DNA of 64,000 bases from Citromicrobium sp. JLT1363. Its GTDB lineage: Bacteria > Pseudomonadota > Alphaproteobacteria > Sphingomonadales > Sphingomonadaceae. A program made the position numbers and the translations under genes. Under the pieces are notes generated by a model. That model saw nothing but the letters and a program-made list of their open reading frames with translations. It was not told where the DNA came from and did not search any database. The stretch spans positions 1 through 64,000 of the forward strand of contig NZ_AEUE01000010.1 in the NCBI RefSeq assembly GCF_000186705.1, read 5' to 3'. This document shows positions 1 to 64,000 of the stretch, in pieces (position 1 is the first letter of the stretch; each line of letters opens with the position of its first letter).

Positions 1-2
1 CC

Positions 3-932
3 GAGGCGGAAACGCTGGCCGCCAAATTCAACATCACCGCAGCCAGCCTGGCGTCCGTGGGCGAAGGCCTGCGGTTCGATTCACTCGCCAATGTCGAGAA
101 CATGAACACCTACGGCGCCGAACTGGCGCGGGTGAACCTGCGCCTCGCGCGTTCGGGCGTCGGCAGCAACGACCAGGCCGCCCTGCTCGACCAGCGCGAC
201 AACCTGCTCGAGAAGATGAGCGCTTTCGCCTCGCTCGACACGAAATTCGCCTCCGACGGGACGGTCGCCGTCGCCATCGGGCCGACGCCCGGTACCGCCT
301 TCGTCAATGGTGGCACGGTCGGCACCATGACTTCCACGGTCGGGGCCGACGGAACGCTGTCCTTCGCCATCGACGGTCAGGCCATCACGCCGGGTTCGGG
401 CAGCCTGACGGGCGCCGCGCTGGCCTTAAGCGATCTCGCCGCGATCCAGACGCGCCTCGACGATGCGGCGAACGCAATCGCAACCACCATGAACGCCGCC
501 CAGATGAATGGCGCGGCGCTCGACGGAAGCGCGGGCCAGCCGATGTTCAGCGGAACCACCGCGAGCACGCTGTCGGTCGTCCTGACCAGCGGCGCGGGCC
601 TCGCCACGGCGCCGGCAGGCTCTGCCGCCAACGAGCGCGACCAGCAGAACCTCGCCGACATGCGGCAGGCGCTGACCGCCGCCAATCCGGCGGAAGGCGT
701 CAATTCGATCCTGTTCGATGTGTCGAGCAAGGTAGCCGGACGCGCGGTGACGCAAAGCGCGCTCGAAACGATCGCCTCGTCCGCACGCATCGCGCTGGAG
801 GAACAGTCCGGCGTCGATCTCGACAACGAGGCCGCCAATCTCATCCGCTACCAGCAGGCATTCCAGGCGTCGGGCCGGGCCATGCAGGTGGCGAGCGACA
901 TCTTCGACACGCTGATGGGGATCGGCCGATGA
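3..932 (+). CDS. flgK: Flagellar hook-associated protein FlgK (HAP1), 3' part
   Basis: The reading frame is open from the window edge, so the N-terminal part and start codon lie outside. FlgK is the first hook-filament junction protein and is exported through the flagellar type III apparatus. The visible part contains the family's conserved LLDQRDNLLEKMS region (near base 186) and ends with the coiled C-terminal D0 helix, including NLIRYQQAFQASGRAMQVA, the segment that packs into the junction core. Its stop overlaps the start of flgL by four bases (ATGA), as expected for coupled translation of the two junction proteins. Identification is firm; only the length of the missing part is unknown. 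Confidence 0.93.
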   Translation, partial: EAETLAAKFNITAASLASVGEGLRFDSLANVENMNTYGAELARVNLRLARSGVGSNDQAALLDQRDNLLEKMSAFASLDTKFASDGTVAVAIGPTPGTAFVNGGTVGTMTSTVGADGTLSFAIDGQAITPGSGSLTGAALALSDLAAIQTRLDDAANAIATTMNAAQMNGAALDGSAGQPMFSGTTASTLSVVLTSGAGLATAPAGSAANERDQQNLADMRQALTAANPAEGVNSILFDVSSKVAGRAVTQSALETIASSARIALEEQSGVDLDNEAANLIRYQQAFQASGRAMQVASDIFDTLMGIGR

Positions 933-1849
933 TCAATCTGAGCACAGGCGCGTTCTACGAGCGCTCCGCAACCCAGATCGGCGCCCTGCGCGCGCGCGCT
1001 GAAAACCTGCAGAAGCAGATCGGCACGGGCGAGCGGCTCGAGAAATCCTCCGACGATCCGGTGGCCGCAGCCCGGCTACGCATGCTCGACCGCGAGGAAC
1101 GCATCAGCAAGGTCGACACGCGCAATTCCGAGGCGGCCGAGAACAACCTGAAGTTCACCGATCAGGCGCTGAGCCAGATGACGGTCATGATCAGCCGCGC
1201 GCGCGAACTGGCGCTGCACGCGGCCAACGCGACCACCAGCGACGAACAGCGCGCCTCGATCGCGACCGAACTGGACGGTCTGCGCGAAAACCTGCTCGGC
1301 CTTGCCAATGGCCGCAACGCCTCGGGCCATTCGCTGTTCGGCGGGCAGGCCGTGGGCAATGCCTACGATGTCGATCCCGTCACCGGCGTTGCAACCTATA
1401 TCGGCACCGCGACGCTGGACGAGGTCGAGATCGGCGAAGGCCAGACCATCACGCCGGGAAATACCGGTCCGCAGATCTTCTCGCTGGAGGCGGCAGACGG
1501 AACGCAATCCGATATCTTCGCCGAGCTGGCGGCGCTTTCCACCGCGCTGCGCGGAGGTGGCCAGGCATCCGCCGACGCGGCGCGCGAAGGGCTGAGCACG
1601 CTCGACACGAGTTTCGAAAAGGTCACCACCGCGCAGACCGTGCTCGGTTCACGCATGGCGTGGCTGGAGCTCATGACCGACCGGCGTACCGATAATCTGG
1701 AGCGGATCGCAGACGAACGATCGGTCATGGGCGGCGCCGATCCGGCGGTGACGATGACCCGTCTGCAGGAAATGATGACCGTGCTCGAGGCGAGCCAGGC
1801 CAGCTTCGTGCGTCTCGCCAATCTCAACCTGTTCACGATGCTGCGCTGA
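929..1849 (+). CDS. flgL: Flagellar hook-associated protein FlgL (HAP3)
   Basis: A 306-residue protein, normal length for FlgL, the second hook-filament junction protein. The N-terminal D0/D1 helices carry the flagellin-like segment with RLEKSSDDPVAAARL (about residues 37-51), and the C-terminus ends in a flagellin-type helix (LEASQASFVRLANLNLF). The start ATG overlaps the flgK stop, which fixes the start. Flagellin and FlgL are related, but position directly after flgK and the shape of the C-terminus support FlgL. Confidence 0.93.
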   Translation: MINLSTGAFYERSATQIGALRARAENLQKQIGTGERLEKSSDDPVAAARLRMLDREERISKVDTRNSEAAENNLKFTDQALSQMTVMISRARELALHAANATTSDEQRASIATELDGLRENLLGLANGRNASGHSLFGGQAVGNAYDVDPVTGVATYIGTATLDEVEIGEGQTITPGNTGPQIFSLEAADGTQSDIFAELAALSTALRGGGQASADAAREGLSTLDTSFEKVTTAQTVLGSRMAWLELMTDRRTDNLERIADERSVMGGADPAVTMTRLQEMMTVLEASQASFVRLANLNLFTMLR

Positions 1850-1876
1850 CCGCGCGACCTAGGGGGAATTTGATTC

Positions 1877-2740
1877 ATGTACGCGATTATCGGCATCGTT
1901 GTCTTGCTGGTCCTCGTCTTCGGCGGCTTCGTGCTGAGCGGAGGCGCCATGGGCCCCGTGCTGCACGCCCTGCCCTACGAAATGCTGATCATCGGTGGCG
2001 CCGCGCTTGGCGCGACCATCGCGGGCAACTCGCTCGACAGCCTGAAGGCGATCGGCGGCGCGTTCATGAAGATCTTCAAGGGCCCGCAGCACACCAAGCA
2101 GGACCACATCGACGCCATCGCGCTGACCACGCAGCTGATGAAGGTGCTCAAGACCGAGGGGCCGGTGGCGCTGGAAAGCCATGTGAACGAGCCGGAAAAC
2201 TCCACGATCATCAGCGCCTATCCCAACCTCCTGAAGAACAAGGCGCTGATCGGCCTCATTACCGATACGCTGACGCTGCTGGTCGTGTCGTCCGGCACGC
2301 TGGAAACCCACGCGGTGGAAGAGGTGATGGACAATGCGATGAAGACGCATTTCCATGAACTGCACGAACCGCAGCACGCGCTTCAGTCGCTGGCCGATGC
2401 GCTGCCTGCACTGGGCATCGTCGCCGCCGTGCTGGGCGTGGTGAAAACCATGGGCTCGATCAACAAGCCGCCCGAAGTGCTGGGCAAGATGATCGGCGCC
2501 GCGCTGGTCGGCACCTTCCTGGGCGTGCTGCTGGCCTATGGCATCGTCGGCCCGCTTTCGACCCGCCTCAAGCAGGTGCTGGAGCAGGACGAGCAGATCT
2601 TCCACGCGGTCAAGCAGGTCATCATCGCCTCGCTCTACGGCCATCCGCAGCCGCTGGTGGTGGAAAGCGCCCGCTCCGGGCTGGGCCACAGCGTGCGGCC
2701 CGGCCTGACCGAACTGCTCGACGCGCTGCGGGGTCGCTGA
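1877..2740 (+). CDS. motA: Flagellar motor stator protein MotA
   Basis: A 287-residue inner-membrane protein that forms the proton-conducting stator with MotB. It begins with a hydrophobic helix (MYAIIGIVVLLVLVFGGFVL), followed by a second helix near residues 35-50, a long cytoplasmic loop, and a second pair of helices around residues 170-225. A strong purine-rich ribosome site (AGGGGGAA, bases 1861-1868) precedes the ATG. motB follows after one base, so the two are co-translated in the expected order. Confidence 0.95.
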   Translation: MYAIIGIVVLLVLVFGGFVLSGGAMGPVLHALPYEMLIIGGAALGATIAGNSLDSLKAIGGAFMKIFKGPQHTKQDHIDAIALTTQLMKVLKTEGPVALESHVNEPENSTIISAYPNLLKNKALIGLITDTLTLLVVSSGTLETHAVEEVMDNAMKTHFHELHEPQHALQSLADALPALGIVAAVLGVVKTMGSINKPPEVLGKMIGAALVGTFLGVLLAYGIVGPLSTRLKQVLEQDEQIFHAVKQVIIASLYGHPQPLVVESARSGLGHSVRPGLTELLDALRGR

Positions 2741-2741
2741 C

Positions 2742-3563
2742 ATGCCGGCCAAGGAAGGCGACAATCTTCCGCCCATCATCGTCAAGAAAGTGACGGTGAT
2801 CGAAGGCGGGCACCACGGCGGAGCCTGGAAGGTCGCCTATGCGGACTTCGTGACCGCGATGATGGCGTTCTTCCTGCTGCTCTGGCTGCTCGGCGCGACG
2901 ACCGAGGACCAGCGCAAGGGCCTGGCCGACTACTTCACGCCGACGCTGGTGAAGGTGAAGGACAGTGGCGCGGGCGCCAACGGCCTGCTCGCCGGAGCTT
3001 CGCTGACCGATGTCGACGACTATCCCAACCGCCAGGGGCAGACCGGCAACAAGGGCATCACCATTCCCAGGGACGCGAGCGGCGGGCCCAAGGAAGCGGC
3101 ACGCATGATCCAGCGGATCACCGCGCGCACCAAAGAAAAGCTGGCCCAGAATGCCAAGCTGGCCAAACTGATGAGCCAGGTGAAGATGGTCGATACGACC
3201 GAGGGCGTACGGATCGATCTGGTCGACGACGCCGATTTCTCGATGTTCAACCTCGGCACCACGGTGCTGACCGGCGAGGCCACGGCCCTGCTGGGCGCCA
3301 TCGCCATCGCCATCGAGCCGGAAGAGCGCAAGATCATCGTGCGCGGCCACACCGACAGCCTGAAATGGAAGCATCCCGGCCGGGTCAACAACTGGTCGCT
3401 CTCCGCCGGACGCGCGGAAGCCACCCGGCAGACGCTGATGAACGAAGGCATTCCCGATGCGAGCTTCCGCCGGATCGAAGGCGTCGCGGATACCGAACTG
3501 CTGATAAAGGACGACCCGTCCGACCCGCGCAACCGCAGGATCTCGATCGTCCTCGCGCACTGA
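2742..3563 (+). CDS. motB: Flagellar motor stator protein MotB
   Basis: A 273-residue stator protein. The single N-terminal membrane helix contains the proton-binding aspartate in YADFVTAMMAFFLLLWLL (Asp35 by my count). The C-terminal half is an OmpA-like peptidoglycan-binding domain, recognisable by IIVRGHTDS near residue 200 and the closing segment DPRNRRISIVL. It follows motA by one base. The 205-base gap after it contains no gene but holds a near-perfect 23-base palindrome. Confidence 0.95.
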   Translation: MPAKEGDNLPPIIVKKVTVIEGGHHGGAWKVAYADFVTAMMAFFLLLWLLGATTEDQRKGLADYFTPTLVKVKDSGAGANGLLAGASLTDVDDYPNRQGQTGNKGITIPRDASGGPKEAARMIQRITARTKEKLAQNAKLAKLMSQVKMVDTTEGVRIDLVDDADFSMFNLGTTVLTGEATALLGAIAIAIEPEERKIIVRGHTDSLKWKHPGRVNNWSLSAGRAEATRQTLMNEGIPDASFRRIEGVADTELLIKDDPSDPRNRRISIVLAH

Positions 3564-3645
3564 TCGCATCGCCAGCCGGATTGGCGGCCGGGGTATCCCG
3601 ACGGTTTCCGGACGCGAAGAACAGCCGCTCTCCCAAACTCCCTTT

Positions 3646-3668
3646 CCAAGGATGGTTACCATTCTTGG
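3646..3668. promoter_or_regulatory. Near-perfect 23-base palindrome before the TonB-like gene
   Basis: Arms CCAAGGATGGT (3646-3656) and ACCATTCTTGG (3658-3668) are complementary at 10 of 11 positions around one central T. It lies 101 bases before the ATG at 3769 and 82 bases after motB. The one-base centre and lack of a following T run argue for an operator rather than an intrinsic terminator. The binding protein is unknown. Confidence 0.4.
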
Positions 3669-3768
3669 TGAATGCGCGCGGGCCTGAGGGCTGATGCAAG
3701 GCCATCGCTCTTGCCCCGGACGATCCATTCCGCAAATCTCGTGCGGAAGGTCGAGCTGGGAGATCGCA

Positions 3769-4419
3769 ATGAGCTCAGGCAAACGGATCGCTGCGCTGGC
3801 TGCGGGGGCCGCCATGTTCGCCGCAGGGCCGCTGCTCGCACAAGACGAGGCGCTGCCCGAGGCCGAACCGCGGACCGAGCCGAACCGCTGGTTCTCTTAT
3901 CCCATCCGGTCGATGAGTACCGATGAACAGGGCCAGGTCGGATATCGCCTTCTCGTAGGCCCCGGCGGCCGGGTGGAAAGCTGCGAGATTACACACGCCA
4001 GCATCTATCCCGCCCTGAACGAGGCGACCTGCGCGCAAGCAACGCGCCGTGCAAGGTTTCAGCGCTTGCCCGCCGACGCGAAAGAACCGGGATTGCGCGT
4101 ATTCGAGAGCCGGGTCTCCTGGGCCATCGCCCCCGAACTTGTCTCGGGCCGCAGCGTAACCTCGCAAGACCTGCCACGGCCGCAATCGGAAGATGGCGCG
4201 AGTCAAATCTGGTATCGGCTGACGATCGATCCCGAAGGCAACGCGACCGCCTGCGCGATCGGGACGGGAGGGCAGGATGAGCTCTTCAAAGCCGCCGCAT
4301 GCGAAGCGATCATGCAGGTTGCGAAGGACAGCCGCTTCAGCCCCGGATTTTACGGCATTGATGGCGAGCCGGTGATGCGTACCTTCGCCGATCTCGTGGT
4401 CTGGCCGCAGAAGCCCTGA
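3769..4419 (+). CDS. Periplasmic protein with two TonB C-terminal-like domains
   Basis: A 216-residue protein with a signal peptide (MSSGKRIAALAAGAAMFAAG, cleavage probably after LLA at about residue 24). After it come two similar domains, roughly residues 55-130 and 145-212. Each opens with a strand of the form GYRLLVGPGGRVESC or WYRLTIDPEGNATAC, has a second cysteine in a following helix (EATCAQA, AAACEAI) and then an RF segment; this is the layout of the TonB energy-transducer C-terminal domain. No N-terminal anchor like that of true TonB and no proline-rich linker is present, so a direct TonB role is doubtful. The start at 3769 is chosen over an upstream in-frame ATG (3694) because GGGAG precedes it and the signal peptide begins there. 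Its stop faces the flagellin gene. Confidence 0.65.
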   Translation: MSSGKRIAALAAGAAMFAAGPLLAQDEALPEAEPRTEPNRWFSYPIRSMSTDEQGQVGYRLLVGPGGRVESCEITHASIYPALNEATCAQATRRARFQRLPADAKEPGLRVFESRVSWAIAPELVSGRSVTSQDLPRPQSEDGASQIWYRLTIDPEGNATACAIGTGGQDELFKAAACEAIMQVAKDSRFSPGFYGIDGEPVMRTFADLVVWPQKP

Positions 4420-4453
4420 AGGCCGCAGCTTTCTGCCCCAAGGTCATATGCAA

Positions 4454-4483
4454 ATGGCCCGCCGCTCGGAAGCGACGGGCCAT
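4454..4483. terminator. Hairpin between convergent genes (bidirectional terminator)
   Basis: Arms ATGGCCCGCCGCT and AGCGACGGGCCAT pair at 12 of 13 positions around a CGGA loop. It lies 35 bases past the TonB-like stop and 31 bases past the fliC stop on the other strand, where a shared terminator would be expected. No long T run follows in either direction. Confidence 0.65.
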
Positions 4484-4513
4484 CTGCCTTGTTGTTGATT
4501 GGGAAGCTGAAAC

Positions 4514-5341
4514 TTAGCGCAGCAGCGACAGGACGTTCTGCTGGCTCTGGTTGGCCTGGGCCAGCATGGCGCCCGAAGCCTGGCTGAGGATCTGCGCCTT
4601 CGCCAGCGCAGTCGTTTCGGCCGAGTAGTCGGTATCTTCGATCCGCGAACGCGCATCGGAGAGGTTGGTGATGTTGTTGTTGAGGTTGGTCACAGCCGAT
4701 TCCAGCTGGTTCTGCGAGGCACCCAGACCCGCACGCACGGTCGAGATCGTTTCGATCGCGGTGTCGAACAGGGCGATATCGCCAGCTGCCAGAGCCGTCA
4801 CGTCAACCGCAGCGGCGGCAGCCAGATCGGCGTCGCTGGTGAGATCGGTCGACAGGTCGATGTCGACCGTATCGGATTCGTTCGCACCGGCCTGGATCGT
4901 CACGGTGCCGGCGGTACCTGCAGACGCGTCGAACAGCTTCTGACCGTTGAACTCGGTGTTGCCGAGGACGTTGCCGATCTGCGTGTTGAGGGCGTCCATT
5001 TCCGACTTCAGGTTGGCAAGGTCGCCAGCCGAGTAGGTGTTGTTCGAAGCCTGGACCGTCAGTTCGCGCTGGCGCTGCAGCATGTTGGTCACTTCGCTCA
5101 GCGCGCCTTCGGCGGTCTGAGCCATGGAGATGCCGTCGTTGGCATTGCGGATGCCCTGGCTCATGCCGCGGACCTGTGCGGTCATGCTGGTGGCAATGGC
5201 GAGGCCGGCCGCATCGTCCTTGGCCGAGTTGATGCGCTTGCCGGTGGAAAGGCGCTCCATGGCAGTGCCCAGGGCCTTGTTGGCCTGCGACGACGCATTG
5301 GCCGCCTTCATCGCGCTGATGTTCGTGTTGATAACGCTCAT
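4514..5341 (-). CDS. fliC: Flagellin
   Basis: A 275-residue flagellin, the filament subunit exported by the flagellar type III system. The N-terminal D0/D1 part ([15 protein letters not shown], then [20 protein letters not shown]) and the C-terminal D1/D0 part ([20 protein letters not shown], ending VLSLLR) are both typical. The middle is only about 90 residues of Ala/Asp/Thr-rich sequence, so the outer D2/D3 domains are nearly absent. The chosen ATG has AGGGAG eight bases before it; a longer open frame of 22 residues upstream has no flagellin character. The gene is divergent from the sigma-54 activator, and the 233-base gap contains two inverted repeats. I did not find a correctly spaced sigma-54 or sigma-28 promoter by eye. 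Confidence 0.96.
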
Positions 5342-5460
5342 TTCAAAGTCTCCCTGACAAAAAAGATCACTGCCGTGGGTAGGATCGGTTCGCAGCAGCT
5401 GGGACACAGACCGGCAGGGTGCGCGGGGAATTAAGGGCTTAGGCCGAAAACATTTCTCGA

Positions 5461-5478
5461 ATGGGTATTTATACCCAT
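5461..5478. promoter_or_regulatory. Perfect inverted repeat between fliC and the activator gene
   Basis: ATGGGTA and TACCCAT form perfect 7-base arms around TTTA. It is 120 bases before the fliC start and 97 bases before the activator start, a position suitable for an operator acting on both divergent genes. On the fliC strand the central TATAAAT also resembles a -10 box. Confidence 0.45.
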
Positions 5479-5523
5479 GGGGAAAACACGCCGACTAAAA
5501 GTAACCAAGTTTTGTACGTCCAC

Positions 5524-5538
5524 CGGCAAAAACGTGCC
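5524..5538. promoter_or_regulatory. GGCA-A-rich-TGCC element, possible flagellar activator site
   Basis: GGCAAAAACGTGCC (5525-5538) has GGCA/TGCC ends flanking an A-tract. It broadly resembles the GC-flanked, A-rich ftr elements bound by FlbD in Caulobacter (family knowledge from memory). On the - strand it reads AGGCACGTTTTTGCC, close to a sigma-54 promoter, but the GG-to-GC spacing is 9 rather than the required 10 bases, so I do not call it a promoter. Confidence 0.35.
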
Positions 5539-5574
5539 TAACGAAAGACGTTAAAGGCTGAACGGGGGGCCGAC

Positions 5575-6861
5575 ATGATTGGGGTTGACGAGAGCGCGCG
5601 ATTCAGGCGGCAACATGGTGCCGTCGCATCGCGGCTCACAGGGATCGCCACATCGCTCTTCTTCGACCGGCCGGTTCAGCTGGTCGACGCGGACGATCCG
5701 AAGGCCAGCCACAGCGGTCGCACGATCGTGCTCGAACGGGCAGAAAAAAACGCCATCGAGCTTGCCGGCAAGGGTGGTACCATCCGCTACGCCGATCCAT
5801 CGGGGGAAACGACCACCGCCGCGCTGGTCGCACTTCTCTGCGCCAATGGCGGGCCGGTGGCAGCCGACCCGGTTTCGCTTGCGGTCATCTCGCTCGCCGA
5901 CCGGCTGGCGCAGACCGACATTCCCGTGCTGATCCACGGGCCGACCGGCACCGGCAAGGAAGTGCTGTCCAAATTCATGCACCAGCGCAGCGCGCGGTCG
6001 GACAAGCCGTTCATCGCGGTCAATTGCGCCGCCATTCCGGAAACGATGCTCGAAGCCCTGCTCTTCGGTCACGAGAAGGGCGCCTTTACCGGAGCCAATT
6101 CCTCGGGCGAAGGCTTCTTCCGGGCGGCCCACGGCGGCACGCTGCTGCTCGACGAAATTGCCGAAATGCCGCTGCCGCTGCAGGCGAAACTGCTGCGCGC
6201 GCTGCAGGAAGGCGAAGTCGTGCCGATCGGTGCGACCAGCCCGATCAAGGTGGATGTACGGGTGATCGCCTGCGCCAACCGCGATCTGCCATCCGAAGTG
6301 GCCGCCGGTCGCTTCCGCGAAGACCTGTTCTATCGCCTCAACGTGTTCCCGATGACGCTTCACCCGCTGGCAGAGCGCACGGGCGACATCGCTCCGCTCG
6401 CCTTCGCGATGATCCTGCGTCATCACACGAAGGGCCAGCCGATTCCCTGGCTCTCCGAAAGCGCGCTCGCCGTGCTGCGCGCCCACAAGTGGCCGGGCAA
6501 CGTGCGCGAACTGGAAAATGTGATCCGCCGCGCGCTGCTGCTCGCATCGGGCAAGACCGCTATCACCACAGAACACATCGTGTTCGACACCGCGGTCCGC
6601 TCGGTCGCCGCGAGCGAACGTGCGGCTGTGGTTCCGATTGCCGAGACGGTGGCCCAGCCGGTTGCCTTGCCCGCCAGTGGCTCGCGCAAGCTGTCCAAGA
6701 TCGTGAAACAGCACGAAGCCAACGCCATCATGGAGACGCTCGACGCGTGCAACGGACGCCGCGCGGAAGCCGCGCGCCAGCTCGGCATCAGCGAACGCAC
6801 GCTGCGCTATCGCCTCGCATCCTTCCGTGAGGCCGGGATCGCCGTGGGAGGCTCCCGATGA
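5575..6861 (+). CDS. flbD: Sigma-54-dependent flagellar transcriptional activator (FlbD-like)
   Basis: A 428-residue enhancer-binding protein expected to activate sigma-54-dependent flagellar promoters. Residues about 1-105 form a short N-terminal region without a recognisable receiver aspartate or phosphorylation pocket. The AAA+ domain follows, with Walker A GPTGTGKE, the sigma-54-contacting GAFTGA loop and Walker B GGTLLLDEIAEM. A Fis-type helix-turn-helix closes the protein (RAEAARQLGISERTLRYRL). The ATG has a G-rich site just before it. It overlaps fliE by four bases and so heads the fliE-flhB operon. The symbol rests on context and on the truncated, receiver-poor N-terminus; FleQ-like would be an alternative name. 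Confidence 0.85.
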   Translation: MIGVDESARFRRQHGAVASRLTGIATSLFFDRPVQLVDADDPKASHSGRTIVLERAEKNAIELAGKGGTIRYADPSGETTTAALVALLCANGGPVAADPVSLAVISLADRLAQTDIPVLIHGPTGTGKEVLSKFMHQRSARSDKPFIAVNCAAIPETMLEALLFGHEKGAFTGANSSGEGFFRAAHGGTLLLDEIAEMPLPLQAKLLRALQEGEVVPIGATSPIKVDVRVIACANRDLPSEVAAGRFREDLFYRLNVFPMTLHPLAERTGDIAPLAFAMILRHHTKGQPIPWLSESALAVLRAHKWPGNVRELENVIRRALLLASGKTAITTEHIVFDTAVRSVAASERAAVVPIAETVAQPVALPASGSRKLSKIVKQHEANAIMETLDACNGRRAEAARQLGISERTLRYRLASFREAGIAVGGSR

Positions 6862-7226
6862 ACCCGCTTTCCGGGGCCGGAGGAGCCGGCTCGATCAATC
6901 AGGTCATGGCGCTGCGCCAGCAGATCATCGACCGTTCCAGCGTGCTGCAGGAACTGCACCAGAACAAGGACGCCGCCCCCGCAGAGGCCAAGCCCGCGCA
7001 GGAAGCCGGTGGCTTTGCGGATTCGCTCAGAACCGCGCTGGACGGCGTCAACGCCGCGCAGCAGCGTTCGGGCGACATTACCGCCGCCTACGAGCGCGGT
7101 GAAGTGACCGATATCGCCAAGGTCATGCTGGCCCGCCAGGAAGCGGGCGTTGCCTTCGAAGCCACCCTGCAGGTGCGCAACAAGCTGCTCAGCGCCTACC
7201 AGGAAATCATGCGGATGGGGGTTTGA
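6858..7226 (+). CDS. fliE: Flagellar basal-body protein FliE
   Basis: A 122-residue FliE, the adapter between the MS ring and the rod. The first 50 residues are variable and disordered-looking; the conserved part runs from FADSLRTALDGVNAAQQRSG to VMLARQEAGVAFEATLQVRNK and ends in LLSAYQEIMRM, the family's typical tail. It starts inside the activator stop (ATGA overlap) and precedes fliF by three bases. Confidence 0.92.
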   Translation: MNPLSGAGGAGSINQVMALRQQIIDRSSVLQELHQNKDAAPAEAKPAQEAGGFADSLRTALDGVNAAQQRSGDITAAYERGEVTDIAKVMLARQEAGVAFEATLQVRNKLLSAYQEIMRMGV

Positions 7227-7229
7227 TAA

Positions 7230-8858
7230 ATGGCCGGTCTGGTACCCGCTAACGGCGCCCCGCAAGGGCCTGCGCCGGGCCAAGGCTCCATCCTCGAACC
7301 GCTTACCTCGGGCACGGGCAACGTGGGCGAGCGCGCCCGCGCCTTCGCCGCACAGCCGCTTGTCCGGAAGGTGCTGCCCTGGTTCGTCGGAATGGCGGGC
7401 CTGGGCATTGCAGCGCTGCTCTGGGCGACGCTCGCGCCGGGGCCGCAGCGCGTCCTGTATTCCTCGCTCGACGATGCCAGCCGCGCCTCGGTGGTCGCCA
7501 GCCTCGACCAGGCGGGGATCGGCTACAGGATCGACAACAACACTGGCACGCTGACCGTCAGCGAAAGCGATCTGTATCGCGCGCGCATGCTGGTCGCCTC
7601 CGACGGCGCCATCGCTGCGCCCGAAACCGGCGCCGACATGATCGCAAACCTGCCGCTGGGTGCCAGCCGGACGCTGGAAGGCGATCGCCTGCGCGCCGCG
7701 CAGGAGCGTGAGCTGATGCTCACCATCAAGGAAATCGACGGTGTCGAGAGCGTGCGCGTCCATGTCGCCAAGGCCGAACGCTCCGTCTTCGTGCGCGACG
7801 ACGTTGCGCCTTCGGCCTCGATCATGGTGCGCATGGCCAATGGCCGGCAGCTGGCCGACAGCCAGGTTTCCGCGATCGTCAATCTGGTTGCGGGATCGGT
7901 ACCGGGTCTTTCCATCGACGCGGTGCGCGTGGTCGACCAGCACGGCAAGCTGCTGACCGGCAGGCGCGAAGGCGCGAACAACGAACGGCTGGATCTGCAG
8001 TCCCAGATGGAAGCCAAGCTGACCGCGCAGGTGGACCAGCTACTCGCCCCCATGATCGGCGCGAACGCTTTCTCCAGCCAGGTCCAGGTGGAGCTGGACA
8101 TGAACGAGGTCACCTCGGCGCGCGAAAGCTACGACAAGGATGGCGTGGTCCGCCGCGAGACGACGCAGGAAACGCAGATGCCGCAGACGCAGGCAGGCGG
8201 CATTCCGGGCGCCACCGCGAACACTCCGCCCGCCGATCCCGAGCTGGCCGACCGTGCACCGCAGGATACCCCGCCCGAACAGGCCACGCAGGGGCCCGCC
8301 GATGTATCCGCCTCGCGCACCTACGAACTGGGCCGCGAAGTCTCGGTCTCCAACCTCACGCCCGGCGCGCTCAAGCACGTGTCCGTCGCGGTGGCGATCG
8401 ACAAGAACGCGCTCGCCAATGCCAGCCAGGCCGATATCAAGAATATCGAAAAGCTGGTTTCCGCCGCGGTCGGCGCGCGCGAGGAACGCGGCGATATCGT
8501 CACCGTCGTGACCCGTCCCTTTACCGAGGTGACGGTGGAAGAGCCGCCGTTCTACGAAACCGGCTGGTTTGCCATGGTGGTCCGCAACGCGGTCGCCCTG
8601 CTGGCGGTGCTGCTGGTGCTGCTGCTGGCGGTTCGCCCGGCACTCAAGATGCTGCGCGGCAAGGGCGGCAAGTCCAAGAACGAGGAGAACGGCCCGGCGA
8701 CCGCGCAGCTTCTGCCGCCGAATGGCGAGGTCGACCGCGAGGGGCTGGATGCACAGATCCAGCTCGCCCAGCGGATCGCGCACGAGCAACCGCAGGATGC
8801 GGTGATGGCACTGCGTCGCATGCTGGCCGAGCCGATGCCCGAAGGAGCCGCAAGATGA
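7230..8858 (+). CDS. fliF: Flagellar MS-ring protein FliF
   Basis: A 542-residue inner-membrane protein that forms the MS ring and starts basal-body assembly. Membrane helices are seen at about residues 47-70 (VLPWFVGMAGLGIAALLWATL) and 450-475 (VVRNAVALLAVLLVLLLAV). Between them lie the ring-building motifs, including GVESVRVHVAKAERSVF, with a Pro/Thr/Gln-rich insert at about residues 310-360. The C-terminal cytoplasmic tail, which binds FliG, ends at the four-base overlap with fliG. Confidence 0.95.
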   Translation: MAGLVPANGAPQGPAPGQGSILEPLTSGTGNVGERARAFAAQPLVRKVLPWFVGMAGLGIAALLWATLAPGPQRVLYSSLDDASRASVVASLDQAGIGYRIDNNTGTLTVSESDLYRARMLVASDGAIAAPETGADMIANLPLGASRTLEGDRLRAAQERELMLTIKEIDGVESVRVHVAKAERSVFVRDDVAPSASIMVRMANGRQLADSQVSAIVNLVAGSVPGLSIDAVRVVDQHGKLLTGRREGANNERLDLQSQMEAKLTAQVDQLLAPMIGANAFSSQVQVELDMNEVTSARESYDKDGVVRRETTQETQMPQTQAGGIPGATANTPPADPELADRAPQDTPPEQATQGPADVSASRTYELGREVSVSNLTPGALKHVSVAVAIDKNALANASQADIKNIEKLVSAAVGAREERGDIVTVVTRPFTEVTVEEPPFYETGWFAMVVRNAVALLAVLLVLLLAVRPALKMLRGKGGKSKNEENGPATAQLLPPNGEVDREGLDAQIQLAQRIAHEQPQDAVMALRRMLAEPMPEGAAR

Positions 8859-9874
8859 GCGATGTCGCCAGCGAACCGCGCGCCGGGATCGACCACGCGG
8901 CCATCATGGTCATGCTGATGAGCGAGGAGGACGCGACCGGCATCCTCTCCCAGCTCGATCCGAATGAACTGCGTCAGCTCGCCACGCGGATGTGCGCGCT
9001 GGGCGAAATCGATCCGCACGCGATTTCCGATGCGATCTCGGGTTTTTCCCGGTCGATAGACAACGGCGCGATCTCCGCGCACGGCCGGGTGGACAATGTG
9101 AAGCGCATGCTGACCAGCGCGGTCGGCGACATGAAGGCGGACAGCCTGATCCGGCAGGTCGCGCCCGATCAGAAGCAGGAACCCTCACCCACGCTCGCGG
9201 TGCTGCGGTGGCTTGATCCCGGCGTGATCGCGGAGATGCTGGCAGACGAGCACCCCCAGGCGATTGCCGTGCTGCTGCTGCAACTGGATACGGATACCGC
9301 AGCCGCCGCCCTCGCCGCGCTGCCGCGCGAACTGCACACGCCCGTGCTGCACCGGGTTGCGCGGCTGGGCCCCGTCTCGCGCCAGGCCATCGCGATTCTG
9401 GAAGACACGATCGAAGGCATGATCGAACGCCGTCACGGATCGGTTCCGCTGACCATGGGCGGCGTGAAGGAAGCGGCCGAGATCATCAACCGCGCGCATC
9501 GCAGCGTGGAAAAGGAGGTCATGCCGAAGATCAGCAAGATCGACAAGGCGCTCCACCAGCAGCTCGAACACGAGATGTTCAAGTTCGAGCACCTGTTCGT
9601 GCTCGACGCCCGGCAGATCGGCACGCTGCTGCGCGAGATCGAGAACGAGACGCTGATCAACTCGCTGCGCGGGCTCGACCCCGACGACCGCGAGATCTTC
9701 TACGGCGCCATGTCGACCCGCGCGGCCGACGGCCTGCGCGACGAGATCGAGACCATGGGCCGCATCAAGCGGGCCGAAGTCGATGCCGCCCAGCGCGAGG
9801 TTATCGCGATAGCCAAGCGCCTGATCGCGGACGGCGAACTCATCATGGGCGAAGCCGACGATGACTACGTATAG
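8855..9874 (+). CDS. fliG: Flagellar motor switch protein FliG
   Basis: A 339-residue C-ring protein that couples the stator to the rotor. The middle domain carries the EHPQ motif (DEHPQAIAVLLLQL, about residue 130). The C-terminal domain has the charged torque helix (about residues 270-310, LRGLDPDDREIFYGAMS and DEIETMGRIKRAEV). The start overlaps the fliF stop and the end overlaps fliH by 14 bases. Length and motifs fit the family. Confidence 0.95.
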   Translation: MSDVASEPRAGIDHAAIMVMLMSEEDATGILSQLDPNELRQLATRMCALGEIDPHAISDAISGFSRSIDNGAISAHGRVDNVKRMLTSAVGDMKADSLIRQVAPDQKQEPSPTLAVLRWLDPGVIAEMLADEHPQAIAVLLLQLDTDTAAAALAALPRELHTPVLHRVARLGPVSRQAIAILEDTIEGMIERRHGSVPLTMGGVKEAAEIINRAHRSVEKEVMPKISKIDKALHQQLEHEMFKFEHLFVLDARQIGTLLREIENETLINSLRGLDPDDREIFYGAMSTRAADGLRDEIETMGRIKRAEVDAAQREVIAIAKRLIADGELIMGEADDDYV

Positions 9875-10451
9875 GCTGCCGGTCAACGAACTGCGCGAAC
9901 GGCGCGGGTTCACCCCGAACGTCACCTTCCACGCAGGCTACGTTCCGTCCGAACCCGCCAATTCGGATGGTCCGGGCAAGGCCGATCCCCTGGCAGACGC
10001 TTTCGCCCGGGGCCGCGAGGAAGGGCGCGCGGAAGCAATGGCCGAAGCGGCGGCCCAGCGTGCGGAAGAGGATTCCGCGCGGGAGGCGATAAGCCTGGCC
10101 TTCGCGCGTTTCGATGAAGACAGCGCCCGGCAACTGCGCGAACGCCTGCAGGAAACCGTGCGCGCGCTGTGCGAAGACGCGGTGCTGCCGCTGGCCCTCG
10201 ATATCGAAGGCCTCGCCCGCCGGGTCGAAGCCGCAGCCGCGCTGCTGCAGCGCAAGACCGATGAGCGCGTGATCCACCTCAACCCCAGCGACCACGCACT
10301 TGTCATGCCGCTGATTGATCCGGCGCTGACTTTGGTGCCCGATCCCACGATCGAGCGCGGCGGGCTGCGCATTGATACAGAGGACGGCGGCGTGGAAGAC
10401 GGGCCGGCGCAGTGGCGCCAGGCCATCGCCGAAGCGCTCGGCCAATGCTGA
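9861..10451 (+). CDS. fliH: Flagellar export ATPase regulator FliH
   Basis: A 196-residue FliH, which dimerises, holds FliI and links it to the C ring. It shows a charged, Ala/Glu-rich coiled-coil region around residues 40-90 (FARGREEGRAEAMAEAAAQR) and a FliH/HrpE-like C-terminal domain with VIHLNPSDHALV. It overlaps fliG by 14 bases. FliH diverges strongly, so the call relies on order (fliG-fliH-fliI) as well as on sequence. Confidence 0.85.
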   Translation: MTTYRLPVNELRERRGFTPNVTFHAGYVPSEPANSDGPGKADPLADAFARGREEGRAEAMAEAAAQRAEEDSAREAISLAFARFDEDSARQLRERLQETVRALCEDAVLPLALDIEGLARRVEAAAALLQRKTDERVIHLNPSDHALVMPLIDPALTLVPDPTIERGGLRIDTEDGGVEDGPAQWRQAIAEALGQC

Positions 10452-10461
10452 CACCGGCACC

Positions 10462-11793
10462 ATGCTGAACCTGCTCGACGAAACCCTTGCCCCCCTATCC
10501 GGCGGATCGGTCGATCTGGCGCCGCGCCGCTTCGGCCGGGTGGTCGCATGCGATGGCGGGCTGATCGAGGTCAGCGGCCTCGGCGTGCCCGTGGGCAGCG
10601 TGTGCTCCATCGTCCATGGCGGCGGACAGCAGCACTACGCCGAAGCCATCGGCTTTCGTAACGGCCACACGATCATGATGATGCTGGGCGACACCGTGCT
10701 GCTGCGCCCGGGCGCCATGGTCCGGCCCGACGGCAAGCCGGGCATGCTCACCGTGGGGCCGGAATATCTCGGACGCGCGGTCGATGCCTCGGGCCAACCC
10801 ATCGATGGCCGCGGCCCGGTGCGCGCCACGCGCGAATGGCCCGCTGGCGGGTGGCGCACCGGCGCACTCGACCGGACCAGCGTGACCCAGCCTTTCGATA
10901 CCGGCATCCGCTCTCTCAATGCACTGACCACGCTGGGCATCGGCCAGCGTGTCGGTATCATGGCCGGATCGGGCGTGGGGAAATCCGTGCTGATGGACAT
11001 GATCGTCGGCGGCGCGGAAGCGGACGCCATCGTGGTAGGCCTGATCGGCGAGCGCGCGCGCGAGGTTTCCGATTTCGTGGCGCGGCACATGAGCGGGCCC
11101 GAAGGCCAGCGCACCGCCATCGTCGCGGTACCGGCGGACCACGCCGCGAACCTGCGCCTGCGCGGCGCGATGCTGGCGACCTCCATTGCCGAGGAACTGC
11201 GCAGCCAGGGCAAGAAGGTGCTGCTGATCCTCGACAGCCTGACCCGCGTTGCGCACGCCGCACGCGAGATCGGCATGCTGCTGGGTGAACCGGGCGCAGC
11301 GCGCGGCTATCCGCCCTCTGCCCTTTCCACCATCACCAAGCTGATCGAACGCGCGGGCAATTCCGCGCAAAGCGGCGGCGCGATCACCGGCATCTACACC
11401 GTGTTGGCCGACGGGGACGACCAGAACGATCCGGTGGTGGACACCGCGCGCTCCATCCTCGACGGGCATATCGTGCTCTCGCGCGATATCGCGCAGCGCG
11501 GCCGCTACCCGGCGGTCGATGTGGGCGCATCGCTCAGCCGCGTGATGAACGACATCGTGCCCCCGGCCCACGTGGTCGCCGCGCGCAAGTTCCGTGCGCT
11601 GAACGCGGTCTACGAAGAGAACCGCGATCTGGTGCTCATGGGTGCCTACCGGCCCGGTCAGGACGCAAGCCTCGACAAGGCAATTGCCATGCACGAGCCA
11701 ATGTCCGCCTTCCTGGGGCAGGATGTCACAGAACACGTTTCGCTGTTCGAAGCGGTCGGCCAGTTGCAGGACCTGATGACCGATGACGGCTGA
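10462..11793 (+). CDS. fliI: Flagellar type III export ATPase FliI
   Basis: A 443-residue ATPase that works with FliH and FliJ to unload export substrates. Walker A is AGSGVGKSVLMDMI, the catalytic region contains GLIGERAREVSDF, and Walker B is VLLILDSLTRVAHA. The start at 10462 gives the usual family length and lies 10 bases after fliH; the longer open frame upstream overlaps fliH and has no FliI character. It overlaps fliJ by 11 bases. Confidence 0.95.
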   Translation: MLNLLDETLAPLSGGSVDLAPRRFGRVVACDGGLIEVSGLGVPVGSVCSIVHGGGQQHYAEAIGFRNGHTIMMMLGDTVLLRPGAMVRPDGKPGMLTVGPEYLGRAVDASGQPIDGRGPVRATREWPAGGWRTGALDRTSVTQPFDTGIRSLNALTTLGIGQRVGIMAGSGVGKSVLMDMIVGGAEADAIVVGLIGERAREVSDFVARHMSGPEGQRTAIVAVPADHAANLRLRGAMLATSIAEELRSQGKKVLLILDSLTRVAHAAREIGMLLGEPGAARGYPPSALSTITKLIERAGNSAQSGGAITGIYTVLADGDDQNDPVVDTARSILDGHIVLSRDIAQRGRYPAVDVGASLSRVMNDIVPPAHVVAARKFRALNAVYEENRDLVLMGAYRPGQDASLDKAIAMHEPMSAFLGQDVTEHVSLFEAVGQLQDLMTDDG

Positions 11794-12169
11794 GCAACGC
11801 CGCCTCAAACGCACCCGGCTGATCGAGCGTGTGCGCACGGTCGAGCAGCGGCAGTCCGCCCTCGCCGCCGCCGAGGCGGAGACGCAGCGCGCCCGGCTCG
11901 ACGCAGTGTCCGCCAAGACCCGCGCACTCGCTGCGCACTACGCTGCGAGCAGGGATGCAACCGATGCCCAGAGCCTGCGCCGCAGCGGCACGATGAGCAG
12001 CCACCTGCGCGATCTCAGCCACATGGCGGAACGGCATGCGCAGGATGCGCGCGACCAGTCCGAAGCCTCGATGGCCGCGCTGGCCCGGAACGAGCGCCGT
12101 CGCCGCCGGGCCGAGGAAGACTATCGCGAAGCGGCCTCCGTCCTGCGCGAGAAACTCGCCGCGAGATAA
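11783..12169 (+). CDS. fliJ: Flagellar export chaperone FliJ
   Basis: A 128-residue, highly charged, almost wholly alpha-helical protein rich in Arg, Glu and Ala, as expected for the coiled-coil FliJ that docks in the FliI hexamer. FliJ has little sequence conservation; the call rests on length, coiled-coil composition and position straight after fliI with an overlapping start. A 73-base gap to fliK follows, containing a sigma-54-like sequence. Confidence 0.75.
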   Translation: MTAEQRRLKRTRLIERVRTVEQRQSALAAAEAETQRARLDAVSAKTRALAAHYAASRDATDAQSLRRSGTMSSHLRDLSHMAERHAQDARDQSEASMAALARNERRRRRAEEDYREAASVLREKLAAR

Positions 12170-12195
12170 GCGGACAGAGTGCCCGGACAGCCGGT

Positions 12196-12211
12196 TGGCA
12201 CGCATCTTGAA
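12196..12211 (+). promoter_or_regulatory. Sigma-54-like promoter upstream of fliK
   Basis: TGGCACGCATCTTGAA matches the -24/-12 consensus TGGCACG-N4-TTGC in every fixed position except the last C, which is A. Its -12 end is 32 bases before the fliK ATG, leaving room for a start of transcription near base 12222. The altered -12 GC pair is a serious weakness, because this pair is nearly invariant in known sites. Confidence 0.4.
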
Positions 12212-12242
12212 TAGCGGGATGCGATCAACCCACGGGGCCCTA

Positions 12243-13718
12243 ATGACCGCGCTATCTCTCAATCTGTCCGCTACCGTATCCTCCGAACACGCGGGGCTCC
12301 CGCTTGAGGGGCTGCCTCCCCTGGAAGCGGGGCGAACGCTGCCGCAAGCCTTCGCGCAATTGCTCGGCCAGGCTGTCGGCACTGGCGGTAAAGAGGCCGG
12401 GGATGCGCAGGAAACCACCGATGCCGGGGCCGGAGATACAGCCGTCTTGCCACCCGCCTCCAAAGGCGCGGCGCAGAACGGGCAACCGGGCGCCGATCCG
12501 CTTGCGACGACCGGCAAGGCCTTGCCGCAAGCGCGGCCCGAAACTGCCGGTCTGGAGGCAAACGGCCGCGGCCATGTTCCGGGCCTGACGCGCGAGCAGC
12601 TTGCAGCGAACACCGAAGCCGATGCCGGATCGGCCCAGCCCGTCTCCCGCGAAGACGCGGAGACCGGGATTCTTCCGGAGAGCGACCCGTCGAGCCCGAC
12701 TGCCGATGACGCTGAAACCCGGTCGCCGGAGGCAGGCGCGCAGGGCAAATCCGAACAGACGCCCGAACCGCCCCTGCCCGATGCCGCCTTGGTGCCCGGG
12801 CACCCTGCCCCGGCAAGCATCGTCGCACAGCTCGTGGCGCCCACCGCAGGCGCGCCGGCCAGTACGGGAGGGGGCATCCGGCCCGAGACAGGCGACAGCG
12901 CGGTTGCCAGAGTGCTTCCCGGGACGACCGGGCTCCAGAATATCGCTTCGCAGGAAGGTGGCGACTTCGCTCGCGGCGATGGCGGGGGCAGCGAAGAGGC
13001 TTCCTCCGGGAATGCCGAGCGTCAGGCCGCGCAGAGAACATCCGCCGCTCAACCCGCCAAGAACGATCGGGACGGCGCGCAGACCGGTATGAGCCTGCAG
13101 ATCCGCGCGGCGGAAAAACCGGCCTCTGGCGTCGACCAGGCCCAGCCCGCCATGCTCTCCGCCGGTTCGAATGCGGGAGCGAGCCCTGCTTCCGCTACGT
13201 CGCCCCTCGCCGCGCCGCTACCGGGCGGCCCTTCACCAACCGCTCCGCTGGGAGTGGCAACCCCGTCCAGCTCCCTGCCCCATTTCCCCGAGCTTGCAGC
13301 GCTGGTGGACAGGATTGCCGCCGCGCGCGACAGCGCGGGCAGCGCGTCGGCCACCATCTCCGTTGCACACAAGGAACTCGGCAACCTGTCGCTGACCTTC
13401 GAGACGAGCGGGCGCACGCTCGACGTCGAAGTCGCGGCGCAGGACAGCGAGACGCAGCGTTCGGTCGCTGCGGCCATTGCTGCCGACCGGCCGCAGCTGC
13501 GCGGCAGCGAAGCGCAGGCGACCGGCTCCGCGCAAAATCAAGCCACCCAGTCAGGAAGCTCCGGCGCCGGCGCAGAGGCCGGGGCGCGCCAGTCCGGCGA
13601 TGCAGGCGCCAGCCAGTCCGACCGGCGCGAACAGTCCCGCCAGGGGCGCAACCCGTCATCCGCAGGCGACCCGCAGGGCCAGCGCAATCCGAAATCCGAC
13701 GGCGGAATTTACGCCTGA
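12243..13718 (+). CDS. fliK: Flagellar hook-length control protein FliK
   Basis: A 491-residue protein with a long low-complexity N-terminal region rich in Ala, Gly, Pro, Glu and Thr, and a conserved C-terminal hook domain at about residues 350-420 (LGNLSLTFETSGRTLDVEV, then SVAAAIAADRPQLR). FliK measures the hook and switches export specificity through FlhB. The start MTALSLNLS is chosen because earlier in-frame codons run back inside fliJ. A Gly/Gln/Ser-rich tail follows the hook domain. Confidence 0.85.
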   Translation: MTALSLNLSATVSSEHAGLPLEGLPPLEAGRTLPQAFAQLLGQAVGTGGKEAGDAQETTDAGAGDTAVLPPASKGAAQNGQPGADPLATTGKALPQARPETAGLEANGRGHVPGLTREQLAANTEADAGSAQPVSREDAETGILPESDPSSPTADDAETRSPEAGAQGKSEQTPEPPLPDAALVPGHPAPASIVAQLVAPTAGAPASTGGGIRPETGDSAVARVLPGTTGLQNIASQEGGDFARGDGGGSEEASSGNAERQAAQRTSAAQPAKNDRDGAQTGMSLQIRAAEKPASGVDQAQPAMLSAGSNAGASPASATSPLAAPLPGGPSPTAPLGVATPSSSLPHFPELAALVDRIAAARDSAGSASATISVAHKELGNLSLTFETSGRTLDVEVAAQDSETQRSVAAAIAADRPQLRGSEAQATGSAQNQATQSGSSGAGAEAGARQSGDAGASQSDRREQSRQGRNPSSAGDPQGQRNPKSDGGIYA

Positions 13719-13748
13719 TTAACCACCACCCCATAGACCGGATTAACC

Positions 13749-14336
13749 ATGAGCAAAGACGCCGAAACGACTGACGACGCGCCCAAGAAGAAGAAGGGCG
13801 GTTTCATGAAATTCCTGCTGATCGGGCTCGTGCTGATCGGTGCGGGCGGCGGGGGCACCTATGCCGCCTTCGCCACCGGCATGATCGGCGGCGCGCACGA
13901 AGAGAAGGAAGACAAGGGCCCCCAATACGTCCTCAAGGGCGAGACGGACCCTTACGAGATCAAGAGCGAGAAGGATTCCAAGGGCGGCAAGGTCGTCCAT
14001 GGATCGGGCGGCAGCAAGTACCGCACCGCCTATTACGAATTCCAGGAGGAGTTCACCTCCAACCTCGCCGGGGGTGCCAACCTCGTGCAGGTCAGCCTCG
14101 CCGCATCGACGCAGAAGGACGGCCGCGTGCTGATGTGGATCCACGATCACGAACTGGCGATCCGTTCGCGCATCCTCACCGAACTCGCCTCGACCGATAT
14201 CGGCGCCATCTCCAGCGCCGACGGCAAGGCCAAGCTGCAGAAGCGGCTGGCGGCTGCGATCAACGAAGAGCTGATCGCGCATGAAGGCTTCGGCGGGGTC
14301 GACAACGTCTATTTCCGCTCGCTCATCGTTCAATGA
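13749..14336 (+). CDS. fliL: Flagellar basal-body-associated protein FliL
   Basis: A 195-residue single-pass inner-membrane protein. A basic stretch (KKKKGGFMK) is followed by one membrane helix (FLLIGLVLIGAGGGGTYAAF) and a periplasmic FliL domain ending with ELIAHEGFGGVDNVYFRSL. FliL rings surround the stator and stabilise it under load. Its stop overlaps the fliM start by four bases. Confidence 0.9.
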   Translation: MSKDAETTDDAPKKKKGGFMKFLLIGLVLIGAGGGGTYAAFATGMIGGAHEEKEDKGPQYVLKGETDPYEIKSEKDSKGGKVVHGSGGSKYRTAYYEFQEEFTSNLAGGANLVQVSLAASTQKDGRVLMWIHDHELAIRSRILTELASTDIGAISSADGKAKLQKRLAAAINEELIAHEGFGGVDNVYFRSLIVQ

Positions 14337-15229
14337 TCGAAACGTCCGCCCCTTCCGGCGCGGCACGCGCTGCGCAGCACTGCCCGGAGCTGCTGGCGAA
14401 CACCGTGGACACGGTGGATCTCGCGGGCGAGTTCGCGCGCTTCGGCACGCGCTTCGCCCGCGCGCTGCAGCCGCGCCTCGCCAGGCTGTTCGACGCGCGC
14501 AAGCTCGAAACCGAAATGGTGGAGAGCGAGAAGGCGCCGGCTGCCGCACTGGGCGAAACGCTGGGCGCAGGGACGCACCACGCGCGCTTCGCACTGCCCG
14601 GCAAGGTGCTCGGCGTGCTGGCCAGCGCCCGGGTCGACGCGCTGATCGGTGAATTCGACCGGATGCTGGGCGGCAATGGCCAGGGTTTCGAAGGCGCAGC
14701 AACGCTGCCCGCATCGGCGGACCGCTTCGCCCGCCAGATCGAGGCCGAATTGCTCGGCGCGGCGGCCGAGGCAAGCGGGCAGGACAATCTCGTGGTGGCC
14801 GAGCGTGGCAGCAACCTCGCCGAGATCGTGCCGGACTCTGCGCGCGCACCGGTGCTGGTTGCGACCCTTGCGGTGAACCGGCCCGACGTCCCGACGCTCC
14901 ACTTCAGGGTCGGCGTCTGCGAGGCGACCTTTGCCCAGTTCGCGACGCACGCTCCGGTCAAAAAGGCAGCCCGCCGCAGCATCGGCGAACGCGGGATCGA
15001 GAACTCCGCGCTTGCCCAGGTGGAACTGTCGACCACCGCCACGCTGGTCGACATGCCGGTTCCGCTGCACCGCATTGCAGGCCTGCAGGTGGGCGCGATG
15101 CTGCCGGTGTCGATCCACCGCAGCGTACCGCTTTCCGTTGCCGAGACGATCATCGCCCACGGCGCGGTGGGCGCGATCGACGATCGCGTCGCGCTCGAAA
15201 TCCATCACACATCCCTGAGGAACACCTAA
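14333..15229 (+). CDS. fliM: Flagellar motor switch protein FliM
   Basis: A 298-residue C-ring protein. It has the two-part FliM layout: a CheC-like middle domain (about residues 40-210) and a C-terminal SpoA domain (about 220-295, with LAQVELSTTATLVDMPVPL and LPVSIHRSVPLSV). The N-terminal CheY-binding segment usual in FliM (a short LSQxEIDALL-type motif) is not recognisable; the protein begins METSAPSG-like instead, so chemotactic switching may use another contact. It is flanked by fliL and fliN. Confidence 0.85.
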   Translation: MIETSAPSGAARAAQHCPELLANTVDTVDLAGEFARFGTRFARALQPRLARLFDARKLETEMVESEKAPAAALGETLGAGTHHARFALPGKVLGVLASARVDALIGEFDRMLGGNGQGFEGAATLPASADRFARQIEAELLGAAAEASGQDNLVVAERGSNLAEIVPDSARAPVLVATLAVNRPDVPTLHFRVGVCEATFAQFATHAPVKKAARRSIGERGIENSALAQVELSTTATLVDMPVPLHRIAGLQVGAMLPVSIHRSVPLSVAETIIAHGAVGAIDDRVALEIHHTSLRNT

Positions 15230-15232
15230 GCC

Positions 15233-15604
15233 ATGACCATGCCATTCGATGGCTACGGCCTGATCCAGGAAATCGACGTCCGCCTGACGGTGGAGCTCGG
15301 CCGCAAGAACCTCCCCTTGCGCGAAATCCTCGCGCTGGGGGAAGACAGCGTGGTCGAACTCGACCGGCTGACCGACGAGCCGCTCGACATCATGGTCAAC
15401 GGGCGCCTGATCGCGCGCGGCGAAGTGGTGGCGCAGGGCAATCGCTTCGCCATCCGCATTCTCGAACTGATCGGCGCGAATGCCGGGGCCGGCGCTTCGG
15501 CCGCCACCGCACCGCAGGTTCCCGCCCAGCCCGCAACGCAGGGCGATGGGCACGCGCAGATGGAAGAGCGGCGCGCACCGCCGCCGATCGTGGAACAGAT
15601 CTGA
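15233..15604 (+). CDS. fliN: Flagellar motor switch protein FliN
   Basis: A 123-residue C-ring protein with a single SpoA domain at residues 10-80: IQEIDVRLTVELGRKNLPLR and DIMVNGRLIARGEVV are diagnostic. Unlike enteric FliN, the extension lies after the domain (Ala/Pro/Gln-rich, residues 85-123) rather than before it. The last base of its stop is the first base of the fliO start codon. Confidence 0.93.
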   Translation: MTMPFDGYGLIQEIDVRLTVELGRKNLPLREILALGEDSVVELDRLTDEPLDIMVNGRLIARGEVVAQGNRFAIRILELIGANAGAGASAATAPQVPAQPATQGDGHAQMEERRAPPPIVEQI

Positions 15605-15915
15605 TGCTGCTCTACATCCTCAAGCTGCTGATCCTGCTGCCGCTGATCGGCCTGATGATCTGGGGCAGCCTGAAGCTGGCCAAGCGCATGCAGGGCCAGC
15701 TCGGCGGGCCGAGCGGCGGCGGCACCAAGGCGGTGCGCATCGTGGAGACGACCATGCTTTCGCCCACGCTGCGGCTCGCGGTGATCGAGTTTCACGGCAA
15801 GGAAATCCTCGTGTCGACGTCCAAGGGCGGGCTGACCCGCCTGGCAGAGGCCCCCGCACGCCCGAAGCCCGCCGCCACGGACCCGGTCCAGATCGCGCAG
15901 GATGAAGCCGCATGA
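15604..15915 (+). CDS. fliO: Flagellar biosynthesis protein FliO
   Basis: A 103-residue protein with one N-terminal membrane helix (LLYILKLLILLPLIGLMIWG) and a short cytoplasmic domain with the FliO pattern VRIVETTMLSPTLRLAVIEF. FliO assists assembly of the FliP ring of the export gate. It overlaps fliN by one base and fliP by four. Confidence 0.88.
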   Translation: MLLYILKLLILLPLIGLMIWGSLKLAKRMQGQLGGPSGGGTKAVRIVETTMLSPTLRLAVIEFHGKEILVSTSKGGLTRLAEAPARPKPAATDPVQIAQDEAA

Positions 15916-16688
15916 TCGCCAGACTGGGCAGATGGGCCGCCACGCTCGGCGCGCTCGCCTATACCGGCGCCGCGTCGGCTGCGGCTGCCGTACCCACGGA
16001 TAGCGCCGCCGCAGGCGCGCTCGACCGGGCATTCGGCGAACTCGGCGGCGCAGGCGGCGAACCGCTGAGCCTGTCGCTCCAGCTGCTCCTTGTCATGGGG
16101 CTGCTGACATTCCTGCCTGCCCTTTTGCTGATGATGACCAGCTTCACGCGCATCATCGTGGTGCTGGCGATCCTGCGCCAGGCGCTGGGCCTGCAGCAAT
16201 CGCCGCCCAATCAGGTGCTGATCGGGATTTCGCTGTTCCTGTCGCTGTTCATCATGGCGCCTACGCTCGACAACGTGAACAGCGCCGCGATCGAGCCCTA
16301 TTCGGCAGGCGAGATCAATGCCGAGGTCGCGATCGAACGCGCCGGGGGCGAGTTTCACAAGTTCATGATCCGCCAGACGCGCGAGAACGACCTTCAGATG
16401 TTCGCGGACATCGCCGATGCGCCCAAGTTCGAAAGCCCGCAGGACGTTCCCTTCTCGATCCTGCTGCCCGCCTTCGTGACAAGCGAACTGAAAACCGCCT
16501 TCCAGATCGGCTTCATGCTGTTCCTGCCCTTCCTCGTCATCGACCTCGTCGTCTCCTCCGTGCTCATGAGTCTGGGCATGATGATGATGAGCCCGATGCT
16601 CGTCTCGCTACCCTTCAAGCTGTTGCTGTTCGTCCTGGTGGACGGGTGGTCGCTGCTGATGGGGTCCCTCGCCTCAAGTTTCATGTGA
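15912..16688 (+). CDS. fliP: Flagellar export gate protein FliP
   Basis: A 258-residue export-gate component with an N-terminal signal sequence and four further membrane segments. Conserved parts are LLMMTSFTRIIVVLAILRQA, the PPNQVLIGISLFL segment, and VPFSILLPAFVTSELKTAF near the C-terminus. It starts within the fliO stop and is followed eight bases later by fliQ. Confidence 0.96.
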   Translation: MIARLGRWAATLGALAYTGAASAAAAVPTDSAAAGALDRAFGELGGAGGEPLSLSLQLLLVMGLLTFLPALLLMMTSFTRIIVVLAILRQALGLQQSPPNQVLIGISLFLSLFIMAPTLDNVNSAAIEPYSAGEINAEVAIERAGGEFHKFMIRQTRENDLQMFADIADAPKFESPQDVPFSILLPAFVTSELKTAFQIGFMLFLPFLVIDLVVSSVLMSLGMMMMSPMLVSLPFKLLLFVLVDGWSLLMGSLASSFM

Positions 16689-16696
16689 GCCGTTCG

Positions 16697-16969
16697 ATGG
16701 ACGAAATGTCTCTCCTGCTTTCCATGGCCGACCGCATGCTGTGGACCACCGCGCTGGTCGCCGCGCCGATCCTGCTTGCGGCGCTGGGCCTCGGCCTGGT
16801 GATCGGGCTGATCCAGGCAGCCACCTCGGTGAACGAACAGACGCTCACCTTCGTCCCGAAGCTGGCGGCGGTCGCCTTCGTCCTGGTCGTGCTCGGCGCG
16901 TCGATGATGGCGCTGGTGACGGATTTCACGCAGGACATCTTCGTCGAGATCGCCCGGATCGGGCACTAG
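16697..16969 (+). CDS. fliQ: Flagellar export gate protein FliQ
   Basis: A 90-residue protein with two membrane hairpin helices; LGLVIGLIQAATSVNEQTLT is the family signature. The start MDEMSLLL gives the normal 88-90 residue length; a longer frame begins inside fliP and was rejected. Confidence 0.94.
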   Translation: MDEMSLLLSMADRMLWTTALVAAPILLAALGLGLVIGLIQAATSVNEQTLTFVPKLAAVAFVLVVLGASMMALVTDFTQDIFVEIARIGH

Positions 16970-16978
16970 AGAAGGCCG

Positions 16979-17764
16979 ATGATCGCGCTCGACTTCGGGC
17001 TTGGCGGATTCGAGGCCGAGATATGGCGCGTCGTCTTCCTGATGACGCGGGTGGGCGCAGCGCTGCTCGCCGCACCGTTCTTCGGCGCAACCAACGTGCC
17101 CGTGATGGTCCGCGTGTCCTTCACCGGGGCGATGGCGATCTTCATCTCCATCTGGCTGCCCGAGATTCCCACGCCCGAGGCGCTACTGACGCTGGAAGGC
17201 ATGCTGATGCTGGCAGGCGAGGCGCTGATCGGCCTGCTGCTGGGCTTCGTGTTGCAGCTCGCCTTTGCTGCCCCCACCATTGCCGCAGAGGTGATCGGCG
17301 GCGCCATGGGGATGAGCATGGCACAGACCGCCGATCCCGGCACCGGCGGCACCACCACCGCCTTCGGCCAGTATTTCATCATCGTGCTGACGCTGATCTT
17401 CCTGGCGACCGGCGCGCACCTGCACTGGATCGCGCTGGTGACGGAAAGCTATCGCGCATTTCCGCCGGGCGAGACATGGCTGGGGCCCGAGCGGTTCCAA
17501 GCGATTGCCGGTTTCGGCGCCGCCACCTTCGAAACCGCGCTGCGGATCGCACTGCCCGTCACGCTGATCCTGCTGCTGGTGCAGATCCTGACCGGCATTC
17601 TCAGCCGTTCGGCCCCTTCGCTCAACCTCTTCGCGCTCGGCCTGCCGGCGGGCGTTCTGGCGGGGATCGCCGCGCTCATCATCAGCGCGCCGCTGATCTA
17701 TGACCAGTTCACCGATCTGGTCGAACTCGGCCTCGCGCAGGCGGAAAGCGTGGTGACGCCATGA
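16979..17764 (+). CDS. fliR: Flagellar export gate protein FliR
   Basis: A 261-residue, six-helix membrane protein of the export gate. It carries the conserved segments RVGAALLAAPFFGATNVPV and GEALIGLLLGFVLQLAF, and GFGAATFETALRIALPV in the second half. Nine bases separate it from fliQ and it overlaps flhB by four bases. Confidence 0.94.
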   Translation: MIALDFGLGGFEAEIWRVVFLMTRVGAALLAAPFFGATNVPVMVRVSFTGAMAIFISIWLPEIPTPEALLTLEGMLMLAGEALIGLLLGFVLQLAFAAPTIAAEVIGGAMGMSMAQTADPGTGGTTTAFGQYFIIVLTLIFLATGAHLHWIALVTESYRAFPPGETWLGPERFQAIAGFGAATFETALRIALPVTLILLLVQILTGILSRSAPSLNLFALGLPAGVLAGIAALIISAPLIYDQFTDLVELGLAQAESVVTP

Positions 17765-18891
17765 GCAACGAGACCGCGGGCGAAAAGACATTCGCACCAA
17801 CCGAAAAGCGCCTGAAGGACGCCGCCAGCAAGGGCGACGTGCTGCGCTCCAAGGATCTGGGCACGGCGGCGGTGATGCTGGTCGGCGCAGGCTGGCTCGC
17901 CTTCGGGGGGCCCTGGCTGCTGGGCGACATGTCCAGCCTGCTGCGCGAAAGCTTCAATTTCGATCACGGCGAGCTGACCGATTTCAGGCCCGGCCGGATG
18001 CTGATGCAGGGGCTGGCCGCCAGCTTGCCGCCGATCCTCGCGCTGGCCGTGCCGGTGATTCTGGTGACGCTGGCCAGCCAGCTGGCCTTCGGGCGCGGGC
18101 GCTTCGTGATGAAGAACCTGGAATTCAAGCACACGCGGATCAATCCCGCATCGGGCCTGAAGCGCATGTTCGGCCCCAACGGCCTGATCGAGATGGGCAA
18201 AGGCCTGCTCAAGATCACGCTGCTGGGCGGGATCGCGGGACTGTGGTGGTACTATTCGTGGGACAGCCTGCTGGGCCTGGGTCGCGGCAATCTCTCTGCG
18301 CAGCTCTCCACTGCTTGGTGGTCGGTCATCTCGCTGTTCGTCGCTCTGTGCGGCGGGCTGATCGTGATCGCGGCGGTCGACCTGCCGATCCAGTGGGTTC
18401 GCCGGAACAAGAAGCTCAAGATGAGCCACCAGGAAATGAAGGACGAGCACAAGGAAAGCGAAGGTTCGCCCGAAGCCAAGTCGCAGCGGCGCCAGCGCCA
18501 GCGCGATATTGCCGCAGGCTCCGTCTCCGGCGCGATGCGCGAGGCGCAGTTCGTGATTACCAACCCGACGCACTTCGCCGTCGCCATGACCTACGACCCG
18601 GAAAAGGCGTCCGCTCCCATCGTGCTGGCCAAGGGCCGCGGCGAAAAGGCGCTGGCGATGAAGGAACTGGCGCGCGAATTCGGCCTGCCGACGCTGGAAT
18701 ATCCGCAGCTTGCCCGCTCGGTCTATTTCACCAGCCGCGAACGGCAGATGATCTGCGAAGACCTGTATGGCGCCATCGCATCGGTGCTGGCCTACGTGCT
18801 CTCGCTCAAGCGGGGCGAACTGCCGCCGCTGCCTGCGATCGAGGTGCCGGTGGCCCTGCGCTTCGATGCGGATGGACGACTGGAAAACTGA
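17761..18891 (+). CDS. flhB: Flagellar export switch protein FlhB
   Basis: A 376-residue protein with four membrane helices (about residues 30-210) and a cytoplasmic domain containing the self-cleaving NPTH motif (FVITNPTHFAVAMTYD, about residue 264). FlhB together with FliK switches export from rod/hook to filament substrates. The start ATGA overlap with fliR ends the fliE-flhB operon; a 45-base gap separates it from fliD. Confidence 0.96.
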   Translation: MSNETAGEKTFAPTEKRLKDAASKGDVLRSKDLGTAAVMLVGAGWLAFGGPWLLGDMSSLLRESFNFDHGELTDFRPGRMLMQGLAASLPPILALAVPVILVTLASQLAFGRGRFVMKNLEFKHTRINPASGLKRMFGPNGLIEMGKGLLKITLLGGIAGLWWYYSWDSLLGLGRGNLSAQLSTAWWSVISLFVALCGGLIVIAAVDLPIQWVRRNKKLKMSHQEMKDEHKESEGSPEAKSQRRQRQRDIAAGSVSGAMREAQFVITNPTHFAVAMTYDPEKASAPIVLAKGRGEKALAMKELAREFGLPTLEYPQLARSVYFTSRERQMICEDLYGAIASVLAYVLSLKRGELPPLPAIEVPVALRFDADGRLEN

Positions 18892-18936
18892 CATTTTCCC
18901 CTTAACCGCTCGCCCTCGCTGCCGTTCTAGGCGGTG

Positions 18937-20382
18937 ATGGAAACGACCCGCACATCCGGCTCCTCGATAGCCAACAGCCTGGGCATCGGCAGCGGCGTGG
19001 ACATGGTCTCGCTCGCCGAAGAGCTTGCCCGCGCCCAGTTCGAACCGCGCCAGCAGCGGCTGGAAAGCAAGTCGGAAGTGCTCGAGCGGCAGATTTCGAC
19101 CGCTTCGACCCTGCGCAACCTGCTCTCCTCTTTCGCCAGCGCGCTGGGCGACCGTGTGCGCACCGGCGATCTCTCCGCGCAGCCCAGCATCGCCAATGCC
19201 AGCGTCGCCCGGGTCTCCGCCCCCATCGGCACCTCGGGCAAGGGAACCCATTCGCTCGAAGTATCGAAGCTGGCGCAGTCGCAGACTCTTCTGACCCCCA
19301 GCTACGGCGCAAGCGACGCCGTCGGGTCGGGTACGCTGACCCTGCGCTTCGGCACGGTGGCGGGCACCAGCTTTACCGAAGACACCGGACAGGCCGCGGT
19401 GGATATCGAAATCCCGGCAGGCTCCACCCTCGCCGACATTGCCCGGGCCATCAACGCCAAGGGCACCTCCGTCAGCGCCTATGTCGCCGACACGGGCAGC
19501 GGGTCGCGGCTGGTGCTCCAGGGCGCAGAGGGCGCGAAGAACGGCTTCGTGATCGAATCGACCGAAGACAATCCGGGCAATATCCTTACCGGACCGCAGG
19601 GCCTCGAACTGCTCGACTGGCGCCCGCAGGACGGGGATGCCGCGCGTCTCACCTCGAGAGCGCAGGATGCCGAGTTCACGCTGGACGGCGTGGCGCGGAC
19701 CAGCCCCAGCAACCGGATCGACAATGCTGCCCCGGGCGTCGCACTGGAACTGACGGGCACCAATATCGGCGCGCCCACCACCATCGGTTTCGGCAATCCC
19801 AAACAGGCCGTCACCAGCGCGATGACCGATATCGTGGGCGCGCTCAACGAAATCGCCGGGGAACTGAACGCCGCAACCGACGCGCTGACCGGCGACCTGT
19901 CGCGCGACTATGGCGCACGCGCGCTGCGCCGCGAGTTCTCCGCGCTGGGCAGCAAGATTATCATGCCCAATGCGCCCGAAGGCAGCCCGAGGACCCTCGC
20001 CGAACTCGGCGTGGGCATTCAGCGCGACGGCACGTTCAAGCTCGACAGCGCGCAGCTGGAACGCGCCCTCGCCGAAGACCCGGAAGCGGTCGCCGCGATG
20101 TTCACACCCGGCATCAACGGGATCTTCGCGACGATCGACAGGATCGCGCGCAACAATGCCATCTCCACCGATCCCGGCTCGCTTGCAGGCTCGGTCGCGC
20201 GCTACACCAACCTGTCGGAGGACATCAGCGAGAATCTGGCCGAACTGGCCGAGAAGCAGGAAGCGCTGCGGGCCGACATGGTCGCGCGCTTCTCCAAGTC
20301 GGATGCGCGCGTGGCGGCATCGCAGTCGACGCTGGATTTCCTCAAGTCCCAGATCGACGTCTGGAACGCGCAGCGTAACTGA
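18937..20382 (+). CDS. fliD: Flagellar filament cap protein FliD (HAP2)
   Basis: A 481-residue capping protein that folds flagellin at the filament tip. The N-terminal region SLGIGSGVDMVSLAEELARA and the following coiled-coil are typical, as is the C-terminal helix (ALRADMVARFSKSDARVAA, then TLDFLKSQIDVW). A GTG three bases upstream is an alternative start; the ATG is preferred. fliS begins two bases after the stop. Confidence 0.93.
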   Translation: METTRTSGSSIANSLGIGSGVDMVSLAEELARAQFEPRQQRLESKSEVLERQISTASTLRNLLSSFASALGDRVRTGDLSAQPSIANASVARVSAPIGTSGKGTHSLEVSKLAQSQTLLTPSYGASDAVGSGTLTLRFGTVAGTSFTEDTGQAAVDIEIPAGSTLADIARAINAKGTSVSAYVADTGSGSRLVLQGAEGAKNGFVIESTEDNPGNILTGPQGLELLDWRPQDGDAARLTSRAQDAEFTLDGVARTSPSNRIDNAAPGVALELTGTNIGAPTTIGFGNPKQAVTSAMTDIVGALNEIAGELNAATDALTGDLSRDYGARALRREFSALGSKIIMPNAPEGSPRTLAELGVGIQRDGTFKLDSAQLERALAEDPEAVAAMFTPGINGIFATIDRIARNNAISTDPGSLAGSVARYTNLSEDISENLAELAEKQEALRADMVARFSKSDARVAASQSTLDFLKSQIDVWNAQRN

Positions 20383-20384
20383 TC

Positions 20385-20765
20385 ATGCTCGCGTCATCCG
20401 AACCCCGCGCCGCTTACCAGCAGGCCAACTTCGATGCCCGCGTGCAGGGCGGCACCGCGCAGGATATCGTGGTCTATTGCCTGGACGAACTGGCGCTCAC
20501 GCTCGGCATGCTTCGCCAGGCGGACATGCGCGGCAACCGCGCCGGGCGCAGCGCCGCCATCACGCGGGGCATCGCGATCCTGACCGCGCTGGAAATGGGC
20601 GTGGACAGGGACAACGAACTCTCCGCCAGCCTGCTGCATTTCTACGAAGGCTCCCGCCGCCTGCTGCTGGGATCGATCGGCGAAACGCAGATCGAGGCGA
20701 TCGATGTCCTGCGCGCCGACGTCATCGAAATCCGCGACGCGCTCAAGATGGCAAACAGCGGCTAA
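20385..20765 (+). CDS. fliS: Flagellin export chaperone FliS
   Basis: A 126-residue helical protein expected to bind the C-terminus of flagellin in the cytoplasm. It has the FliS pattern: AAYQQANFDARVQGGTAQDI at the N-terminus, AAITRGIAILTALEMGVD in the middle, and a four-helix layout. Position just after fliD is the usual one. Confidence 0.9.
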   Translation: MLASSEPRAAYQQANFDARVQGGTAQDIVVYCLDELALTLGMLRQADMRGNRAGRSAAITRGIAILTALEMGVDRDNELSASLLHFYEGSRRLLLGSIGETQIEAIDVLRADVIEIRDALKMANSG

Positions 20766-20934
20766 GGGGGAGCCGGGCCGCTTCTCGGGCGGAGGATACC
20801 TGACAGGGGATCCAAGGCCTGCATTGACAAACCCCCTCCCGCTCTCCGACATTCCCTCAAGATCCTGAAGTCATTCGTTTCCCCGCAGACACGCGGGCTG
20901 GACGAAGCGGCAGGGGGCTGGGGGAAGGGGCTGG

Positions 20935-21594
20935 ATGAAAACTGTCTTCGTAATCGATGCCAAGGCCGAACGGCGGGCTGAGGTCTGCCGGGTGCTGCTG
21001 CAGGGGGAACGGCACGCCGAACCCTTCGAGACGGCTGCCGACTTTCTGGCCTTCGCCCGCGAAGAAAGCCTGGCGCTGGTGCATGACGCGGACGGGGCGG
21101 CAGCCGGGCTGTGCGATAGATTGCGCGATGCGCCACAGCTGGTTCCGGTGGTCGGGTATTCAGAAAGCCCCAGCTTCTCCCGCGCGGTCACCGCGATGCA
21201 GGCGGGCGCGGCGAGCTATCTCGCCTGGCCCTTCACGGTTGACGAGTTTTCCGACGAGATCGACCGGATCGAACCCGCCATGCGCGAAACGCTGGACCGC
21301 AAGCGCCGCGTGGCCGAGGCGCGCCGGCTTCTGGCAGGCCTGACCGCGCGCGAACGCGAAGTGCTGGTCAATCTGATTTCCCACGGGACCAACAAGGCCA
21401 TCGCGAAGGAGCTCGAAATCTCTCCGCGCACGGTCGAGAAATATCGCGCGGCGATCCTCGTCAGGCTGGGGGTGGCCAACACCGCGCAGGCGATCCGCGT
21501 GGCGGTGGAGGCTGGCGCAGTCGAGGGAGATTTCACCGACAGCGCCCGCAAAGGGGCTGCCGCCTCGCCCGCTCAGGCCGGCTTGATGGGCTGA
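20935..21594 (+). CDS. FixJ/NarL-type response regulator with degenerate receiver
   Basis: A 219-residue regulator: receiver-like residues 1-125 and a LuxR-type helix-turn-helix at about residues 140-200 (LTAREREVLVNLISHGTNKA, then ISPRTVEKYRAAIL). The receiver has only one acidic residue in the first pocket (FVID, Asp8) where two are usual, a possible phosphorylation Asp51 (LVHDADG), and Trp in place of the conserved lysine (SYLAWPF instead of K-P-F). Phosphorylation control is therefore uncertain. It closes the flagellar region and probably controls flagellar or motility genes, an inference from position alone. The 3' end overlaps the convergent transporter gene by 22 bases. Confidence 0.8.
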   Translation: MKTVFVIDAKAERRAEVCRVLLQGERHAEPFETAADFLAFAREESLALVHDADGAAAGLCDRLRDAPQLVPVVGYSESPSFSRAVTAMQAGAASYLAWPFTVDEFSDEIDRIEPAMRETLDRKRRVAEARRLLAGLTAREREVLVNLISHGTNKAIAKELEISPRTVEKYRAAILVRLGVANTAQAIRVAVEAGAVEGDFTDSARKGAAASPAQAGLMG

Positions 21595-23327
21595 TCGCCC
21601 GCCGGCACCGCACTCTCTTCGCGGTCGGCAGCCTCTGCCTCGGCCTGGATGGCCAGGATCGTTTCGCTATGCGTCGCCACGCCGTGGCGCTTGCGTCGCA
21701 CGTCGAACACGATCGCCTTGACAAGCGAGCACGCCATCAGCGCGACCACCACGGAAAAGGGCAACGCCCCGAGGATCATTGTCGTCTGCAGCGCATCGAT
21801 CCCGCCCAGGATCAGCATGCTGGCCACCACCAGGCCCAGCGCACCGCCCCAGAACAGGATGTGCCGCCGACGGTCGGCATCGTCGTCGCCCGCGCCGTTG
21901 ATGGTGTTGATGATCAGGATCGCACTATCCGCCGAGGTGATGAGGTAGGTCATCAGCAGGATAACGACGAGGCCCGCCATCAGCGTGGCCGCCGGTCCGC
22001 TGAGCATCGCCGACAAGGTGGCATAGAGCTGGTCGGAAATGGTCGCATCCAGGATCGAACCCTTGGCGATGCCGCTCAGTTCGAGGTCGATCGCGGTGCC
22101 GCCGACCACGGTCATCCAGATAAACCCCATCAGCGATGGCACCAGCACGACCCCCAGCACGAACTCGCGCACCGTGCGCCCGCGCGAGACGCGCGCGATA
22201 AACATGCCCACGAAGGGCGCAAAGGCGATCCACCAGGCCCAGTAGAAGATCGACCAGTCGAGCTGCCATTGTACCAGCGCATCACCGACCGGGCTGCCGT
22301 CGCTCGAAAACAGCATGAACGCCAGCTCGGGCAGGCGGCGCAGATAATCGAACAGGCCGACGCCCAGCAGCTCCATGGCCAGCAACCCCGAACCGAAGAT
22401 CAGGAACACGGCGAGCAACAGGAAGGACAGGCCCATGTTGAGGTTGGAAAGGATGCGAATGCCGTTGCCCACGCCCGAAATGGCGGACAGGGTCGACGCG
22501 CCGACCAGCAGGGTCACGGCGAGGATGATGGCTTCGGGCGATGCGGTATCGTCGGATGTCATCAGCCATTCGCCCATCCCCAGCCGGTCGAGCCCGGCAA
22601 CGAATTGCTCGACCCCGAAGCCAAGTGTCACCGCCACGCCGAGGATGGTGGCGACAACCGCGACGATATCCACCAGATGGCCGACGATCCCGGACATGCG
22701 CGTGCCGAAGAGCGGGGCCAGCGCGCTGCGGATCGTCAGTGGCAAGCCACGGCGATAGGCAACGTAGCCGACCGCCAGGCCGACCAACGCATAGGTGGAC
22801 CAGGCGGCAAAGCCCCAGTGGAAGAAGGTGTAGACGAACGAGGGCCTCACATTCGCCTGCGAGGCCGGAGCAATCGCGCCGCTGATGGTTTCCGGATTGG
22901 TCTGGACATGTGCGAGCGGCTCCCCGGTCGAATAGGTCAGCAAGCCGATCCCGATCCCTGCGCCGAACAGCATCGCGAACCAGGAGAAATAGCCGAATTC
23001 CGGCTTTTCGCCCGGTGCGCCCAGCCTCAGCGATCCCGACTGCGGAAGGATCGCCAGGACCAGCGCGATCAGGGTGAGGAATGCCACGAGATAGACATAC
23101 CAGCCGGCAAAGGCTTCGATCAGCGTATCGTTCGCCAGCGTCAGCGCGTCCGATGCAGCCTGCGGGAACAGCACGACCCACGCGATCAGGATGGCAACGG
23201 CAACCTTGCCGGGGATCGTGACGCGCGTGTTGAAGCCGCGGTAAAAACCGCGGTGCGCCGTGCGGATGGGAAGTTCGGTCAGCGGTTCGGCGATGATCTG
23301 GTCATCGCTATCGGTCGGTTCGGCCAA
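21573..23327 (-). CDS. BCCT-family betaine/choline/carnitine-type transporter
   Basis: A roughly 584-residue membrane protein with about 12 helices. AGIGIGLLTYSTGEP matches the glycine-rich helix 3 of BCCT carriers and DWSIFYWAWWIAFAPFVG matches the family signature in helix 8. Uptake of a quaternary ammonium osmolyte or carnitine is likely; the exact substrate cannot be read. The start is best placed at TTG (23327-23325): a perfect AGGAGG lies at 23338-23333, five bases away. An upstream in-frame start at 23384 lacks a ribosome site, and the ATG directly after AGGAGG is in another frame. The C-terminal tail is hydrophilic and Ala/Glu-rich. Confidence 0.88.
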   Translation of the reverse strand: MAEPTDSDDQIIAEPLTELPIRTAHRGFYRGFNTRVTIPGKVAVAILIAWVVLFPQAASDALTLANDTLIEAFAGWYVYLVAFLTLIALVLAILPQSGSLRLGAPGEKPEFGYFSWFAMLFGAGIGIGLLTYSTGEPLAHVQTNPETISGAIAPASQANVRPSFVYTFFHWGFAAWSTYALVGLAVGYVAYRRGLPLTIRSALAPLFGTRMSGIVGHLVDIVAVVATILGVAVTLGFGVEQFVAGLDRLGMGEWLMTSDDTASPEAIILAVTLLVGASTLSAISGVGNGIRILSNLNMGLSFLLLAVFLIFGSGLLAMELLGVGLFDYLRRLPELAFMLFSSDGSPVGDALVQWQLDWSIFYWAWWIAFAPFVGMFIARVSRGRTVREFVLGVVLVPSLMGFIWMTVVGGTAIDLELSGIAKGSILDATISDQLYATLSAMLSGPAATLMAGLVVILLMTYLITSADSAILIINTINGAGDDDADRRRHILFWGGALGLVVASMLILGGIDALQTTMILGALPFSVVVALMACSLVKAIVFDVRRKRHGVATHSETILAIQAEAEAADREESAVPAGDQPIKPA

Positions 23328-23516
23328 GCCATCCTCCTGCTGGTGGGGCAACGCCGGGATCGCCGCGCCACGATGCGAGGCCACCGGGTTTTGGGATCAC
23401 CGGCCATGGAAAAAGAGCCCGGATGCCTCCCGCTCGGCTCGAGCTTGTGGCAAATGGCGCCCCACCGGGCAACCGCCAATCCCCGATTTCAGCGATTTAG
23501 CCTTGCCGCGGGCCGC

Positions 23517-24260
23517 TCAAAGCCAGTCCTGGTCGAAGCGCAGCGGGCCGTCCCCATAGAGGTAGTCTGCCTGGAACTGCGCATAGGTGCGCAAGGCGTC
23601 CCAGTCGGACGTATAGAGATCGCCCCGGCGGATTTCGGCCAGCTCCAGTTCGCGCAGCTTGCCCACGGCACGGTTGGCATGGATCGCGCTTACGCCGCAC
23701 ATGTCGGCCAGGTCGATCTGGGTGAAGGGCGTGCGCAGGGACCGCGCATTGGCCTGCCCCACAAGTTCGAAGCGACGATGCAGTTCGCAGTAGATGTGCG
23801 CGATCCGCCGCGGCGCATCGAGCTGCTCCAGCATCTGGATCCATTTGCGGTGGATCGCGGCATCCAGCAGGGTCGCGAACCACAGCGCGCGGGCGACACG
23901 CGGGCGGTGCTCCAGTGCATCGCGCAGCCGCTCATGCGGGGCAATTCCGTAGGTGATCGGGCCCGCTGCGACGATCGAGTGATCGAGCCGCTTGAGCGCG
24001 AAACCGTGCAGGTCGACGAAATCGCCGGGCACGTGAACGCCGACGATGAAGCGCCGATCGCCGCTCTCGATCGTCCGGAAGATATAGCCCGAAATCAGGA
24101 TGGTGCTTTGTTCGGTCACCGCCCCGCGCTCAAGCAGCACGTCGCCGGTTTCGCCCTGCCGCGTTTCGGCGACAAGGGATTCGATGAATTCGAGATCGTC
24201 CTGGCTGAGCTTGTCGCGCAGTCTTCCAGCGAGAAAATCGCCGGTGTTAGGAAATTCCAT
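23517..24260 (-). CDS. Crp/Fnr-family transcriptional regulator, copy 1
   Basis: A 247-residue regulator with an N-terminal cyclic-nucleotide-binding-type beta roll (about residues 15-130) and a C-terminal winged helix (about 175-215, TQIDLADMCGVSAIHANRAV). The binding-pocket region reads VPGDFVDLHGFALKRLDHSI; the Glu and Arg-Ser/Thr that contact cAMP in Crp are not evident, and no Fnr-type cysteine cluster is seen, so the signal is unknown. GGGGG precedes the ATG. An adjacent upstream paralogue on the same strand and an inverted repeat between them suggest a duplicated regulatory pair. Confidence 0.87.
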   Translation of the reverse strand: MEFPNTGDFLAGRLRDKLSQDDLEFIESLVAETRQGETGDVLLERGAVTEQSTILISGYIFRTIESGDRRFIVGVHVPGDFVDLHGFALKRLDHSIVAAGPITYGIAPHERLRDALEHRPRVARALWFATLLDAAIHRKWIQMLEQLDAPRRIAHIYCELHRRFELVGQANARSLRTPFTQIDLADMCGVSAIHANRAVGKLRELELAEIRRGDLYTSDWDALRTYAQFQADYLYGDGPLRFDQDWL

Positions 24261-24353
24261 CGCGCCCCCGTCACTCCACCCGTTATCGTTCCGCCTGTGC
24301 GCGATAGCCAGCGTTCGCGCGGACCGTCTACTGATGCATGTTAGCTTCAGGCT

Positions 24354-24369
24354 GTTTGCAAAGGCAAAC
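24354..24369. promoter_or_regulatory. Inverted repeat GTTTGC-N4-GCAAAC upstream of Crp/Fnr copy 1
   Basis: Perfect 6-base arms GTTTGC and GCAAAC around AAAG, 94-109 bases before the copy 1 ATG and 13 bases past the copy 2 stop. The geometry (4-6 base spacer) is typical of Crp/Fnr operators, so autoregulation is plausible. The gap before copy 2 and putA has CTTTGC (near 25266) and GCAAAG (near 25297), which carry the same half-site but are 25 bases apart. Confidence 0.4.
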
Positions 24370-24381
24370 CCACTGAAAAAA

Positions 24382-25182
24382 CTACGTACTCACACTCGGT
24401 CTGACCGCAGCAGGTGCGGGGAGAAGAGAAAGCTGGCCTTCCCCATACAGGTAGTCGGCCGAAAAATCCGCATATTCCTCCAGCCCGGCCCGGTCCGTCG
24501 AAAACAGGCGTCCGCGCCTAAACTCGGCCAGGCCGCGTTCGCGCAGCTCGCGCAGGGCCCGGTTGGCATGCACAGCAGTCGATCCGCTCATGTCGGCGAG
24601 ATCGGCCTGGGTCAGCGGGCTCTCGAACCCGTCGCTCTGCGCCAGACCGACCATTTCGAGCCGCCGCCACAACTCCGCAAAGATGTGCGCGATGCGGCGC
24701 GGTGTGGTGAGCTGTTCGAGCTTCATGATCCACTGGCGGTGCATGGCGGCATCGAGCAGGGTCGATCCCCACAGCATGCGGCCGAGATGCGGTCTCTCCT
24801 GCAGCACTTCGCGCAGCTTTTCGTGCGGGATGTATGCGAGCTTGGCCGGGCCGATCGTATCGACATTATGGTCCAGCCGCTTGAGCGCGAAGCAGTGCAG
24901 GTCCACGAAATCTCCGGGTACATGCACGCTCAGCGCAGATCGCTTGTCGCCTGCACCACTTGTCCCCGCGAGGCCGCGAATGATGAAGCCTTCGACCAGC
25001 AGCGTGCTGCGAGCGCAGGCCGATCCCGCCTCCACGATCCGAGAACTGCTCTGATAAGTGGCAATGTCTTCCGGCAGCGCCTCCAGCGCGACGCGCTCCT
25101 CATGGCTCAGAGCCTCGCGCAGGCGGCCGAACAGGAACCGCCCGGTCAGCGGGAACGCCTGCAATTCCTCCTCGAGTGTCAT
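24382..25182 (-). CDS. Crp/Fnr-family transcriptional regulator, copy 2
   Basis: A 266-residue paralogue of the neighbouring regulator. Shared features include VHVPGDFVDLHCFALKRLDH, the TLLDAAMHRQWIMKLEQL helix, TQADLADMSGSTAVHANRAL in the helix-turn-helix and the ADYLYGEG segment near the end. It has a longer, Pro/Ala-rich C-terminus. GGGGAG precedes the chosen ATG; the open frame extends further upstream but without recognisable sequence. It is divergent from putA across 157 bases, so control of proline catabolism is a reasonable guess, not shown by the sequence. Confidence 0.85.
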   Translation of the reverse strand: MTLEEELQAFPLTGRFLFGRLREALSHEERVALEALPEDIATYQSSSRIVEAGSACARSTLLVEGFIIRGLAGTSGAGDKRSALSVHVPGDFVDLHCFALKRLDHNVDTIGPAKLAYIPHEKLREVLQERPHLGRMLWGSTLLDAAMHRQWIMKLEQLTTPRRIAHIFAELWRRLEMVGLAQSDGFESPLTQADLADMSGSTAVHANRALRELRERGLAEFRRGRLFSTDRAGLEEYADFSADYLYGEGQLSLLPAPAAVRPSVST

Positions 25183-25339
25183 CGAACTCCCCTCGCCGCT
25201 CATCCCATCGCGGCTGCTGCTGAAACCGCCTAACCGCTCGCCGGGAAAACGTCGAGCCTTCAGCCTTTGCGGCCCACCAGGCAGGCAGACTCCACGCAAA
25301 GCTTGATATACGAAGTAGTTAGGGCCACCTCGAAGCAAG

Positions 25340-28300
25340 ATGGACATGATGACGACCAATCCGCCCGCCGACCACGCGCCTATGCCCAGCACCGATCCGC
25401 TCGACCGGAGCGCGATCCGCAAGGCCTTCCGGCAGGAGGAAGAAGCCTGCGTCAAGGAGCGGTTGCGCGAAACGGAAGTCTTCTCGCGCGACCACGGCCA
25501 TATCCATGCCTATGCCGTCGATCTGATCAAGGATGCGCGCAAGCGCGAGGTTGGCGGGATCGACGCCTTTCTTCACCAGTACGGCCTGAACACGAAGGAA
25601 GGCATCGCGCTGATGTGCCTTGCCGAAGCGCTGCTGCGGGTGCCCGATGCGCGTACGGCAGACGCGCTGATCCGGGACAAGATCGGCGAGATCAACTGGC
25701 GCGAACACCTGAACGAATCGGATTCCACCTTCGTCAACGCCGCCACCTTCTCCCTGATGCTGACCGGTGAGGTGCTGGAGCGCCCCGAACTGCATCACAA
25801 GAAGATGGAACGCACCTTGCGCGGCGCGATGAACCGGCTGGGCGAGCCGGTGATCCGCAACGCCACCTGGCAGGCCATGCGCATCCTGGGCGGCCAGTTC
25901 GTGTTCGGTCGCAACATGACCGAAGCGCTCAAGCGCGCAGCCCCGGAACGCGACAGGGGGCTCACCCACAGTTTCGACATGCTTGGCGAGGCGGCGATGA
26001 CCTTCGCCGATGCCGACCGCTATCGCAAAGCCTACATCGATGCCATCGAACGCCTGAAGTCGGAAAGCGACGGCACGCTGACCGGCAGCCCCGGCATTTC
26101 GGTGAAGCTGACCGCGCTCTATCCCAAATACGACATCTTCCATGGAGAGAAGGCGGTTACCGCGCTGGTGCCGATCGTGAACGATCTCGCCCGCCGCGCG
26201 CGCGACGCCAATATCCACTTCACCATCGATGCGGAGGAAGCGGACCGGCTGGAGCTGTCGCTCGACGTGTTCGAGACGATGGCAGCGGACGATTCGCTCT
26301 TCGTGCGCGAGGACGGCTCGCAGTGGACCGGCTTCGGCCTGGCGGTTCAGGCCTATCAGAAGCGCGGCGTCCCCTTGTGCCAGTGGCTGATCGACCTTGC
26401 CGAGAAGCATGATCGCAAGTTCATGATCCGGCTTGTGAAAGGCGCCTACTGGGATACCGAGATCAAGATCAGCCAGGTGGCGGGCCTCGACGATTTCCCC
26501 GTCTTCACCCGCAAGGTTTCGACCGACGTATCCTTCATGGCCTGCGCGGACGTGCTGCTGTCCGCTCCGAAGCGCATCTACGGCGCCTTCGCCACGCACA
26601 ACGCCTACACGATCGCCGCGATCAAGCAGCGCGCGTCCGCCGGTACCGAGTTCGAATTCCAGCGCCTGCACGGCATGGGCGAAGAGCTGTACGCCGCGCT
26701 GGGCAAGGCGGAAGGCGACGCGAAAACCCCGGTGCGCATCTATGCGCCCGTCGGCGGGCACAAGGACCTGCTCGCCTATCTGGTGCGCCGCCTGCTCGAA
26801 AACGGAGCCAACAGCTCCTTCGTCAACCGGATGGCGGATGCCGATCAGACCGCAGAGGATCTGGCTGCCGATCCGGTGGCGGAGCTGGCCGCGATGGAGC
26901 CGAAGCGCAATCCGGCGATCCCGCTGCCCAAGGACATCTTCCCGGGCCGCGTGAACAGCGCGGGGATCGATCTGGCCGACCCGCTGGTGCGCGATCCCCT
27001 GCTCAAGCGGCTGCACAATCTGCGCGACCGGCAGTGGGAAGCTTCGCCCACTTTCAAGGCCGAAATTCCCGGCGAAATCGCCCCGATTACCGCGCCTTTC
27101 GACCATGGCCTGCGGATCGGCACCCGCCGCGATGCCAGCGCCGAGGAAGTCGACATGGCGATCACCAAGGCCGAGGCGATCCAGCCGGGCTGGAACGCGC
27201 TCGGCGGAGAAAGGCGCGCCGCCCTGCTGGAAGCGGCGGCCGACGAATTCGAAGCGCATACGGACGAAATCCTGTCGCTGTGCCAGCTGGAAGCGGGCAA
27301 GACGATCGTCGATTCCGTGCTGGAACTGCGCGAAGCGGTCGATTTCCTACGCTATTACGCCACAGAGGCGCGCAGGCTCTTCGCCGAACCTACCCCGCTG
27401 CCGGGGCCCACAGGCGAGGAAAACTATCTGAAGCTGGCCGGGCGGGGCGTTTTCGCCACGATCAGCCCGTGGAACTTCCCGCTGGCGATCTTCATCGGCC
27501 CGGCCGCAGCCGCTCTCGCGGCGGGCAATACCGTGGTTGCCAAGCCGGCCGAACAGACCCCGCTGATCGCGGCGCTGGCGGTGAAACTGTGCCACGATGC
27601 GGGCATTCCGGAGGAGGTCTTCCAGCTTCTGCCCGGGGCAGGCGAAGTCGGCCAGCTGATTACGTCCGACACGCGTATCGCAGGTGTCTCCTTCACCGGC
27701 AGCACCCAGACCGCGCACGCCATCAATCGTTCGCTCGCCGCGCGCGACGGTTCCATCGCCACGCTGATCGCCGAAACAGGCGGGCAGAACGCGATGATCG
27801 TGGACAGCACCGCCCTGCCCGAGCAGGTGACGCGCGACGTGATCGCCAGCGCCTTCCAGAGCGCCGGGCAGCGCTGCTCCGCTCAGCGCGTGCTCTATAT
27901 CCAGGAAGACGTCTACGACGAGATGGTCACGATGATCCGCGGCGCCTTCCAGGCGCTGGTCGTCGGCGACCCGACCGAATTCGCCACCGATGTCGGCCCG
28001 GTGATCGACCATGACGCGCAGGCCGCGCTGGAACGCCACGTGGCGCGTTCGGCCACGATCGGTCGCACGATCTGGCGCGCGGACGACGACCCGGCCTTCG
28101 CGCGCGGCAGCTTCGTCCTTCCCACGATCATCGAGATCGAGGGGATCGGGCACCTGCAGCGCGAGAACTTCGGCCCCGTGCTCCACATTGCCAAGTTCAA
28201 GAACAAGGACCTGGAAAAGGTCGTGGATGACATCAACGCGCTTGGCTACGGCCTGACCTGCGGCCTGCACAGCCGCGTCGAGGCGACGCGCCGCCTGGTG

Positions 28301-28510
28301 GAATCCAAGATCAAGGTCGGCAATTTCTACGTTAACCGCAACCAGATCGGCGCCGTGGTCGAAAGCCAGCCATTCGGCGGCGAAGGCCTTTCGGGCACAG
28401 GCCCCAAGGCAGGCGGCCCGCACTATGTAGCGCGCTTTGCCACCGAACGCGTGGTGACGGTGGACACGACCGCGGCGGGCGGCAACGCGACGCTGCTGGC
28501 CAGCCTCTGA
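25340..28510 (+). CDS. putA: Bifunctional proline dehydrogenase / P5C dehydrogenase PutA
   Basis: A 1056-residue enzyme that oxidises proline to glutamate in two steps. Residues about 60-480 form the FAD-binding proline dehydrogenase barrel (FTIDAEEADRLELSLDVFE, RLVKGAYWDTEIK, FATHNAYTIA). Residues about 540-1010 form the NAD-dependent aldehyde dehydrogenase, with ISPWNFPLAIFIGPAAAAL, SFTGSTQTA, glutamate in LIAETGGQNAM and catalytic Cys846 in FQSAGQRCSAQR. The N-terminal ribbon-helix-helix repressor domain of enteric PutA is absent, so it should not repress its own gene. The ribosome site is weak; ATG codons 6 and 9 bases further in are alternatives. Confidence 0.95.
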   Translation: MDMMTTNPPADHAPMPSTDPLDRSAIRKAFRQEEEACVKERLRETEVFSRDHGHIHAYAVDLIKDARKREVGGIDAFLHQYGLNTKEGIALMCLAEALLRVPDARTADALIRDKIGEINWREHLNESDSTFVNAATFSLMLTGEVLERPELHHKKMERTLRGAMNRLGEPVIRNATWQAMRILGGQFVFGRNMTEALKRAAPERDRGLTHSFDMLGEAAMTFADADRYRKAYIDAIERLKSESDGTLTGSPGISVKLTALYPKYDIFHGEKAVTALVPIVNDLARRARDANIHFTIDAEEADRLELSLDVFETMAADDSLFVREDGSQWTGFGLAVQAYQKRGVPLCQWLIDLAEKHDRKFMIRLVKGAYWDTEIKISQVAGLDDFPVFTRKVSTDVSFMACADVLLSAPKRIYGAFATHNAYTIAAIKQRASAGTEFEFQRLHGMGEELYAALGKAEGDAKTPVRIYAPVGGHKDLLAYLVRRLLENGANSSFVNRMADADQTAEDLAADPVAELAAMEPKRNPAIPLPKDIFPGRVNSAGIDLADPLVRDPLLKRLHNLRDRQWEASPTFKAEIPGEIAPITAPFDHGLRIGTRRDASAEEVDMAITKAEAIQPGWNALGGERRAALLEAAADEFEAHTDEILSLCQLEAGKTIVDSVLELREAVDFLRYYATEARRLFAEPTPLPGPTGEENYLKLAGRGVFATISPWNFPLAIFIGPAAAALAAGNTVVAKPAEQTPLIAALAVKLCHDAGIPEEVFQLLPGAGEVGQLITSDTRIAGVSFTGSTQTAHAINRSLAARDGSIATLIAETGGQNAMIVDSTALPEQVTRDVIASAFQSAGQRCSAQRVLYIQEDVYDEMVTMIRGAFQALVVGDPTEFATDVGPVIDHDAQAALERHVARSATIGRTIWRADDDPAFARGSFVLPTIIEIEGIGHLQRENFGPVLHIAKFKNKDLEKVVDDINALGYGLTCGLHSRVEATRRLVESKIKVGNFYVNRNQIGAVVESQPFGGEGLSGTGPKAGGPHYVARFATERVVTVDTTAAGGNATLLASL

Positions 28511-28592
28511 CGAAGCGCTTCGGGCGCAAGTTGGCGGATAATTGGCGCGGGGAGGCTTGCACGCCTCGCCCGCGTTCCACATCACGTGGGCC

Positions 28593-29147
<555 letters not shown>

Positions 29148-29189
29148 GCCCCATCTCGTCGAGGTTATGCGCGGGCCGGGAGGCGTCCG

Positions 29190-29672
29190 TCAGCACCCGG
29201 CCAGCCAGCCCATCATGCTCTGCATGCCCCGCTCGCTGCCGGCGACATATTCGGCGTAGGTCTCGTCGGCCTGCTCTTCGGCTCTGGCCTCCATCTTGTC
29301 GTAATAGGTCGAGCTATCGTCCTCGCGCATATCCCTGCGGGCGAGACGCTGCCAGTAAAGCTTGCGGCTGTTCGCGTTCCCGGCCGACAATTCCTCTCGC
29401 AGGCCCTGCCCGAAGGCGGGGTCCGCCGCACTCTCGACCGCGTAGGCCCAGCGATCCCACAGCGCCGAACACTGCAGCATTTCGCCAATCGTCTCGGGCG
29501 TGGTGAGAACGGACTCCAGCCCCTTCTCGTAAGCCGCGTTGTGGAGGGCAGCGGAGAATCCCCCGCTTGGTGGCTGGCCCGTCGCGGTTTGCGCAAAGGC
29601 GGGAATGGCGAGAGCAGAGCCTGCGATCAAAAACGGAAGAACACGTGCAACAGAGGCAGTACGAAAGGTCAT
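29190..29672 (-). CDS. Secreted protein of unknown function (160 residues)
   Basis: Not recognised. It begins with a clear signal peptide (cleavage probably after AFA, about residue 28). The mature part has a cysteine in MLQCSALWDRWAYAV and another as the last residue, a Trp/Arg-rich middle and an acidic C-terminal helix. The start was chosen at the signal peptide; the open frame upstream of it is Pro/Arg-rich noise. It is the last of three adjacent - strand genes for secreted proteins; the layout (helical, hydrophobic-cysteine motif) is loosely shared with the other two. Confidence 0.6.
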   Translation of the reverse strand: MTFRTASVARVLPFLIAGSALAIPAFAQTATGQPPSGGFSAALHNAAYEKGLESVLTTPETIGEMLQCSALWDRWAYAVESAADPAFGQGLREELSAGNANSRKLYWQRLARRDMREDDSSTYYDKMEARAEEQADETYAEYVAGSERGMQSMMGWLAGC

Positions 29673-29751
29673 GGCAGCATCTCCGCCTGAGTAGTGAAAT
29701 CGAGGGTGGGGTCCGGCCCCGGCACTTTCGCCGGACCTGTCTGTGAAGCGA

Positions 29752-30639
29752 TCAATCTTCTTCCTTGCACACCCTGCCCCCGCCGGTGCCCTTGTAGGTC
29801 GTGCACACGACCACTCCGCTACCGGTCCTGGGCCTGGTGGAGCTGCCACCCCCCAGCGAGCCGACATAGGGCGCGTTTGCCTGGCGGGCACGCTCTGCCC
29901 GGGCGTCGGCTGCACGCTGCGCCCAGCGCTGCGCTTCCGCTTCGGACTGGCGTTTCATGCGCATGCGGCGCTGGTACTCGGCGAAGACCAGCCGCGTGGC
30001 GGACGGGTTGTACTGCCAGTAGTGCTTGGTCGCGATGGCGTAGATCGCCTCGTCGCTCCACCGGCGCAGCCCCGCCGCCCCGGTCTCGACGATCAACTGG
30101 CCCAGCAGATCGCCGTCCTCGTTCGGCTTGAACAGGTCTTTGCCGTAGGGGTAATAGTAGACCAGGTAATCGGCGACCTCGCCGTAATCGCCCGTGCGCG
30201 TGGCGTAGGATCGCAACGCGGCCGCCGACAGCGTACCGAGTGAGTTCAGCTGGCCTTCGGTCACTGCTGAATCGCGCTCCGCGCGTTCGACATAGAGGTC
30301 CGAACAGTCCTGCGCGACCGACAGGATGTATCTGTCGAGCGCCTTGCGCCCGTTCTTCTTGCGGTAGTCGTCCCAGGCTGCATCGATGGCCTGATCCGCT
30401 CGCGCGCGAAGGCCCGCATCATTGCCGGTGACTTCGCCGAAATGCGCCATGGCCCGGTTGGCGGACACGGGCAGCCGCGTGCCCTTCTCCGTCGCGTAGT
30501 CGAGCGCCAGCGCACATTCGTAGATCAGCTCCGCATCCTGCGTGTTCGCGCGGGCGGGAGGAGCGGACAGCAGCACGGCCAGCGATGCCCCCAGCACGAT
30601 GACACCGGCTGCGCCCGTCCGCAGGCCGGGCCGCGCCAT
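29752..30639 (-). CDS. Secreted protein of unknown function (295 residues)
   Basis: Not recognised. A signal peptide ends near ARA (about residue 32). Residues about 35-125 contain YECALALDYATEKG and AIDAAWDDYRKKNGRKALDR followed by SVAQDCSDLYV; this pattern recurs in the 118-residue neighbour (AIDEARAKYKKRARVMGADE, then RRAQECDRE), so the two share a domain. The later part is Tyr-rich, then charged (QRRMRMKRQSEAEAQRW), and ends with a Gly/Ser-rich tail containing two cysteines. It starts 14 bases after the 118-residue gene and is probably co-transcribed. Confidence 0.6.
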   Translation of the reverse strand: MARPGLRTGAAGVIVLGASLAVLLSAPPARANTQDAELIYECALALDYATEKGTRLPVSANRAMAHFGEVTGNDAGLRARADQAIDAAWDDYRKKNGRKALDRYILSVAQDCSDLYVERAERDSAVTEGQLNSLGTLSAAALRSYATRTGDYGEVADYLVYYYPYGKDLFKPNEDGDLLGQLIVETGAAGLRRWSDEAIYAIATKHYWQYNPSATRLVFAEYQRRMRMKRQSEAEAQRWAQRAADARAERARQANAPYVGSLGGGSSTRPRTGSGVVVCTTYKGTGGGRVCKEED

Positions 30640-30653
30640 GGACGAACCGATAA

Positions 30654-31010
30654 TCACGACTGCAGCACGCCCATCTCGCGGTCGCACTCCTGCGCGCGGC
30701 GAAGCATGTACTGGTAGGCTTCATCCGCCCCCATCACGCGCGCGCGCTTCTTGTACTTCGCCCGGGCTTCGTCGATCGCCCTCTCGCCGTCCAGCCCGGT
30801 GCGCTGTTCGAGAATTCCGACAACGCCGATCCAGTCCGCCGAGCCATAGTTCAGCTGGACGTTGCTTCCCTCGGCGACGCCGACGACATAGGCGCAGCCC
30901 GCTGCCATCTGCATCAGCTTCTTCGCGCCGGGATCCTTGGCGCTTGCCGGGTTCGCAACCAGCACGAGCGCAGCAGCCAACCACAGCGAAGATGACGACC
31001 TGAGTACCAT
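30654..31010 (-). CDS. Small secreted protein of unknown function (118 residues)
   Basis: Not recognised. Signal peptide with cleavage probably after ASA (residue 24). The mature protein has two cysteines (AAGCAYVVGVA and AQECDREMG) and a short helical domain related to the N-terminal part of the 295-residue neighbour. A good ribosome site (GAGG, six bases before ATG) supports the start. First gene of the three-gene group. Confidence 0.62.
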   Translation of the reverse strand: MVLRSSSSLWLAAALVLVANPASAKDPGAKKLMQMAAGCAYVVGVAEGSNVQLNYGSADWIGVVGILEQRTGLDGERAIDEARAKYKKRARVMGADEAYQYMLRRAQECDREMGVLQS

Positions 31011-31118
31011 GGAATTCCTCTCTATTGAGCGGAACCGGCATACCGGGCCTCAGGGGCTGGCGGCATGTACGAATGCCGACATAATCATGACAAAGACGGT
31101 AAGTCGGGGCGCTGAACA

Positions 31119-31139
31119 CGATCCGGCCGCTCCGGATCG
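31119..31139. terminator. Possible terminator hairpin after the sulfotransferase gene
   Basis: CGATCCGG and CCGGATCG form perfect 8-base arms around CCGCT, 38 bases beyond the sulfotransferase stop on the - strand. No T run follows, so it is only a candidate. Confidence 0.35.
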
Positions 31140-31176
31140 CTCGAAGATCCAGCCCCGTTGATGCCACCGCGCCAGG

Positions 31177-33135
31177 TTACTGCCCAAGCGCTGCCTTCAG
31201 GGGGTCGAGCCAGGCTTCGTAAGGTTTCCATGCACCCTGCCCCGCCCGCGTGATCGGCTGGCGCACCTGCTCGCTGCTGGCCGTGCGGACCGCGCGGCGC
31301 GTCTCGTGGAAGGCGAGGCATTGCTCCTCGAACGGCAGGCCGATGTGGTCCAGCATGCGGCGTGTCTGACCTTCGAGATCGTCGAGCACGTCCTCGTGCC
31401 GTACCCGCAGGACGCGTCCGGGCAGAACCTCGTCCCAGTGCTCCATCAGGTCGACATAATCGGCGTAGTAACGTCCGATCTGTTCGAGCCCGTAGGTAAA
31501 TTCCTGCCCCTCGGCGAAGAGCTGCTTGAACCCGGAGAAACAGCAATCCATCGGGTCACGACGCGCGTCGATGATGGTCGCGTTGGGGAGGATCAGATGG
31601 ATCAGGCCGATATGCCGGAAATTGTTCGGCATCTTGTCGATGAAGAAAGGCGCACCCTGCCGGTGGATGCGGGTGTCCTCGATGAATTGCCTGCCGAAAT
31701 CGGCCAATTGCTCACCGCTGAGGTCCCCGAGGATGTCGGGATAGCGAGATGCGCCGGCCTTGCGGCCGCGTAGCCGGTGCGCCAGCGCGAGGATGTTGGG
31801 CAGTTCAAGCGTGCCGTCCACCTGGCTGTGGCTGGCGAGTATCTGTTCCAGCAGCGTCGAACCCGCGCGCGGCAGACCCAGGATGAAGATCGGGTCGGGT
31901 GCCGGATGGCCATCGCCCTCATGGCACGCGAACAGATCGGCGGTGCAGACCTCGCGCTGCCGGGCCAGTTCGGCGCTCATGGCATCCGCGCTGTAGCGGG
32001 TCTGGGTGCGCTTCAGATCGTTGCCTTCGCGGTAATGCGCGAAACTTTCGGCATATTCGCCGCGATCCTCGTAGGCCTTGCCCAGAGCGAAGGCGATGTG
32101 GACGCGGTCCATGAAGGCAAGATCGGGGCGGGCAGCCTGTTCGCGCATCGCTGCCATTTCCGCGTCGGTGAAGCTGTAGGTCTTCAGGTTTGCGAGCGCA
32201 TAGTATGCATCGCCCTGGTCCGGCTTCGCGGCGAAGGCGGCGCGGTAGCTCTCGACCGCTTCGGGCTGCTTGCCCATGGTCTTGAGAGCATGGCCGCGGC
32301 TCGTCAGCGTGGCGGGATCGCGGGGGAGCTTTTCCAGCACCTGATCGAACAGTTCGAAAGCGCGGTCGTAGTCCCCCGTCTGCATGCTCTCGATCGCAAG
32401 ATGCGACTGGAACACCGGATTGTCGGGATCGCGCGCGTGCAAGGCTTCCGCTTCTTCGCGCGAACGCTCGAACTTCTGGCGGCGATGCAGCGCGTCGATA
32501 TAGTCGAGCCGCAGCTGGATATCGTCGGGGGCAAAGGTGACGGCACTCTCCAGCAGGAACTCGGCATCGTCGAAAATGCCTTGCCGGATGCCGATCTGCG
32601 CCAGCAGACGCATGCCTTCGGTGTCCCTGGGATGCATGCGCAGGTAGTGGCGACAGATCTCCTCCGCGCGCAGCAGCCGGCCTTCGTGGAGGTGATTGGT
32701 GACGGCCAGGAGTTCGTGGGGCAGGGCGGCGATCCGCTGTTGCTGCAGGCTGGCAGCCCGCGCTTCGGCGTCCCGCCCGGCTGCCGCCTGCAAGCGCGCC
32801 AGTTCGCGCCAGCTCGCATCCAGTGCCGGGTTGAACCGGACGGCGCGCGCATAGGCGGCAATGGCCGCCTCGGGCCGGTTACGAGCCACGGCGAGGTGCC
32901 CCGCCTCCTGCCAGGCGCGCCCGTATTCCGGCGATATCGCACGCAGGCGGTTCTGATAGTCTTCGGCGTCGCTGAACCGTTTGAGATATCGGGCTGCGAC
33001 GGCCGCGATATAGAGGGTCTGTTCATCGCCCCCGTCCCCTTCGATCAGGGGTTCGACCAACGTCAGCCCACCGGCGAAATCCCCCGCCTGCAGCGCCTTC
33101 TGCGCCGACGCCAAGATAGTGTCCTGATCGCTCAT
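31177..33135 (-). CDS. TPR-repeat sulfotransferase
   Basis: A 652-residue protein with two parts. Residues about 1-370 are TPR repeats (for example the repeats around EDYQNRLRAISPEYGRAWQE and NPALDASWRELARLQAAAG). Residues about 405-640 are a sulfotransferase domain: FILGLPRAGSTLLEQILASH is the 5'-phosphosulfate loop and ATIIDARRDPMDCCFSGFKQ contains the 3'-phosphate-binding region. It should transfer sulfate from PAPS to an unknown acceptor. No signal peptide is seen. It lies downstream of a TonB-dependent receptor on the same strand, though a hairpin separates them. Confidence 0.88.
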   Translation of the reverse strand: MSDQDTILASAQKALQAGDFAGGLTLVEPLIEGDGGDEQTLYIAAVAARYLKRFSDAEDYQNRLRAISPEYGRAWQEAGHLAVARNRPEAAIAAYARAVRFNPALDASWRELARLQAAAGRDAEARAASLQQQRIAALPHELLAVTNHLHEGRLLRAEEICRHYLRMHPRDTEGMRLLAQIGIRQGIFDDAEFLLESAVTFAPDDIQLRLDYIDALHRRQKFERSREEAEALHARDPDNPVFQSHLAIESMQTGDYDRAFELFDQVLEKLPRDPATLTSRGHALKTMGKQPEAVESYRAAFAAKPDQGDAYYALANLKTYSFTDAEMAAMREQAARPDLAFMDRVHIAFALGKAYEDRGEYAESFAHYREGNDLKRTQTRYSADAMSAELARQREVCTADLFACHEGDGHPAPDPIFILGLPRAGSTLLEQILASHSQVDGTLELPNILALAHRLRGRKAGASRYPDILGDLSGEQLADFGRQFIEDTRIHRQGAPFFIDKMPNNFRHIGLIHLILPNATIIDARRDPMDCCFSGFKQLFAEGQEFTYGLEQIGRYYADYVDLMEHWDEVLPGRVLRVRHEDVLDDLEGQTRRMLDHIGLPFEEQCLAFHETRRAVRTASSEQVRQPITRAGQGAWKPYEAWLDPLKAALGQ

Positions 33136-33154
33136 CGCCTGGTCTGTAGATAGC

Positions 33155-33199
33155 GGAACGGCGGAAATGAACCCCGCAAGGAGCCCATTCCCGCCGTCC
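33155..33199. terminator. Hairpin between TonB receptor and sulfotransferase genes
   Basis: GGAACGGCGGAAATG (33155-33169) pairs with CATTCCCGCCGTCC (33186-33199) with one bulge, giving a stem of about 13 pairs. It follows the receptor stop on the - strand and may reduce read-through into the sulfotransferase gene. No T run. Confidence 0.4.
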
Positions 33200-33220
33200 G
33201 GTCCGATCGGATGATACCGA

Positions 33221-35908
33221 TCAGTAGTTGTAGGTGGCGCGCACGCCGACCGTCAGCGGACGGTTCACGGTGATCCGTGCGCGGTCGAAGTTGAAGTTGC
33301 CGGAAACCTGGGCGCGTTCGTCGGTCAGGTTCTCGCCGTAGAGTTCGAACTTGTAGTTGGCGGTCGATACGCCAACCGAGAGATCGAACAGCGTGTAGCT
33401 GTCCAGCTCCAGACGGTTGATCTGGATGATGTCCGTGAACTTGGACGCCGAGTGGCTGACCTGCGGCTGGATGAATGCTTCCAGCGTGTCCGACAGATCC
33501 CATTCGTACCGCACGCGCAGGTTGCCCTGGAAGGACGGTGCGTAGGCCAGTTCGGACCCGACAACGATATCGTCGGTCGGCGTCAGCTTGTCCGTGATCT
33601 CCGTGTCGAGAATGGAGATGGCACCGGCAACCGTCAGGCCCGAAATGCTGTAGGGCGCATAGGTGAACTCTGCCTCGACACCCTTGATTTCAGCATCCGC
33701 AGCATTGTCCGAGAAGAACAGGTTGGTGATGCCCGGATCGAAGATCGTGGTCTGCAGATCGCTGACATCGACGTAGAACGCGCTTCCGTTCAGACGCAGC
33801 TGGCGATCGAAGAGTTCGGTCTTCCAGCCCAGTTCGTAGTTCTTCACATCGTCGGTCTGGAGTTCGAACGGGACCGTGAAGTTGCCCGGGCCCTGTGCGC
33901 CACCGGGGCGGTTGAGCAGGCCGGGGCGGAAACCTTCCGAATAGGTCGCATAGAACAGCAGATCGCTGGTCGGCGTCCAGGTCACCGTGCCCTTGAAGAT
34001 CACGCCTTCGGCGCGGGCCTTGTCCGGATTGCCGAACGTGTTGTCCTCGCCATAAATCAGCGAGAGGTTGGTGCCGCCGCAGCCCGGGATGTTGGTCTGG
34101 TCGGCAGGGTCGACACCCACGTTGGCGCCGTAGATCGGGGAGTTCCTCTTACAGAAAGCCGAAGTTGCCGCGCCTTCCAGATCCACCTTCACGTCATAAT
34201 AGCGCGCGCCACCGGTAACCGTCAGCGTGTCGGGCACGATATCGAACGATACCTCGCCGAAGATGCCGATCTGCTCATCGGTGCGTTTCACGTCGTTGCG
34301 GAACGCCGCGTTTTCAGGGAGCGGGCCCGGATCGCTGAAATAGCCAGGGAAGGCGTTGCCGGTGATGCCCGTCACTTCGGTGTTGGTGAACGGATAGATC
34401 GGCGCGAAACCGCGCGTAACACCATCCGAACCACGGGACTGCTCACGGCCGTAGAAGTAGTCGTTACGCTCCTTCAGGATGAGGTTCGAATAGAACCCGC
34501 CGGCGGTGGCGCGCAAACGGTTCTCGCTGGGCGTGCTGAAGCGCAGTTCCTGCGTGAAGACGGTCGTGTCGGTGTTCGACCCGACCGAGAAATCCGGCGC
34601 ATAGCAGGTCGGATCGGCAGGTGCCGCGGCGACACTGCCCGGATAGATGGCTGCAGTGTCGCAGGAATAGTACGGAATGTACTGGCCCACGAACAGGTAG
34701 TCGGAATAGCCGACACTCTGCTGGGTTTCACGATCGGTGTAGGCCCCGTTGTAGATGACATCGAGCATGCCGAGGCGGCCTTCGACGCTCCAACTGGTGT
34801 TCGAGAAATCGTCCTGCAGCTTGTCTTGCGAAAAGCGCTGGATTTCCAGATCGTCGAGCCCGAGATCGGGATCGGCAAAGAACACACCGTCGGAATCGAG
34901 ACCCTGACGCGTATGCGCCACGGTGATCCGCCAGTCCGGGGTGACTTCGTACAGCGCGGTGGCGCGGAAACCGGAATACTGGGTGTCGTTGAAATCGTCT
35001 TCCACCAGCGTGGCGTTGTTCGCCTCGATGAAGGTGACGTTATTGTCGATGTAAGCGAGCGACGCAGCGTCGGACTTGAAACCCGCGCGATCGGCGGAAA
35101 CCGCCACCCCGTTGTCGCGCACGGTGCCGACAGGGCGGAACATTGCGCTGTCACGCAGCGAGCGCGTGCCCTGGACGTTGTCGATGTAGCCGCCCTGGTC
35201 GTCGAGGTAGACGACGCCGCGCAGTGCCAGGTTGTTCGTGACCGGCACGTTGATCATGGCTTCGGCCTTGTAGCTCTGCTCACCACCCTTGGTGAACGAG
35301 GTGCCCGCGGTGAAGCTGGCGTCGAAGCCCGCAAGGCTCGGCTTGTTGGTGATCAGGCGCACGACGCCCGCCTGCGAGCTGGCGCCGAACAGGGTGCCCT
35401 GCGGGCCCTTGAGCACCTCGATCCGCTCGAGATCGGCGGCATAGACGTCGAGGTTGCGGCCCGGCTGCGCAAGCGGCTGCTCGTCGAGATAGAGCGACAC
35501 GTTAGGGGCAAGGCCCGCGACGCCGGCAGTGGTCAGGTTCGGCGTGGTGGAGGCGAGGCCACGAATATAGATCGTGCTCTGCGCCGGGCCGGATCCGCCC
35601 GCAGTCACCGACGGCAGCTGTTCGAGGTAATCGTCGAAGGTGTTGATATTGAGCTCGTCCAGCTCTTCGGCGCCGATCGCGTTGACGGCCACAGGCACGT
35701 CCTGCAGGTCTTCGCTGCGGCGCTGAGCAGTCACGACGATGGTGTTCACGCCTCCGCGCTTGGGCCGGTCGGCCTGTACGGCCTGCTCCTGCTGCGCCGT
35801 AGCGGCTGCGGCGGATGCATCGGCAGGCGTGGCTACCTGCGCATACGCGCCGGTGGAAAGTACGAACGAAAGCGCGCCGGACGAAATGCCGGTCAGAAGT
35901 CGATTCAT
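33221..35908 (-). CDS. TonB-dependent outer-membrane receptor
   Basis: An 895-residue receptor. Signal peptide MNRLLTGISSGALSFVLSTG with cleavage near AYA, an Ala/Gln-rich spacer, then the TonB-box-like NTIVVTAQRR and a plug domain (IYIRGLASTTPN, then LERIEVLKGPQGTLFGASSQ) up to about residue 230. The remainder is a 22-strand barrel ending VGVRATYNY, with an aromatic last residue as required for barrel assembly. The substrate is unknown; no Fur-like site was seen in the long gap upstream, and the barrel contains four or more cysteines in extracellular-loop-like regions. Confidence 0.92.
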   Translation of the reverse strand: MNRLLTGISSGALSFVLSTGAYAQVATPADASAAAATAQQEQAVQADRPKRGGVNTIVVTAQRRSEDLQDVPVAVNAIGAEELDELNINTFDDYLEQLPSVTAGGSGPAQSTIYIRGLASTTPNLTTAGVAGLAPNVSLYLDEQPLAQPGRNLDVYAADLERIEVLKGPQGTLFGASSQAGVVRLITNKPSLAGFDASFTAGTSFTKGGEQSYKAEAMINVPVTNNLALRGVVYLDDQGGYIDNVQGTRSLRDSAMFRPVGTVRDNGVAVSADRAGFKSDAASLAYIDNNVTFIEANNATLVEDDFNDTQYSGFRATALYEVTPDWRITVAHTRQGLDSDGVFFADPDLGLDDLEIQRFSQDKLQDDFSNTSWSVEGRLGMLDVIYNGAYTDRETQQSVGYSDYLFVGQYIPYYSCDTAAIYPGSVAAAPADPTCYAPDFSVGSNTDTTVFTQELRFSTPSENRLRATAGGFYSNLILKERNDYFYGREQSRGSDGVTRGFAPIYPFTNTEVTGITGNAFPGYFSDPGPLPENAAFRNDVKRTDEQIGIFGEVSFDIVPDTLTVTGGARYYDVKVDLEGAATSAFCKRNSPIYGANVGVDPADQTNIPGCGGTNLSLIYGEDNTFGNPDKARAEGVIFKGTVTWTPTSDLLFYATYSEGFRPGLLNRPGGAQGPGNFTVPFELQTDDVKNYELGWKTELFDRQLRLNGSAFYVDVSDLQTTIFDPGITNLFFSDNAADAEIKGVEAEFTYAPYSISGLTVAGAISILDTEITDKLTPTDDIVVGSELAYAPSFQGNLRVRYEWDLSDTLEAFIQPQVSHSASKFTDIIQINRLELDSYTLFDLSVGVSTANYKFELYGENLTDERAQVSGNFNFDRARITVNRPLTVGVRATYNY

Positions 35909-36568
35909 TTTTTAAAAAGCCCCGTTGATTTTTCAGGTCCCGCCAAGTGTCTCGGCGCGAGCGACGACGGTGTCGGACGGCCTGGAGACGTGCGAAAAGG
36001 AATTCGCGGCGGTGACGGGCACGGTTAACAAGGCATATTGTGCGCAGCCACCCCGATGGGGGCAAACTGCGCGTTAAAAGCAACTCGTGTTGCACAATGA
36101 CAACATTGCAGTGACGGCTCGAGAATGACCTCACGCAAAATCTCAATCGCGGCCCGGCATTATTTTTGGATAATTCAATATAGAAAGTCCGAGACCGCTA
36201 CATTCTGCAAACTTCGGATTTATTCAGACGAATATATAATTCTCTACTATACCTCGCAGGCACGGCACGGAAGTCTTCCGATGCCCCTGACTTCGCGCGC
36301 TGCCGTGACGTTTTAGCGCGGGCACCAGGCCGCCAGAACAGCCCCAGAAGCGAGCGCAAGGTGGCGCAGCTTTACTTGCGATCCGGCATTCTTGAGCGCG
36401 CGCCGCGTTTAGGCTTGTCCGCCCGCCCCTGAACATAGACAGGATGGAGCGACGGGCCGATTGCCTTCCGCAACCGACCCGCCACGCCTCCCCGAAAGTC
36501 GGCCCAGGGCCGGCCCCGGGCCGCGATCTCGATCCAGACCGCGCCTGGCGAATGGGCGGTGGCGCGCA
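35909..36568. other. 660-base gap with an AT-rich patch
   Basis: No convincing gene. Bases about 36150-36260 are markedly AT-rich compared with the surroundings (stretches such as ATTATTTTTGGATAATTCAA and CGAATATATAATTCTCTACT) and may hold the receptor promoter or be acquired DNA. The receptor-proximal part contains GCACAATGACAACATTGC, an imperfect repeat with CAATG/CATTG arms. Open frames of 63-70 codons here lack ribosome sites or protein-like composition. Confidence 0.5.
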
Positions 36569-39500
36569 TCAGAAGCGAATGCGCGCATGCATCTCCACGG
36601 TCGCCTGGTTGATACGCTCGCCAATCCGCGTGCCTGCACTGGCACCGATCTCGATCCGTTCGTTCGGGCGGACATCGAAGCCTGCCCCCAGAACGCCGAC
36701 GGTCTCTTCCAGCGGAGCCCCGATGATCCGGAACGCGCCCATGTCGCCCGCGGCGCCGGCGAAACGCATTTCGCTGACCGCACCCAGATCGCCCCCGTAC
36801 CGCTCGATCCCCCCGGCAAGATACGGCTCGAACGTGCCGCCCGATACCGGGGTGACCGCGCTCAGCCGCAGCTGTGCGGTGGCGTAGGTGACCTCGCGCG
36901 TTTCCTCCGAAACCCGCAGGTTCAGCGGGTCGGCCCCGGTTTCATCGAAGCCGTCCCGCTCGATCCGGATGTTGGAGAGCCCCACCATCGGCGTGAGCAC
37001 CACTGCCCCGCCGAGCGACGCGCGATACCCCGCGAACGCGCCGAGCGTGCGCCCCGTCATCTCGATTTCCGCTTCGGCGGTCAGGGGACGGGTGTTGGCT
37101 GCGGTCACCAGACGCGTGCTGTCGAAGTCGCTGTTCTGATACGCACCGAACAGTCCGGCAAAGGCAGCCTTGCCCTCGTAACCCAGGTAGCCGCCGACAT
37201 GCACGGTCTCGCCCTGCATGCTCGCCTGCAGCGAGCGGACATCGTAGCTGCCATCGGTATACCCCCCGGCAACGCCTGCCTTGAACTGCCCCAGACGGGC
37301 CTCCAGGCCGCCTGCGAAACCGCTTGCGTCGTGGCTCAGCTTGCGGGTGACCGCGTCCCCATCGAGCTGCGTCTCGCCGCCGAAGCCCTGCATCCACATC
37401 GAGACCGAGGCAACATCGGGGGCCGCCAGCGCATTGGCCGTCCCCTGCTGAACGGGCGCCAGCGCACGGGCCTGCGCAGGGGCCTTCGTGTCCGCCTTCA
37501 TCACGGCCTTGCTGTAGATGCGCTGGGTCAGCAGGTCGGCGAAGCGCTGGCCTTCGATGAAGGCACCGGTCGTCGCGCTGGTCAGGCTCTCCCCGCCCAG
37601 ACTGTCGAACACGCGCAGCTGGTCGGCCTCGTCCAGATCGGCCAGCGGCAGGATCGCATCGGCGAAAGTGTCGCCGATATCGAGCTGGCCGCTACTGAGC
37701 GTGGTCGCCACCGCGATCTGGTTGGGTGTCGCACCTTCGCCCAGGTTGGCGCCGAAATCGAACATGCGCCGCACTTCCAGCGCCACACCGTTCTCGACCA
37801 GATCGTAGCGCAGGCGCCAGAACAGCTTCGGTGCTTCCTCCATCTGCTGGAAGGTGTCGCCGTTGGCGAAGGTCCCCGTCAGGCTGTCACCCTGCACGAT
37901 GACGTAACGCTGGACTGCCGGGAAGGTGCTGCGCGCGTCGCCGCTCGCGATCGCAACCTCGGTATCCGCGATCGTAATCGCACCGGTGGCGAGAAGCAGA
38001 TCGGCGCCGCCGCCGAATTCGGGCGAGCGGAAATCGAACAGCGCAGTCCCGCCGAGCAGGTCGATGGTCTGCGCGGAGATCATGCCGACCGGCGCATCCT
38101 CGTACCCCGGCGACAGCGTGCCGCCGGTCATCGTGAGCGCGGATGCGAAGGTGCTGTTGCCGGACAGCGTGCCGCCCGAGATCAGCGCGCCGCCCCCGCT
38201 GTTTCCGAAGTACCGCAGCGTGCCGCCAAGCACTTCGAAATCGCCGGTCCAGCCTGCCTGATCCCCCAGCAGCGTGAAGACGCCGCTGCCGGCCTTGGAG
38301 AGCGTGCCGCTGCCGGAAAGCAGGCCTTCGAAACCGGAATCCAGCCCCGTTCCTCCTACCGTCAGCTGCCCCACGCCAAGCTCGACCGTGCCCATGCCGT
38401 ACAGAGCAGCGATCGTTTCCGTCGCGGCCGTCAGGTCGAAGGTGGCGTCCTCGGCCACCTGAACGCTTGCCGTGTCGGCAAGGCGCTCGCTCGCGCCGAG
38501 GCGCAAGGTGCCCGCATTGATGGCGACAAGGTCCGCTGCCGAGGTTCCGTCCATCACCGAGGTGCCGCCGGTCTGGAACAGCATGCCGGTGCCCAGGTTC
38601 GCAGTGACCTGCGCCGTATCGAGCTGATACTCGGCCGCCGTGAGCGTGCCCGTCCCCGCGAGCGTACCTTCGACCAACTGGAAGAAACCGACCGTATCGG
38701 AATTGTCCCCCAGATCGAGAATCGCCTCCTCGACGGCGACGAGGGTTTCGTCCGAAAGGACATCCGAGGCGCCGAGAACCAGCGCCCCTTCCACGACTGC
38801 GGTGGTGCCGGTGTAGGTATTGGCACCGGTCAGGGTCATCGTGCCGGCACCGGTCTTCACGAAGCTGCCGGCGCCGGAGATTACCCCGCCGAAGGTCGTG
38901 TCGTCGCCATTGAGCCCCGCAATCAGCATGTTCTCGCCAAGCGCGACCGTGGTGGCCGCGCCGCCGTCGAGCGAGCCGATCGCTTCGTCGTCGGTAATCT
39001 CGAACGCGGCATCGCCGCGCAGGACAAGAGCGGAGGCGTTGGAAATCGCCGACCCGCCGATTGCGCGCAGCGTGCCGTCCAGCACCGCCACGGTGCCGGT
39101 GAGCCCTTCGTTGTTGCCCGCCAGTTCCAGCGTGCCCGCGCCGTCGACGATCAGGCCGGTCGCGGCGGTGACGCCGGCAATTCCGGCCTCGATCCGCGCG
39201 GTGCTGCCCGCATCGGCCACGGTGATGGTGCTGGCGATCCCGTCGGCGCTGCTGGCGATACCCGCAAACACGTTGGCAGCGGTGCCATTGGCCCCCAGAT
39301 CGGGGGCATCGTCACCTGCCGCTTCGGCGATGACATAGCCATCGCTGTCGAAGCGCATGCCGCCGAAGCCGATATACCCCGCGCTGGTATCGACCGAGAC
39401 CACGCCCGCCGTTCCGGCGAATACCGCGGTGACGGGCGGATTGATCGTACCCTGCCAGGAATTGTTGAGCGCGCCGGTCGCACCGGTCCAGTTCGTCCGG

Positions 39501-42500
39501 CCGAGCGCATTGGTCCACACGCCCGTACCGCCCTCGACGGCACCGTTGCCCGCATTCGCGCTGCCATCCCAGTACTGGGTGGAAATGGCACCGACCTGCA
39601 CGTTGAGGTAGCGGCCGTTGCCCGTCGTGTAGATGCGGGAGCCTTCCGCCGCATTCAGCAGGGCGTATTGGCCAACGGCGATGCTGCCCTCGCCGCCCGT
39701 GTTGATGAGGCGATATGTGCCCGCGCCCGCATTGTTGAGATCGAAGGTACCACCGTCGATCACTGCGCTGCCGGCAAGGACCAGATCGTTGGTGGCGCCG
39801 CCGATCACATCCGCCGTGCCGAGATCGTAGCTGGTCGTCCCGCCAAGGCCGAACATCCCTGCGATGTCGATCGTCGCCACAGTGCCCATCGCACCGGGGG
39901 CGAAGATTGCATCGGCCAGGATCATGACGTCGCCATCGAAGGCCCCGCTGCCCGAAACGGCACCGCCATTGGCGACGAGGTCGCCCGCGATGGTCCCGTT
40001 GTTGGTCAGCAGGCCCGCAGTCTGCTCGACCCGCCCCGTGAGAGTGCCCGCGATCAGGATCTCTCCGCTATTGCCGATCAGGTCCGCCGCCAGCGTGCGA
40101 CCGGCAGCGATACGCAGCCCGGCATTACCGCCCGCGCCATCCGCCCCGAGCGAGGCGTTGACCAGCGTGCCGACCCCGGTGAGGTCGCCGCCCGACACCG
40201 CCAGCACCGCAGTGCCGATATTGGCGACGTCCGAACCGTTCGACGCAAGATCGCCGGTGACGGTGAACAGCCCCGCGCCTTCGTTGGAAAGCTGGCCGTT
40301 CAGTAGCCCCCGGGCAGTGATGGCCCCCTCGTTGACGACGAACCCGCCCAGCGTGCCGGTGGACGACAGCGTGGCCCCGGCCCGGTTGGCGATCCCGCTG
40401 CTTGCAAATATCGCGCCGGTGCTGACGATCGAGCCGCCGCTTGCGTTGACCAGCGTGTCCACGTTCAGGATGCCATTTTCGGACAGCGACACCAGGCCTG
40501 CGTTTCCGAGCACACCCGCAACATCCAGGCGCCCCTCGTCCACCAGCAGCTGTGCATTGGTGAGGTTGGACACGTCGTTGCCGCCATTGCCACCGATGCT
40601 GACGACCTGCGTGTTGTCGCCAGCAAGACGGACGGTGCCCGCGTTGACGAAGGCTTCGTCGCCGCTGGCGTCGGTGTCGGTGTCGATCGTGGCGGCGCCC
40701 GCGAAGGCAAGCGTGCCGGTGGCGAGGTTCTGGATCGTGCCGCTGTCGATCAGGGATACGCCGTCTGCGGCATTGGTGGTCCCGCCCAGCGCCATGGAGT
40801 TGCCGGTGCCGATCAGGCTCGCGCCCTCGCCCAGCGTAAGGATCGTGCCTTCCGCCGTACCGAGCGAGGCGAAGGTCAGCTGGCCATCGCTGCCGATGGT
40901 CAGGGTACCGCCCTGCAAGGCGATATCGCCGGACAGGCTCGCATTCGTCGCGACTGTGGTCGCGCCGCCAATCTGCAGCAGGCTGCCTGCCTGGCCGCCA
41001 AGGGCCAGCGTGCTGTCGTTCTCGATCGCGCCGGTCACGATGCTGGTGTCGGCCAGCGTTGCATTGCCCTTATTGAGCAGGCTGGCCAGCGTGCCTTCGT
41101 TATTCAGCGTGCCGGTATTGCCCACATCGCCTGCAGTGCCCGTATTGATGAAGGTGGCGCGGTTGATGACGGCTGCGACGGCGCCGCTGTTGGCCAGGGT
41201 GCCCGCCTGCACGTCGATCGTGCCGGAATAGGTGTTGGCGGCGGTCAGGCTCAGCGTTCCGGTGCCGACCTTGGCCAGCGTGCCCGAGCCCGAGATGACG
41301 CCGTTCTGGGTGATGCTGTTCGCACCCGTGTCGAGCGTGAAGGCGCCGCCCAGCGCCATCGCGTTGCCGATGGTGCGATCGCCGATGAAGCCGATCGCCG
41401 TACCGTCGGTCGCGGTCAGCATGCCCGTGCCCAGCGCGCTATCGCTGCCCAGCACCAGCGCGCCGCCGTTGAGGGTGGTACCGCCCGAATAGGTATTGTC
41501 GCCGGTCAGGGCAAAAGTGCCCGCGCCGACCTTGGTCAGCGCCAGCGTGCCGCCGAGCGCCTCGGTAAGCGTGCCCGAGAACGTCGTCGAGCTGTCGTCG
41601 CCCCCGGTGGTCAGCGTCTGATCGCGGAAGATGCCCGCGATGGTGAGGCCCGAGCCCGAGATCGACCCCACGGTTTCGCTCTGCGCGAGGGTGATCGAGC
41701 CACCTGTGGCAAGGATCCGGGCGGTATCCCCGATAGTGCTCGCGCCGCCCGCATTGATGCTGAGCGCCCCCGAAACCATCGCCAGATCGCCGGTAAAGCT
41801 GTTGCCGGACAGGAACGACACGCTGCCGCCGTTCGTGTCGATGATGACGTCACCCGAACCGGTTGCGATACCGCCGCTGATCGTCGTCGACCCGGGGCCG
41901 TAGAAGAACAGATCGGTATCATTGCCCTGGATTGCGCCCGTGAAGGTCAGTCCGCCACCCGAAGCGCCCCCGATCGCCGCTGCATCCGCGAGCGTCACGG
42001 TGCCGTTCAGGACACCGCTGCCCACCAGCGCTCCCTTGCCGTCGACACCACCGCCGACGATCGAGATATTCTCCGACGTCACGAAGGTATCGATCGCCAG
42101 GGTCGCGCCGTTCCGCACGATCGTGCCGCCCGCCGTGCTGCCGAGCGCGTTGCTGCTGGCAACCGTCAGCGTGCCCGCCGCGACAGTGGTGGTGCCCGAA
42201 TAGCTGCTGGCCCCGCTCAGTGTGAGGTTGCCGCTGCCGATCTTGACGAGCGCGCCCTCGGCGCCGCCGGAGATGCTGCCGCTCTGCGTCACGCTGGCGG
42301 TGCCGGTGTCGAAGGTGACGAGCCCGCCCAGGGCGATTGCATTGCCGATCGTGCGGTCGCCGACAAAGCCGATACCGGTGCCATCCAGCGCGGTCAGCGT
42401 GCCAGTGCCCAGCGCGCTGTCATTGGCGAGGATCAGGGCGCCTTCGGAAAGCGTCACGCCGCGCGTGAAAGTGTTGTCGCCCGAAAGCAGCAGCGTGCCG

Positions 42501-45500
42501 CTGCCGGTCTTGGTGAAGCTCGTCGCGCCCGCGATCACGCCACTATGGGTCGCGACGCCGCCCGTCTGGTTCAGGGTGAAGCGGTTGTTCGTCTCGATCC
42601 GGTTGGCGATGCTTACGCCCTCGGCGTAGTCCACCGTGGTGCCGCTGCCCAGGCTAAGCCTTCCGGTCCCCAGAGCACTGTCATTGGCAAGCCTGACCGT
42701 ACCGCTGATGAGTGCGGTTCCGCCGGCATACGTGTTCGTGCCGGTCAGGATGAACGTGCCGCTGCCCGCAAGTCCGAGGTTGCCCGCACCGGAGATGGTC
42801 CCGGAGAGCGTTACGGTGTTGTCCGTGCTGCCAACATTCAATCCGCCCTGAAGGTCGATATCATTGGCCAGCACGATGCCATCTGCACCGATGGTGAGTA
42901 CGCCGCCCGCCGCGGTGATCGTGCCGGTACCCAGAGCGCTGCCGTTGGTGATCGTGGTGAGGCCGCGCAGCGTGGTACCGCCGCTGTAGGTATTTGCGCC
43001 AGTGAGTGTGAGGTCGCTCCGGTCGGTCCGGATCAGCGCGCCGGTGCCCGAGATCGTGCCCGAGATCGTGGCGGCACCGGGTGCTCCCAGTGGCAGTACC
43101 TCGGTGCCGAACGCGGTATCGCCGTCCAGCGTGATCGCATTGGCAAGCGTCACCCCGTCGGCCATGGTAACGGTGGTACCGGCGCCGGTGGTCAGCGTGC
43201 CGGTGCCCAGCGCATTATCGCCCCCCAGCACCAGCGCCCCGTCTTCGAGGCTGGTCCCGCCGGTGTAGGTATTGTCGCCCGACAGGACGAGCGTGCCGAG
43301 ATCGGTTTTGACGAGCTGCGCCGTGCCCGCGATATCGGCCGCGATGGTCGCGGTGAAGGTTTCGCCCACAGCGCTACCATCGCCAACCCGGATGGTCGCT
43401 TGGGCCCCGCCGTCGAGCGTCAGGGTGTCGCCATCGATCACATAGCCGCCGGTGGCGAACTGCAGGCCCGACGCGGTGACCGCGCCCAGCGAATTGTCGA
43501 TGGTGACGGTGCCTGCCGCACCCTGGAAGATGGCGAAGGTCCCATCGTCGTAGCCGCCGTTGAACTCGCCGTTCGCGCCGGTCCAGTTCGTGTTGCCCGC
43601 GCCGGTCTGCCAGATGCCGTCGCCACCATCGACATTGCCGTTGTTCGTCCCGGCAGCGCCGTCCCAGAAGCTGAAGGTTACGCCCGTCGTATTGATAAGG
43701 TTGATCTGGTTCGCGACCGAGGTCTGGACGAACAATCTGTCTGTCGGCGTGGTGCCCAGCGTCAGCCCGTTATCGGTCAGCGTGCCGCCATAGTTGAACA
43801 GGCGGTACACGCCCGCGCCGAAGGTGCCGCCCGCCGAGGGGGAGACGTTAAGCGTGCCGTCCAGCGTCAGGTCACCGCCCACGTTGACCAGATCGTTGAG
43901 CGCGCCGCCCGCGACACCGGCTTCGCCGAACTCGAAGTTGAGGATCGAGCCGCCCGAGAGCGCGAGATTGCCGTTGATAGTCAGCGTGCCCGGGCTCGTG
44001 CCCGGATTGAGCGAGGCCCCGTCCGCCAGCGTCACGTCGCCGCCGATAATACCCGTGCCGCCCAGCGTCGCGCCATCCGCTACACTGGTCAGGCCGGTCG
44101 CGGCGCTCTGGTCGCCGTTCACATAAAGCGTGCCCGCCTGAACATTGGTGCCGCCGGTAAAGGTATTGGCACCTCTTAACGTCAGGGTGCCGGTGCCGGT
44201 CTTGGTCAGATTGCCGTTGCCGGAGACGACGCCCGACAGCGTCCCGCTGTTCGTGCCGGTATCGACTGTGAACGCGAACGGCATCTCGATCGCATTGGCA
44301 ACCGTGAGGTCTGCCGCTGCGAAGCCCAGCGTGCCGCCCATTGCGGAAAGCGTGCCCGTGCCGAGCGCGCTGTCGTTGCCGACCAGCAGCGTCCCCTCGG
44401 TCATCTCGGTGCCGCCACTGTAGGTGTTCGCGCCGGTCAGCGTCAGCGTGCCGGTGCCATACAGGCTGAGCGTTCCAGTGCCTGAAACTGTGCCGCTTTG
44501 CGTGGCCGAATAGTCTCGGTCGCCACCAAGAAGGGCCGTCCCGTTCAGCGTGAGAGCGTTCGCCAGGGTAATGCCGTCTGCGTACTCGATGGAGGTGAAA
44601 TCGCCCATCGTCACGGCGCCGGTGCCCAGCGCGGCGTTGTTGCGCACGGTGACCCCGTAGCTTTCGATCGTCGTCCCGCCCGAGAACGTGTTGGCCCCGG
44701 TAAGGATCGTCAAAGCGTTGATGCGCAGGCCGCCCGATCCGGAAATTACGCCATCCTGCAGCGCCCTGCCATAGGCCGTGATTCCCAACTCGCCGTTCAG
44801 CACGATGGCGTTGGAAACCGCCTGCCGGTCGGTATCGTAGCGCAAGGTGGTGCCATCGGCCGCAGTCAATGCACCAGTGCCGAGCGCGCTACCGTTGCCC
44901 AGCGTCAGCGTGCCTTCGGAAAGCGTCACGCCGCGCGTGAATGTGTTTGCGCCCGAAAGCACCAGCGTGCCGCTACCGGTCTTGGTGAAGCTCGTCGCAC
45001 CCGCGATCACGCCGCTATGGGTGGCGACGCCGCCCGTCTGGTTCAGGGTGAAGCGGTTGTTCGTTTCAATCCGGTTGGCGATGCTTACACCGTCGGCGTA
45101 GTCGATCGTGGTATCGCTGCCCAAGGACACATCCCCGGTGCCAAACGCCGCATTGTTGGCAAGCCGCGCGGTGCTGCTGACGAGCAAGGTTCCGCCCGTA
45201 TAGGTACTCGCGCCGGTCAGGATGTAAGTGCCGGTCCCCGTCAGTCCAAGGTTGCCCGAACCGGAGATGTTACCTGACAGCGTTACGGTTTTGTCCGTGT
45301 TGCTGAGGTTCAGGCCGCTTTGCAGGCCGATATCATTGGCCAGCACGATGCCATCTGCACCGATGGTGAGTACGCCGCCCGCCGCGGTGATCGTGCCGGT
45401 ACCCAGAGCGCTGCCGTTGGTGATCGTGGTAAGGCCGCGCAGCGTGGTACCGCCGCTGTAGGTATTTGCGCCAGTGAGTGTGAGGTCGCTCCGGTCGGTC

Positions 45501-48500
45501 CGGATCAGCGCGCCGGTGCCCGAGATCGTGCCCGAGATCGTGGCGGCACCGGGTGCTCCCAGTGGCAGTACCTCGGTGCCGAACGCGGTATCGCCGTCCA
45601 GCGTGATCGCATTGGCAAGCGTCACCCCGTCGGCCATGGTAACGGTGGTACCGGCGCCGGTGGTCAGCGTGCCGGTGCCCAGCGCATTATCGCCCCCCAG
45701 CACCAGCCCCCCGTCATCGAGTCTTGTCCCGCCGGTGTAGGTATTGTCGCCCGACAGGACGAGCGTGCCGAGATCGGTTTTGACGAGCTGCGCCGTGCCC
45801 GCGATATCGGCCGCTATGGTCGCGGTGATGTTTGCGCCCGCCGCCGTGCCGTCGCCGACGCGGATGATCGACTCCGGGCTGCCGTCGAGCGTCAGGGTGT
45901 CGCCATCGACCACATAGCCGTCGGTGGCGAACTGCAGGCCCGACGCGGTGACCGCGCCCAGCGAATTGTCGATGGTGACGGTGCCCGCCGCGCCCTGGAA
46001 GATGGCGAAGGTGCCATCGTCATACGTGCCGTTGAGCGCGCCGGCCGCATCGGTCCAGTTGCGATTGCCCGCGCTGTTCTGCCAGATACCGCTACCGCCA
46101 TCGACGGCGTCGTTGTTCGCCCCGGAACTGCCGTCCCAGAAGCTGAAGGCGAGGCCCGTGGTGTTGACCAGGTTGACCTGGTTCGCGACCGAGGTCTGGA
46201 CGAACGCGTTGTTGCCGGGGACCGAGCCCAGGGTCAGGCCATTGTCGGTCAGCGTGCCGCCATAGTTGATGACGCGATAGACGCCCGGGCCGAAGGTACC
46301 GCCTTGGGTCTGCGTCACGTTCAGCGTGCCGTCGAGCGTCAGGTCGCCGCCCACGACCACCAGGTCGTTCAGCGGGCCGCCCACGACCCCGGCTTCGCCG
46401 AATTCGTAATTGAGATAGGAGCCGCCGGAAAGCGACAGGTTGCCGTTGATCGTCAGCGTGCCCGGGCTTGTTCCTGGGTTGAGCGAGGCGAAATCGGCCA
46501 GCCTCACATCGCCGCCGATCGTGCCCCGGCCGCCCAGCGCCGCGCCACCCAGGACGCTGGTCAGCCCCGTCGTCGCGCTCTGGTCCCCGTTCACCACCAG
46601 CGTGCCCGCCTGTACGGTGGTCTCGCCCGTATAGGCATTGCTCCCGCTCAATGTCAGCGTCCCGTTGCCAATCTTGGTCAGCGCAAGGTTGCCGTTGGAC
46701 GTATCGGCCATTCTGCCCGAATAGGTCGTGCTTGTGCCGTCGGTACCCACGGTGAGCGTACTGTCTGCCGTTGCCTGCAGTGAGCCGCTGCCACTAAGCG
46801 AACCGATCGTATTGGACTGGCCAATGGTCAGGAGTGCGGCGGCCCCGATGGTGACGCGCGCGTCACGATCAAGTCCAGTCGACTGGCTGACGTCCACCCT
46901 ACCACCGGTGATGACGAGGCTCCCGTAATCATTGTTCGCGCCATCGAGCCTGAGACCCCCGGGTCCGGTCTTGGTGAGAATTCCGGCACCAAGTGACAGC
47001 TGCCCACTGATTCGAGACAAGCCTTCGGACGAGAAGGTAAAGTCGGTATCGACACCCGTAATGCTGCCCGCCAGATCCAGGTAGTTCGCCCCGCGGGAAG
47101 TGGAAACGAGTGTATTACCTGCAAGTGTGATCGCGCCGGTTACGGTTCTTACTCCCGGCCCCGATGATACCAGCGCGCCCGCGCCATCCACTCCTGTCCC
47201 GGTAAGCGTAAGTGCTTCGCCGACCGAAACGATGCCGGAGCCGCCCAACACCAGCGTCGCACCATCTTCGACGACGGTTCCAGCGGAAAGTGAGCCAAGC
47301 GCGCCGCCGTTGGTAATCGTCAGCGTACCTTCGGCGACGGTCGTTACGCCGGAATAGCTGTTGTTCCCCGACAGCGTGAGGTTGCCGCTGCCGCGCTTGG
47401 TCAGGGCGAGCACGCCACCGGATGGGGTGTTTTCGGTAAGCCGGCCCGAAAACGTGGTAGAATCGCTGCCCGCGATCGTCAGGGTGCGCAGCGCGTCGCG
47501 CGCTTCTACGTCTCCGCTTCCGACCAGCGCCCCGATCGTCTCGTCCTGGTCGAGAGAAACGATGCCCGCACCGTTGATCGTCAGACGGGCGGCATCGTCG
47601 ATCGCATTGCCCGGATTGGACGCGCGGCCAACGACCAGCTGGCCGGAATTGACGATCACATCGCCGGTGAAGCTGTTGTTCGCCCAAAGCGACAGTATGC
47701 CGGTACCGTTCTTGGTAAGCGTGCCATCGCCAATGTCGAGGTTTGAGGCGATCACGGTGATGCCGCCCCCCGTCGTCGTCAGGTCGTGCGCGCCGGTGAT
47801 TCCGCCATTAAGGTCAAGAATGCCGGCACTGTTGGCAATCGTCGAAGCGCCCGTCAGGGTCACAAGTCCGTTAATGTCGGTCGCCCCGAAGAGGTTGCGC
47901 AGTGCACCATTCCCCGAAACGCCATCACCGGCAATCGAGATGTCCTCACCAACAAACAAGATGGAGCCATCGATGGCCAGCGTCGCACCATCTTCGACGA
48001 TGGTTCCAACCGAAAGCGAGCCAAGCGAGAAGTCGTTGGTAATCGTCAGCGTGCCCTCGGCAATCCTGGTCGTGCCGCGATAGGTATTCGATCTCAGTGT
48101 GAGGTTGCCGGTACCGGTCTTGGTGATTGCGGCGTCGCCTGTGATCCGGCCACTTTGCGTCGCGCTGCCGCCCGCCTGGTTGAAGGTTACAAGTCCGCTA
48201 TCGAGATTGATACTCCGCGCATTCGTGATCCCGTCCGCGTAGTCGATCGTGGTGCCCGCAAACGCATCAAGACCCAAAAGATTCAATGCCTGGTTGTTGG
48301 CAATGCGCAACGTACCCTCGGTGAGATAGATGCGCCCATTGTGGGTATTGGCACCGGCCAGTGAGAGAGTCCCGGCGCCGGTCTTCGTGAGATCGTTGAA
48401 GCCCGAGATCACCCCGCCGAAGGTTGCGGTAGTCCCTGCAGCGGTGTCGATGGTGCCAGCCTGGTTCAGCGCGACGTTGCGCGTACTGGTAATGTCGGCC

Positions 48501-51178
48501 AGCGTCCGAAGGGTCGCGCCCGCGCCGCCGAAGGTCAGCGCGGCGGAATCCGCGCCCAGGACCCGGTCCGCCGAAATGGCGAGGGTACCGCCCGCAATAG
48601 TGAAGCCACCCAGAAACGGGTTGTTCTGGAAGCCGTAGCTACGCGTCAGCGTCATCGTGCCCGTGCCGGTCTTGACTACCGACAGGGTGCCGCCCCCGGT
48701 AATGAATTCGCCGCCGAAGCTGGTGCTGGTGTTGTCCCCGCCCAGCGTCAGCACACGGTTTCCATTCCCGGCGGAGACGAGGCCGCTGGTGCCAGCAAGC
48801 GAACCGATGGTCTCGTCCTGATAAAGCGTCAGCCGCACGAACCGGCCCGAAGCGGTCATCGTCAGACGCGCATTGTCGTCGATCGTGCTCGCGCCACCTG
48901 CCGCCAGCTCCAGCGTGCTGGAATTGATCCTTACGTCCCCGGTGAAGCTGTTGCCGGCGTAGAATGCCACGGTGATATTGTCGGCGATCAGGTCGCCGTC
49001 ACCAATATCGAGATCGCCGCTGAAGGCGACCACGCGCTGCAGGTTGTTGAGCCCGTTGAGCGTGAGATCGTAATCGCCGGTTACGCCCCCGCGGAAATTG
49101 ATCCCGCCCTCGTTCACGACGACCCTGCTATCCCCCGCCAGCGTGACGAGGCCGTTGAGCGAAGTATCCCCGTTCTGCAGCCGGAGCGCCCCTGCCCCCG
49201 AAGCGCCGGTGCCCGTGATGCTGATCGCGTCGGCTATATTGAGAACTGGCGCATTGAACGCCAGCGTCGCCCCGTCCTGTACGATGGTGCCGCCATCGGC
49301 CGTGCCCAGGGCTCCATTGCTGGCAACGGTCAACGTGCCTTCGGCAACCGTGGTGGTGCCCTGATAAGTGTTCGCACCGGAAAAAGTGAGATTCCCGCTG
49401 CCGGTTTTGCTGATGTTGGCGGAAGAGCCACTGATGACGCCCGCGATGGTCGCGTTGCCGGAGGACTGTTGGAAGGTTGCGGTCGAGCTGGAACTGCTCG
49501 GATCGTTCGAAAGCAGCACATTGTTGGCGATGGTGACCGCGTTGCTCAACACGAGGGTCGTGCCGGTGTCGACGATCAGATCGCCGCTGCCCAGCGCGTT
49601 CGACCGACCGACGCCGAGAATCCCCTGATCCAGATAGGTGGTGCCGGTCCTGCCACTACCGTCACCGCTGAGTACAACCCTGCCGCGGCCCGTCTTGATG
49701 AACCGCCCACCGCCGGTGAAGGTGCCGCTCAGAAACGCGCTGGTCCCGCTGGACATATCGATCGCGCCATTGCCGAGAAAGCGTATGTCGCGCGCCGTGT
49801 TGAGGTTGTCGTAGCTCCTCAAAACTGCGGTGAATTCCAGCGCGGTGTCGGGGTTGTTGAAAGTCAGCAGGCCCGTATCGGCGCCCAGCGCCCCGGCGCT
49901 CAGAATTTCGAGTACGCCGTCCGAGATCGTCCACGGGGTGATCTGTGTCGTCGTTCCGCCGAGCGTGAAGGTCGAATTGCCCGTCTTCTCGAAGCTGCCG
50001 AAGCCTTGGTAGGTCGATCCGATCAGAGCGAGGTCGAACGTACCGTCCGTGTTGCCGCCCAGCCGGAACAGATCGTCGCCATCGCCGACGACATTGCCGG
50101 TGACAGAGCTTCCGGACTGGTATTCGAACACGTTCTCACCCGCGCCGAACGTGACAGCATTTGCGCGCGGCGCGCGGCTGCCGGGGCCGGACAGCCCGCC
50201 GGTGATGGAGCCTGAATTGATGACGGTAAGGCCCGCCCCGGAAACGCCCACGCCCCCCGCACCGGGAGTTCCGGCGGACGAGAGGCCGCCCCCCGCCCCG
50301 CCGGCGATTGACCCTGAATTGACAAGCAGATTGCCGGTCCCGGTAAAAAGGACGCCGGCACCACCCGTGCCATGCTGACTATAATTGAAATCAATGTCGT
50401 CTCCGGCTCTCCCACCGGTGCCGCCCTGGACAGTCCCCGTAGACCCGACCCGCACAGTGCTGCTGTTCGCGAAAGCTCCGATACCGCCGTCGCCGCCCGC
50501 GCCGCCTGTCCCGTAAAAGGCAAAGCCGCCATTGCCGCCATCGCCGCCAGCCAGATCGCTATTGACGACAAGCGTAGCATCGGCGGCGTAGTTCGCGTGG
50601 CCATACCCGCCTGCGCCACCCCCGCCGCCGCCGCCGCCGCCGTCGTACGAGGAGGCGAAGCCTCCATCGCCACCACGACCGCCGGTCTGCGTTGCGGTGA
50701 GAGTGTAGGTGGTCGCATCGTTTCCGACCCCGCCATGCGCGCCGCCGCCGCCGCCGCCACCGGCCGCCTCGAACGGGCCATACTCGCCATTGGCACCGTC
50801 TGCCCCCGGTGTCGCACCGCCCGCGCCGCCTCTCGATGCCGGATTGGCGTTGTTGGCACCGCCATCTCCGCCGTCACCACCGGTCGGTCCGGCGGCCCCG
50901 CCACCACCACCGCTGCCAAATGTGCCGCTGGTACCGTCAAACGTTCCAGAAACGCCGTCGGTACCCGCCTCGCCATTCGGGCCGACACCGCCAGCACCCC
51001 CGGCGGTGCCATTGCTGCTTTCGCCACCATCGCCGCCGGACGTCTGCGCGAACGCGGGCGCGGCGATCGTCAGGGCAAGGGCCGATGCACCCCCCACCAG
51101 CAGAGCGCGGCGCAGCGCGCGGGCCTTGCGATCTGCGGAATTGCCGTTGCTACCGCTTTGCGCGACCGTGAGTCCCAT
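36569..51178 (-). CDS. Giant autotransporter adhesin-like protein (4869 residues)
   Basis: A single uninterrupted frame of 4869 codons. After an extended signal peptide (cleavage near AFA, about residue 45) comes a glycine-rich head (about residues 46-310) with GGDGG/GGAGG runs. The passenger that follows is built from dozens of autotransporter-associated beta repeats of the type GTLTLTGANTYSGGTTL, which form a long beta helix. Three modules start with a WDG motif (near residues 1680, 2503 and 3870), the first two almost identical in part. The C-terminal type V barrel (about residues 4590-4869) starts near VSMWMQGFGGETQLDGD and ends in RIRF. I noticed no cysteine in it. The start Met at 51178 has AAAGGGA before it; an ATG 15 codons earlier has none. 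Likely an adhesin or biofilm surface protein; function not shown. Confidence 0.93.
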   Translation of the reverse strand: MGLTVAQSGSNGNSADRKARALRRALLVGGASALALTIAAPAFAQTSGGDGGESSNGTAGGAGGVGPNGEAGTDGVSGTFDGTSGTFGSGGGGGAAGPTGGDGGDGGANNANPASRGGAGGATPGADGANGEYGPFEAAGGGGGGGAHGGVGNDATTYTLTATQTGGRGGDGGFASSYDGGGGGGGGGAGGYGHANYAADATLVVNSDLAGGDGGNGGFAFYGTGGAGGDGGIGAFANSSTVRVGSTGTVQGGTGGRAGDDIDFNYSQHGTGGAGVLFTGTGNLLVNSGSIAGGAGGGLSSAGTPGAGGVGVSGAGLTVINSGSITGGLSGPGSRAPRANAVTFGAGENVFEYQSGSSVTGNVVGDGDDLFRLGGNTDGTFDLALIGSTYQGFGSFEKTGNSTFTLGGTTTQITPWTISDGVLEILSAGALGADTGLLTFNNPDTALEFTAVLRSYDNLNTARDIRFLGNGAIDMSSGTSAFLSGTFTGGGRFIKTGRGRVVLSGDGSGRTGTTYLDQGILGVGRSNALGSGDLIVDTGTTLVLSNAVTIANNVLLSNDPSSSSSTATFQQSSGNATIAGVISGSSANISKTGSGNLTFSGANTYQGTTTVAEGTLTVASNGALGTADGGTIVQDGATLAFNAPVLNIADAISITGTGASGAGALRLQNGDTSLNGLVTLAGDSRVVVNEGGINFRGGVTGDYDLTLNGLNNLQRVVAFSGDLDIGDGDLIADNITVAFYAGNSFTGDVRINSSTLELAAGGASTIDDNARLTMTASGRFVRLTLYQDETIGSLAGTSGLVSAGNGNRVLTLGGDNTSTSFGGEFITGGGTLSVVKTGTGTMTLTRSYGFQNNPFLGGFTIAGGTLAISADRVLGADSAALTFGGAGATLRTLADITSTRNVALNQAGTIDTAAGTTATFGGVISGFNDLTKTGAGTLSLAGANTHNGRIYLTEGTLRIANNQALNLLGLDAFAGTTIDYADGITNARSINLDSGLVTFNQAGGSATQSGRITGDAAITKTGTGNLTLRSNTYRGTTRIAEGTLTITNDFSLGSLSVGTIVEDGATLAIDGSILFVGEDISIAGDGVSGNGALRNLFGATDINGLVTLTGASTIANSAGILDLNGGITGAHDLTTTGGGITVIASNLDIGDGTLTKNGTGILSLWANNSFTGDVIVNSGQLVVGRASNPGNAIDDAARLTINGAGIVSLDQDETIGALVGSGDVEARDALRTLTIAGSDSTTFSGRLTENTPSGGVLALTKRGSGNLTLSGNNSYSGVTTVAEGTLTITNGGALGSLSAGTVVEDGATLVLGGSGIVSVGEALTLTGTGVDGAGALVSSGPGVRTVTGAITLAGNTLVSTSRGANYLDLAGSITGVDTDFTFSSEGLSRISGQLSLGAGILTKTGPGGLRLDGANNDYGSLVITGGRVDVSQSTGLDRDARVTIGAAALLTIGQSNTIGSLSGSGSLQATADSTLTVGTDGTSTTYSGRMADTSNGNLALTKIGNGTLTLSGSNAYTGETTVQAGTLVVNGDQSATTGLTSVLGGAALGGRGTIGGDVRLADFASLNPGTSPGTLTINGNLSLSGGSYLNYEFGEAGVVGGPLNDLVVVGGDLTLDGTLNVTQTQGGTFGPGVYRVINYGGTLTDNGLTLGSVPGNNAFVQTSVANQVNLVNTTGLAFSFWDGSSGANNDAVDGGSGIWQNSAGNRNWTDAAGALNGTYDDGTFAIFQGAAGTVTIDNSLGAVTASGLQFATDGYVVDGDTLTLDGSPESIIRVGDGTAAGANITATIAADIAGTAQLVKTDLGTLVLSGDNTYTGGTRLDDGGLVLGGDNALGTGTLTTGAGTTVTMADGVTLANAITLDGDTAFGTEVLPLGAPGAATISGTISGTGALIRTDRSDLTLTGANTYSGGTTLRGLTTITNGSALGTGTITAAGGVLTIGADGIVLANDIGLQSGLNLSNTDKTVTLSGNISGSGNLGLTGTGTYILTGASTYTGGTLLVSSTARLANNAAFGTGDVSLGSDTTIDYADGVSIANRIETNNRFTLNQTGGVATHSGVIAGATSFTKTGSGTLVLSGANTFTRGVTLSEGTLTLGNGSALGTGALTAADGTTLRYDTDRQAVSNAIVLNGELGITAYGRALQDGVISGSGGLRINALTILTGANTFSGGTTIESYGVTVRNNAALGTGAVTMGDFTSIEYADGITLANALTLNGTALLGGDRDYSATQSGTVSGTGTLSLYGTGTLTLTGANTYSGGTEMTEGTLLVGNDSALGTGTLSAMGGTLGFAAADLTVANAIEMPFAFTVDTGTNSGTLSGVVSGNGNLTKTGTGTLTLRGANTFTGGTNVQAGTLYVNGDQSAATGLTSVADGATLGGTGIIGGDVTLADGASLNPGTSPGTLTINGNLALSGGSILNFEFGEAGVAGGALNDLVNVGGDLTLDGTLNVSPSAGGTFGAGVYRLFNYGGTLTDNGLTLGTTPTDRLFVQTSVANQINLINTTGVTFSFWDGAAGTNNGNVDGGDGIWQTGAGNTNWTGANGEFNGGYDDGTFAIFQGAAGTVTIDNSLGAVTASGLQFATGGYVIDGDTLTLDGGAQATIRVGDGSAVGETFTATIAADIAGTAQLVKTDLGTLVLSGDNTYTGGTSLEDGALVLGGDNALGTGTLTTGAGTTVTMADGVTLANAITLDGDTAFGTEVLPLGAPGAATISGTISGTGALIRTDRSDLTLTGANTYSGGTTLRGLTTITNGSALGTGTITAAGGVLTIGADGIVLANDIDLQGGLNVGSTDNTVTLSGTISGAGNLGLAGSGTFILTGTNTYAGGTALISGTVRLANDSALGTGRLSLGSGTTVDYAEGVSIANRIETNNRFTLNQTGGVATHSGVIAGATSFTKTGSGTLLLSGDNTFTRGVTLSEGALILANDSALGTGTLTALDGTGIGFVGDRTIGNAIALGGLVTFDTGTASVTQSGSISGGAEGALVKIGSGNLTLSGASSYSGTTTVAAGTLTVASSNALGSTAGGTIVRNGATLAIDTFVTSENISIVGGGVDGKGALVGSGVLNGTVTLADAAAIGGASGGGLTFTGAIQGNDTDLFFYGPGSTTISGGIATGSGDVIIDTNGGSVSFLSGNSFTGDLAMVSGALSINAGGASTIGDTARILATGGSITLAQSETVGSISGSGLTIAGIFRDQTLTTGGDDSSTTFSGTLTEALGGTLALTKVGAGTFALTGDNTYSGGTTLNGGALVLGSDSALGTGMLTATDGTAIGFIGDRTIGNAMALGGAFTLDTGANSITQNGVISGSGTLAKVGTGTLSLTAANTYSGTIDVQAGTLANSGAVAAVINRATFINTGTAGDVGNTGTLNNEGTLASLLNKGNATLADTSIVTGAIENDSTLALGGQAGSLLQIGGATTVATNASLSGDIALQGGTLTIGSDGQLTFASLGTAEGTILTLGEGASLIGTGNSMALGGTTNAADGVSLIDSGTIQNLATGTLAFAGAATIDTDTDASGDEAFVNAGTVRLAGDNTQVVSIGGNGGNDVSNLTNAQLLVDEGRLDVAGVLGNAGLVSLSENGILNVDTLVNASGGSIVSTGAIFASSGIANRAGATLSSTGTLGGFVVNEGAITARGLLNGQLSNEGAGLFTVTGDLASNGSDVANIGTAVLAVSGGDLTGVGTLVNASLGADGAGGNAGLRIAAGRTLAADLIGNSGEILIAGTLTGRVEQTAGLLTNNGTIAGDLVANGGAVSGSGAFDGDVMILADAIFAPGAMGTVATIDIAGMFGLGGTTSYDLGTADVIGGATNDLVLAGSAVIDGGTFDLNNAGAGTYRLINTGGEGSIAVGQYALLNAAEGSRIYTTGNGRYLNVQVGAISTQYWDGSANAGNGAVEGGTGVWTNALGRTNWTGATGALNNSWQGTINPPVTAVFAGTAGVVSVDTSAGYIGFGGMRFDSDGYVIAEAAGDDAPDLGANGTAANVFAGIASSADGIASTITVADAGSTARIEAGIAGVTAATGLIVDGAGTLELAGNNEGLTGTVAVLDGTLRAIGGSAISNASALVLRGDAAFEITDDEAIGSLDGGAATTVALGENMLIAGLNGDDTTFGGVISGAGSFVKTGAGTMTLTGANTYTGTTAVVEGALVLGASDVLSDETLVAVEEAILDLGDNSDTVGFFQLVEGTLAGTGTLTAAEYQLDTAQVTANLGTGMLFQTGGTSVMDGTSAADLVAINAGTLRLGASERLADTASVQVAEDATFDLTAATETIAALYGMGTVELGVGQLTVGGTGLDSGFEGLLSGSGTLSKAGSGVFTLLGDQAGWTGDFEVLGGTLRYFGNSGGGALISGGTLSGNSTFASALTMTGGTLSPGYEDAPVGMISAQTIDLLGGTALFDFRSPEFGGGADLLLATGAITIADTEVAIASGDARSTFPAVQRYVIVQGDSLTGTFANGDTFQQMEEAPKLFWRLRYDLVENGVALEVRRMFDFGANLGEGATPNQIAVATTLSSGQLDIGDTFADAILPLADLDEADQLRVFDSLGGESLTSATTGAFIEGQRFADLLTQRIYSKAVMKADTKAPAQARALAPVQQGTANALAAPDVASVSMWMQGFGGETQLDGDAVTRKLSHDASGFAGGLEARLGQFKAGVAGGYTDGSYDVRSLQASMQGETVHVGGYLGYEGKAAFAGLFGAYQNSDFDSTRLVTAANTRPLTAEAEIEMTGRTLGAFAGYRASLGGAVVLTPMVGLSNIRIERDGFDETGADPLNLRVSEETREVTYATAQLRLSAVTPVSGGTFEPYLAGGIERYGGDLGAVSEMRFAGAAGDMGAFRIIGAPLEETVGVLGAGFDVRPNERIEIGASAGTRIGERINQATVEMHARIRF
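42857..43234 (-). repeat. Internal duplication in the giant autotransporter, copy A
   Basis: This segment is repeated at 45329-45706, exactly 2472 bases (824 codons) away. By eye I find one difference in about 378 bases (GGTGAGG versus GGTAAGG near 42960). Less similar homology extends on both sides, roughly 42450-44130, covering a WDG module, a VNGDQSA segment and several beta repeats. Confidence 0.85.
45329..45706 (-). repeat. Internal duplication in the giant autotransporter, copy B
   Basis: Second copy of the segment at 42857-43234. The wider homologous module covers roughly 44920-46600. The in-frame period and near-identity over the core, against visible divergence in the flanks, suggest recent duplication or gene conversion within the gene. 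Confidence 0.85.
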
Positions 51179-51298
51179 CGAAAATTCCCTTTTAATCCAG
51201 CCAGTTACCCGTTCACGACTCATTGGAAGTCATTGGGCGCGCAGGTATTTTTGCGTGCGCGGTCAAGCACTGGAGGGAGAAAGGAACAACCGATGAAA

Positions 51299-51319
51299 TT
51301 GGAATAGGACATATTCCAA
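51299..51319. promoter_or_regulatory. Inverted repeat between autotransporter and LysR gene (LysR-type operator)
   Basis: TTGGAAT (51299-51305) and ATTCCAA (51313-51319) are perfect 7-base arms around AGGACAT. The site contains the T-N11-A arrangement of LysR-type operators. It lies 105 bases before the regulator ATG and 121 bases before the autotransporter start, the usual place for autoregulation plus control of the divergent target. Confidence 0.55.
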
Positions 51320-51423
51320 TGTCGAATATTAACGAGAATTCACCCCGAAAATGCTTGATTCAGAGGGAAAGTGGCCGCACCACCTCGATCCCACATGAAC
51401 GAACAATATTTGCAGGCGGAATA

Positions 51424-52365
51424 ATGGAAGATATCGCGCGCGAGCAACGGCACCGGGAGAGCCGCGATCTGCGCAAGCTCGATCTGAACCTTCTGATCAT
51501 TTTCGAAACTGTCTATCAGACCGGCAGCGTCAGCCAGTCGGCGCGCGTGCTGGGGATGAGCCAGCCGACCGTCAGCAACGCACTTTCGCGGCTGCGCGGG
51601 CATTTCTCCGACCCTCTCTTCGTCCGGATGGATCGTGGGATGAAGCCCACTCCCAAGGCGATGAGCCTGCTGCCGCCGATCACCGATGCGCTGGGCGCGC
51701 TGCGCAGGGGCCTGGCTTACGACAGCGATTTCGACGTCGCCACGGCCAAGCGGCACTTCCGCCTGCTGCTTCACGATTTCAGCGTTCCGTCGGTTCTGCC
51801 TCCGCTCGTCAGGGCGCTCGACGAGGCGAAGTCGGCCTGCACCGTGGAGGTGATCACACCCGATTGGGAACGGCCGCATGAAGCGCTGACCCGCGGGGAT
51901 GCGGACCTCATCATGGATATTTCTCTGCAGGAGCAGCCAGGCGTCACGCTGGAGCCACTGATGGACGCGGATGCGGTCTGCATCGTGCGCGAGGGGCATC
52001 CCAGGATCGGCCACGAAATGTCGCGCGAAGATTTCGCCAATAACGGGCACGCGGTCCTGCCCAGGCAGATGCGCCTCCATCTGCCCACCGCCCGACAGGT
52101 GCGCGCGGCAGCGATCGACCGGCGGGTCGGCGCGATCCTGCCCAACGCCGCGAACCTTGCGACGACCGTCGCCACGACCGACCTCATCGCCATCGTGCCC
52201 CGGCGCTACGCTGAGCTGGTTTCGCCGATCTATCGCCTGCGGATCCTGCCCGTGCCCTTCGAGTACCCGACATCCAAGGTCTTCCTGGGTTGGGCGACGG
52301 ACAAGGAAGACGATCCCGGCGTACGCTGGCTTCTCAATCATATCCGGGCGACGTTTTCGAATTGA
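51424..52365 (+). CDS. LysR-family transcriptional regulator
   Basis: A 313-residue regulator. The winged helix-turn-helix occupies residues about 18-76 (LNLLIIFETVYQTGSVSQSA, then MSQPTVSNALSRLRGHFSDP) and the effector-binding domain residues about 100-300. The N-terminal pattern DPLFVRMDRGMKPTPKA places it in the NodD/NahR/PcpR-like branch, whose members usually sense aromatic compounds; the ligand here is unknown. The ATG at 51424 was chosen because the longer frame upstream crosses the divergent promoter region. The divergent giant autotransporter gene is its likely target. Confidence 0.88.
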   Translation: MEDIAREQRHRESRDLRKLDLNLLIIFETVYQTGSVSQSARVLGMSQPTVSNALSRLRGHFSDPLFVRMDRGMKPTPKAMSLLPPITDALGALRRGLAYDSDFDVATAKRHFRLLLHDFSVPSVLPPLVRALDEAKSACTVEVITPDWERPHEALTRGDADLIMDISLQEQPGVTLEPLMDADAVCIVREGHPRIGHEMSREDFANNGHAVLPRQMRLHLPTARQVRAAAIDRRVGAILPNAANLATTVATTDLIAIVPRRYAELVSPIYRLRILPVPFEYPTSKVFLGWATDKEDDPGVRWLLNHIRATFSN

Positions 52366-52381
52366 AGCCTGCCGGGTTCAT

Positions 52382-52399
52382 CGATGCGCGGACGCATCG
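52382..52399. terminator. Hairpin after the LysR gene
   Basis: CGATGCG and CGCATCG are perfect 7-base arms around CGGA, 17 bases after the regulator stop; outer TGCC/GGCA could extend the stem. It also lies beyond the end of the convergent pseudogene. No T run is present. Confidence 0.45.
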
Positions 52400-52440
52400 G
52401 GCAGCGCGCGTGACGGTTCGGCTTTCCGGCGCGGCAGTCT

Positions 52441-52651
52441 TCAGCCGAGCATGGAAATGACCATGATCGATGCAATCGCCGGCGGCACGACGAAGCGCAT
52501 AACGGGCAACCAGCGGCAGGAAGATGTTCGCCGCGACATAGTCCTGAACCACGTAGATGGTCCGGCCCGGCAGCACGCCGAAGGTTTCGAGCGGATGGAA
52601 TTCAGCCCACCGATCGAACGACAGCACCGATCCGACGCTGACCTTTACGCC
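52441..52651 (-). pseudogene. Remnant of a sodium:neurotransmitter symporter (NSS/SNF) family gene
   Basis: The - strand reads VKVSVGSVLSFDRWAEFHPL and, after about a dozen residues, DYVAANIFLPL, which resembles the late helices of bacterial NSS transporters (a LSF-x-W...HPL segment, then D-x-x-x-x-N-x-LLPL). At about base 52530 the homology moves to another frame: WLPVMRFVVPPAIASIMVIS, followed by MLG and a stop at 52441-52443, resembling the family's final helix. The part between, normally the next helix, is missing, as is everything N-terminal. I therefore read it as the 3' scrap of a decayed transporter gene with an internal deletion and frameshift. This is pattern recognition without an alignment. 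Confidence 0.55.
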
Positions 52652-52697
52652 CGACGTCCTCGACTGACGGGCCGGAGCTAACCCGGGGCGGCCTGCC

Positions 52698-54206
52698 TCA
52701 CTCGCCGCGGCCCCGAATGCCGGCCACGGCCAGGGCAATCCCGAGCGCAAGAACGGAACCGTCAACTGCGGTCGGCACGATGCCTTTCACCCCGTGCTCC
52801 ACCAGCCACAGGCCGGCCGCGACGACCAGACAAGTGCCCGAGCCCAGCAGGAGCCGGGGATACAGCACGCTCGCACGGGCCGGCAGGGAAAGAAACAGCG
52901 CGAACGCGGCCGCCCATCCGCCAAGACAGGCGGCCAGCGCCAACTCACCAAGGCCGCTTGCCGCAACAAGCGTGGCCGCCGATAGTCCGAGAGTCAGCCC
53001 TGCGGTCATGCCTTGCCAGGCAGCGTTCAGACGCGGGACCGGACGCCCCTGCTGCCGCCGCCGGGCGAACCAGATTTTCATCCCCGAACTGGTCACCCAG
53101 GTCAGGGCCAGCGCCATTACGAAATAGAGCAGCTTCACCGGATAGCCGCCGAAAGTGCCGTAATGCAGCGGCTGGAGCATCGCCAACGCTCTGATGCCGC
53201 CCGGCGCTCCCGCCCCGCCATAGGATTCGATGAACGCTCCCGAGTTCCGGAAGATCAGCGACTGGCTCTGGTCCAGCAGACGCTTGTCCAGCACGTTGAC
53301 CGTCGTCACCCCGCCCGCGTTGGCCGGTTTTTGCACGACCAGCAATTCGACGGGCCGACCGTCTGTGCGGGCGGTTTCCACCATCGACGCGATCAGGGGG
53401 AATTCTTCGAGTGCACGTCCCTCCACCGGCATCGGCCCCTGGATGCTGGCCAGAGCGCGCTCCTGATCGCCCTCGTACGCGATCATGGCCACGGCCCCCA
53501 CGATCAGCCCGGCAAGACCGAGAAAGCCGCCGGTGAAGGTAAGCACGAGATGGAACGGAAGCCCCCAGACGGACAGGCGGTTGTGCACGTCGGTCCAGGC
53601 GGTTCGCTTGTTGCGGTCCACGCGCAGCTTGAAGGCATCCTTGAAAATCGTCGGGTGGGCCAGGATTCCCGAAATGACGAGGCTGAACATGCACACGCCA
53701 AGCAGCCCGACAAGATAGCGCCCCCAGGGCGTGGGCAGATGCAGGGCGACGTGCAGTTCCTCGATCAAATGAGCGAGCGGCGCCTCTGCCTTTCCGAGAA
53801 GCGCGCCGGTCTGCGGGTCCGCTATCCAGTTGGTCTGCTGGAAGTTTCCCTGCTCGTCGGTTTCGTTGAGCCGCACGAGCAAGGCAGGCGCAAACTCGCT
53901 CGGCCCATAGGCCACGAGGCTGTCCAGATCCCCATCGGGGTCTCTTGCGGCATATGCTCCTTCCAGTGCGTTCTGATAGACCTCGCCGCTCACGGAAGCG
54001 ACGGTCGGTGCCCACGCATTCTCCCACAGTTCGATCTCGTGGGCGAAGACCGTGAAGGCTCCGGTCAGAGACACGATGTAGATCAGCGCAGCGAAGGCAA
54101 GGCCCAGGATCGAATGGGATTCGATCATCCGTGCCACGAAGCGGCTGTTGCCGGCCTTGCGCGGTGTGTTCGCTTGCGCGTCCAGTGCAGTTTCCGGGTC
54201 GGTCAT
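52698..54206 (-). CDS. PepSY-associated membrane protein, iron-uptake type
   Basis: A 502-residue inner-membrane protein of the PepSY_TM type. The first helix (HSILGLAFAALIYIVSLTGAFTVF) starts near residue 30; further helices lie near 165-185, 215-250, 370-390 and 410-500. Typical PepSY_TM features are the ELHVALHLPTPWGRYLVGLL segment and WTDVHNRLSVWGLPFHLVL, with conserved histidines. Such proteins accompany siderophore receptors and may reduce or release iron in the periplasm. The start MTDPETAL overlaps the preceding gene's stop by four bases; the longer frame upstream is rejected. Confidence 0.83.
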   Translation of the reverse strand: MTDPETALDAQANTPRKAGNSRFVARMIESHSILGLAFAALIYIVSLTGAFTVFAHEIELWENAWAPTVASVSGEVYQNALEGAYAARDPDGDLDSLVAYGPSEFAPALLVRLNETDEQGNFQQTNWIADPQTGALLGKAEAPLAHLIEELHVALHLPTPWGRYLVGLLGVCMFSLVISGILAHPTIFKDAFKLRVDRNKRTAWTDVHNRLSVWGLPFHLVLTFTGGFLGLAGLIVGAVAMIAYEGDQERALASIQGPMPVEGRALEEFPLIASMVETARTDGRPVELLVVQKPANAGGVTTVNVLDKRLLDQSQSLIFRNSGAFIESYGGAGAPGGIRALAMLQPLHYGTFGGYPVKLLYFVMALALTWVTSSGMKIWFARRRQQGRPVPRLNAAWQGMTAGLTLGLSAATLVAASGLGELALAACLGGWAAAFALFLSLPARASVLYPRLLLGSGTCLVVAAGLWLVEHGVKGIVPTAVDGSVLALGIALAVAGIRGRGE

Positions 54207-54745
54207 AGCGCCAGATACAGCCCAGCAAACACGGTGAAGACGACGATTGGTGCGCCCAGCACGCGGAAGAGCCTCAGGTCGGCAGTCGCGTGCAGCGCGC
54301 CGAGGGCCCAGACCGCGGGGACGACGAAGCCCCCCATCATCAGGCGATTGACCTCCTCCCACGGCAGCTTGGTGGCCAGCACCGCACTGACCGAAAGCGA
54401 AGCCGCAAGGTAAAGCGGGCCAGCCGCAACCAGGCGCAGCGCCAGGCCCAGCTTGCCACCGCGCGCTGCCCTGGTCCTGCTCTTGCGCGAACGCGCGACC
54501 GGAGTGCCGATCTGCCGGGCAGTCAGCAAACGCGGCACAAGGAGAACGTAGGCGACCAGCGAGACCGACAAGAATGCGCGGCTAATCCCGAGGGCCGCGC
54601 CAGAGCCGGAGACGAACGCCGCGACCGACGCGGCCAACAAGGCCAGGCCGATGACGAACAGCGGTCCCGGAGCCACCCCGGAGCGCGCCCTCGACCAGGC
54701 GTACAGGCCGGCGAACTGGGCTCCAATTCCTGCAAGGGCGAGCAT
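54203..54745 (-). CDS. Small membrane protein of the TonB receptor/PepSY operon
   Basis: A 180-residue membrane protein with about five hydrophobic segments (residues 1-15, 25-50, 55-72, 100-125, 135-175) and a basic loop SRKSRTRAARGGK near residue 87. It lies between the receptor gene (16 bases upstream) and the PepSY gene (four-base overlap), the place where similar iron-uptake operons carry small DUF-type membrane proteins. No catalytic motif is visible; function unknown beyond the operon link. Confidence 0.7.
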   Translation of the reverse strand: MLALAGIGAQFAGLYAWSRARSGVAPGPLFVIGLALLAASVAAFVSGSGAALGISRAFLSVSLVAYVLLVPRLLTARQIGTPVARSRKSRTRAARGGKLGLALRLVAAGPLYLAASLSVSAVLATKLPWEEVNRLMMGGFVVPAVWALGALHATADLRLFRVLGAPIVVFTVFAGLYLAL

Positions 54746-54761
54746 GAGCGCGGCGTGCCCC

Positions 54762-56963
54762 CTAGAAGTCTACGTCGAGCCGGACTGCGACGGTGCGCGG
54801 ATCGCCCAGCCGGGCCACTTCGTCACCCGGAACCGAGAAATTGACGAAAGAGTAGTATTGCGCGTCGAGCGCGTTGCGCACGTATGCGCTCAACCGGAAG
54901 TTCCGCCACGCGAAGCCGAGGCGGGCATTGACCAGCACACGCTCGCAGCATTGGTTGACCGCGAAATTCTCGGCCAGGGCATAGACGCTGGACTGGTAGC
55001 TCGCATCCACCCCTCCGAAAAATCCGTGGTCCGATCGATAGGCGACCCCGAGATTGCCCGACCATCTGGGGGCGAAGGGGAACCGATTGCCCTCGAAATT
55101 CTCCTGGTTGGATTCGCTTTGCGGCAGGCCCGGATCGAAATTGCCGTTGGGAAAGTCGTCGAATTCGGTGAAGGAATAGCCGACGCCGCCGTAAATCTCG
55201 AACGCGTCGGTCACATCGAAGGAAAGATCGGTCTCGAAACCGTAAAGCGTCGATTCCCCCGCATTCACCGTCCGCGCGAAGGTCGGGAAACCGGGGATGG
55301 GTTCGCTTACCTGCTGGTCCGTCCAGTCGGAGTAGAAGAGGTTGGAGTTCCAGCGCAGGCGTCCGTCCATCATCGTGGTTCGCGCTGCGAGTTCGTAGTT
55401 CCAGAGATATTCCGGATCGAAGGTGTTCACCGAACCGTCGATCACGCTGATTTCCCCGCCGCCCGCGCGGTAGGCGCGCTGCACGACGAAGGAGAGGTTG
55501 GTATCCGGATCGAGATTCCAGCGCACACCGGCCTTGGGCAGCCAGGCATCGTAGGCTGCATCGATCGTGCTGGTTTCCGTGCCTAGCAGCGGGGCGAGAT
55601 AGCCGAACTGCGGAGGAAGAGGATCTACGGTGTCGGTGGTTGCGCTGGCGATATTGCGCAGCTCTTCGTTGTCGTACCGAAGGCCGAAAAGCAGATCGAA
55701 CCGGTCCGACAGGCGAAACTCGCCGTCTGCGAAAAAGGCGAAGTTTTCGGTTTCGTTATCCGTATCCGACACGCGCGAAATCAGGATGCTGGCGGGCAAG
55801 GCCGGATTCAGGATGGTGGCGGGCACGACGAAGCTGTCGGTAAAGCCGTCCTTGTTGGTGAAATAGTAGAACCCGGCCACCGCCGACAGGCGGTCGCCGA
55901 AGTACTTCAGTCGCAGCTCCTGCGACCAGGCCTCGTCGTCCCCCGTCCTGTCCAGCGCTGCGACGGGCGCTGGCGTGACGTCGAAGTCTTCCTGGCGAAC
56001 ATAATCGGTGTTCTGATAGGTCGTGATCGACTGCAGCTGGATCGCCGACGATACATCCCATGTGGCATTTACCGACTGGATGAAGGTATCCGTGCCCTCG
56101 AGCCCCGGGGTGTCGTACGCGACTTCGCGGACCACATCTTCGGCGGCAAGCGGGTTGCCCGGATTGCCGTTCGTGGGATCGAGGCTGTCTTCGCCGGCAA
56201 AGTTCTCCGTGTAGGAGGTGGTGGTGATGATCGAGAGATTGGCTGCCGGTTCGATCAGCAGCTTGAATCGGCCCGTTTTCAGTTCGGTCCTGTCGGCCTC
56301 GGCATCGAGGAAGGTGTTGTAGATGAAGCCGTCGCTTTCGCGGTAGTTCGCAGAGGCGCGGAAGGCCAGGAGGCCGTCGATGATCGGCCCACCGGCCGCA
56401 GCCGCGATCTGGCGCTGGCCGTTGTCGCCGATCTCGCCACGCAGGCGCGCATTCCATTCGTAGCCCGGATCACGCGTCCGCAGGTAGATCGCTCCCGCCA
56501 GCGCGTTGCGTCCGAAATTGGTCGATTGCGGGCCACGATAGACCTCGACCTGGCCGAGATCCCAGCTGTCGGTCGGGCCGAAGAACGTGGTTGAATTGCC
56601 GAGCGGGGAATCGTCGACATAGACCGTCAGCGTCGCCCCGTTGCCGCCAATGCCGCGCTGGTCGATACCGCGAATGGCAAAGCCCTGCTCGCCGAAGGCC
56701 GCTGTCACATTCGGGACCCGGGTAATAATGTCGTACAGATCGCTGACCGGTTCGCGTTCTATTTCCTCGCCGGTCGTGACATCGACGCTTGCCGTCACCT
56801 CCTGCAGGGACTGGTCGATCTTCTGCCCTTCGACAATGATGACGGATTGATAGTCCGAAGCCTGGGGATCGGGGCTTTCCCGATCACCGATGTCCGCAGT
56901 CTGAGCCGATGCCGCAGTGGCGAATGCGAAGGTCGATACCCCCAGAAGCAAGGCGAGGCGCAT
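54762..56963 (-). CDS. TonB-dependent receptor, probably for an iron complex
   Basis: A 733-residue receptor. Signal peptide MRLALLLGVSTFAFATAASA, TonB-box-like SVIIVEGQKI, plug domain with FAIRGIDQRGIGGNGATLTV and LGQVEVYRGPQSTNFGRNAL (about residues 45-165), and a barrel ending VAVRLDVDF with terminal Phe. It is first in an operon with the small membrane protein and PepSY protein, a layout typical of siderophore or heme uptake. A Fur-like inverted repeat lies 60-80 bases before the start, supporting iron control. Confidence 0.92.
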   Translation of the reverse strand: MRLALLLGVSTFAFATAASAQTADIGDRESPDPQASDYQSVIIVEGQKIDQSLQEVTASVDVTTGEEIEREPVSDLYDIITRVPNVTAAFGEQGFAIRGIDQRGIGGNGATLTVYVDDSPLGNSTTFFGPTDSWDLGQVEVYRGPQSTNFGRNALAGAIYLRTRDPGYEWNARLRGEIGDNGQRQIAAAAGGPIIDGLLAFRASANYRESDGFIYNTFLDAEADRTELKTGRFKLLIEPAANLSIITTTSYTENFAGEDSLDPTNGNPGNPLAAEDVVREVAYDTPGLEGTDTFIQSVNATWDVSSAIQLQSITTYQNTDYVRQEDFDVTPAPVAALDRTGDDEAWSQELRLKYFGDRLSAVAGFYYFTNKDGFTDSFVVPATILNPALPASILISRVSDTDNETENFAFFADGEFRLSDRFDLLFGLRYDNEELRNIASATTDTVDPLPPQFGYLAPLLGTETSTIDAAYDAWLPKAGVRWNLDPDTNLSFVVQRAYRAGGGEISVIDGSVNTFDPEYLWNYELAARTTMMDGRLRWNSNLFYSDWTDQQVSEPIPGFPTFARTVNAGESTLYGFETDLSFDVTDAFEIYGGVGYSFTEFDDFPNGNFDPGLPQSESNQENFEGNRFPFAPRWSGNLGVAYRSDHGFFGGVDASYQSSVYALAENFAVNQCCERVLVNARLGFAWRNFRLSAYVRNALDAQYYSFVNFSVPGDEVARLGDPRTVAVRLDVDF

Positions 56964-57022
56964 GGATTTCCCTGTTCATCCCGAGTCGTTGCGCGCGCCC
57001 TAGGACTACTTCCGGTGAATGT

Positions 57023-57043
57023 AAATGCGACTTACTAGCATTT
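57023..57043. promoter_or_regulatory. Fur-like inverted repeat before the iron-uptake operon
   Basis: AAATGC and GCATTT are perfect arms separated by nine bases, 60 bases before the receptor start on the - strand. The core TGCGACTTACTAGCA resembles alphaproteobacterial Fur boxes (TGCGA/TCGCA-like halves). A second, different palindrome at 57121 belongs to the divergent gene. Confidence 0.5.
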
Positions 57044-57120
57044 GCGAAAAGGCATCGCTGGAGACTGGACAGCGGTTTTTCCTCCGCTGCCTGCACGAGC
57101 CCCACCGGCACCCGCGCGAC

Positions 57121-57136
57121 TATCCCATATGGGATA
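57121..57136. promoter_or_regulatory. Palindrome site 1 (TATCCCA-TA-TGGGATA family)
   Basis: TATCCCATATGGGATA is a perfect 16-base palindrome followed by TTC. Its centre is about 70 bases before the ATG of the 280-residue secreted protein. The same motif and distance recur at 58508 and 63737. Confidence 0.7.
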
Positions 57137-57197
57137 TTCAACCCGCTCGCTCCGCACAGCATTCCCTGCCGACCATTCACAGCAAGGGATCGCTGCA

Positions 57198-58040
57198 ATG
57201 AAGCACTCAATCATGACTGCCATGGGCCTCGCGCTCGTGGCGACCTCCTTCACCGCACCTGCGGACGCCAATCCGTTCAAGCGGCTCAAGAACAAGGTCG
57301 AGGAGGTCAAGAAAGAGGTCGAGGAAGTGGAAGAGGCTGCCGATGCGGTAGGCGATATGGTCGACGCCGTGTCGGGCGATCGCCGGGTGGGTGGCCCGGT
57401 CATCGGATCGAATGGCCCCACCACCCGCACGCGCTACCCCAAGACCGCAAGCCACGGCGACTGGAAGGGCCGCGCACCGGCGGCTCCGGCGAAGTATGCC
57501 GGGATGACCCAGTGCGAGAATCTGAACCTGGGTAATGCCTTCATCGCAAAGGCGGGCGAATACACCTTCTCCAAGGGCCTCAACACGGAAACGCGCAGCG
57601 GCTTGATCGAACGCGAGCCCGTCCAGCCCAACGGCTGCACGCTGCCCGGCGTGGGCTCGGGCGACGTCATCTACGTCGAGGTCGACCGCGGCAACTTCAA
57701 CACGCACGAATACAACATGCAGTGCGTCTCCTTCGACGGAAGCCAGCAGTTGGATAGAGCGTGGGTCCCACCGACCAACAATTACACCGGCAAGGACGTG
57801 ATGCTGCACACGGGCAACAGCCTGGGCTACGAGCCGACGGCGACCGGGAGCAATTCCACGCGGTCCGGAGAGTACGATAAATGGCTGAAATCTCGCGGTC
57901 GGGAGATGATCACCTTCAACATGCCTTATCTGCACACGGACAAGGGCGGCACGGATTTCTACTGCCAGTACTATAACGACAAGACCGGCAAGAGCGCGGT
58001 CGCCTTTACCTATCGTCGCAGCCCGGTGGGCCGCCCCTGA
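57198..58040 (+). CDS. Secreted protein of unknown function (280 residues)
   Basis: Not recognised. Signal peptide MKHSIMTAMGLALVATSFTA with cleavage near ADA. Next comes a Lys/Glu/Val coiled-coil-like stretch (residues about 30-55, LKNKVEEVKKEVEEVEE), a linker, and a mature domain of about 190 residues with four cysteines (MTQCENLNL, PNGCTLPG, NMQCVSFDG, DFYCQYYND). The start has AAGGGA before it; the longer frame crosses the promoter. Palindrome site 1 lies in its promoter, which makes it a member of the proposed regulon. The 101-residue protein follows 78 bases later. Confidence 0.72.
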   Translation: MKHSIMTAMGLALVATSFTAPADANPFKRLKNKVEEVKKEVEEVEEAADAVGDMVDAVSGDRRVGGPVIGSNGPTTRTRYPKTASHGDWKGRAPAAPAKYAGMTQCENLNLGNAFIAKAGEYTFSKGLNTETRSGLIEREPVQPNGCTLPGVGSGDVIYVEVDRGNFNTHEYNMQCVSFDGSQQLDRAWVPPTNNYTGKDVMLHTGNSLGYEPTATGSNSTRSGEYDKWLKSRGREMITFNMPYLHTDKGGTDFYCQYYNDKTGKSAVAFTYRRSPVGRP

Positions 58041-58118
58041 AGCAGACAACCTCCTGCGCGGCGGCCCCCTACCCAACCCTTTTATCCGTCGCGCACACAC
58101 ATTTCACGGAGAGAAACC

Positions 58119-58424
58119 ATGCGTATTTTCATCGTCGCGAGCGCCGCGCTCCTCGCATTCGGAACAGCCCCCGCCGCCTATGCCCAATCGAGCGGCACCG
58201 AAGTGGCCAAGGACGGCGCCTGCCCCACCGGCTTCAGGGCGTCGGGTTCCAAATGCGTGTCGAGCAGCGGCAAGGTCGCCATCGTCAAGCTCGGCAGCTG
58301 CCCGAAGGGCTTCAAGGCGAGCGCGAACTACTGCGTCGGCGACAAGGGCGCCTATGCCGAAGTGCGCAGCGGCAGCTGCAAGAACGGGCTGAAGACCGCC
58401 GGCAAGTACTGCATCAAGGACTAG
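58119..58424 (+). CDS. Small cysteine-rich secreted protein (101 residues)
   Basis: Not recognised. Signal peptide with cleavage near AYA (residue 22). The mature part holds three short repeats, each with two cysteines: GACPTGFRASGSKCV, GSCPKGFKASANYCV and GSCKNGLKTAGKYCI. The basic residues and regular cysteines suggest a small disulfide-bonded periplasmic or extracellular protein. A purine-rich GGAGAGAAA precedes the ATG. A strong terminator follows, so it may end a transcript begun at the 280-residue gene; it has no palindrome of its own. Confidence 0.78.
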   Translation: MRIFIVASAALLAFGTAPAAYAQSSGTEVAKDGACPTGFRASGSKCVSSSGKVAIVKLGSCPKGFKASANYCVGDKGAYAEVRSGSCKNGLKTAGKYCIKD

Positions 58425-58450
58425 AAAGTCCTCACACAAGAAGGAACGGA

Positions 58451-58478
58451 GGGTCGGCAGCGATGCCGGCCCTTTTTT
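58451..58478 (+). terminator. Intrinsic terminator
   Basis: GGGTCGGCA and TGCCGGCCC pair fully (one G-T pair) around GCGA and are followed at once by six T. It lies 27 bases after the 101-residue gene and 30 bases before palindrome site 2. Confidence 0.9.
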
Positions 58479-58507
58479 GCTTGCTGAAAGGGCGAAAGAC
58501 GCCCGCG

Positions 58508-58525
58508 ATATCCCATGTGGGATAT
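58508..58525. promoter_or_regulatory. Palindrome site 2 (ATATCCCA-TG-TGGGATAT)
   Basis: Perfect 8-base arms around TG, followed by TCC. The centre is about 70 bases before the ATG of the PKD autotransporter. It lies just after an intrinsic terminator, so it belongs to the downstream promoter. Confidence 0.75.
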
Positions 58526-58586
58526 TCCGCTTCGCCGCCGGACTTTCCAAGCCCCCTGCCGGATCGCATCACGCAGGGGTCGAATC

Positions 58587-61500
58587 ATGTCTCAGTTTTC
58601 GAAGAATTTTCGTCGCGCGCTCGTACTGGGCGGGGTTTCCAGTCTCGCTCTGGGGACGCCGGCACAGGCAGCAACAGGCACTGCGCCAACCAATTTTACC
58701 TTTCGGAATAGCGGCAGCAACTGCGTCATTGATGCAACGTGGACCGTCACCGGCACCACCGACGATAATGGAAATAATATCGACTTCACTTCGATCGAAC
58801 TAACCGATGGCTCGGGCAATATGTTAGGTTCAACAGGCACCGGTACCTCCGTTGGATCGACGAGAACCCTCCAGGGTGGCTTCGGCGTTAACAGCCAGAC
58901 TACGGCTTCGGGGCCGATCTACATGGCGCAATACGACGTTGATGGGTCGAGCAATCGGCTAAGTCTATTGGGTCGCACCACCGTTGATCTTAATCAGATG
59001 GCTGCTGCCGGCGGTGCGTGCGCTACCCTCGCTGCAAATCTTTCTGCACCGGCCAACAATCCGCCGGTAGCCGATGCGGGCAACGACCAGAATGTCGCGC
59101 GAAACAGCATGGCGCAACTCGACGGCTCGGGTTCGAGAGATCCCGACGGCGACCCGCTGACCTATAGCTGGACGCAGACCAGCGGCCAGACGGTCACGCT
59201 GACCGGAGCGAACACGGCCACCCCCAGCTTTGCGGTGCCCAATGTCGACCGCCGGGGCGCGACCTACGTCTTTGAGCTCACCACCTCCGACCCCAGCGGC
59301 GCGACCGCGACCGATACCGTCCGGATCGTCGCCCCCGCCAACCAGCAGCCCAATCCGGATGCCGGCCCCGACCAGACCGTGCAGGGCGGCAGCACCGTGA
59401 CGCTGGACGGAAGCGGCACCACCGATCCCGAAGGCGATCCGATCACCTTTGACTGGGCGCAAAGCGGCGGGCCCACGGTCACGCTCAACAACCCGAACAG
59501 CGTCAGCCCCACCTTTGTCGCGCCCGCAGCGACGAACAGCCCGCAGGTGCTCGAATTCACGCTGGTCCCTGGAGACGGCGTGCCGAATCCGCCCAACGGC
59601 GTAATCAGTGTCGATACGGTCTCCATCACAATCCCCGCCGCACCCGTCAACGGCACCCCGACAGCCAATGCCGGTCCCGACCGCACTGTGCTTGGCGGGC
59701 AGACTGTCAACTTCGACTTCTCGCAGTCGAGCGATCCGGAGGGTGATCCCCTCACCTACAGCTTCGTGCAGATCAGCGGGCCGCAGGCGACCATCGTCAG
59801 CGCCGTCGGAGCCGGGGCGAGCATCGAGGCGCCGCCGACCGCAGCCAGCGCCCAGACGCTGGTCTTCGAACTGACCGTCAACGATGGCACTTCGAGCGAC
59901 ACCGACACGGTGACGGTGACGGTCGAGGCCAATCGTGCCCCGGTCGCCGATGCAGGGCCCGACCAGACGGCGCAGGGCGGCTCGGTCGTCATCCTCGATG
60001 GCACCGGATCGTCCGACGAAGGGCAGTTCACCTACACCTGGGTCCAGACCGGCGGCCCGACGGTGACCCTCGATAATGCCAACCTTGCCCGCCCGCGCTT
60101 CACCGCACCGGCAGGCCAGGCAACGGCGACCCCGATCACCTTCGAACTCACCATCGACGACGGGATTGCGACTGCGACCGATAGCGTTGTGGTCACGGTT
60201 GAAGCCAATACCGCCCCCGTTGCGGATGCGGGGGCCGATCAGGGCCCGATCGACAGCGGGCAGACCGTGACGCTGAACGCGACCGGGTCGAGCGATCCCG
60301 AGGGCGATACGCTGACCTACAGCTGGACGCAGGTTTCCGGGCCGAGCGTCGCGCTCAGCAATCCTTCGGCTGCGAACCCGAGCTTCACCGCGCCCGACGT
60401 CAATGGCCAGGAGAACCTCGTGTTCGAACTGGTGGTCAACGACGGGCAGGTGGATTCGCCTGCGGACAGCGTAACCATCGCCGTGCGCGGCCTCGGCACG
60501 ATTACCATCGTGCAGCAGGTCATCGGCGCGGACACCACCGTCGGCTATACCAGCACGGTGCCGGGCCTGCCTGCGAGCGCCACCACCAGCGGCGGGACGG
60601 CGACCATCGCGGCGACGGATATCGCCACAGGAAGCTACAGCTTCTCCGTGAACGACCTGCGGGCGCAGGGGTACGCCCTCACCGCGCTCGCCTGCAACGA
60701 TGGCGACAGCACCGTGTCGCTCGCCAATGCCAGTATCGCACTGGCCCTCTCGCCGAGCGAGGATCTGGTGTGCACGGTCACGCTGACCAATTCGCGCAGC
60801 GCCGCGCAGCAGGCGATCGGCGAGTTCATCGGCGGGCGCAACGCGCTGCTGCTGGCCAACCAGCCGGACCTGCAACGCCGCCTCGGCAGGCTGCGTGGCA
60901 GCCAGTCGGCCAGCGGATCGGCGCGGGTCGGTCAGCTGCCGGTCCCCGGCAGCCAGTACCTGCCCGCCCAGATCGAGATCGACCGGGCGAGCAAGTCGGT
61001 CACCACGAGCCTCGCCATGGCGAAGCAGGCGATGGGCCTCGGCGGATCGGACCGCTCGAAGCTCGACATCTGGGCCGAGGCCAGCGTTTCCGACGTGACG
61101 ATCGGACGCAACAAGGGCACGTTCGTGCTCGGCTATCTCGGGCTCGATTATCTCGCCACGGACGACATGCTGATCGGCGCGCTGGTCCAGATCGACGATT
61201 TCGACAACGAGGCATCGGGCCTGGGCGCCGCCCTCGCAGAAGGCCATGGCTGGATGGCCGGACCTTACGTGACGGCACGCCTTGCCGAGCGGTTGTACGT
61301 CGATCTGCGCGCAGCCTACGGGCGTGCGGACAACAGCGTGTCGCCGCTGGGGACCTTCGTGAGCGCGTTCGACACCGAACGCTTCCTGATCAGCGGCTCG
61401 GCCATCGGCGATGTGCCGCTCGGTGGCGGGTTCGGGATCTGGCCCGAAATCGGGGTCCGCTACATCAGCGAGGATGTGGAGGACTATGTCGATGCGCTGG

Positions 61501-61805
61501 GCGTTGCGATCCCGGGCACGCGGATCGACCAGGGCGAAGTCGCCTTCAGTCCGCGGCTGGCCTACCGCAAGACCTTCGCGAGCGGCTGGGCCATCGCACC
61601 CTTTGCCGAGATTGAGGGGCTGCTGACCTTTGGCAGCGATGCGTTCTCAGCGGTCGAGGACGGGCTGCGGGCGCGGCTCATGCTGGGGCTCGACGGCAGT
61701 GCGCCTGCCGGCCTGCGCTTCGGCGTGCGGGGCTTCTACGACGGGATCGGGGAGGACGAACTCGAAGCGCTGGGCGCCAGCGTCACGGTGGGCTTCAACT
61801 TCTGA
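58587..61805 (+). CDS. PKD-repeat autotransporter
   Basis: A 1072-residue surface protein. Signal peptide (cleavage near AQA, about residue 30), a short domain with SNCVIDATWTVTGTTDDNG, then five PKD/REJ-type beta-sandwich repeats between about residues 155 and 630. Each repeat shows PVADAGPDQT, VTLDGSGSSDPEGDPLTYSW and FELTVNDG-like stretches. A prealbumin-like domain follows (about 635-750, with LACNDGD and DLVCTVTL). The last 300 residues form a type V barrel ending VTVGFNF. AGGGG precedes the ATG. Such proteins usually serve adhesion; no protease motif is seen. It is preceded by palindrome site 2 and converges on the LuxR-hydrolase gene. Confidence 0.87.
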   Translation: MSQFSKNFRRALVLGGVSSLALGTPAQAATGTAPTNFTFRNSGSNCVIDATWTVTGTTDDNGNNIDFTSIELTDGSGNMLGSTGTGTSVGSTRTLQGGFGVNSQTTASGPIYMAQYDVDGSSNRLSLLGRTTVDLNQMAAAGGACATLAANLSAPANNPPVADAGNDQNVARNSMAQLDGSGSRDPDGDPLTYSWTQTSGQTVTLTGANTATPSFAVPNVDRRGATYVFELTTSDPSGATATDTVRIVAPANQQPNPDAGPDQTVQGGSTVTLDGSGTTDPEGDPITFDWAQSGGPTVTLNNPNSVSPTFVAPAATNSPQVLEFTLVPGDGVPNPPNGVISVDTVSITIPAAPVNGTPTANAGPDRTVLGGQTVNFDFSQSSDPEGDPLTYSFVQISGPQATIVSAVGAGASIEAPPTAASAQTLVFELTVNDGTSSDTDTVTVTVEANRAPVADAGPDQTAQGGSVVILDGTGSSDEGQFTYTWVQTGGPTVTLDNANLARPRFTAPAGQATATPITFELTIDDGIATATDSVVVTVEANTAPVADAGADQGPIDSGQTVTLNATGSSDPEGDTLTYSWTQVSGPSVALSNPSAANPSFTAPDVNGQENLVFELVVNDGQVDSPADSVTIAVRGLGTITIVQQVIGADTTVGYTSTVPGLPASATTSGGTATIAATDIATGSYSFSVNDLRAQGYALTALACNDGDSTVSLANASIALALSPSEDLVCTVTLTNSRSAAQQAIGEFIGGRNALLLANQPDLQRRLGRLRGSQSASGSARVGQLPVPGSQYLPAQIEIDRASKSVTTSLAMAKQAMGLGGSDRSKLDIWAEASVSDVTIGRNKGTFVLGYLGLDYLATDDMLIGALVQIDDFDNEASGLGAALAEGHGWMAGPYVTARLAERLYVDLRAAYGRADNSVSPLGTFVSAFDTERFLISGSAIGDVPLGGGFGIWPEIGVRYISEDVEDYVDALGVAIPGTRIDQGEVAFSPRLAYRKTFASGWAIAPFAEIEGLLTFGSDAFSAVEDGLRARLMLGLDGSAPAGLRFGVRGFYDGIGEDELEALGASVTVGFNF

Positions 61806-61828
61806 TCTTCCTCAAGGTCGCAAACAAC

Positions 61829-61864
61829 GGAAAGGGCGGCTTCCCGGCGAGGCTGCCCTTTTCC
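61829..61864. terminator. Bidirectional terminator between convergent genes
   Basis: GGAAAGGGCGGC pairs with GCTGCCCTTTTCC (one bulge, one wobble) in the 77-base gap between the PKD autotransporter and the LuxR-hydrolase gene. The A and T runs are built into the stem ends, suiting termination in both directions. Confidence 0.75.
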
Positions 61865-61882
61865 GATTCCTGTCCGCCCGCC

Positions 61883-63508
61883 TCAGCGCCTGAGGGCGTC
61901 CACCGCCGCAGCGGGGTTCTGGAACACCAGAAAGCTGCCCGCATCCGCGATCGGGGCCGCAAGTTCGAACCCGAACCGCTCGGCGAAGGAACGCGCCAGC
62001 CCCTCGGTCGCCAGACGGTCCTGCGCGCCGCGAAGGACGGTGACCGGCGGGGCAACGTCGCAGGCGAGCGCGCTCCAGTCCGAGGCATAGAGCTGCAGTT
62101 CCTGCATCGCCGCGGCGAACCCGTGTTCGAAGATCGCGAGCGATGCGTCGCGCAGGAATTCCCGGTTGTCGGGCTGCGCAGCAAACGCGTGATCCGCCGC
62201 GGAATCCCTGAAGAAGGTATCCATGTAATTCCCCAGCAGTCCCTTGCGGATCTTGGCGACGACGGCCCTGACATAGAGGCGCATCGCGGCTGGCAAGCGC
62301 CGGGTGAGTTGCAAGGGCAGGCGGTGCCCGATGCCGAGCATGGCCAGTTCCTCGTCGGTGCTGATCGGCAGCGCAGGCCCGGCGATCACCACCCTCTCGC
62401 ACAGATGCGGGAACTCCCTCGCGAAGGCGAGCGCGAACGCAGTCCCGCCCGAGGCGGCAAGCAGGCGCGCCCGGCCGATCCCCAGCTGATCGAGCAGGTG
62501 AACCATCCCCCCGGCGAAGGCGATGGCCATGTCCTCTCCGCTCCCTTCCTCCGCCGTCCGGCCGCAATAGGGGCGCCAGGGCGCGATAACGCGAAGATTG
62601 GCTTTCTCGAGTGCCTCCACGGTCGCCGGCGGGAGGAAGGGTCCGCCGAACAGCGGATGGAAATAGAGCACCGGCGCACCATCCGCCGCCCCGTAGAAGT
62701 TCACCCGGGTTTCGACCTCATCGAGCAGGAAGGTCTGGCTCGGGTGGCGCAGCGCATCCTGGCCGGAGACTTCGCGCCGGAGGCCGGTCAGCCCCCGAAA
62801 GCCCCCGTAGAGCGCGATCAGCTCGCCTTGCGAGCCAAGTTCCAGCTTGTGCAGCAAGCGTTTCAGCTGGTTGCGCACCGTCCCTAGCGAGGTCTCCCGC
62901 TCCTGCGCCAGAAGCCGCAGGTTTCCGCGTTCGAGCACTTCGCGCACGATCGCCTGTTCCGCCGGCGTCAGGGCAAAGGCCTGCGCGAAGTGCGCGGCGC
63001 TTTGCGCCTCCCAGCGCAGCGGCACCGGGCATAGTTCGACTGCCGCAGAATCGTTCGCGCTGCGGCGGGCGAGGTGCGGAGTCGGGCGATCGCAATCGGG
63101 CGACAGCAGCAGGCCGATCACCGCCTGCCGCTCCTCCCCCTCGCCGATCATCTTGAGGATGGCGCGGTCTTCGCGTGCCCGGTCGGTCAGCCAGACACGC
63201 TCGGGCAGCGAATCTCCCGGGCCTGCATCGTGAATGGCGGCCGTCGCCGTCAGCAATCTCAGCCTTTGGTCCAGCAGGATAGTGTGCGCCTCGCCATCCG
63301 CGGTGGCGTCACCTCCGGGCAGAGCCGCGCCGCTCAGGATCGCATCGGCATTCTCGAAGTGAAACGACAGCCGCGCACCGCCATCGGCGAGCGCACCTTT
63401 ATCGGCAAGCTGCGTGAGAACCGGCCTCAGCGAGAGCAATTGCGACGGGTCCGCCGCGACCGCGTAGATCCGGGCAATGAGTTCGTCGTGGTCGCTCGCC
63501 TTGCTCAT
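61883..63508 (-). CDS. LuxR-type regulator fused to an alpha/beta-hydrolase-like domain
   Basis: A 541-residue protein. Residues about 1-170 form an unassigned N-terminal domain. Residues about 180-238 are a LuxR-type helix-turn-helix (LTPAEQAIVREVLERGNLRL, then ETSLGTVRNQLKRLLHKL). Residues about 265-540 are an alpha/beta-hydrolase fold: oxyanion segment YFHPLFGGPF (His284), nucleophile elbow LLAASGGTAF (Ser353) and acid in VLRGAQDRL (Asp497). Where the catalytic His is expected (usually AGHF) it reads DAGSFLVFQ, with Ser525, so hydrolysis is doubtful and ligand sensing is likely. The start MSKASDHDE is chosen over an upstream in-frame ATG with no domain support. A divergent paralogue begins at 63817. 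Confidence 0.85.
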   Translation of the reverse strand: MSKASDHDELIARIYAVAADPSQLLSLRPVLTQLADKGALADGGARLSFHFENADAILSGAALPGGDATADGEAHTILLDQRLRLLTATAAIHDAGPGDSLPERVWLTDRAREDRAILKMIGEGEERQAVIGLLLSPDCDRPTPHLARRSANDSAAVELCPVPLRWEAQSAAHFAQAFALTPAEQAIVREVLERGNLRLLAQERETSLGTVRNQLKRLLHKLELGSQGELIALYGGFRGLTGLRREVSGQDALRHPSQTFLLDEVETRVNFYGAADGAPVLYFHPLFGGPFLPPATVEALEKANLRVIAPWRPYCGRTAEEGSGEDMAIAFAGGMVHLLDQLGIGRARLLAASGGTAFALAFAREFPHLCERVVIAGPALPISTDEELAMLGIGHRLPLQLTRRLPAAMRLYVRAVVAKIRKGLLGNYMDTFFRDSAADHAFAAQPDNREFLRDASLAIFEHGFAAAMQELQLYASDWSALACDVAPPVTVLRGAQDRLATEGLARSFAERFGFELAAPIADAGSFLVFQNPAAAVDALRR

Positions 63509-63736
63509 GAAGCATCTGGAATCCCACTTGAACCCGAAGACGCCATCTATGGCTTCAGCATGCTCGCAGAGCAAGGCATGGGGGCCACCCCGCTGCCGGG
63601 ATGGCCCCCGGCGGGACTGACGACGGCAAGCCATCGTCGGATCGCAAACGTCCCGCCAAGCTCGGCGATCTCAGTGTTTCGCGCACCCGGACGGTGCGCG
63701 TGCCGCACGCCCTAGCGGCGGGAAATATCGCGCGGC

Positions 63737-63754
63737 ATGTCCCATCTGGGACAT
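63737..63754. promoter_or_regulatory. Palindrome site 3 (ATGTCCCA-TC-TGGGACAT)
   Basis: Perfect 8-base arms around TC, followed by TCCC. The centre is about 71 bases before the ATG at 63817. It lies in the 308-base gap between two divergent LuxR-hydrolase genes, which holds no other feature I can support. The other gene's start has only a partial half-site, GTGGGATTCC, 15-24 bases before its ATG. Confidence 0.7.
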
Positions 63755-63816
63755 TCCCATCCGCCCGGCGCGGTGCTGTTTGCGGGCGTCAAAGCCCAGC
63801 GGATCGCAACGCAACC

Positions 63817-64000
63817 ATGACCAGGCACGCCAGCTCGACCGAAATCGAGAAGATCGTCGCGCAAGCCTATTCGGCGATCGCCAGCCCCGAGAGCGTTATC
63901 GAGCTTCTGGGACCGGTATCGCGTGTCGCATCGGCCGGAGCCGACGGGGCCTCCGCGCTCGAAGTGCATCTCGAAAATGCCGCCGACATCATCGATCGGG
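63817..64000 (+). CDS. Start of a paralogous LuxR-hydrolase-type regulator (truncated by window end)
   Basis: The first 61 codons are visible, still open at the window edge. The translated start MTRHASSTEIEKIVAQAYSA and the later ALEVHLENAADIIDR match the N-terminus of the divergent LuxR-hydrolase protein (HDELIARIYAVAADPSQLL and LSFHFENADAIL) in spacing and pattern. I infer a second member of the same family, but its helix-turn-helix and hydrolase domains would lie outside the window. Palindrome site 3 sits in its promoter. Confidence 0.6.
   Translation, partial: MTRHASSTEIEKIVAQAYSAIASPESVIELLGPVSRVASAGADGASALEVHLENAADIIDR

Follow-up and report, generated by a model that had tools for sequence, protein, structure and literature searches.

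A 541-residue bacterial protein, here termed regulator A, carries a LuxR-type helix-turn-helix (HTH) joined to a complete predicted α/β-hydrolase fold that has lost its catalytic histidine, and it appears to control neighbouring genes for secreted and surface proteins through a shared palindromic DNA site. The hydrolase shell has probably been reused to sense a molecule, although ligand, DNA binding and direction of control are inferences from sequence and models alone. The gene lies in a 64,000-nucleotide stretch of the genome of Citromicrobium sp. JLT1363 (the window; contig NZ_AEUE01000010.1), next to a divergently transcribed paralogue, B, while a third paralogue, C, is found on another contig. 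The palindrome TCCCATnTGGGA occurs exactly at three places in the 3.12-Mb genome, before the gene for a secreted-looking protein (c1), before a PKD-repeat autotransporter gene (c9) and between A and B. The features are collected in Table 1.

Table 1. Features of the regulator A locus, with positions in the 64,000-nucleotide window.
Feature	Position	Strand	Remarks
Regulator A	61883..63508	-	541 aa; PAS, LuxR-type HTH, predicted α/β-hydrolase fold without catalytic His
Predicted PAS domain	63014..63301	-	residues 70-165, preceded by helices 6-60; best Z 10.4
LuxR-type HTH region	62768..63007	-	residues 168-247; Asn213 in the recognition helix
Predicted α/β-hydrolase fold	61886..62743	-	residues 256-541; Z 31.1 to 9wlv
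Ser353	62450..62452	-	nucleophile position
Asp497	62018..62020	-	acid position
Ser525	61934..61936	-	catalytic-His position
Paralogue B, start	63817..64000	+	divergent; runs past the window end; Gln-Asp-Ser at the triad
Palindromic site	63736..63755	.	CATGTCCCATCTGGGACATT; between A and B
Palindromic site	58507..58526	.	GATATCCCATGTGGGATATT; before the autotransporter gene
Palindromic site	57119..57138	.	ACTATCCCATATGGGATATT; before c1
c1	57198..58040	+	secreted-looking 280-aa protein, no Pfam family; predicted target
c2	58119..58424	+	secreted-looking 101-aa protein with Cys-containing repeats
c9	58587..61805	+	PKD-repeat surface protein of autotransporter type; predicted target (the Pfam beta-domain hit is in its G178 homologue)
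Inverted repeat in the leader of A	63580-63609		GGGGGCC...GGCCCCC; possible attenuator

The open reading frame is real, running on the minus strand from an ATG at 63508 to a stop ending at 61883, and although an upstream in-frame ATG exists (63634), close relatives align from about 63508. Pfam identifies Abhydrolase_1 at residues 279-527 (E 4e-11). For A alone the sequence evidence for an HTH is weak (DUF2089 and Sigma70_r4, E 0.013 and 0.19; DesR in the PDB, E 0.026; the NarL model, E 0.005), but GerE/LuxR matches 33 of 71 aligned proteins, three of which are stand-alone hydrolases, and HTH helices are present in an AlphaFold model built with a 71-row alignment (pLDDT 90, pTM 0.82). This model shows helices 6-60, a mixed domain at 77-161, the HTH helices and a complete hydrolase fold, which aligns over 283 residues with PDB entry 9wlv (Z 31.1, rmsd 2.6), the next rows lying near Z 24; 9wlv was also the best profile match. 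The N-terminal 172 residues modelled alone (pLDDT 85, pTM 0.65) match PAS domains, the best being 5iu1 (Z 10.4) and 6dgg, a quorum-sensing PAS with a fatty acid (Z 9.7), over 94 and 93 residues respectively, although the best E value given by Foldseek itself was only 0.004. Pfam PAS_4 is weak and present in 8 of 41 aligned N-termini, and A itself has no Pfam match in this region. No autoinducer-binding domain was found among the six Pfam matches of A up to E 1, nor among the 25 of 34 matching families that were listed for its relatives.

The preliminary description of this gene, as a LuxR HTH fused to a hydrolase fold in which Ser353 and Asp497 fit the nucleophile and acid but Ser525 replaces the catalytic histidine, is confirmed. 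In the model Ser353 ends strand 347-353 at the nucleophile elbow, Asp497 follows strand 489-492 and Ser525 lies in the loop before the last helices, where the catalytic His sits. It is not a private slip, as the same Ser-Asp-Ser is present in orthologues from two other genera (genomes G051 and G296; G, L and C numbers hereafter denote genomes, loci and contigs), and since the reading frame and its odd active site are kept in orthologues at about 50 and 59% identity a decayed gene was rejected. An alignment of homologues, which had been suggested beforehand as a check, shows that the loss is family-wide. In 73 fused proteins, A included and with a few near-identical pairs among them, the nucleophile column holds Ser in 20, the acid column Asp in 54 and the His column His in 15, 23 having any His within three columns. 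A complete triad is left in six (L023, L070, L073, L077, L078 and L091), of which L070 has Asp and L078 Cys in place of the nucleophile Ser with the rest of the triad kept, so that these two may be active enzymes fused to an HTH. In contrast, in 30 stand-alone hydrolases, being the loci returned by a search of this genome and six relatives, the nucleophile is Ser or Asp in 30, the acid Asp or Glu in 29 and the His is present in 30. By alignment and model position, A therefore lacks the nucleophile-acid-His triad of catalytic α/β-hydrolases.

A tree of the fused proteins plus five stand-alone ones, rooted at the midpoint, places A with L004 (Ser-Asp-Ser) and B with L044 (Gln-Asp-Ser) inside a 14-protein clade (99/96 support) without any His. 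In this clade position 353 is Ser, Gln, His, Arg or Val and position 525 is Ser, Ala or Gly, while Asp497, H284, W311, P313, R403 and P406 are kept in 14 of 14. The inference is that a pocket has been kept without its chemistry. As judged by alignment alone, no replacement histidine is evident: H284 is the usual HG-motif His, present in 23 of the 30 controls too, H337, H368, H440 and H462 are not conserved, and H395 of the lid is His in 8 of 14 close relatives but does not track the Ser.

B and C are 30% and 24% identical to A. In the genus, 3 of 10 genomes match at all and only this one has A and B, while in the taxonomic family (f1, by content probably Sphingomonadaceae) 73 of 199 genomes match, many only in part. 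A and B have orthologues (59 and 62%) as a divergent pair beside the same type of autotransporter in G296, where a hairpin similar to the strong inverted repeat found 70-100 bases before the start of A also lies before the A orthologue (L126); no Rfam match up to E 0.5 was found in positions 56900-64000. Fused relatives also occur in other families of the class and phylum and on plasmids of Rhodobacterales, but none was found in phage records, and a further search for related loci in genome contigs gave no confirmed relative. Behind B, past the window end, lies a frame that reads by eye like a GAF/Fis-type regulator (L002:3187-4152).

Within f1, the neighbourhoods of the regulators on A's side of the tree point to the cell envelope. 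A blind clustering of neighbours in 20 regions gave c1 (about 290 aa) in 10, c2 (about 100 aa) in 6 and the PKD autotransporter c9 in 3. With profiles for these three and for YadA-type adhesins, the only four kinds of neighbour that were screened for, 25 of 31 f1 regions hold at least one in the fetched stretch, usually next to the regulator. The six without are L141, L160, L161, L162, L165 and L169, of which L141, L160 and L165 have a neighbour that looks secreted by eye. Addition of L215 (without) and L216 (with a YadA-type neighbour) gives 26 of 33 for f1 relatives on A's side of the tree, the regulators of L137, L140, L166, L168 and L170 being placed there by identity because they were not in the tree. 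In L216 (G026:C1:295000-310000) the PAS-HTH and hydrolase parts are two separate frames overlapping by a few bases and followed by the adhesin, which represents gene fission or a frameshift. None of these neighbours is present in 9 of 9 regions outside f1 (seven of them on A's side of the tree), nor in 19 of 20 regions of a second set, comprising L215, 16 regions from a distant f1 group and 2 from family f5 (one of the 18 only 3.6 kb long). A general rule that all fused relatives sit beside surface genes was therefore rejected, and the envelope link is not a property of the whole fusion family.

Pfam confirms PKD repeats in c9 of the window, an autotransporter beta-domain in its G178 homologue, and a YadA head with anchor or stalk in two of the adhesins. 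The c2 protein has a signal-peptide-like start and three CPxGFKxS-type repeats without a Pfam match, and is kept beside c1 in several genomes. c1 was found in 10 of 199 genomes in one search and in 8 of 246 in another, where one match (G314, E 9e-4 over part of a 609-aa frame) is taken as chance. The 12 different genomes with c1 at E 5e-7 or better all have a regulator of this family close by, either adjacent or with c2 or c9 between; in one of them, G128, regulator and c1 are both decayed side by side (G128:C1:1805587-1806221), as if the pair were lost together. G376 has a weak c1 by profile only, and regulators without c1 also exist (for example in G092, G178 and G296).

The palindrome is closely tied to this cluster. 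Within the window, TCCCATNTGGGA with at most one mismatch has 8 matches, both strands counted, against a mean of 0.68 in 100 shuffles, none of which reached 8. Exact matches in the whole genome lie at 57123, 58511 and 63740 of the window and nowhere else, at 63, 64 and 65 nt from core to start codon for c1, c9 and B, respectively. One-mismatch sites across the genome are background, as there are 9 further places while a reversed control pattern gave 7 forward and 7 reverse hits. When an 18-bp consensus from this genome was tested in 30 other f1 regions, it was found with at most 4 mismatches before 28 of 73 target or regulator genes but only 8 of 334 other genes (Fisher 9e-17, relatedness ignored), 7 of those 8 sharing the intergenic region of a target or regulator by position. 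The figures were c1 9 of 11 and c9 2 of 2 within 5 mismatches, regulators 12 of 33. However, 45 of the 73 genes lack a site within 4 mismatches (24 regulators, 14 adhesins, 5 c2 and 2 c1), and start codons were called automatically, some of them wrongly. C has its own variant, CATATCCCGTTTGGGGTATG, exact only at C26:398804, between C and a YadA-type gene, the pattern having been drawn from that site. The second YadA-type gene of this genome (C26:376681) is about 22 kb from C, and no site of C's kind within 3 mismatches lies near it. Palindromes before regulators outside f1 gave no shared motif by eye.

Across genomes the site variant tends to follow HTH residue 213. In 37 places with at most 4 mismatches in 31 whole regions, the fourth half-site letter is T in 35 of 42 half-sites where residue 213 is Asn (C in 1), and C in 18 of 30 where it is Thr (T in 10); with at most 3 mismatches the values are T in 30 of 36 and C in 4 of 8. 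Here as in the other counts relatedness is not corrected for, the scan uses an A/B-type consensus and some of its places lie far from a regulator. It replaces a tabulation of 27 hand-picked sites that left out some weaker places (T in 25 of 28 with Asn213, C in 18 of 22 with Thr213). Eight of eight listed adhesin sites, again selected by hand, are followed by TGAC on the gene side. A TA step 20-26 nt downstream of the site occurs in 16 of 24 rows (shuffle mean 5.3); as the element was chosen after inspection, the relevant p is 7e-4, with any window allowed.

Collectively these results favour, with reasonable confidence, a model in which A and B are one-component transcription regulators of a PAS-HTH-pseudohydrolase family. 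What sequence and structural models show is the domain order, a complete hydrolase fold, a degenerate catalytic triad in most of the family, and a shared palindrome in front of B, c1 and the autotransporter gene whose exact form is restricted to this locus. The remainder is inferred: that dimers bind the palindrome through the LuxR-type HTH, that the site lies at a fixed distance from the promoter and most likely serves activation, that the emptied hydrolase pocket, with or without the PAS domain, binds a small molecule that sets the state of the regulator, and that the outputs are the surface and secreted proteins encoded close by plus the regulators themselves. That the hydrolase is dead is highly likely and that A and B act on these sites is very likely, whereas ligand sensing by the hydrolase domain is only somewhat more likely than not. 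The interpretation in the preliminary description, of a dead hydrolase acting as a ligand receptor in the manner of plant hormone receptors, is thus supported in part. Reuse of a dead hydrolase in a regulator remains the best reading, but a ligand, and its suggested identity as a lactone or ester, would rest on inference alone, and the PAS domain in the N-terminal part that had been left unassigned, the divergent paralogue and the likely target genes with their shared site had been missed.

Other explanations are less well supported. It is conceivable, though unlikely, that the hydrolase-fold domain no longer binds any small molecule and only aids dimerisation or contacts another protein, with PAS as the sensor. 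PAS domains are common sensors, the PAS model is fair and the nucleophile and His columns vary widely, but the retention of Asp497, W311, R403 and H284 in all 14 A/B-clade proteins although catalysis is gone suggests a kept pocket, and the N-terminal part is poorly conserved (A is 38% identical to the nearest aligned relative there). Much less likely still is that the domain remains an enzyme in which Ser353 and Asp497, kept in A and its G051 and G296 orthologues, work with a histidine from elsewhere such as H395 or H284. Here the conservation of H395 in 8 of 14 close relatives and the six complete triads are offset by the absence of the Ser from 10 of those 14, by L010 and L011, which have Ser but Trp at 395, and by the common occurrence of the HG-motif His in the controls.

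Repression rather than activation, with the palindrome overlapping the promoter, is possible but doubtful. The sites lie close to where a -35 element would be, and A and B would be autoregulated; however, the constant 63-65 nt spacing in this genome and the TA step, if it is the -10 box, would put the site centre near -42, the usual place of LuxR-type activators. It is very unlikely that the palindrome belongs to another regulator with A and B as bystanders, a view that the purely inferential nature of the binding leaves room for, because the exact site is found only in this cluster, C has a variant site that is exact only at its own locus, and the site variant tends to follow residue 213.

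Plasmid relatives are annotated as 'alpha/beta fold hydrolase', 'alpha/beta hydrolase' or 'LuxR C-terminal-related transcriptional regulator', meaning that a class of regulators is partly hidden among enzymes. If the proposed reading is right, it is a bacterial counterpart of plant hormone receptors with a predicted operator and targets, which makes the ligand question testable with a simple reporter and offers a handle on how these bacteria control surface adhesins. A bolder view, possible but slightly less likely than not, is that bacteria evolved, independently of plants, a family of receptors in which a dead α/β-hydrolase fused to PAS and LuxR domains reads a small-molecule signal and switches on dedicated neighbouring adhesin, autotransporter and secreted-protein genes, each locus with its own matched operator, A and B forming a paired receptor unit on one shared site. 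The parts are of known kinds, but no account of their combination, its wide inactivation or the linked operator was found in the literature searched, which was confined to open-licence papers (including PMC10413115, PMC4338825, PMC3466318 and PMC2447327).

Among known systems, LuxR-type quorum-sensing regulators and LuxR solos share with A the LuxR/GerE-type HTH, a palindromic site and, by inference, autoregulation, but no autoinducer-binding domain was found in A, and its HTH is in the middle with a hydrolase fold following it. LuxR402 of Novosphingobium sp. HR1a is likewise a LuxR-type regulator that affects cell-envelope proteins, but at 291 aa it has ordinary LuxR length and responds to a homoserine lactone, and no hydrolase fusion was seen in its description (PMC10413115). 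PAS-LuxR one-component regulators have the same order of PAS followed by LuxR HTH, the difference being the C-terminal pseudohydrolase of about 285 residues. The closest solved fold, 9wlv, is an α/β-hydrolase of Microlunatus sagamiharensis that stands alone, with Ser, Asp and His aligned at the triad. By analogy, the plant gibberellin receptor GID1 and the strigolactone/karrikin receptors D14/KAI2 use the α/β-hydrolase fold as a hormone receptor, and GID1 lost the catalytic His. Those receptors act through protein partners; here the fold is fused to a DNA-binding domain in a bacterium.
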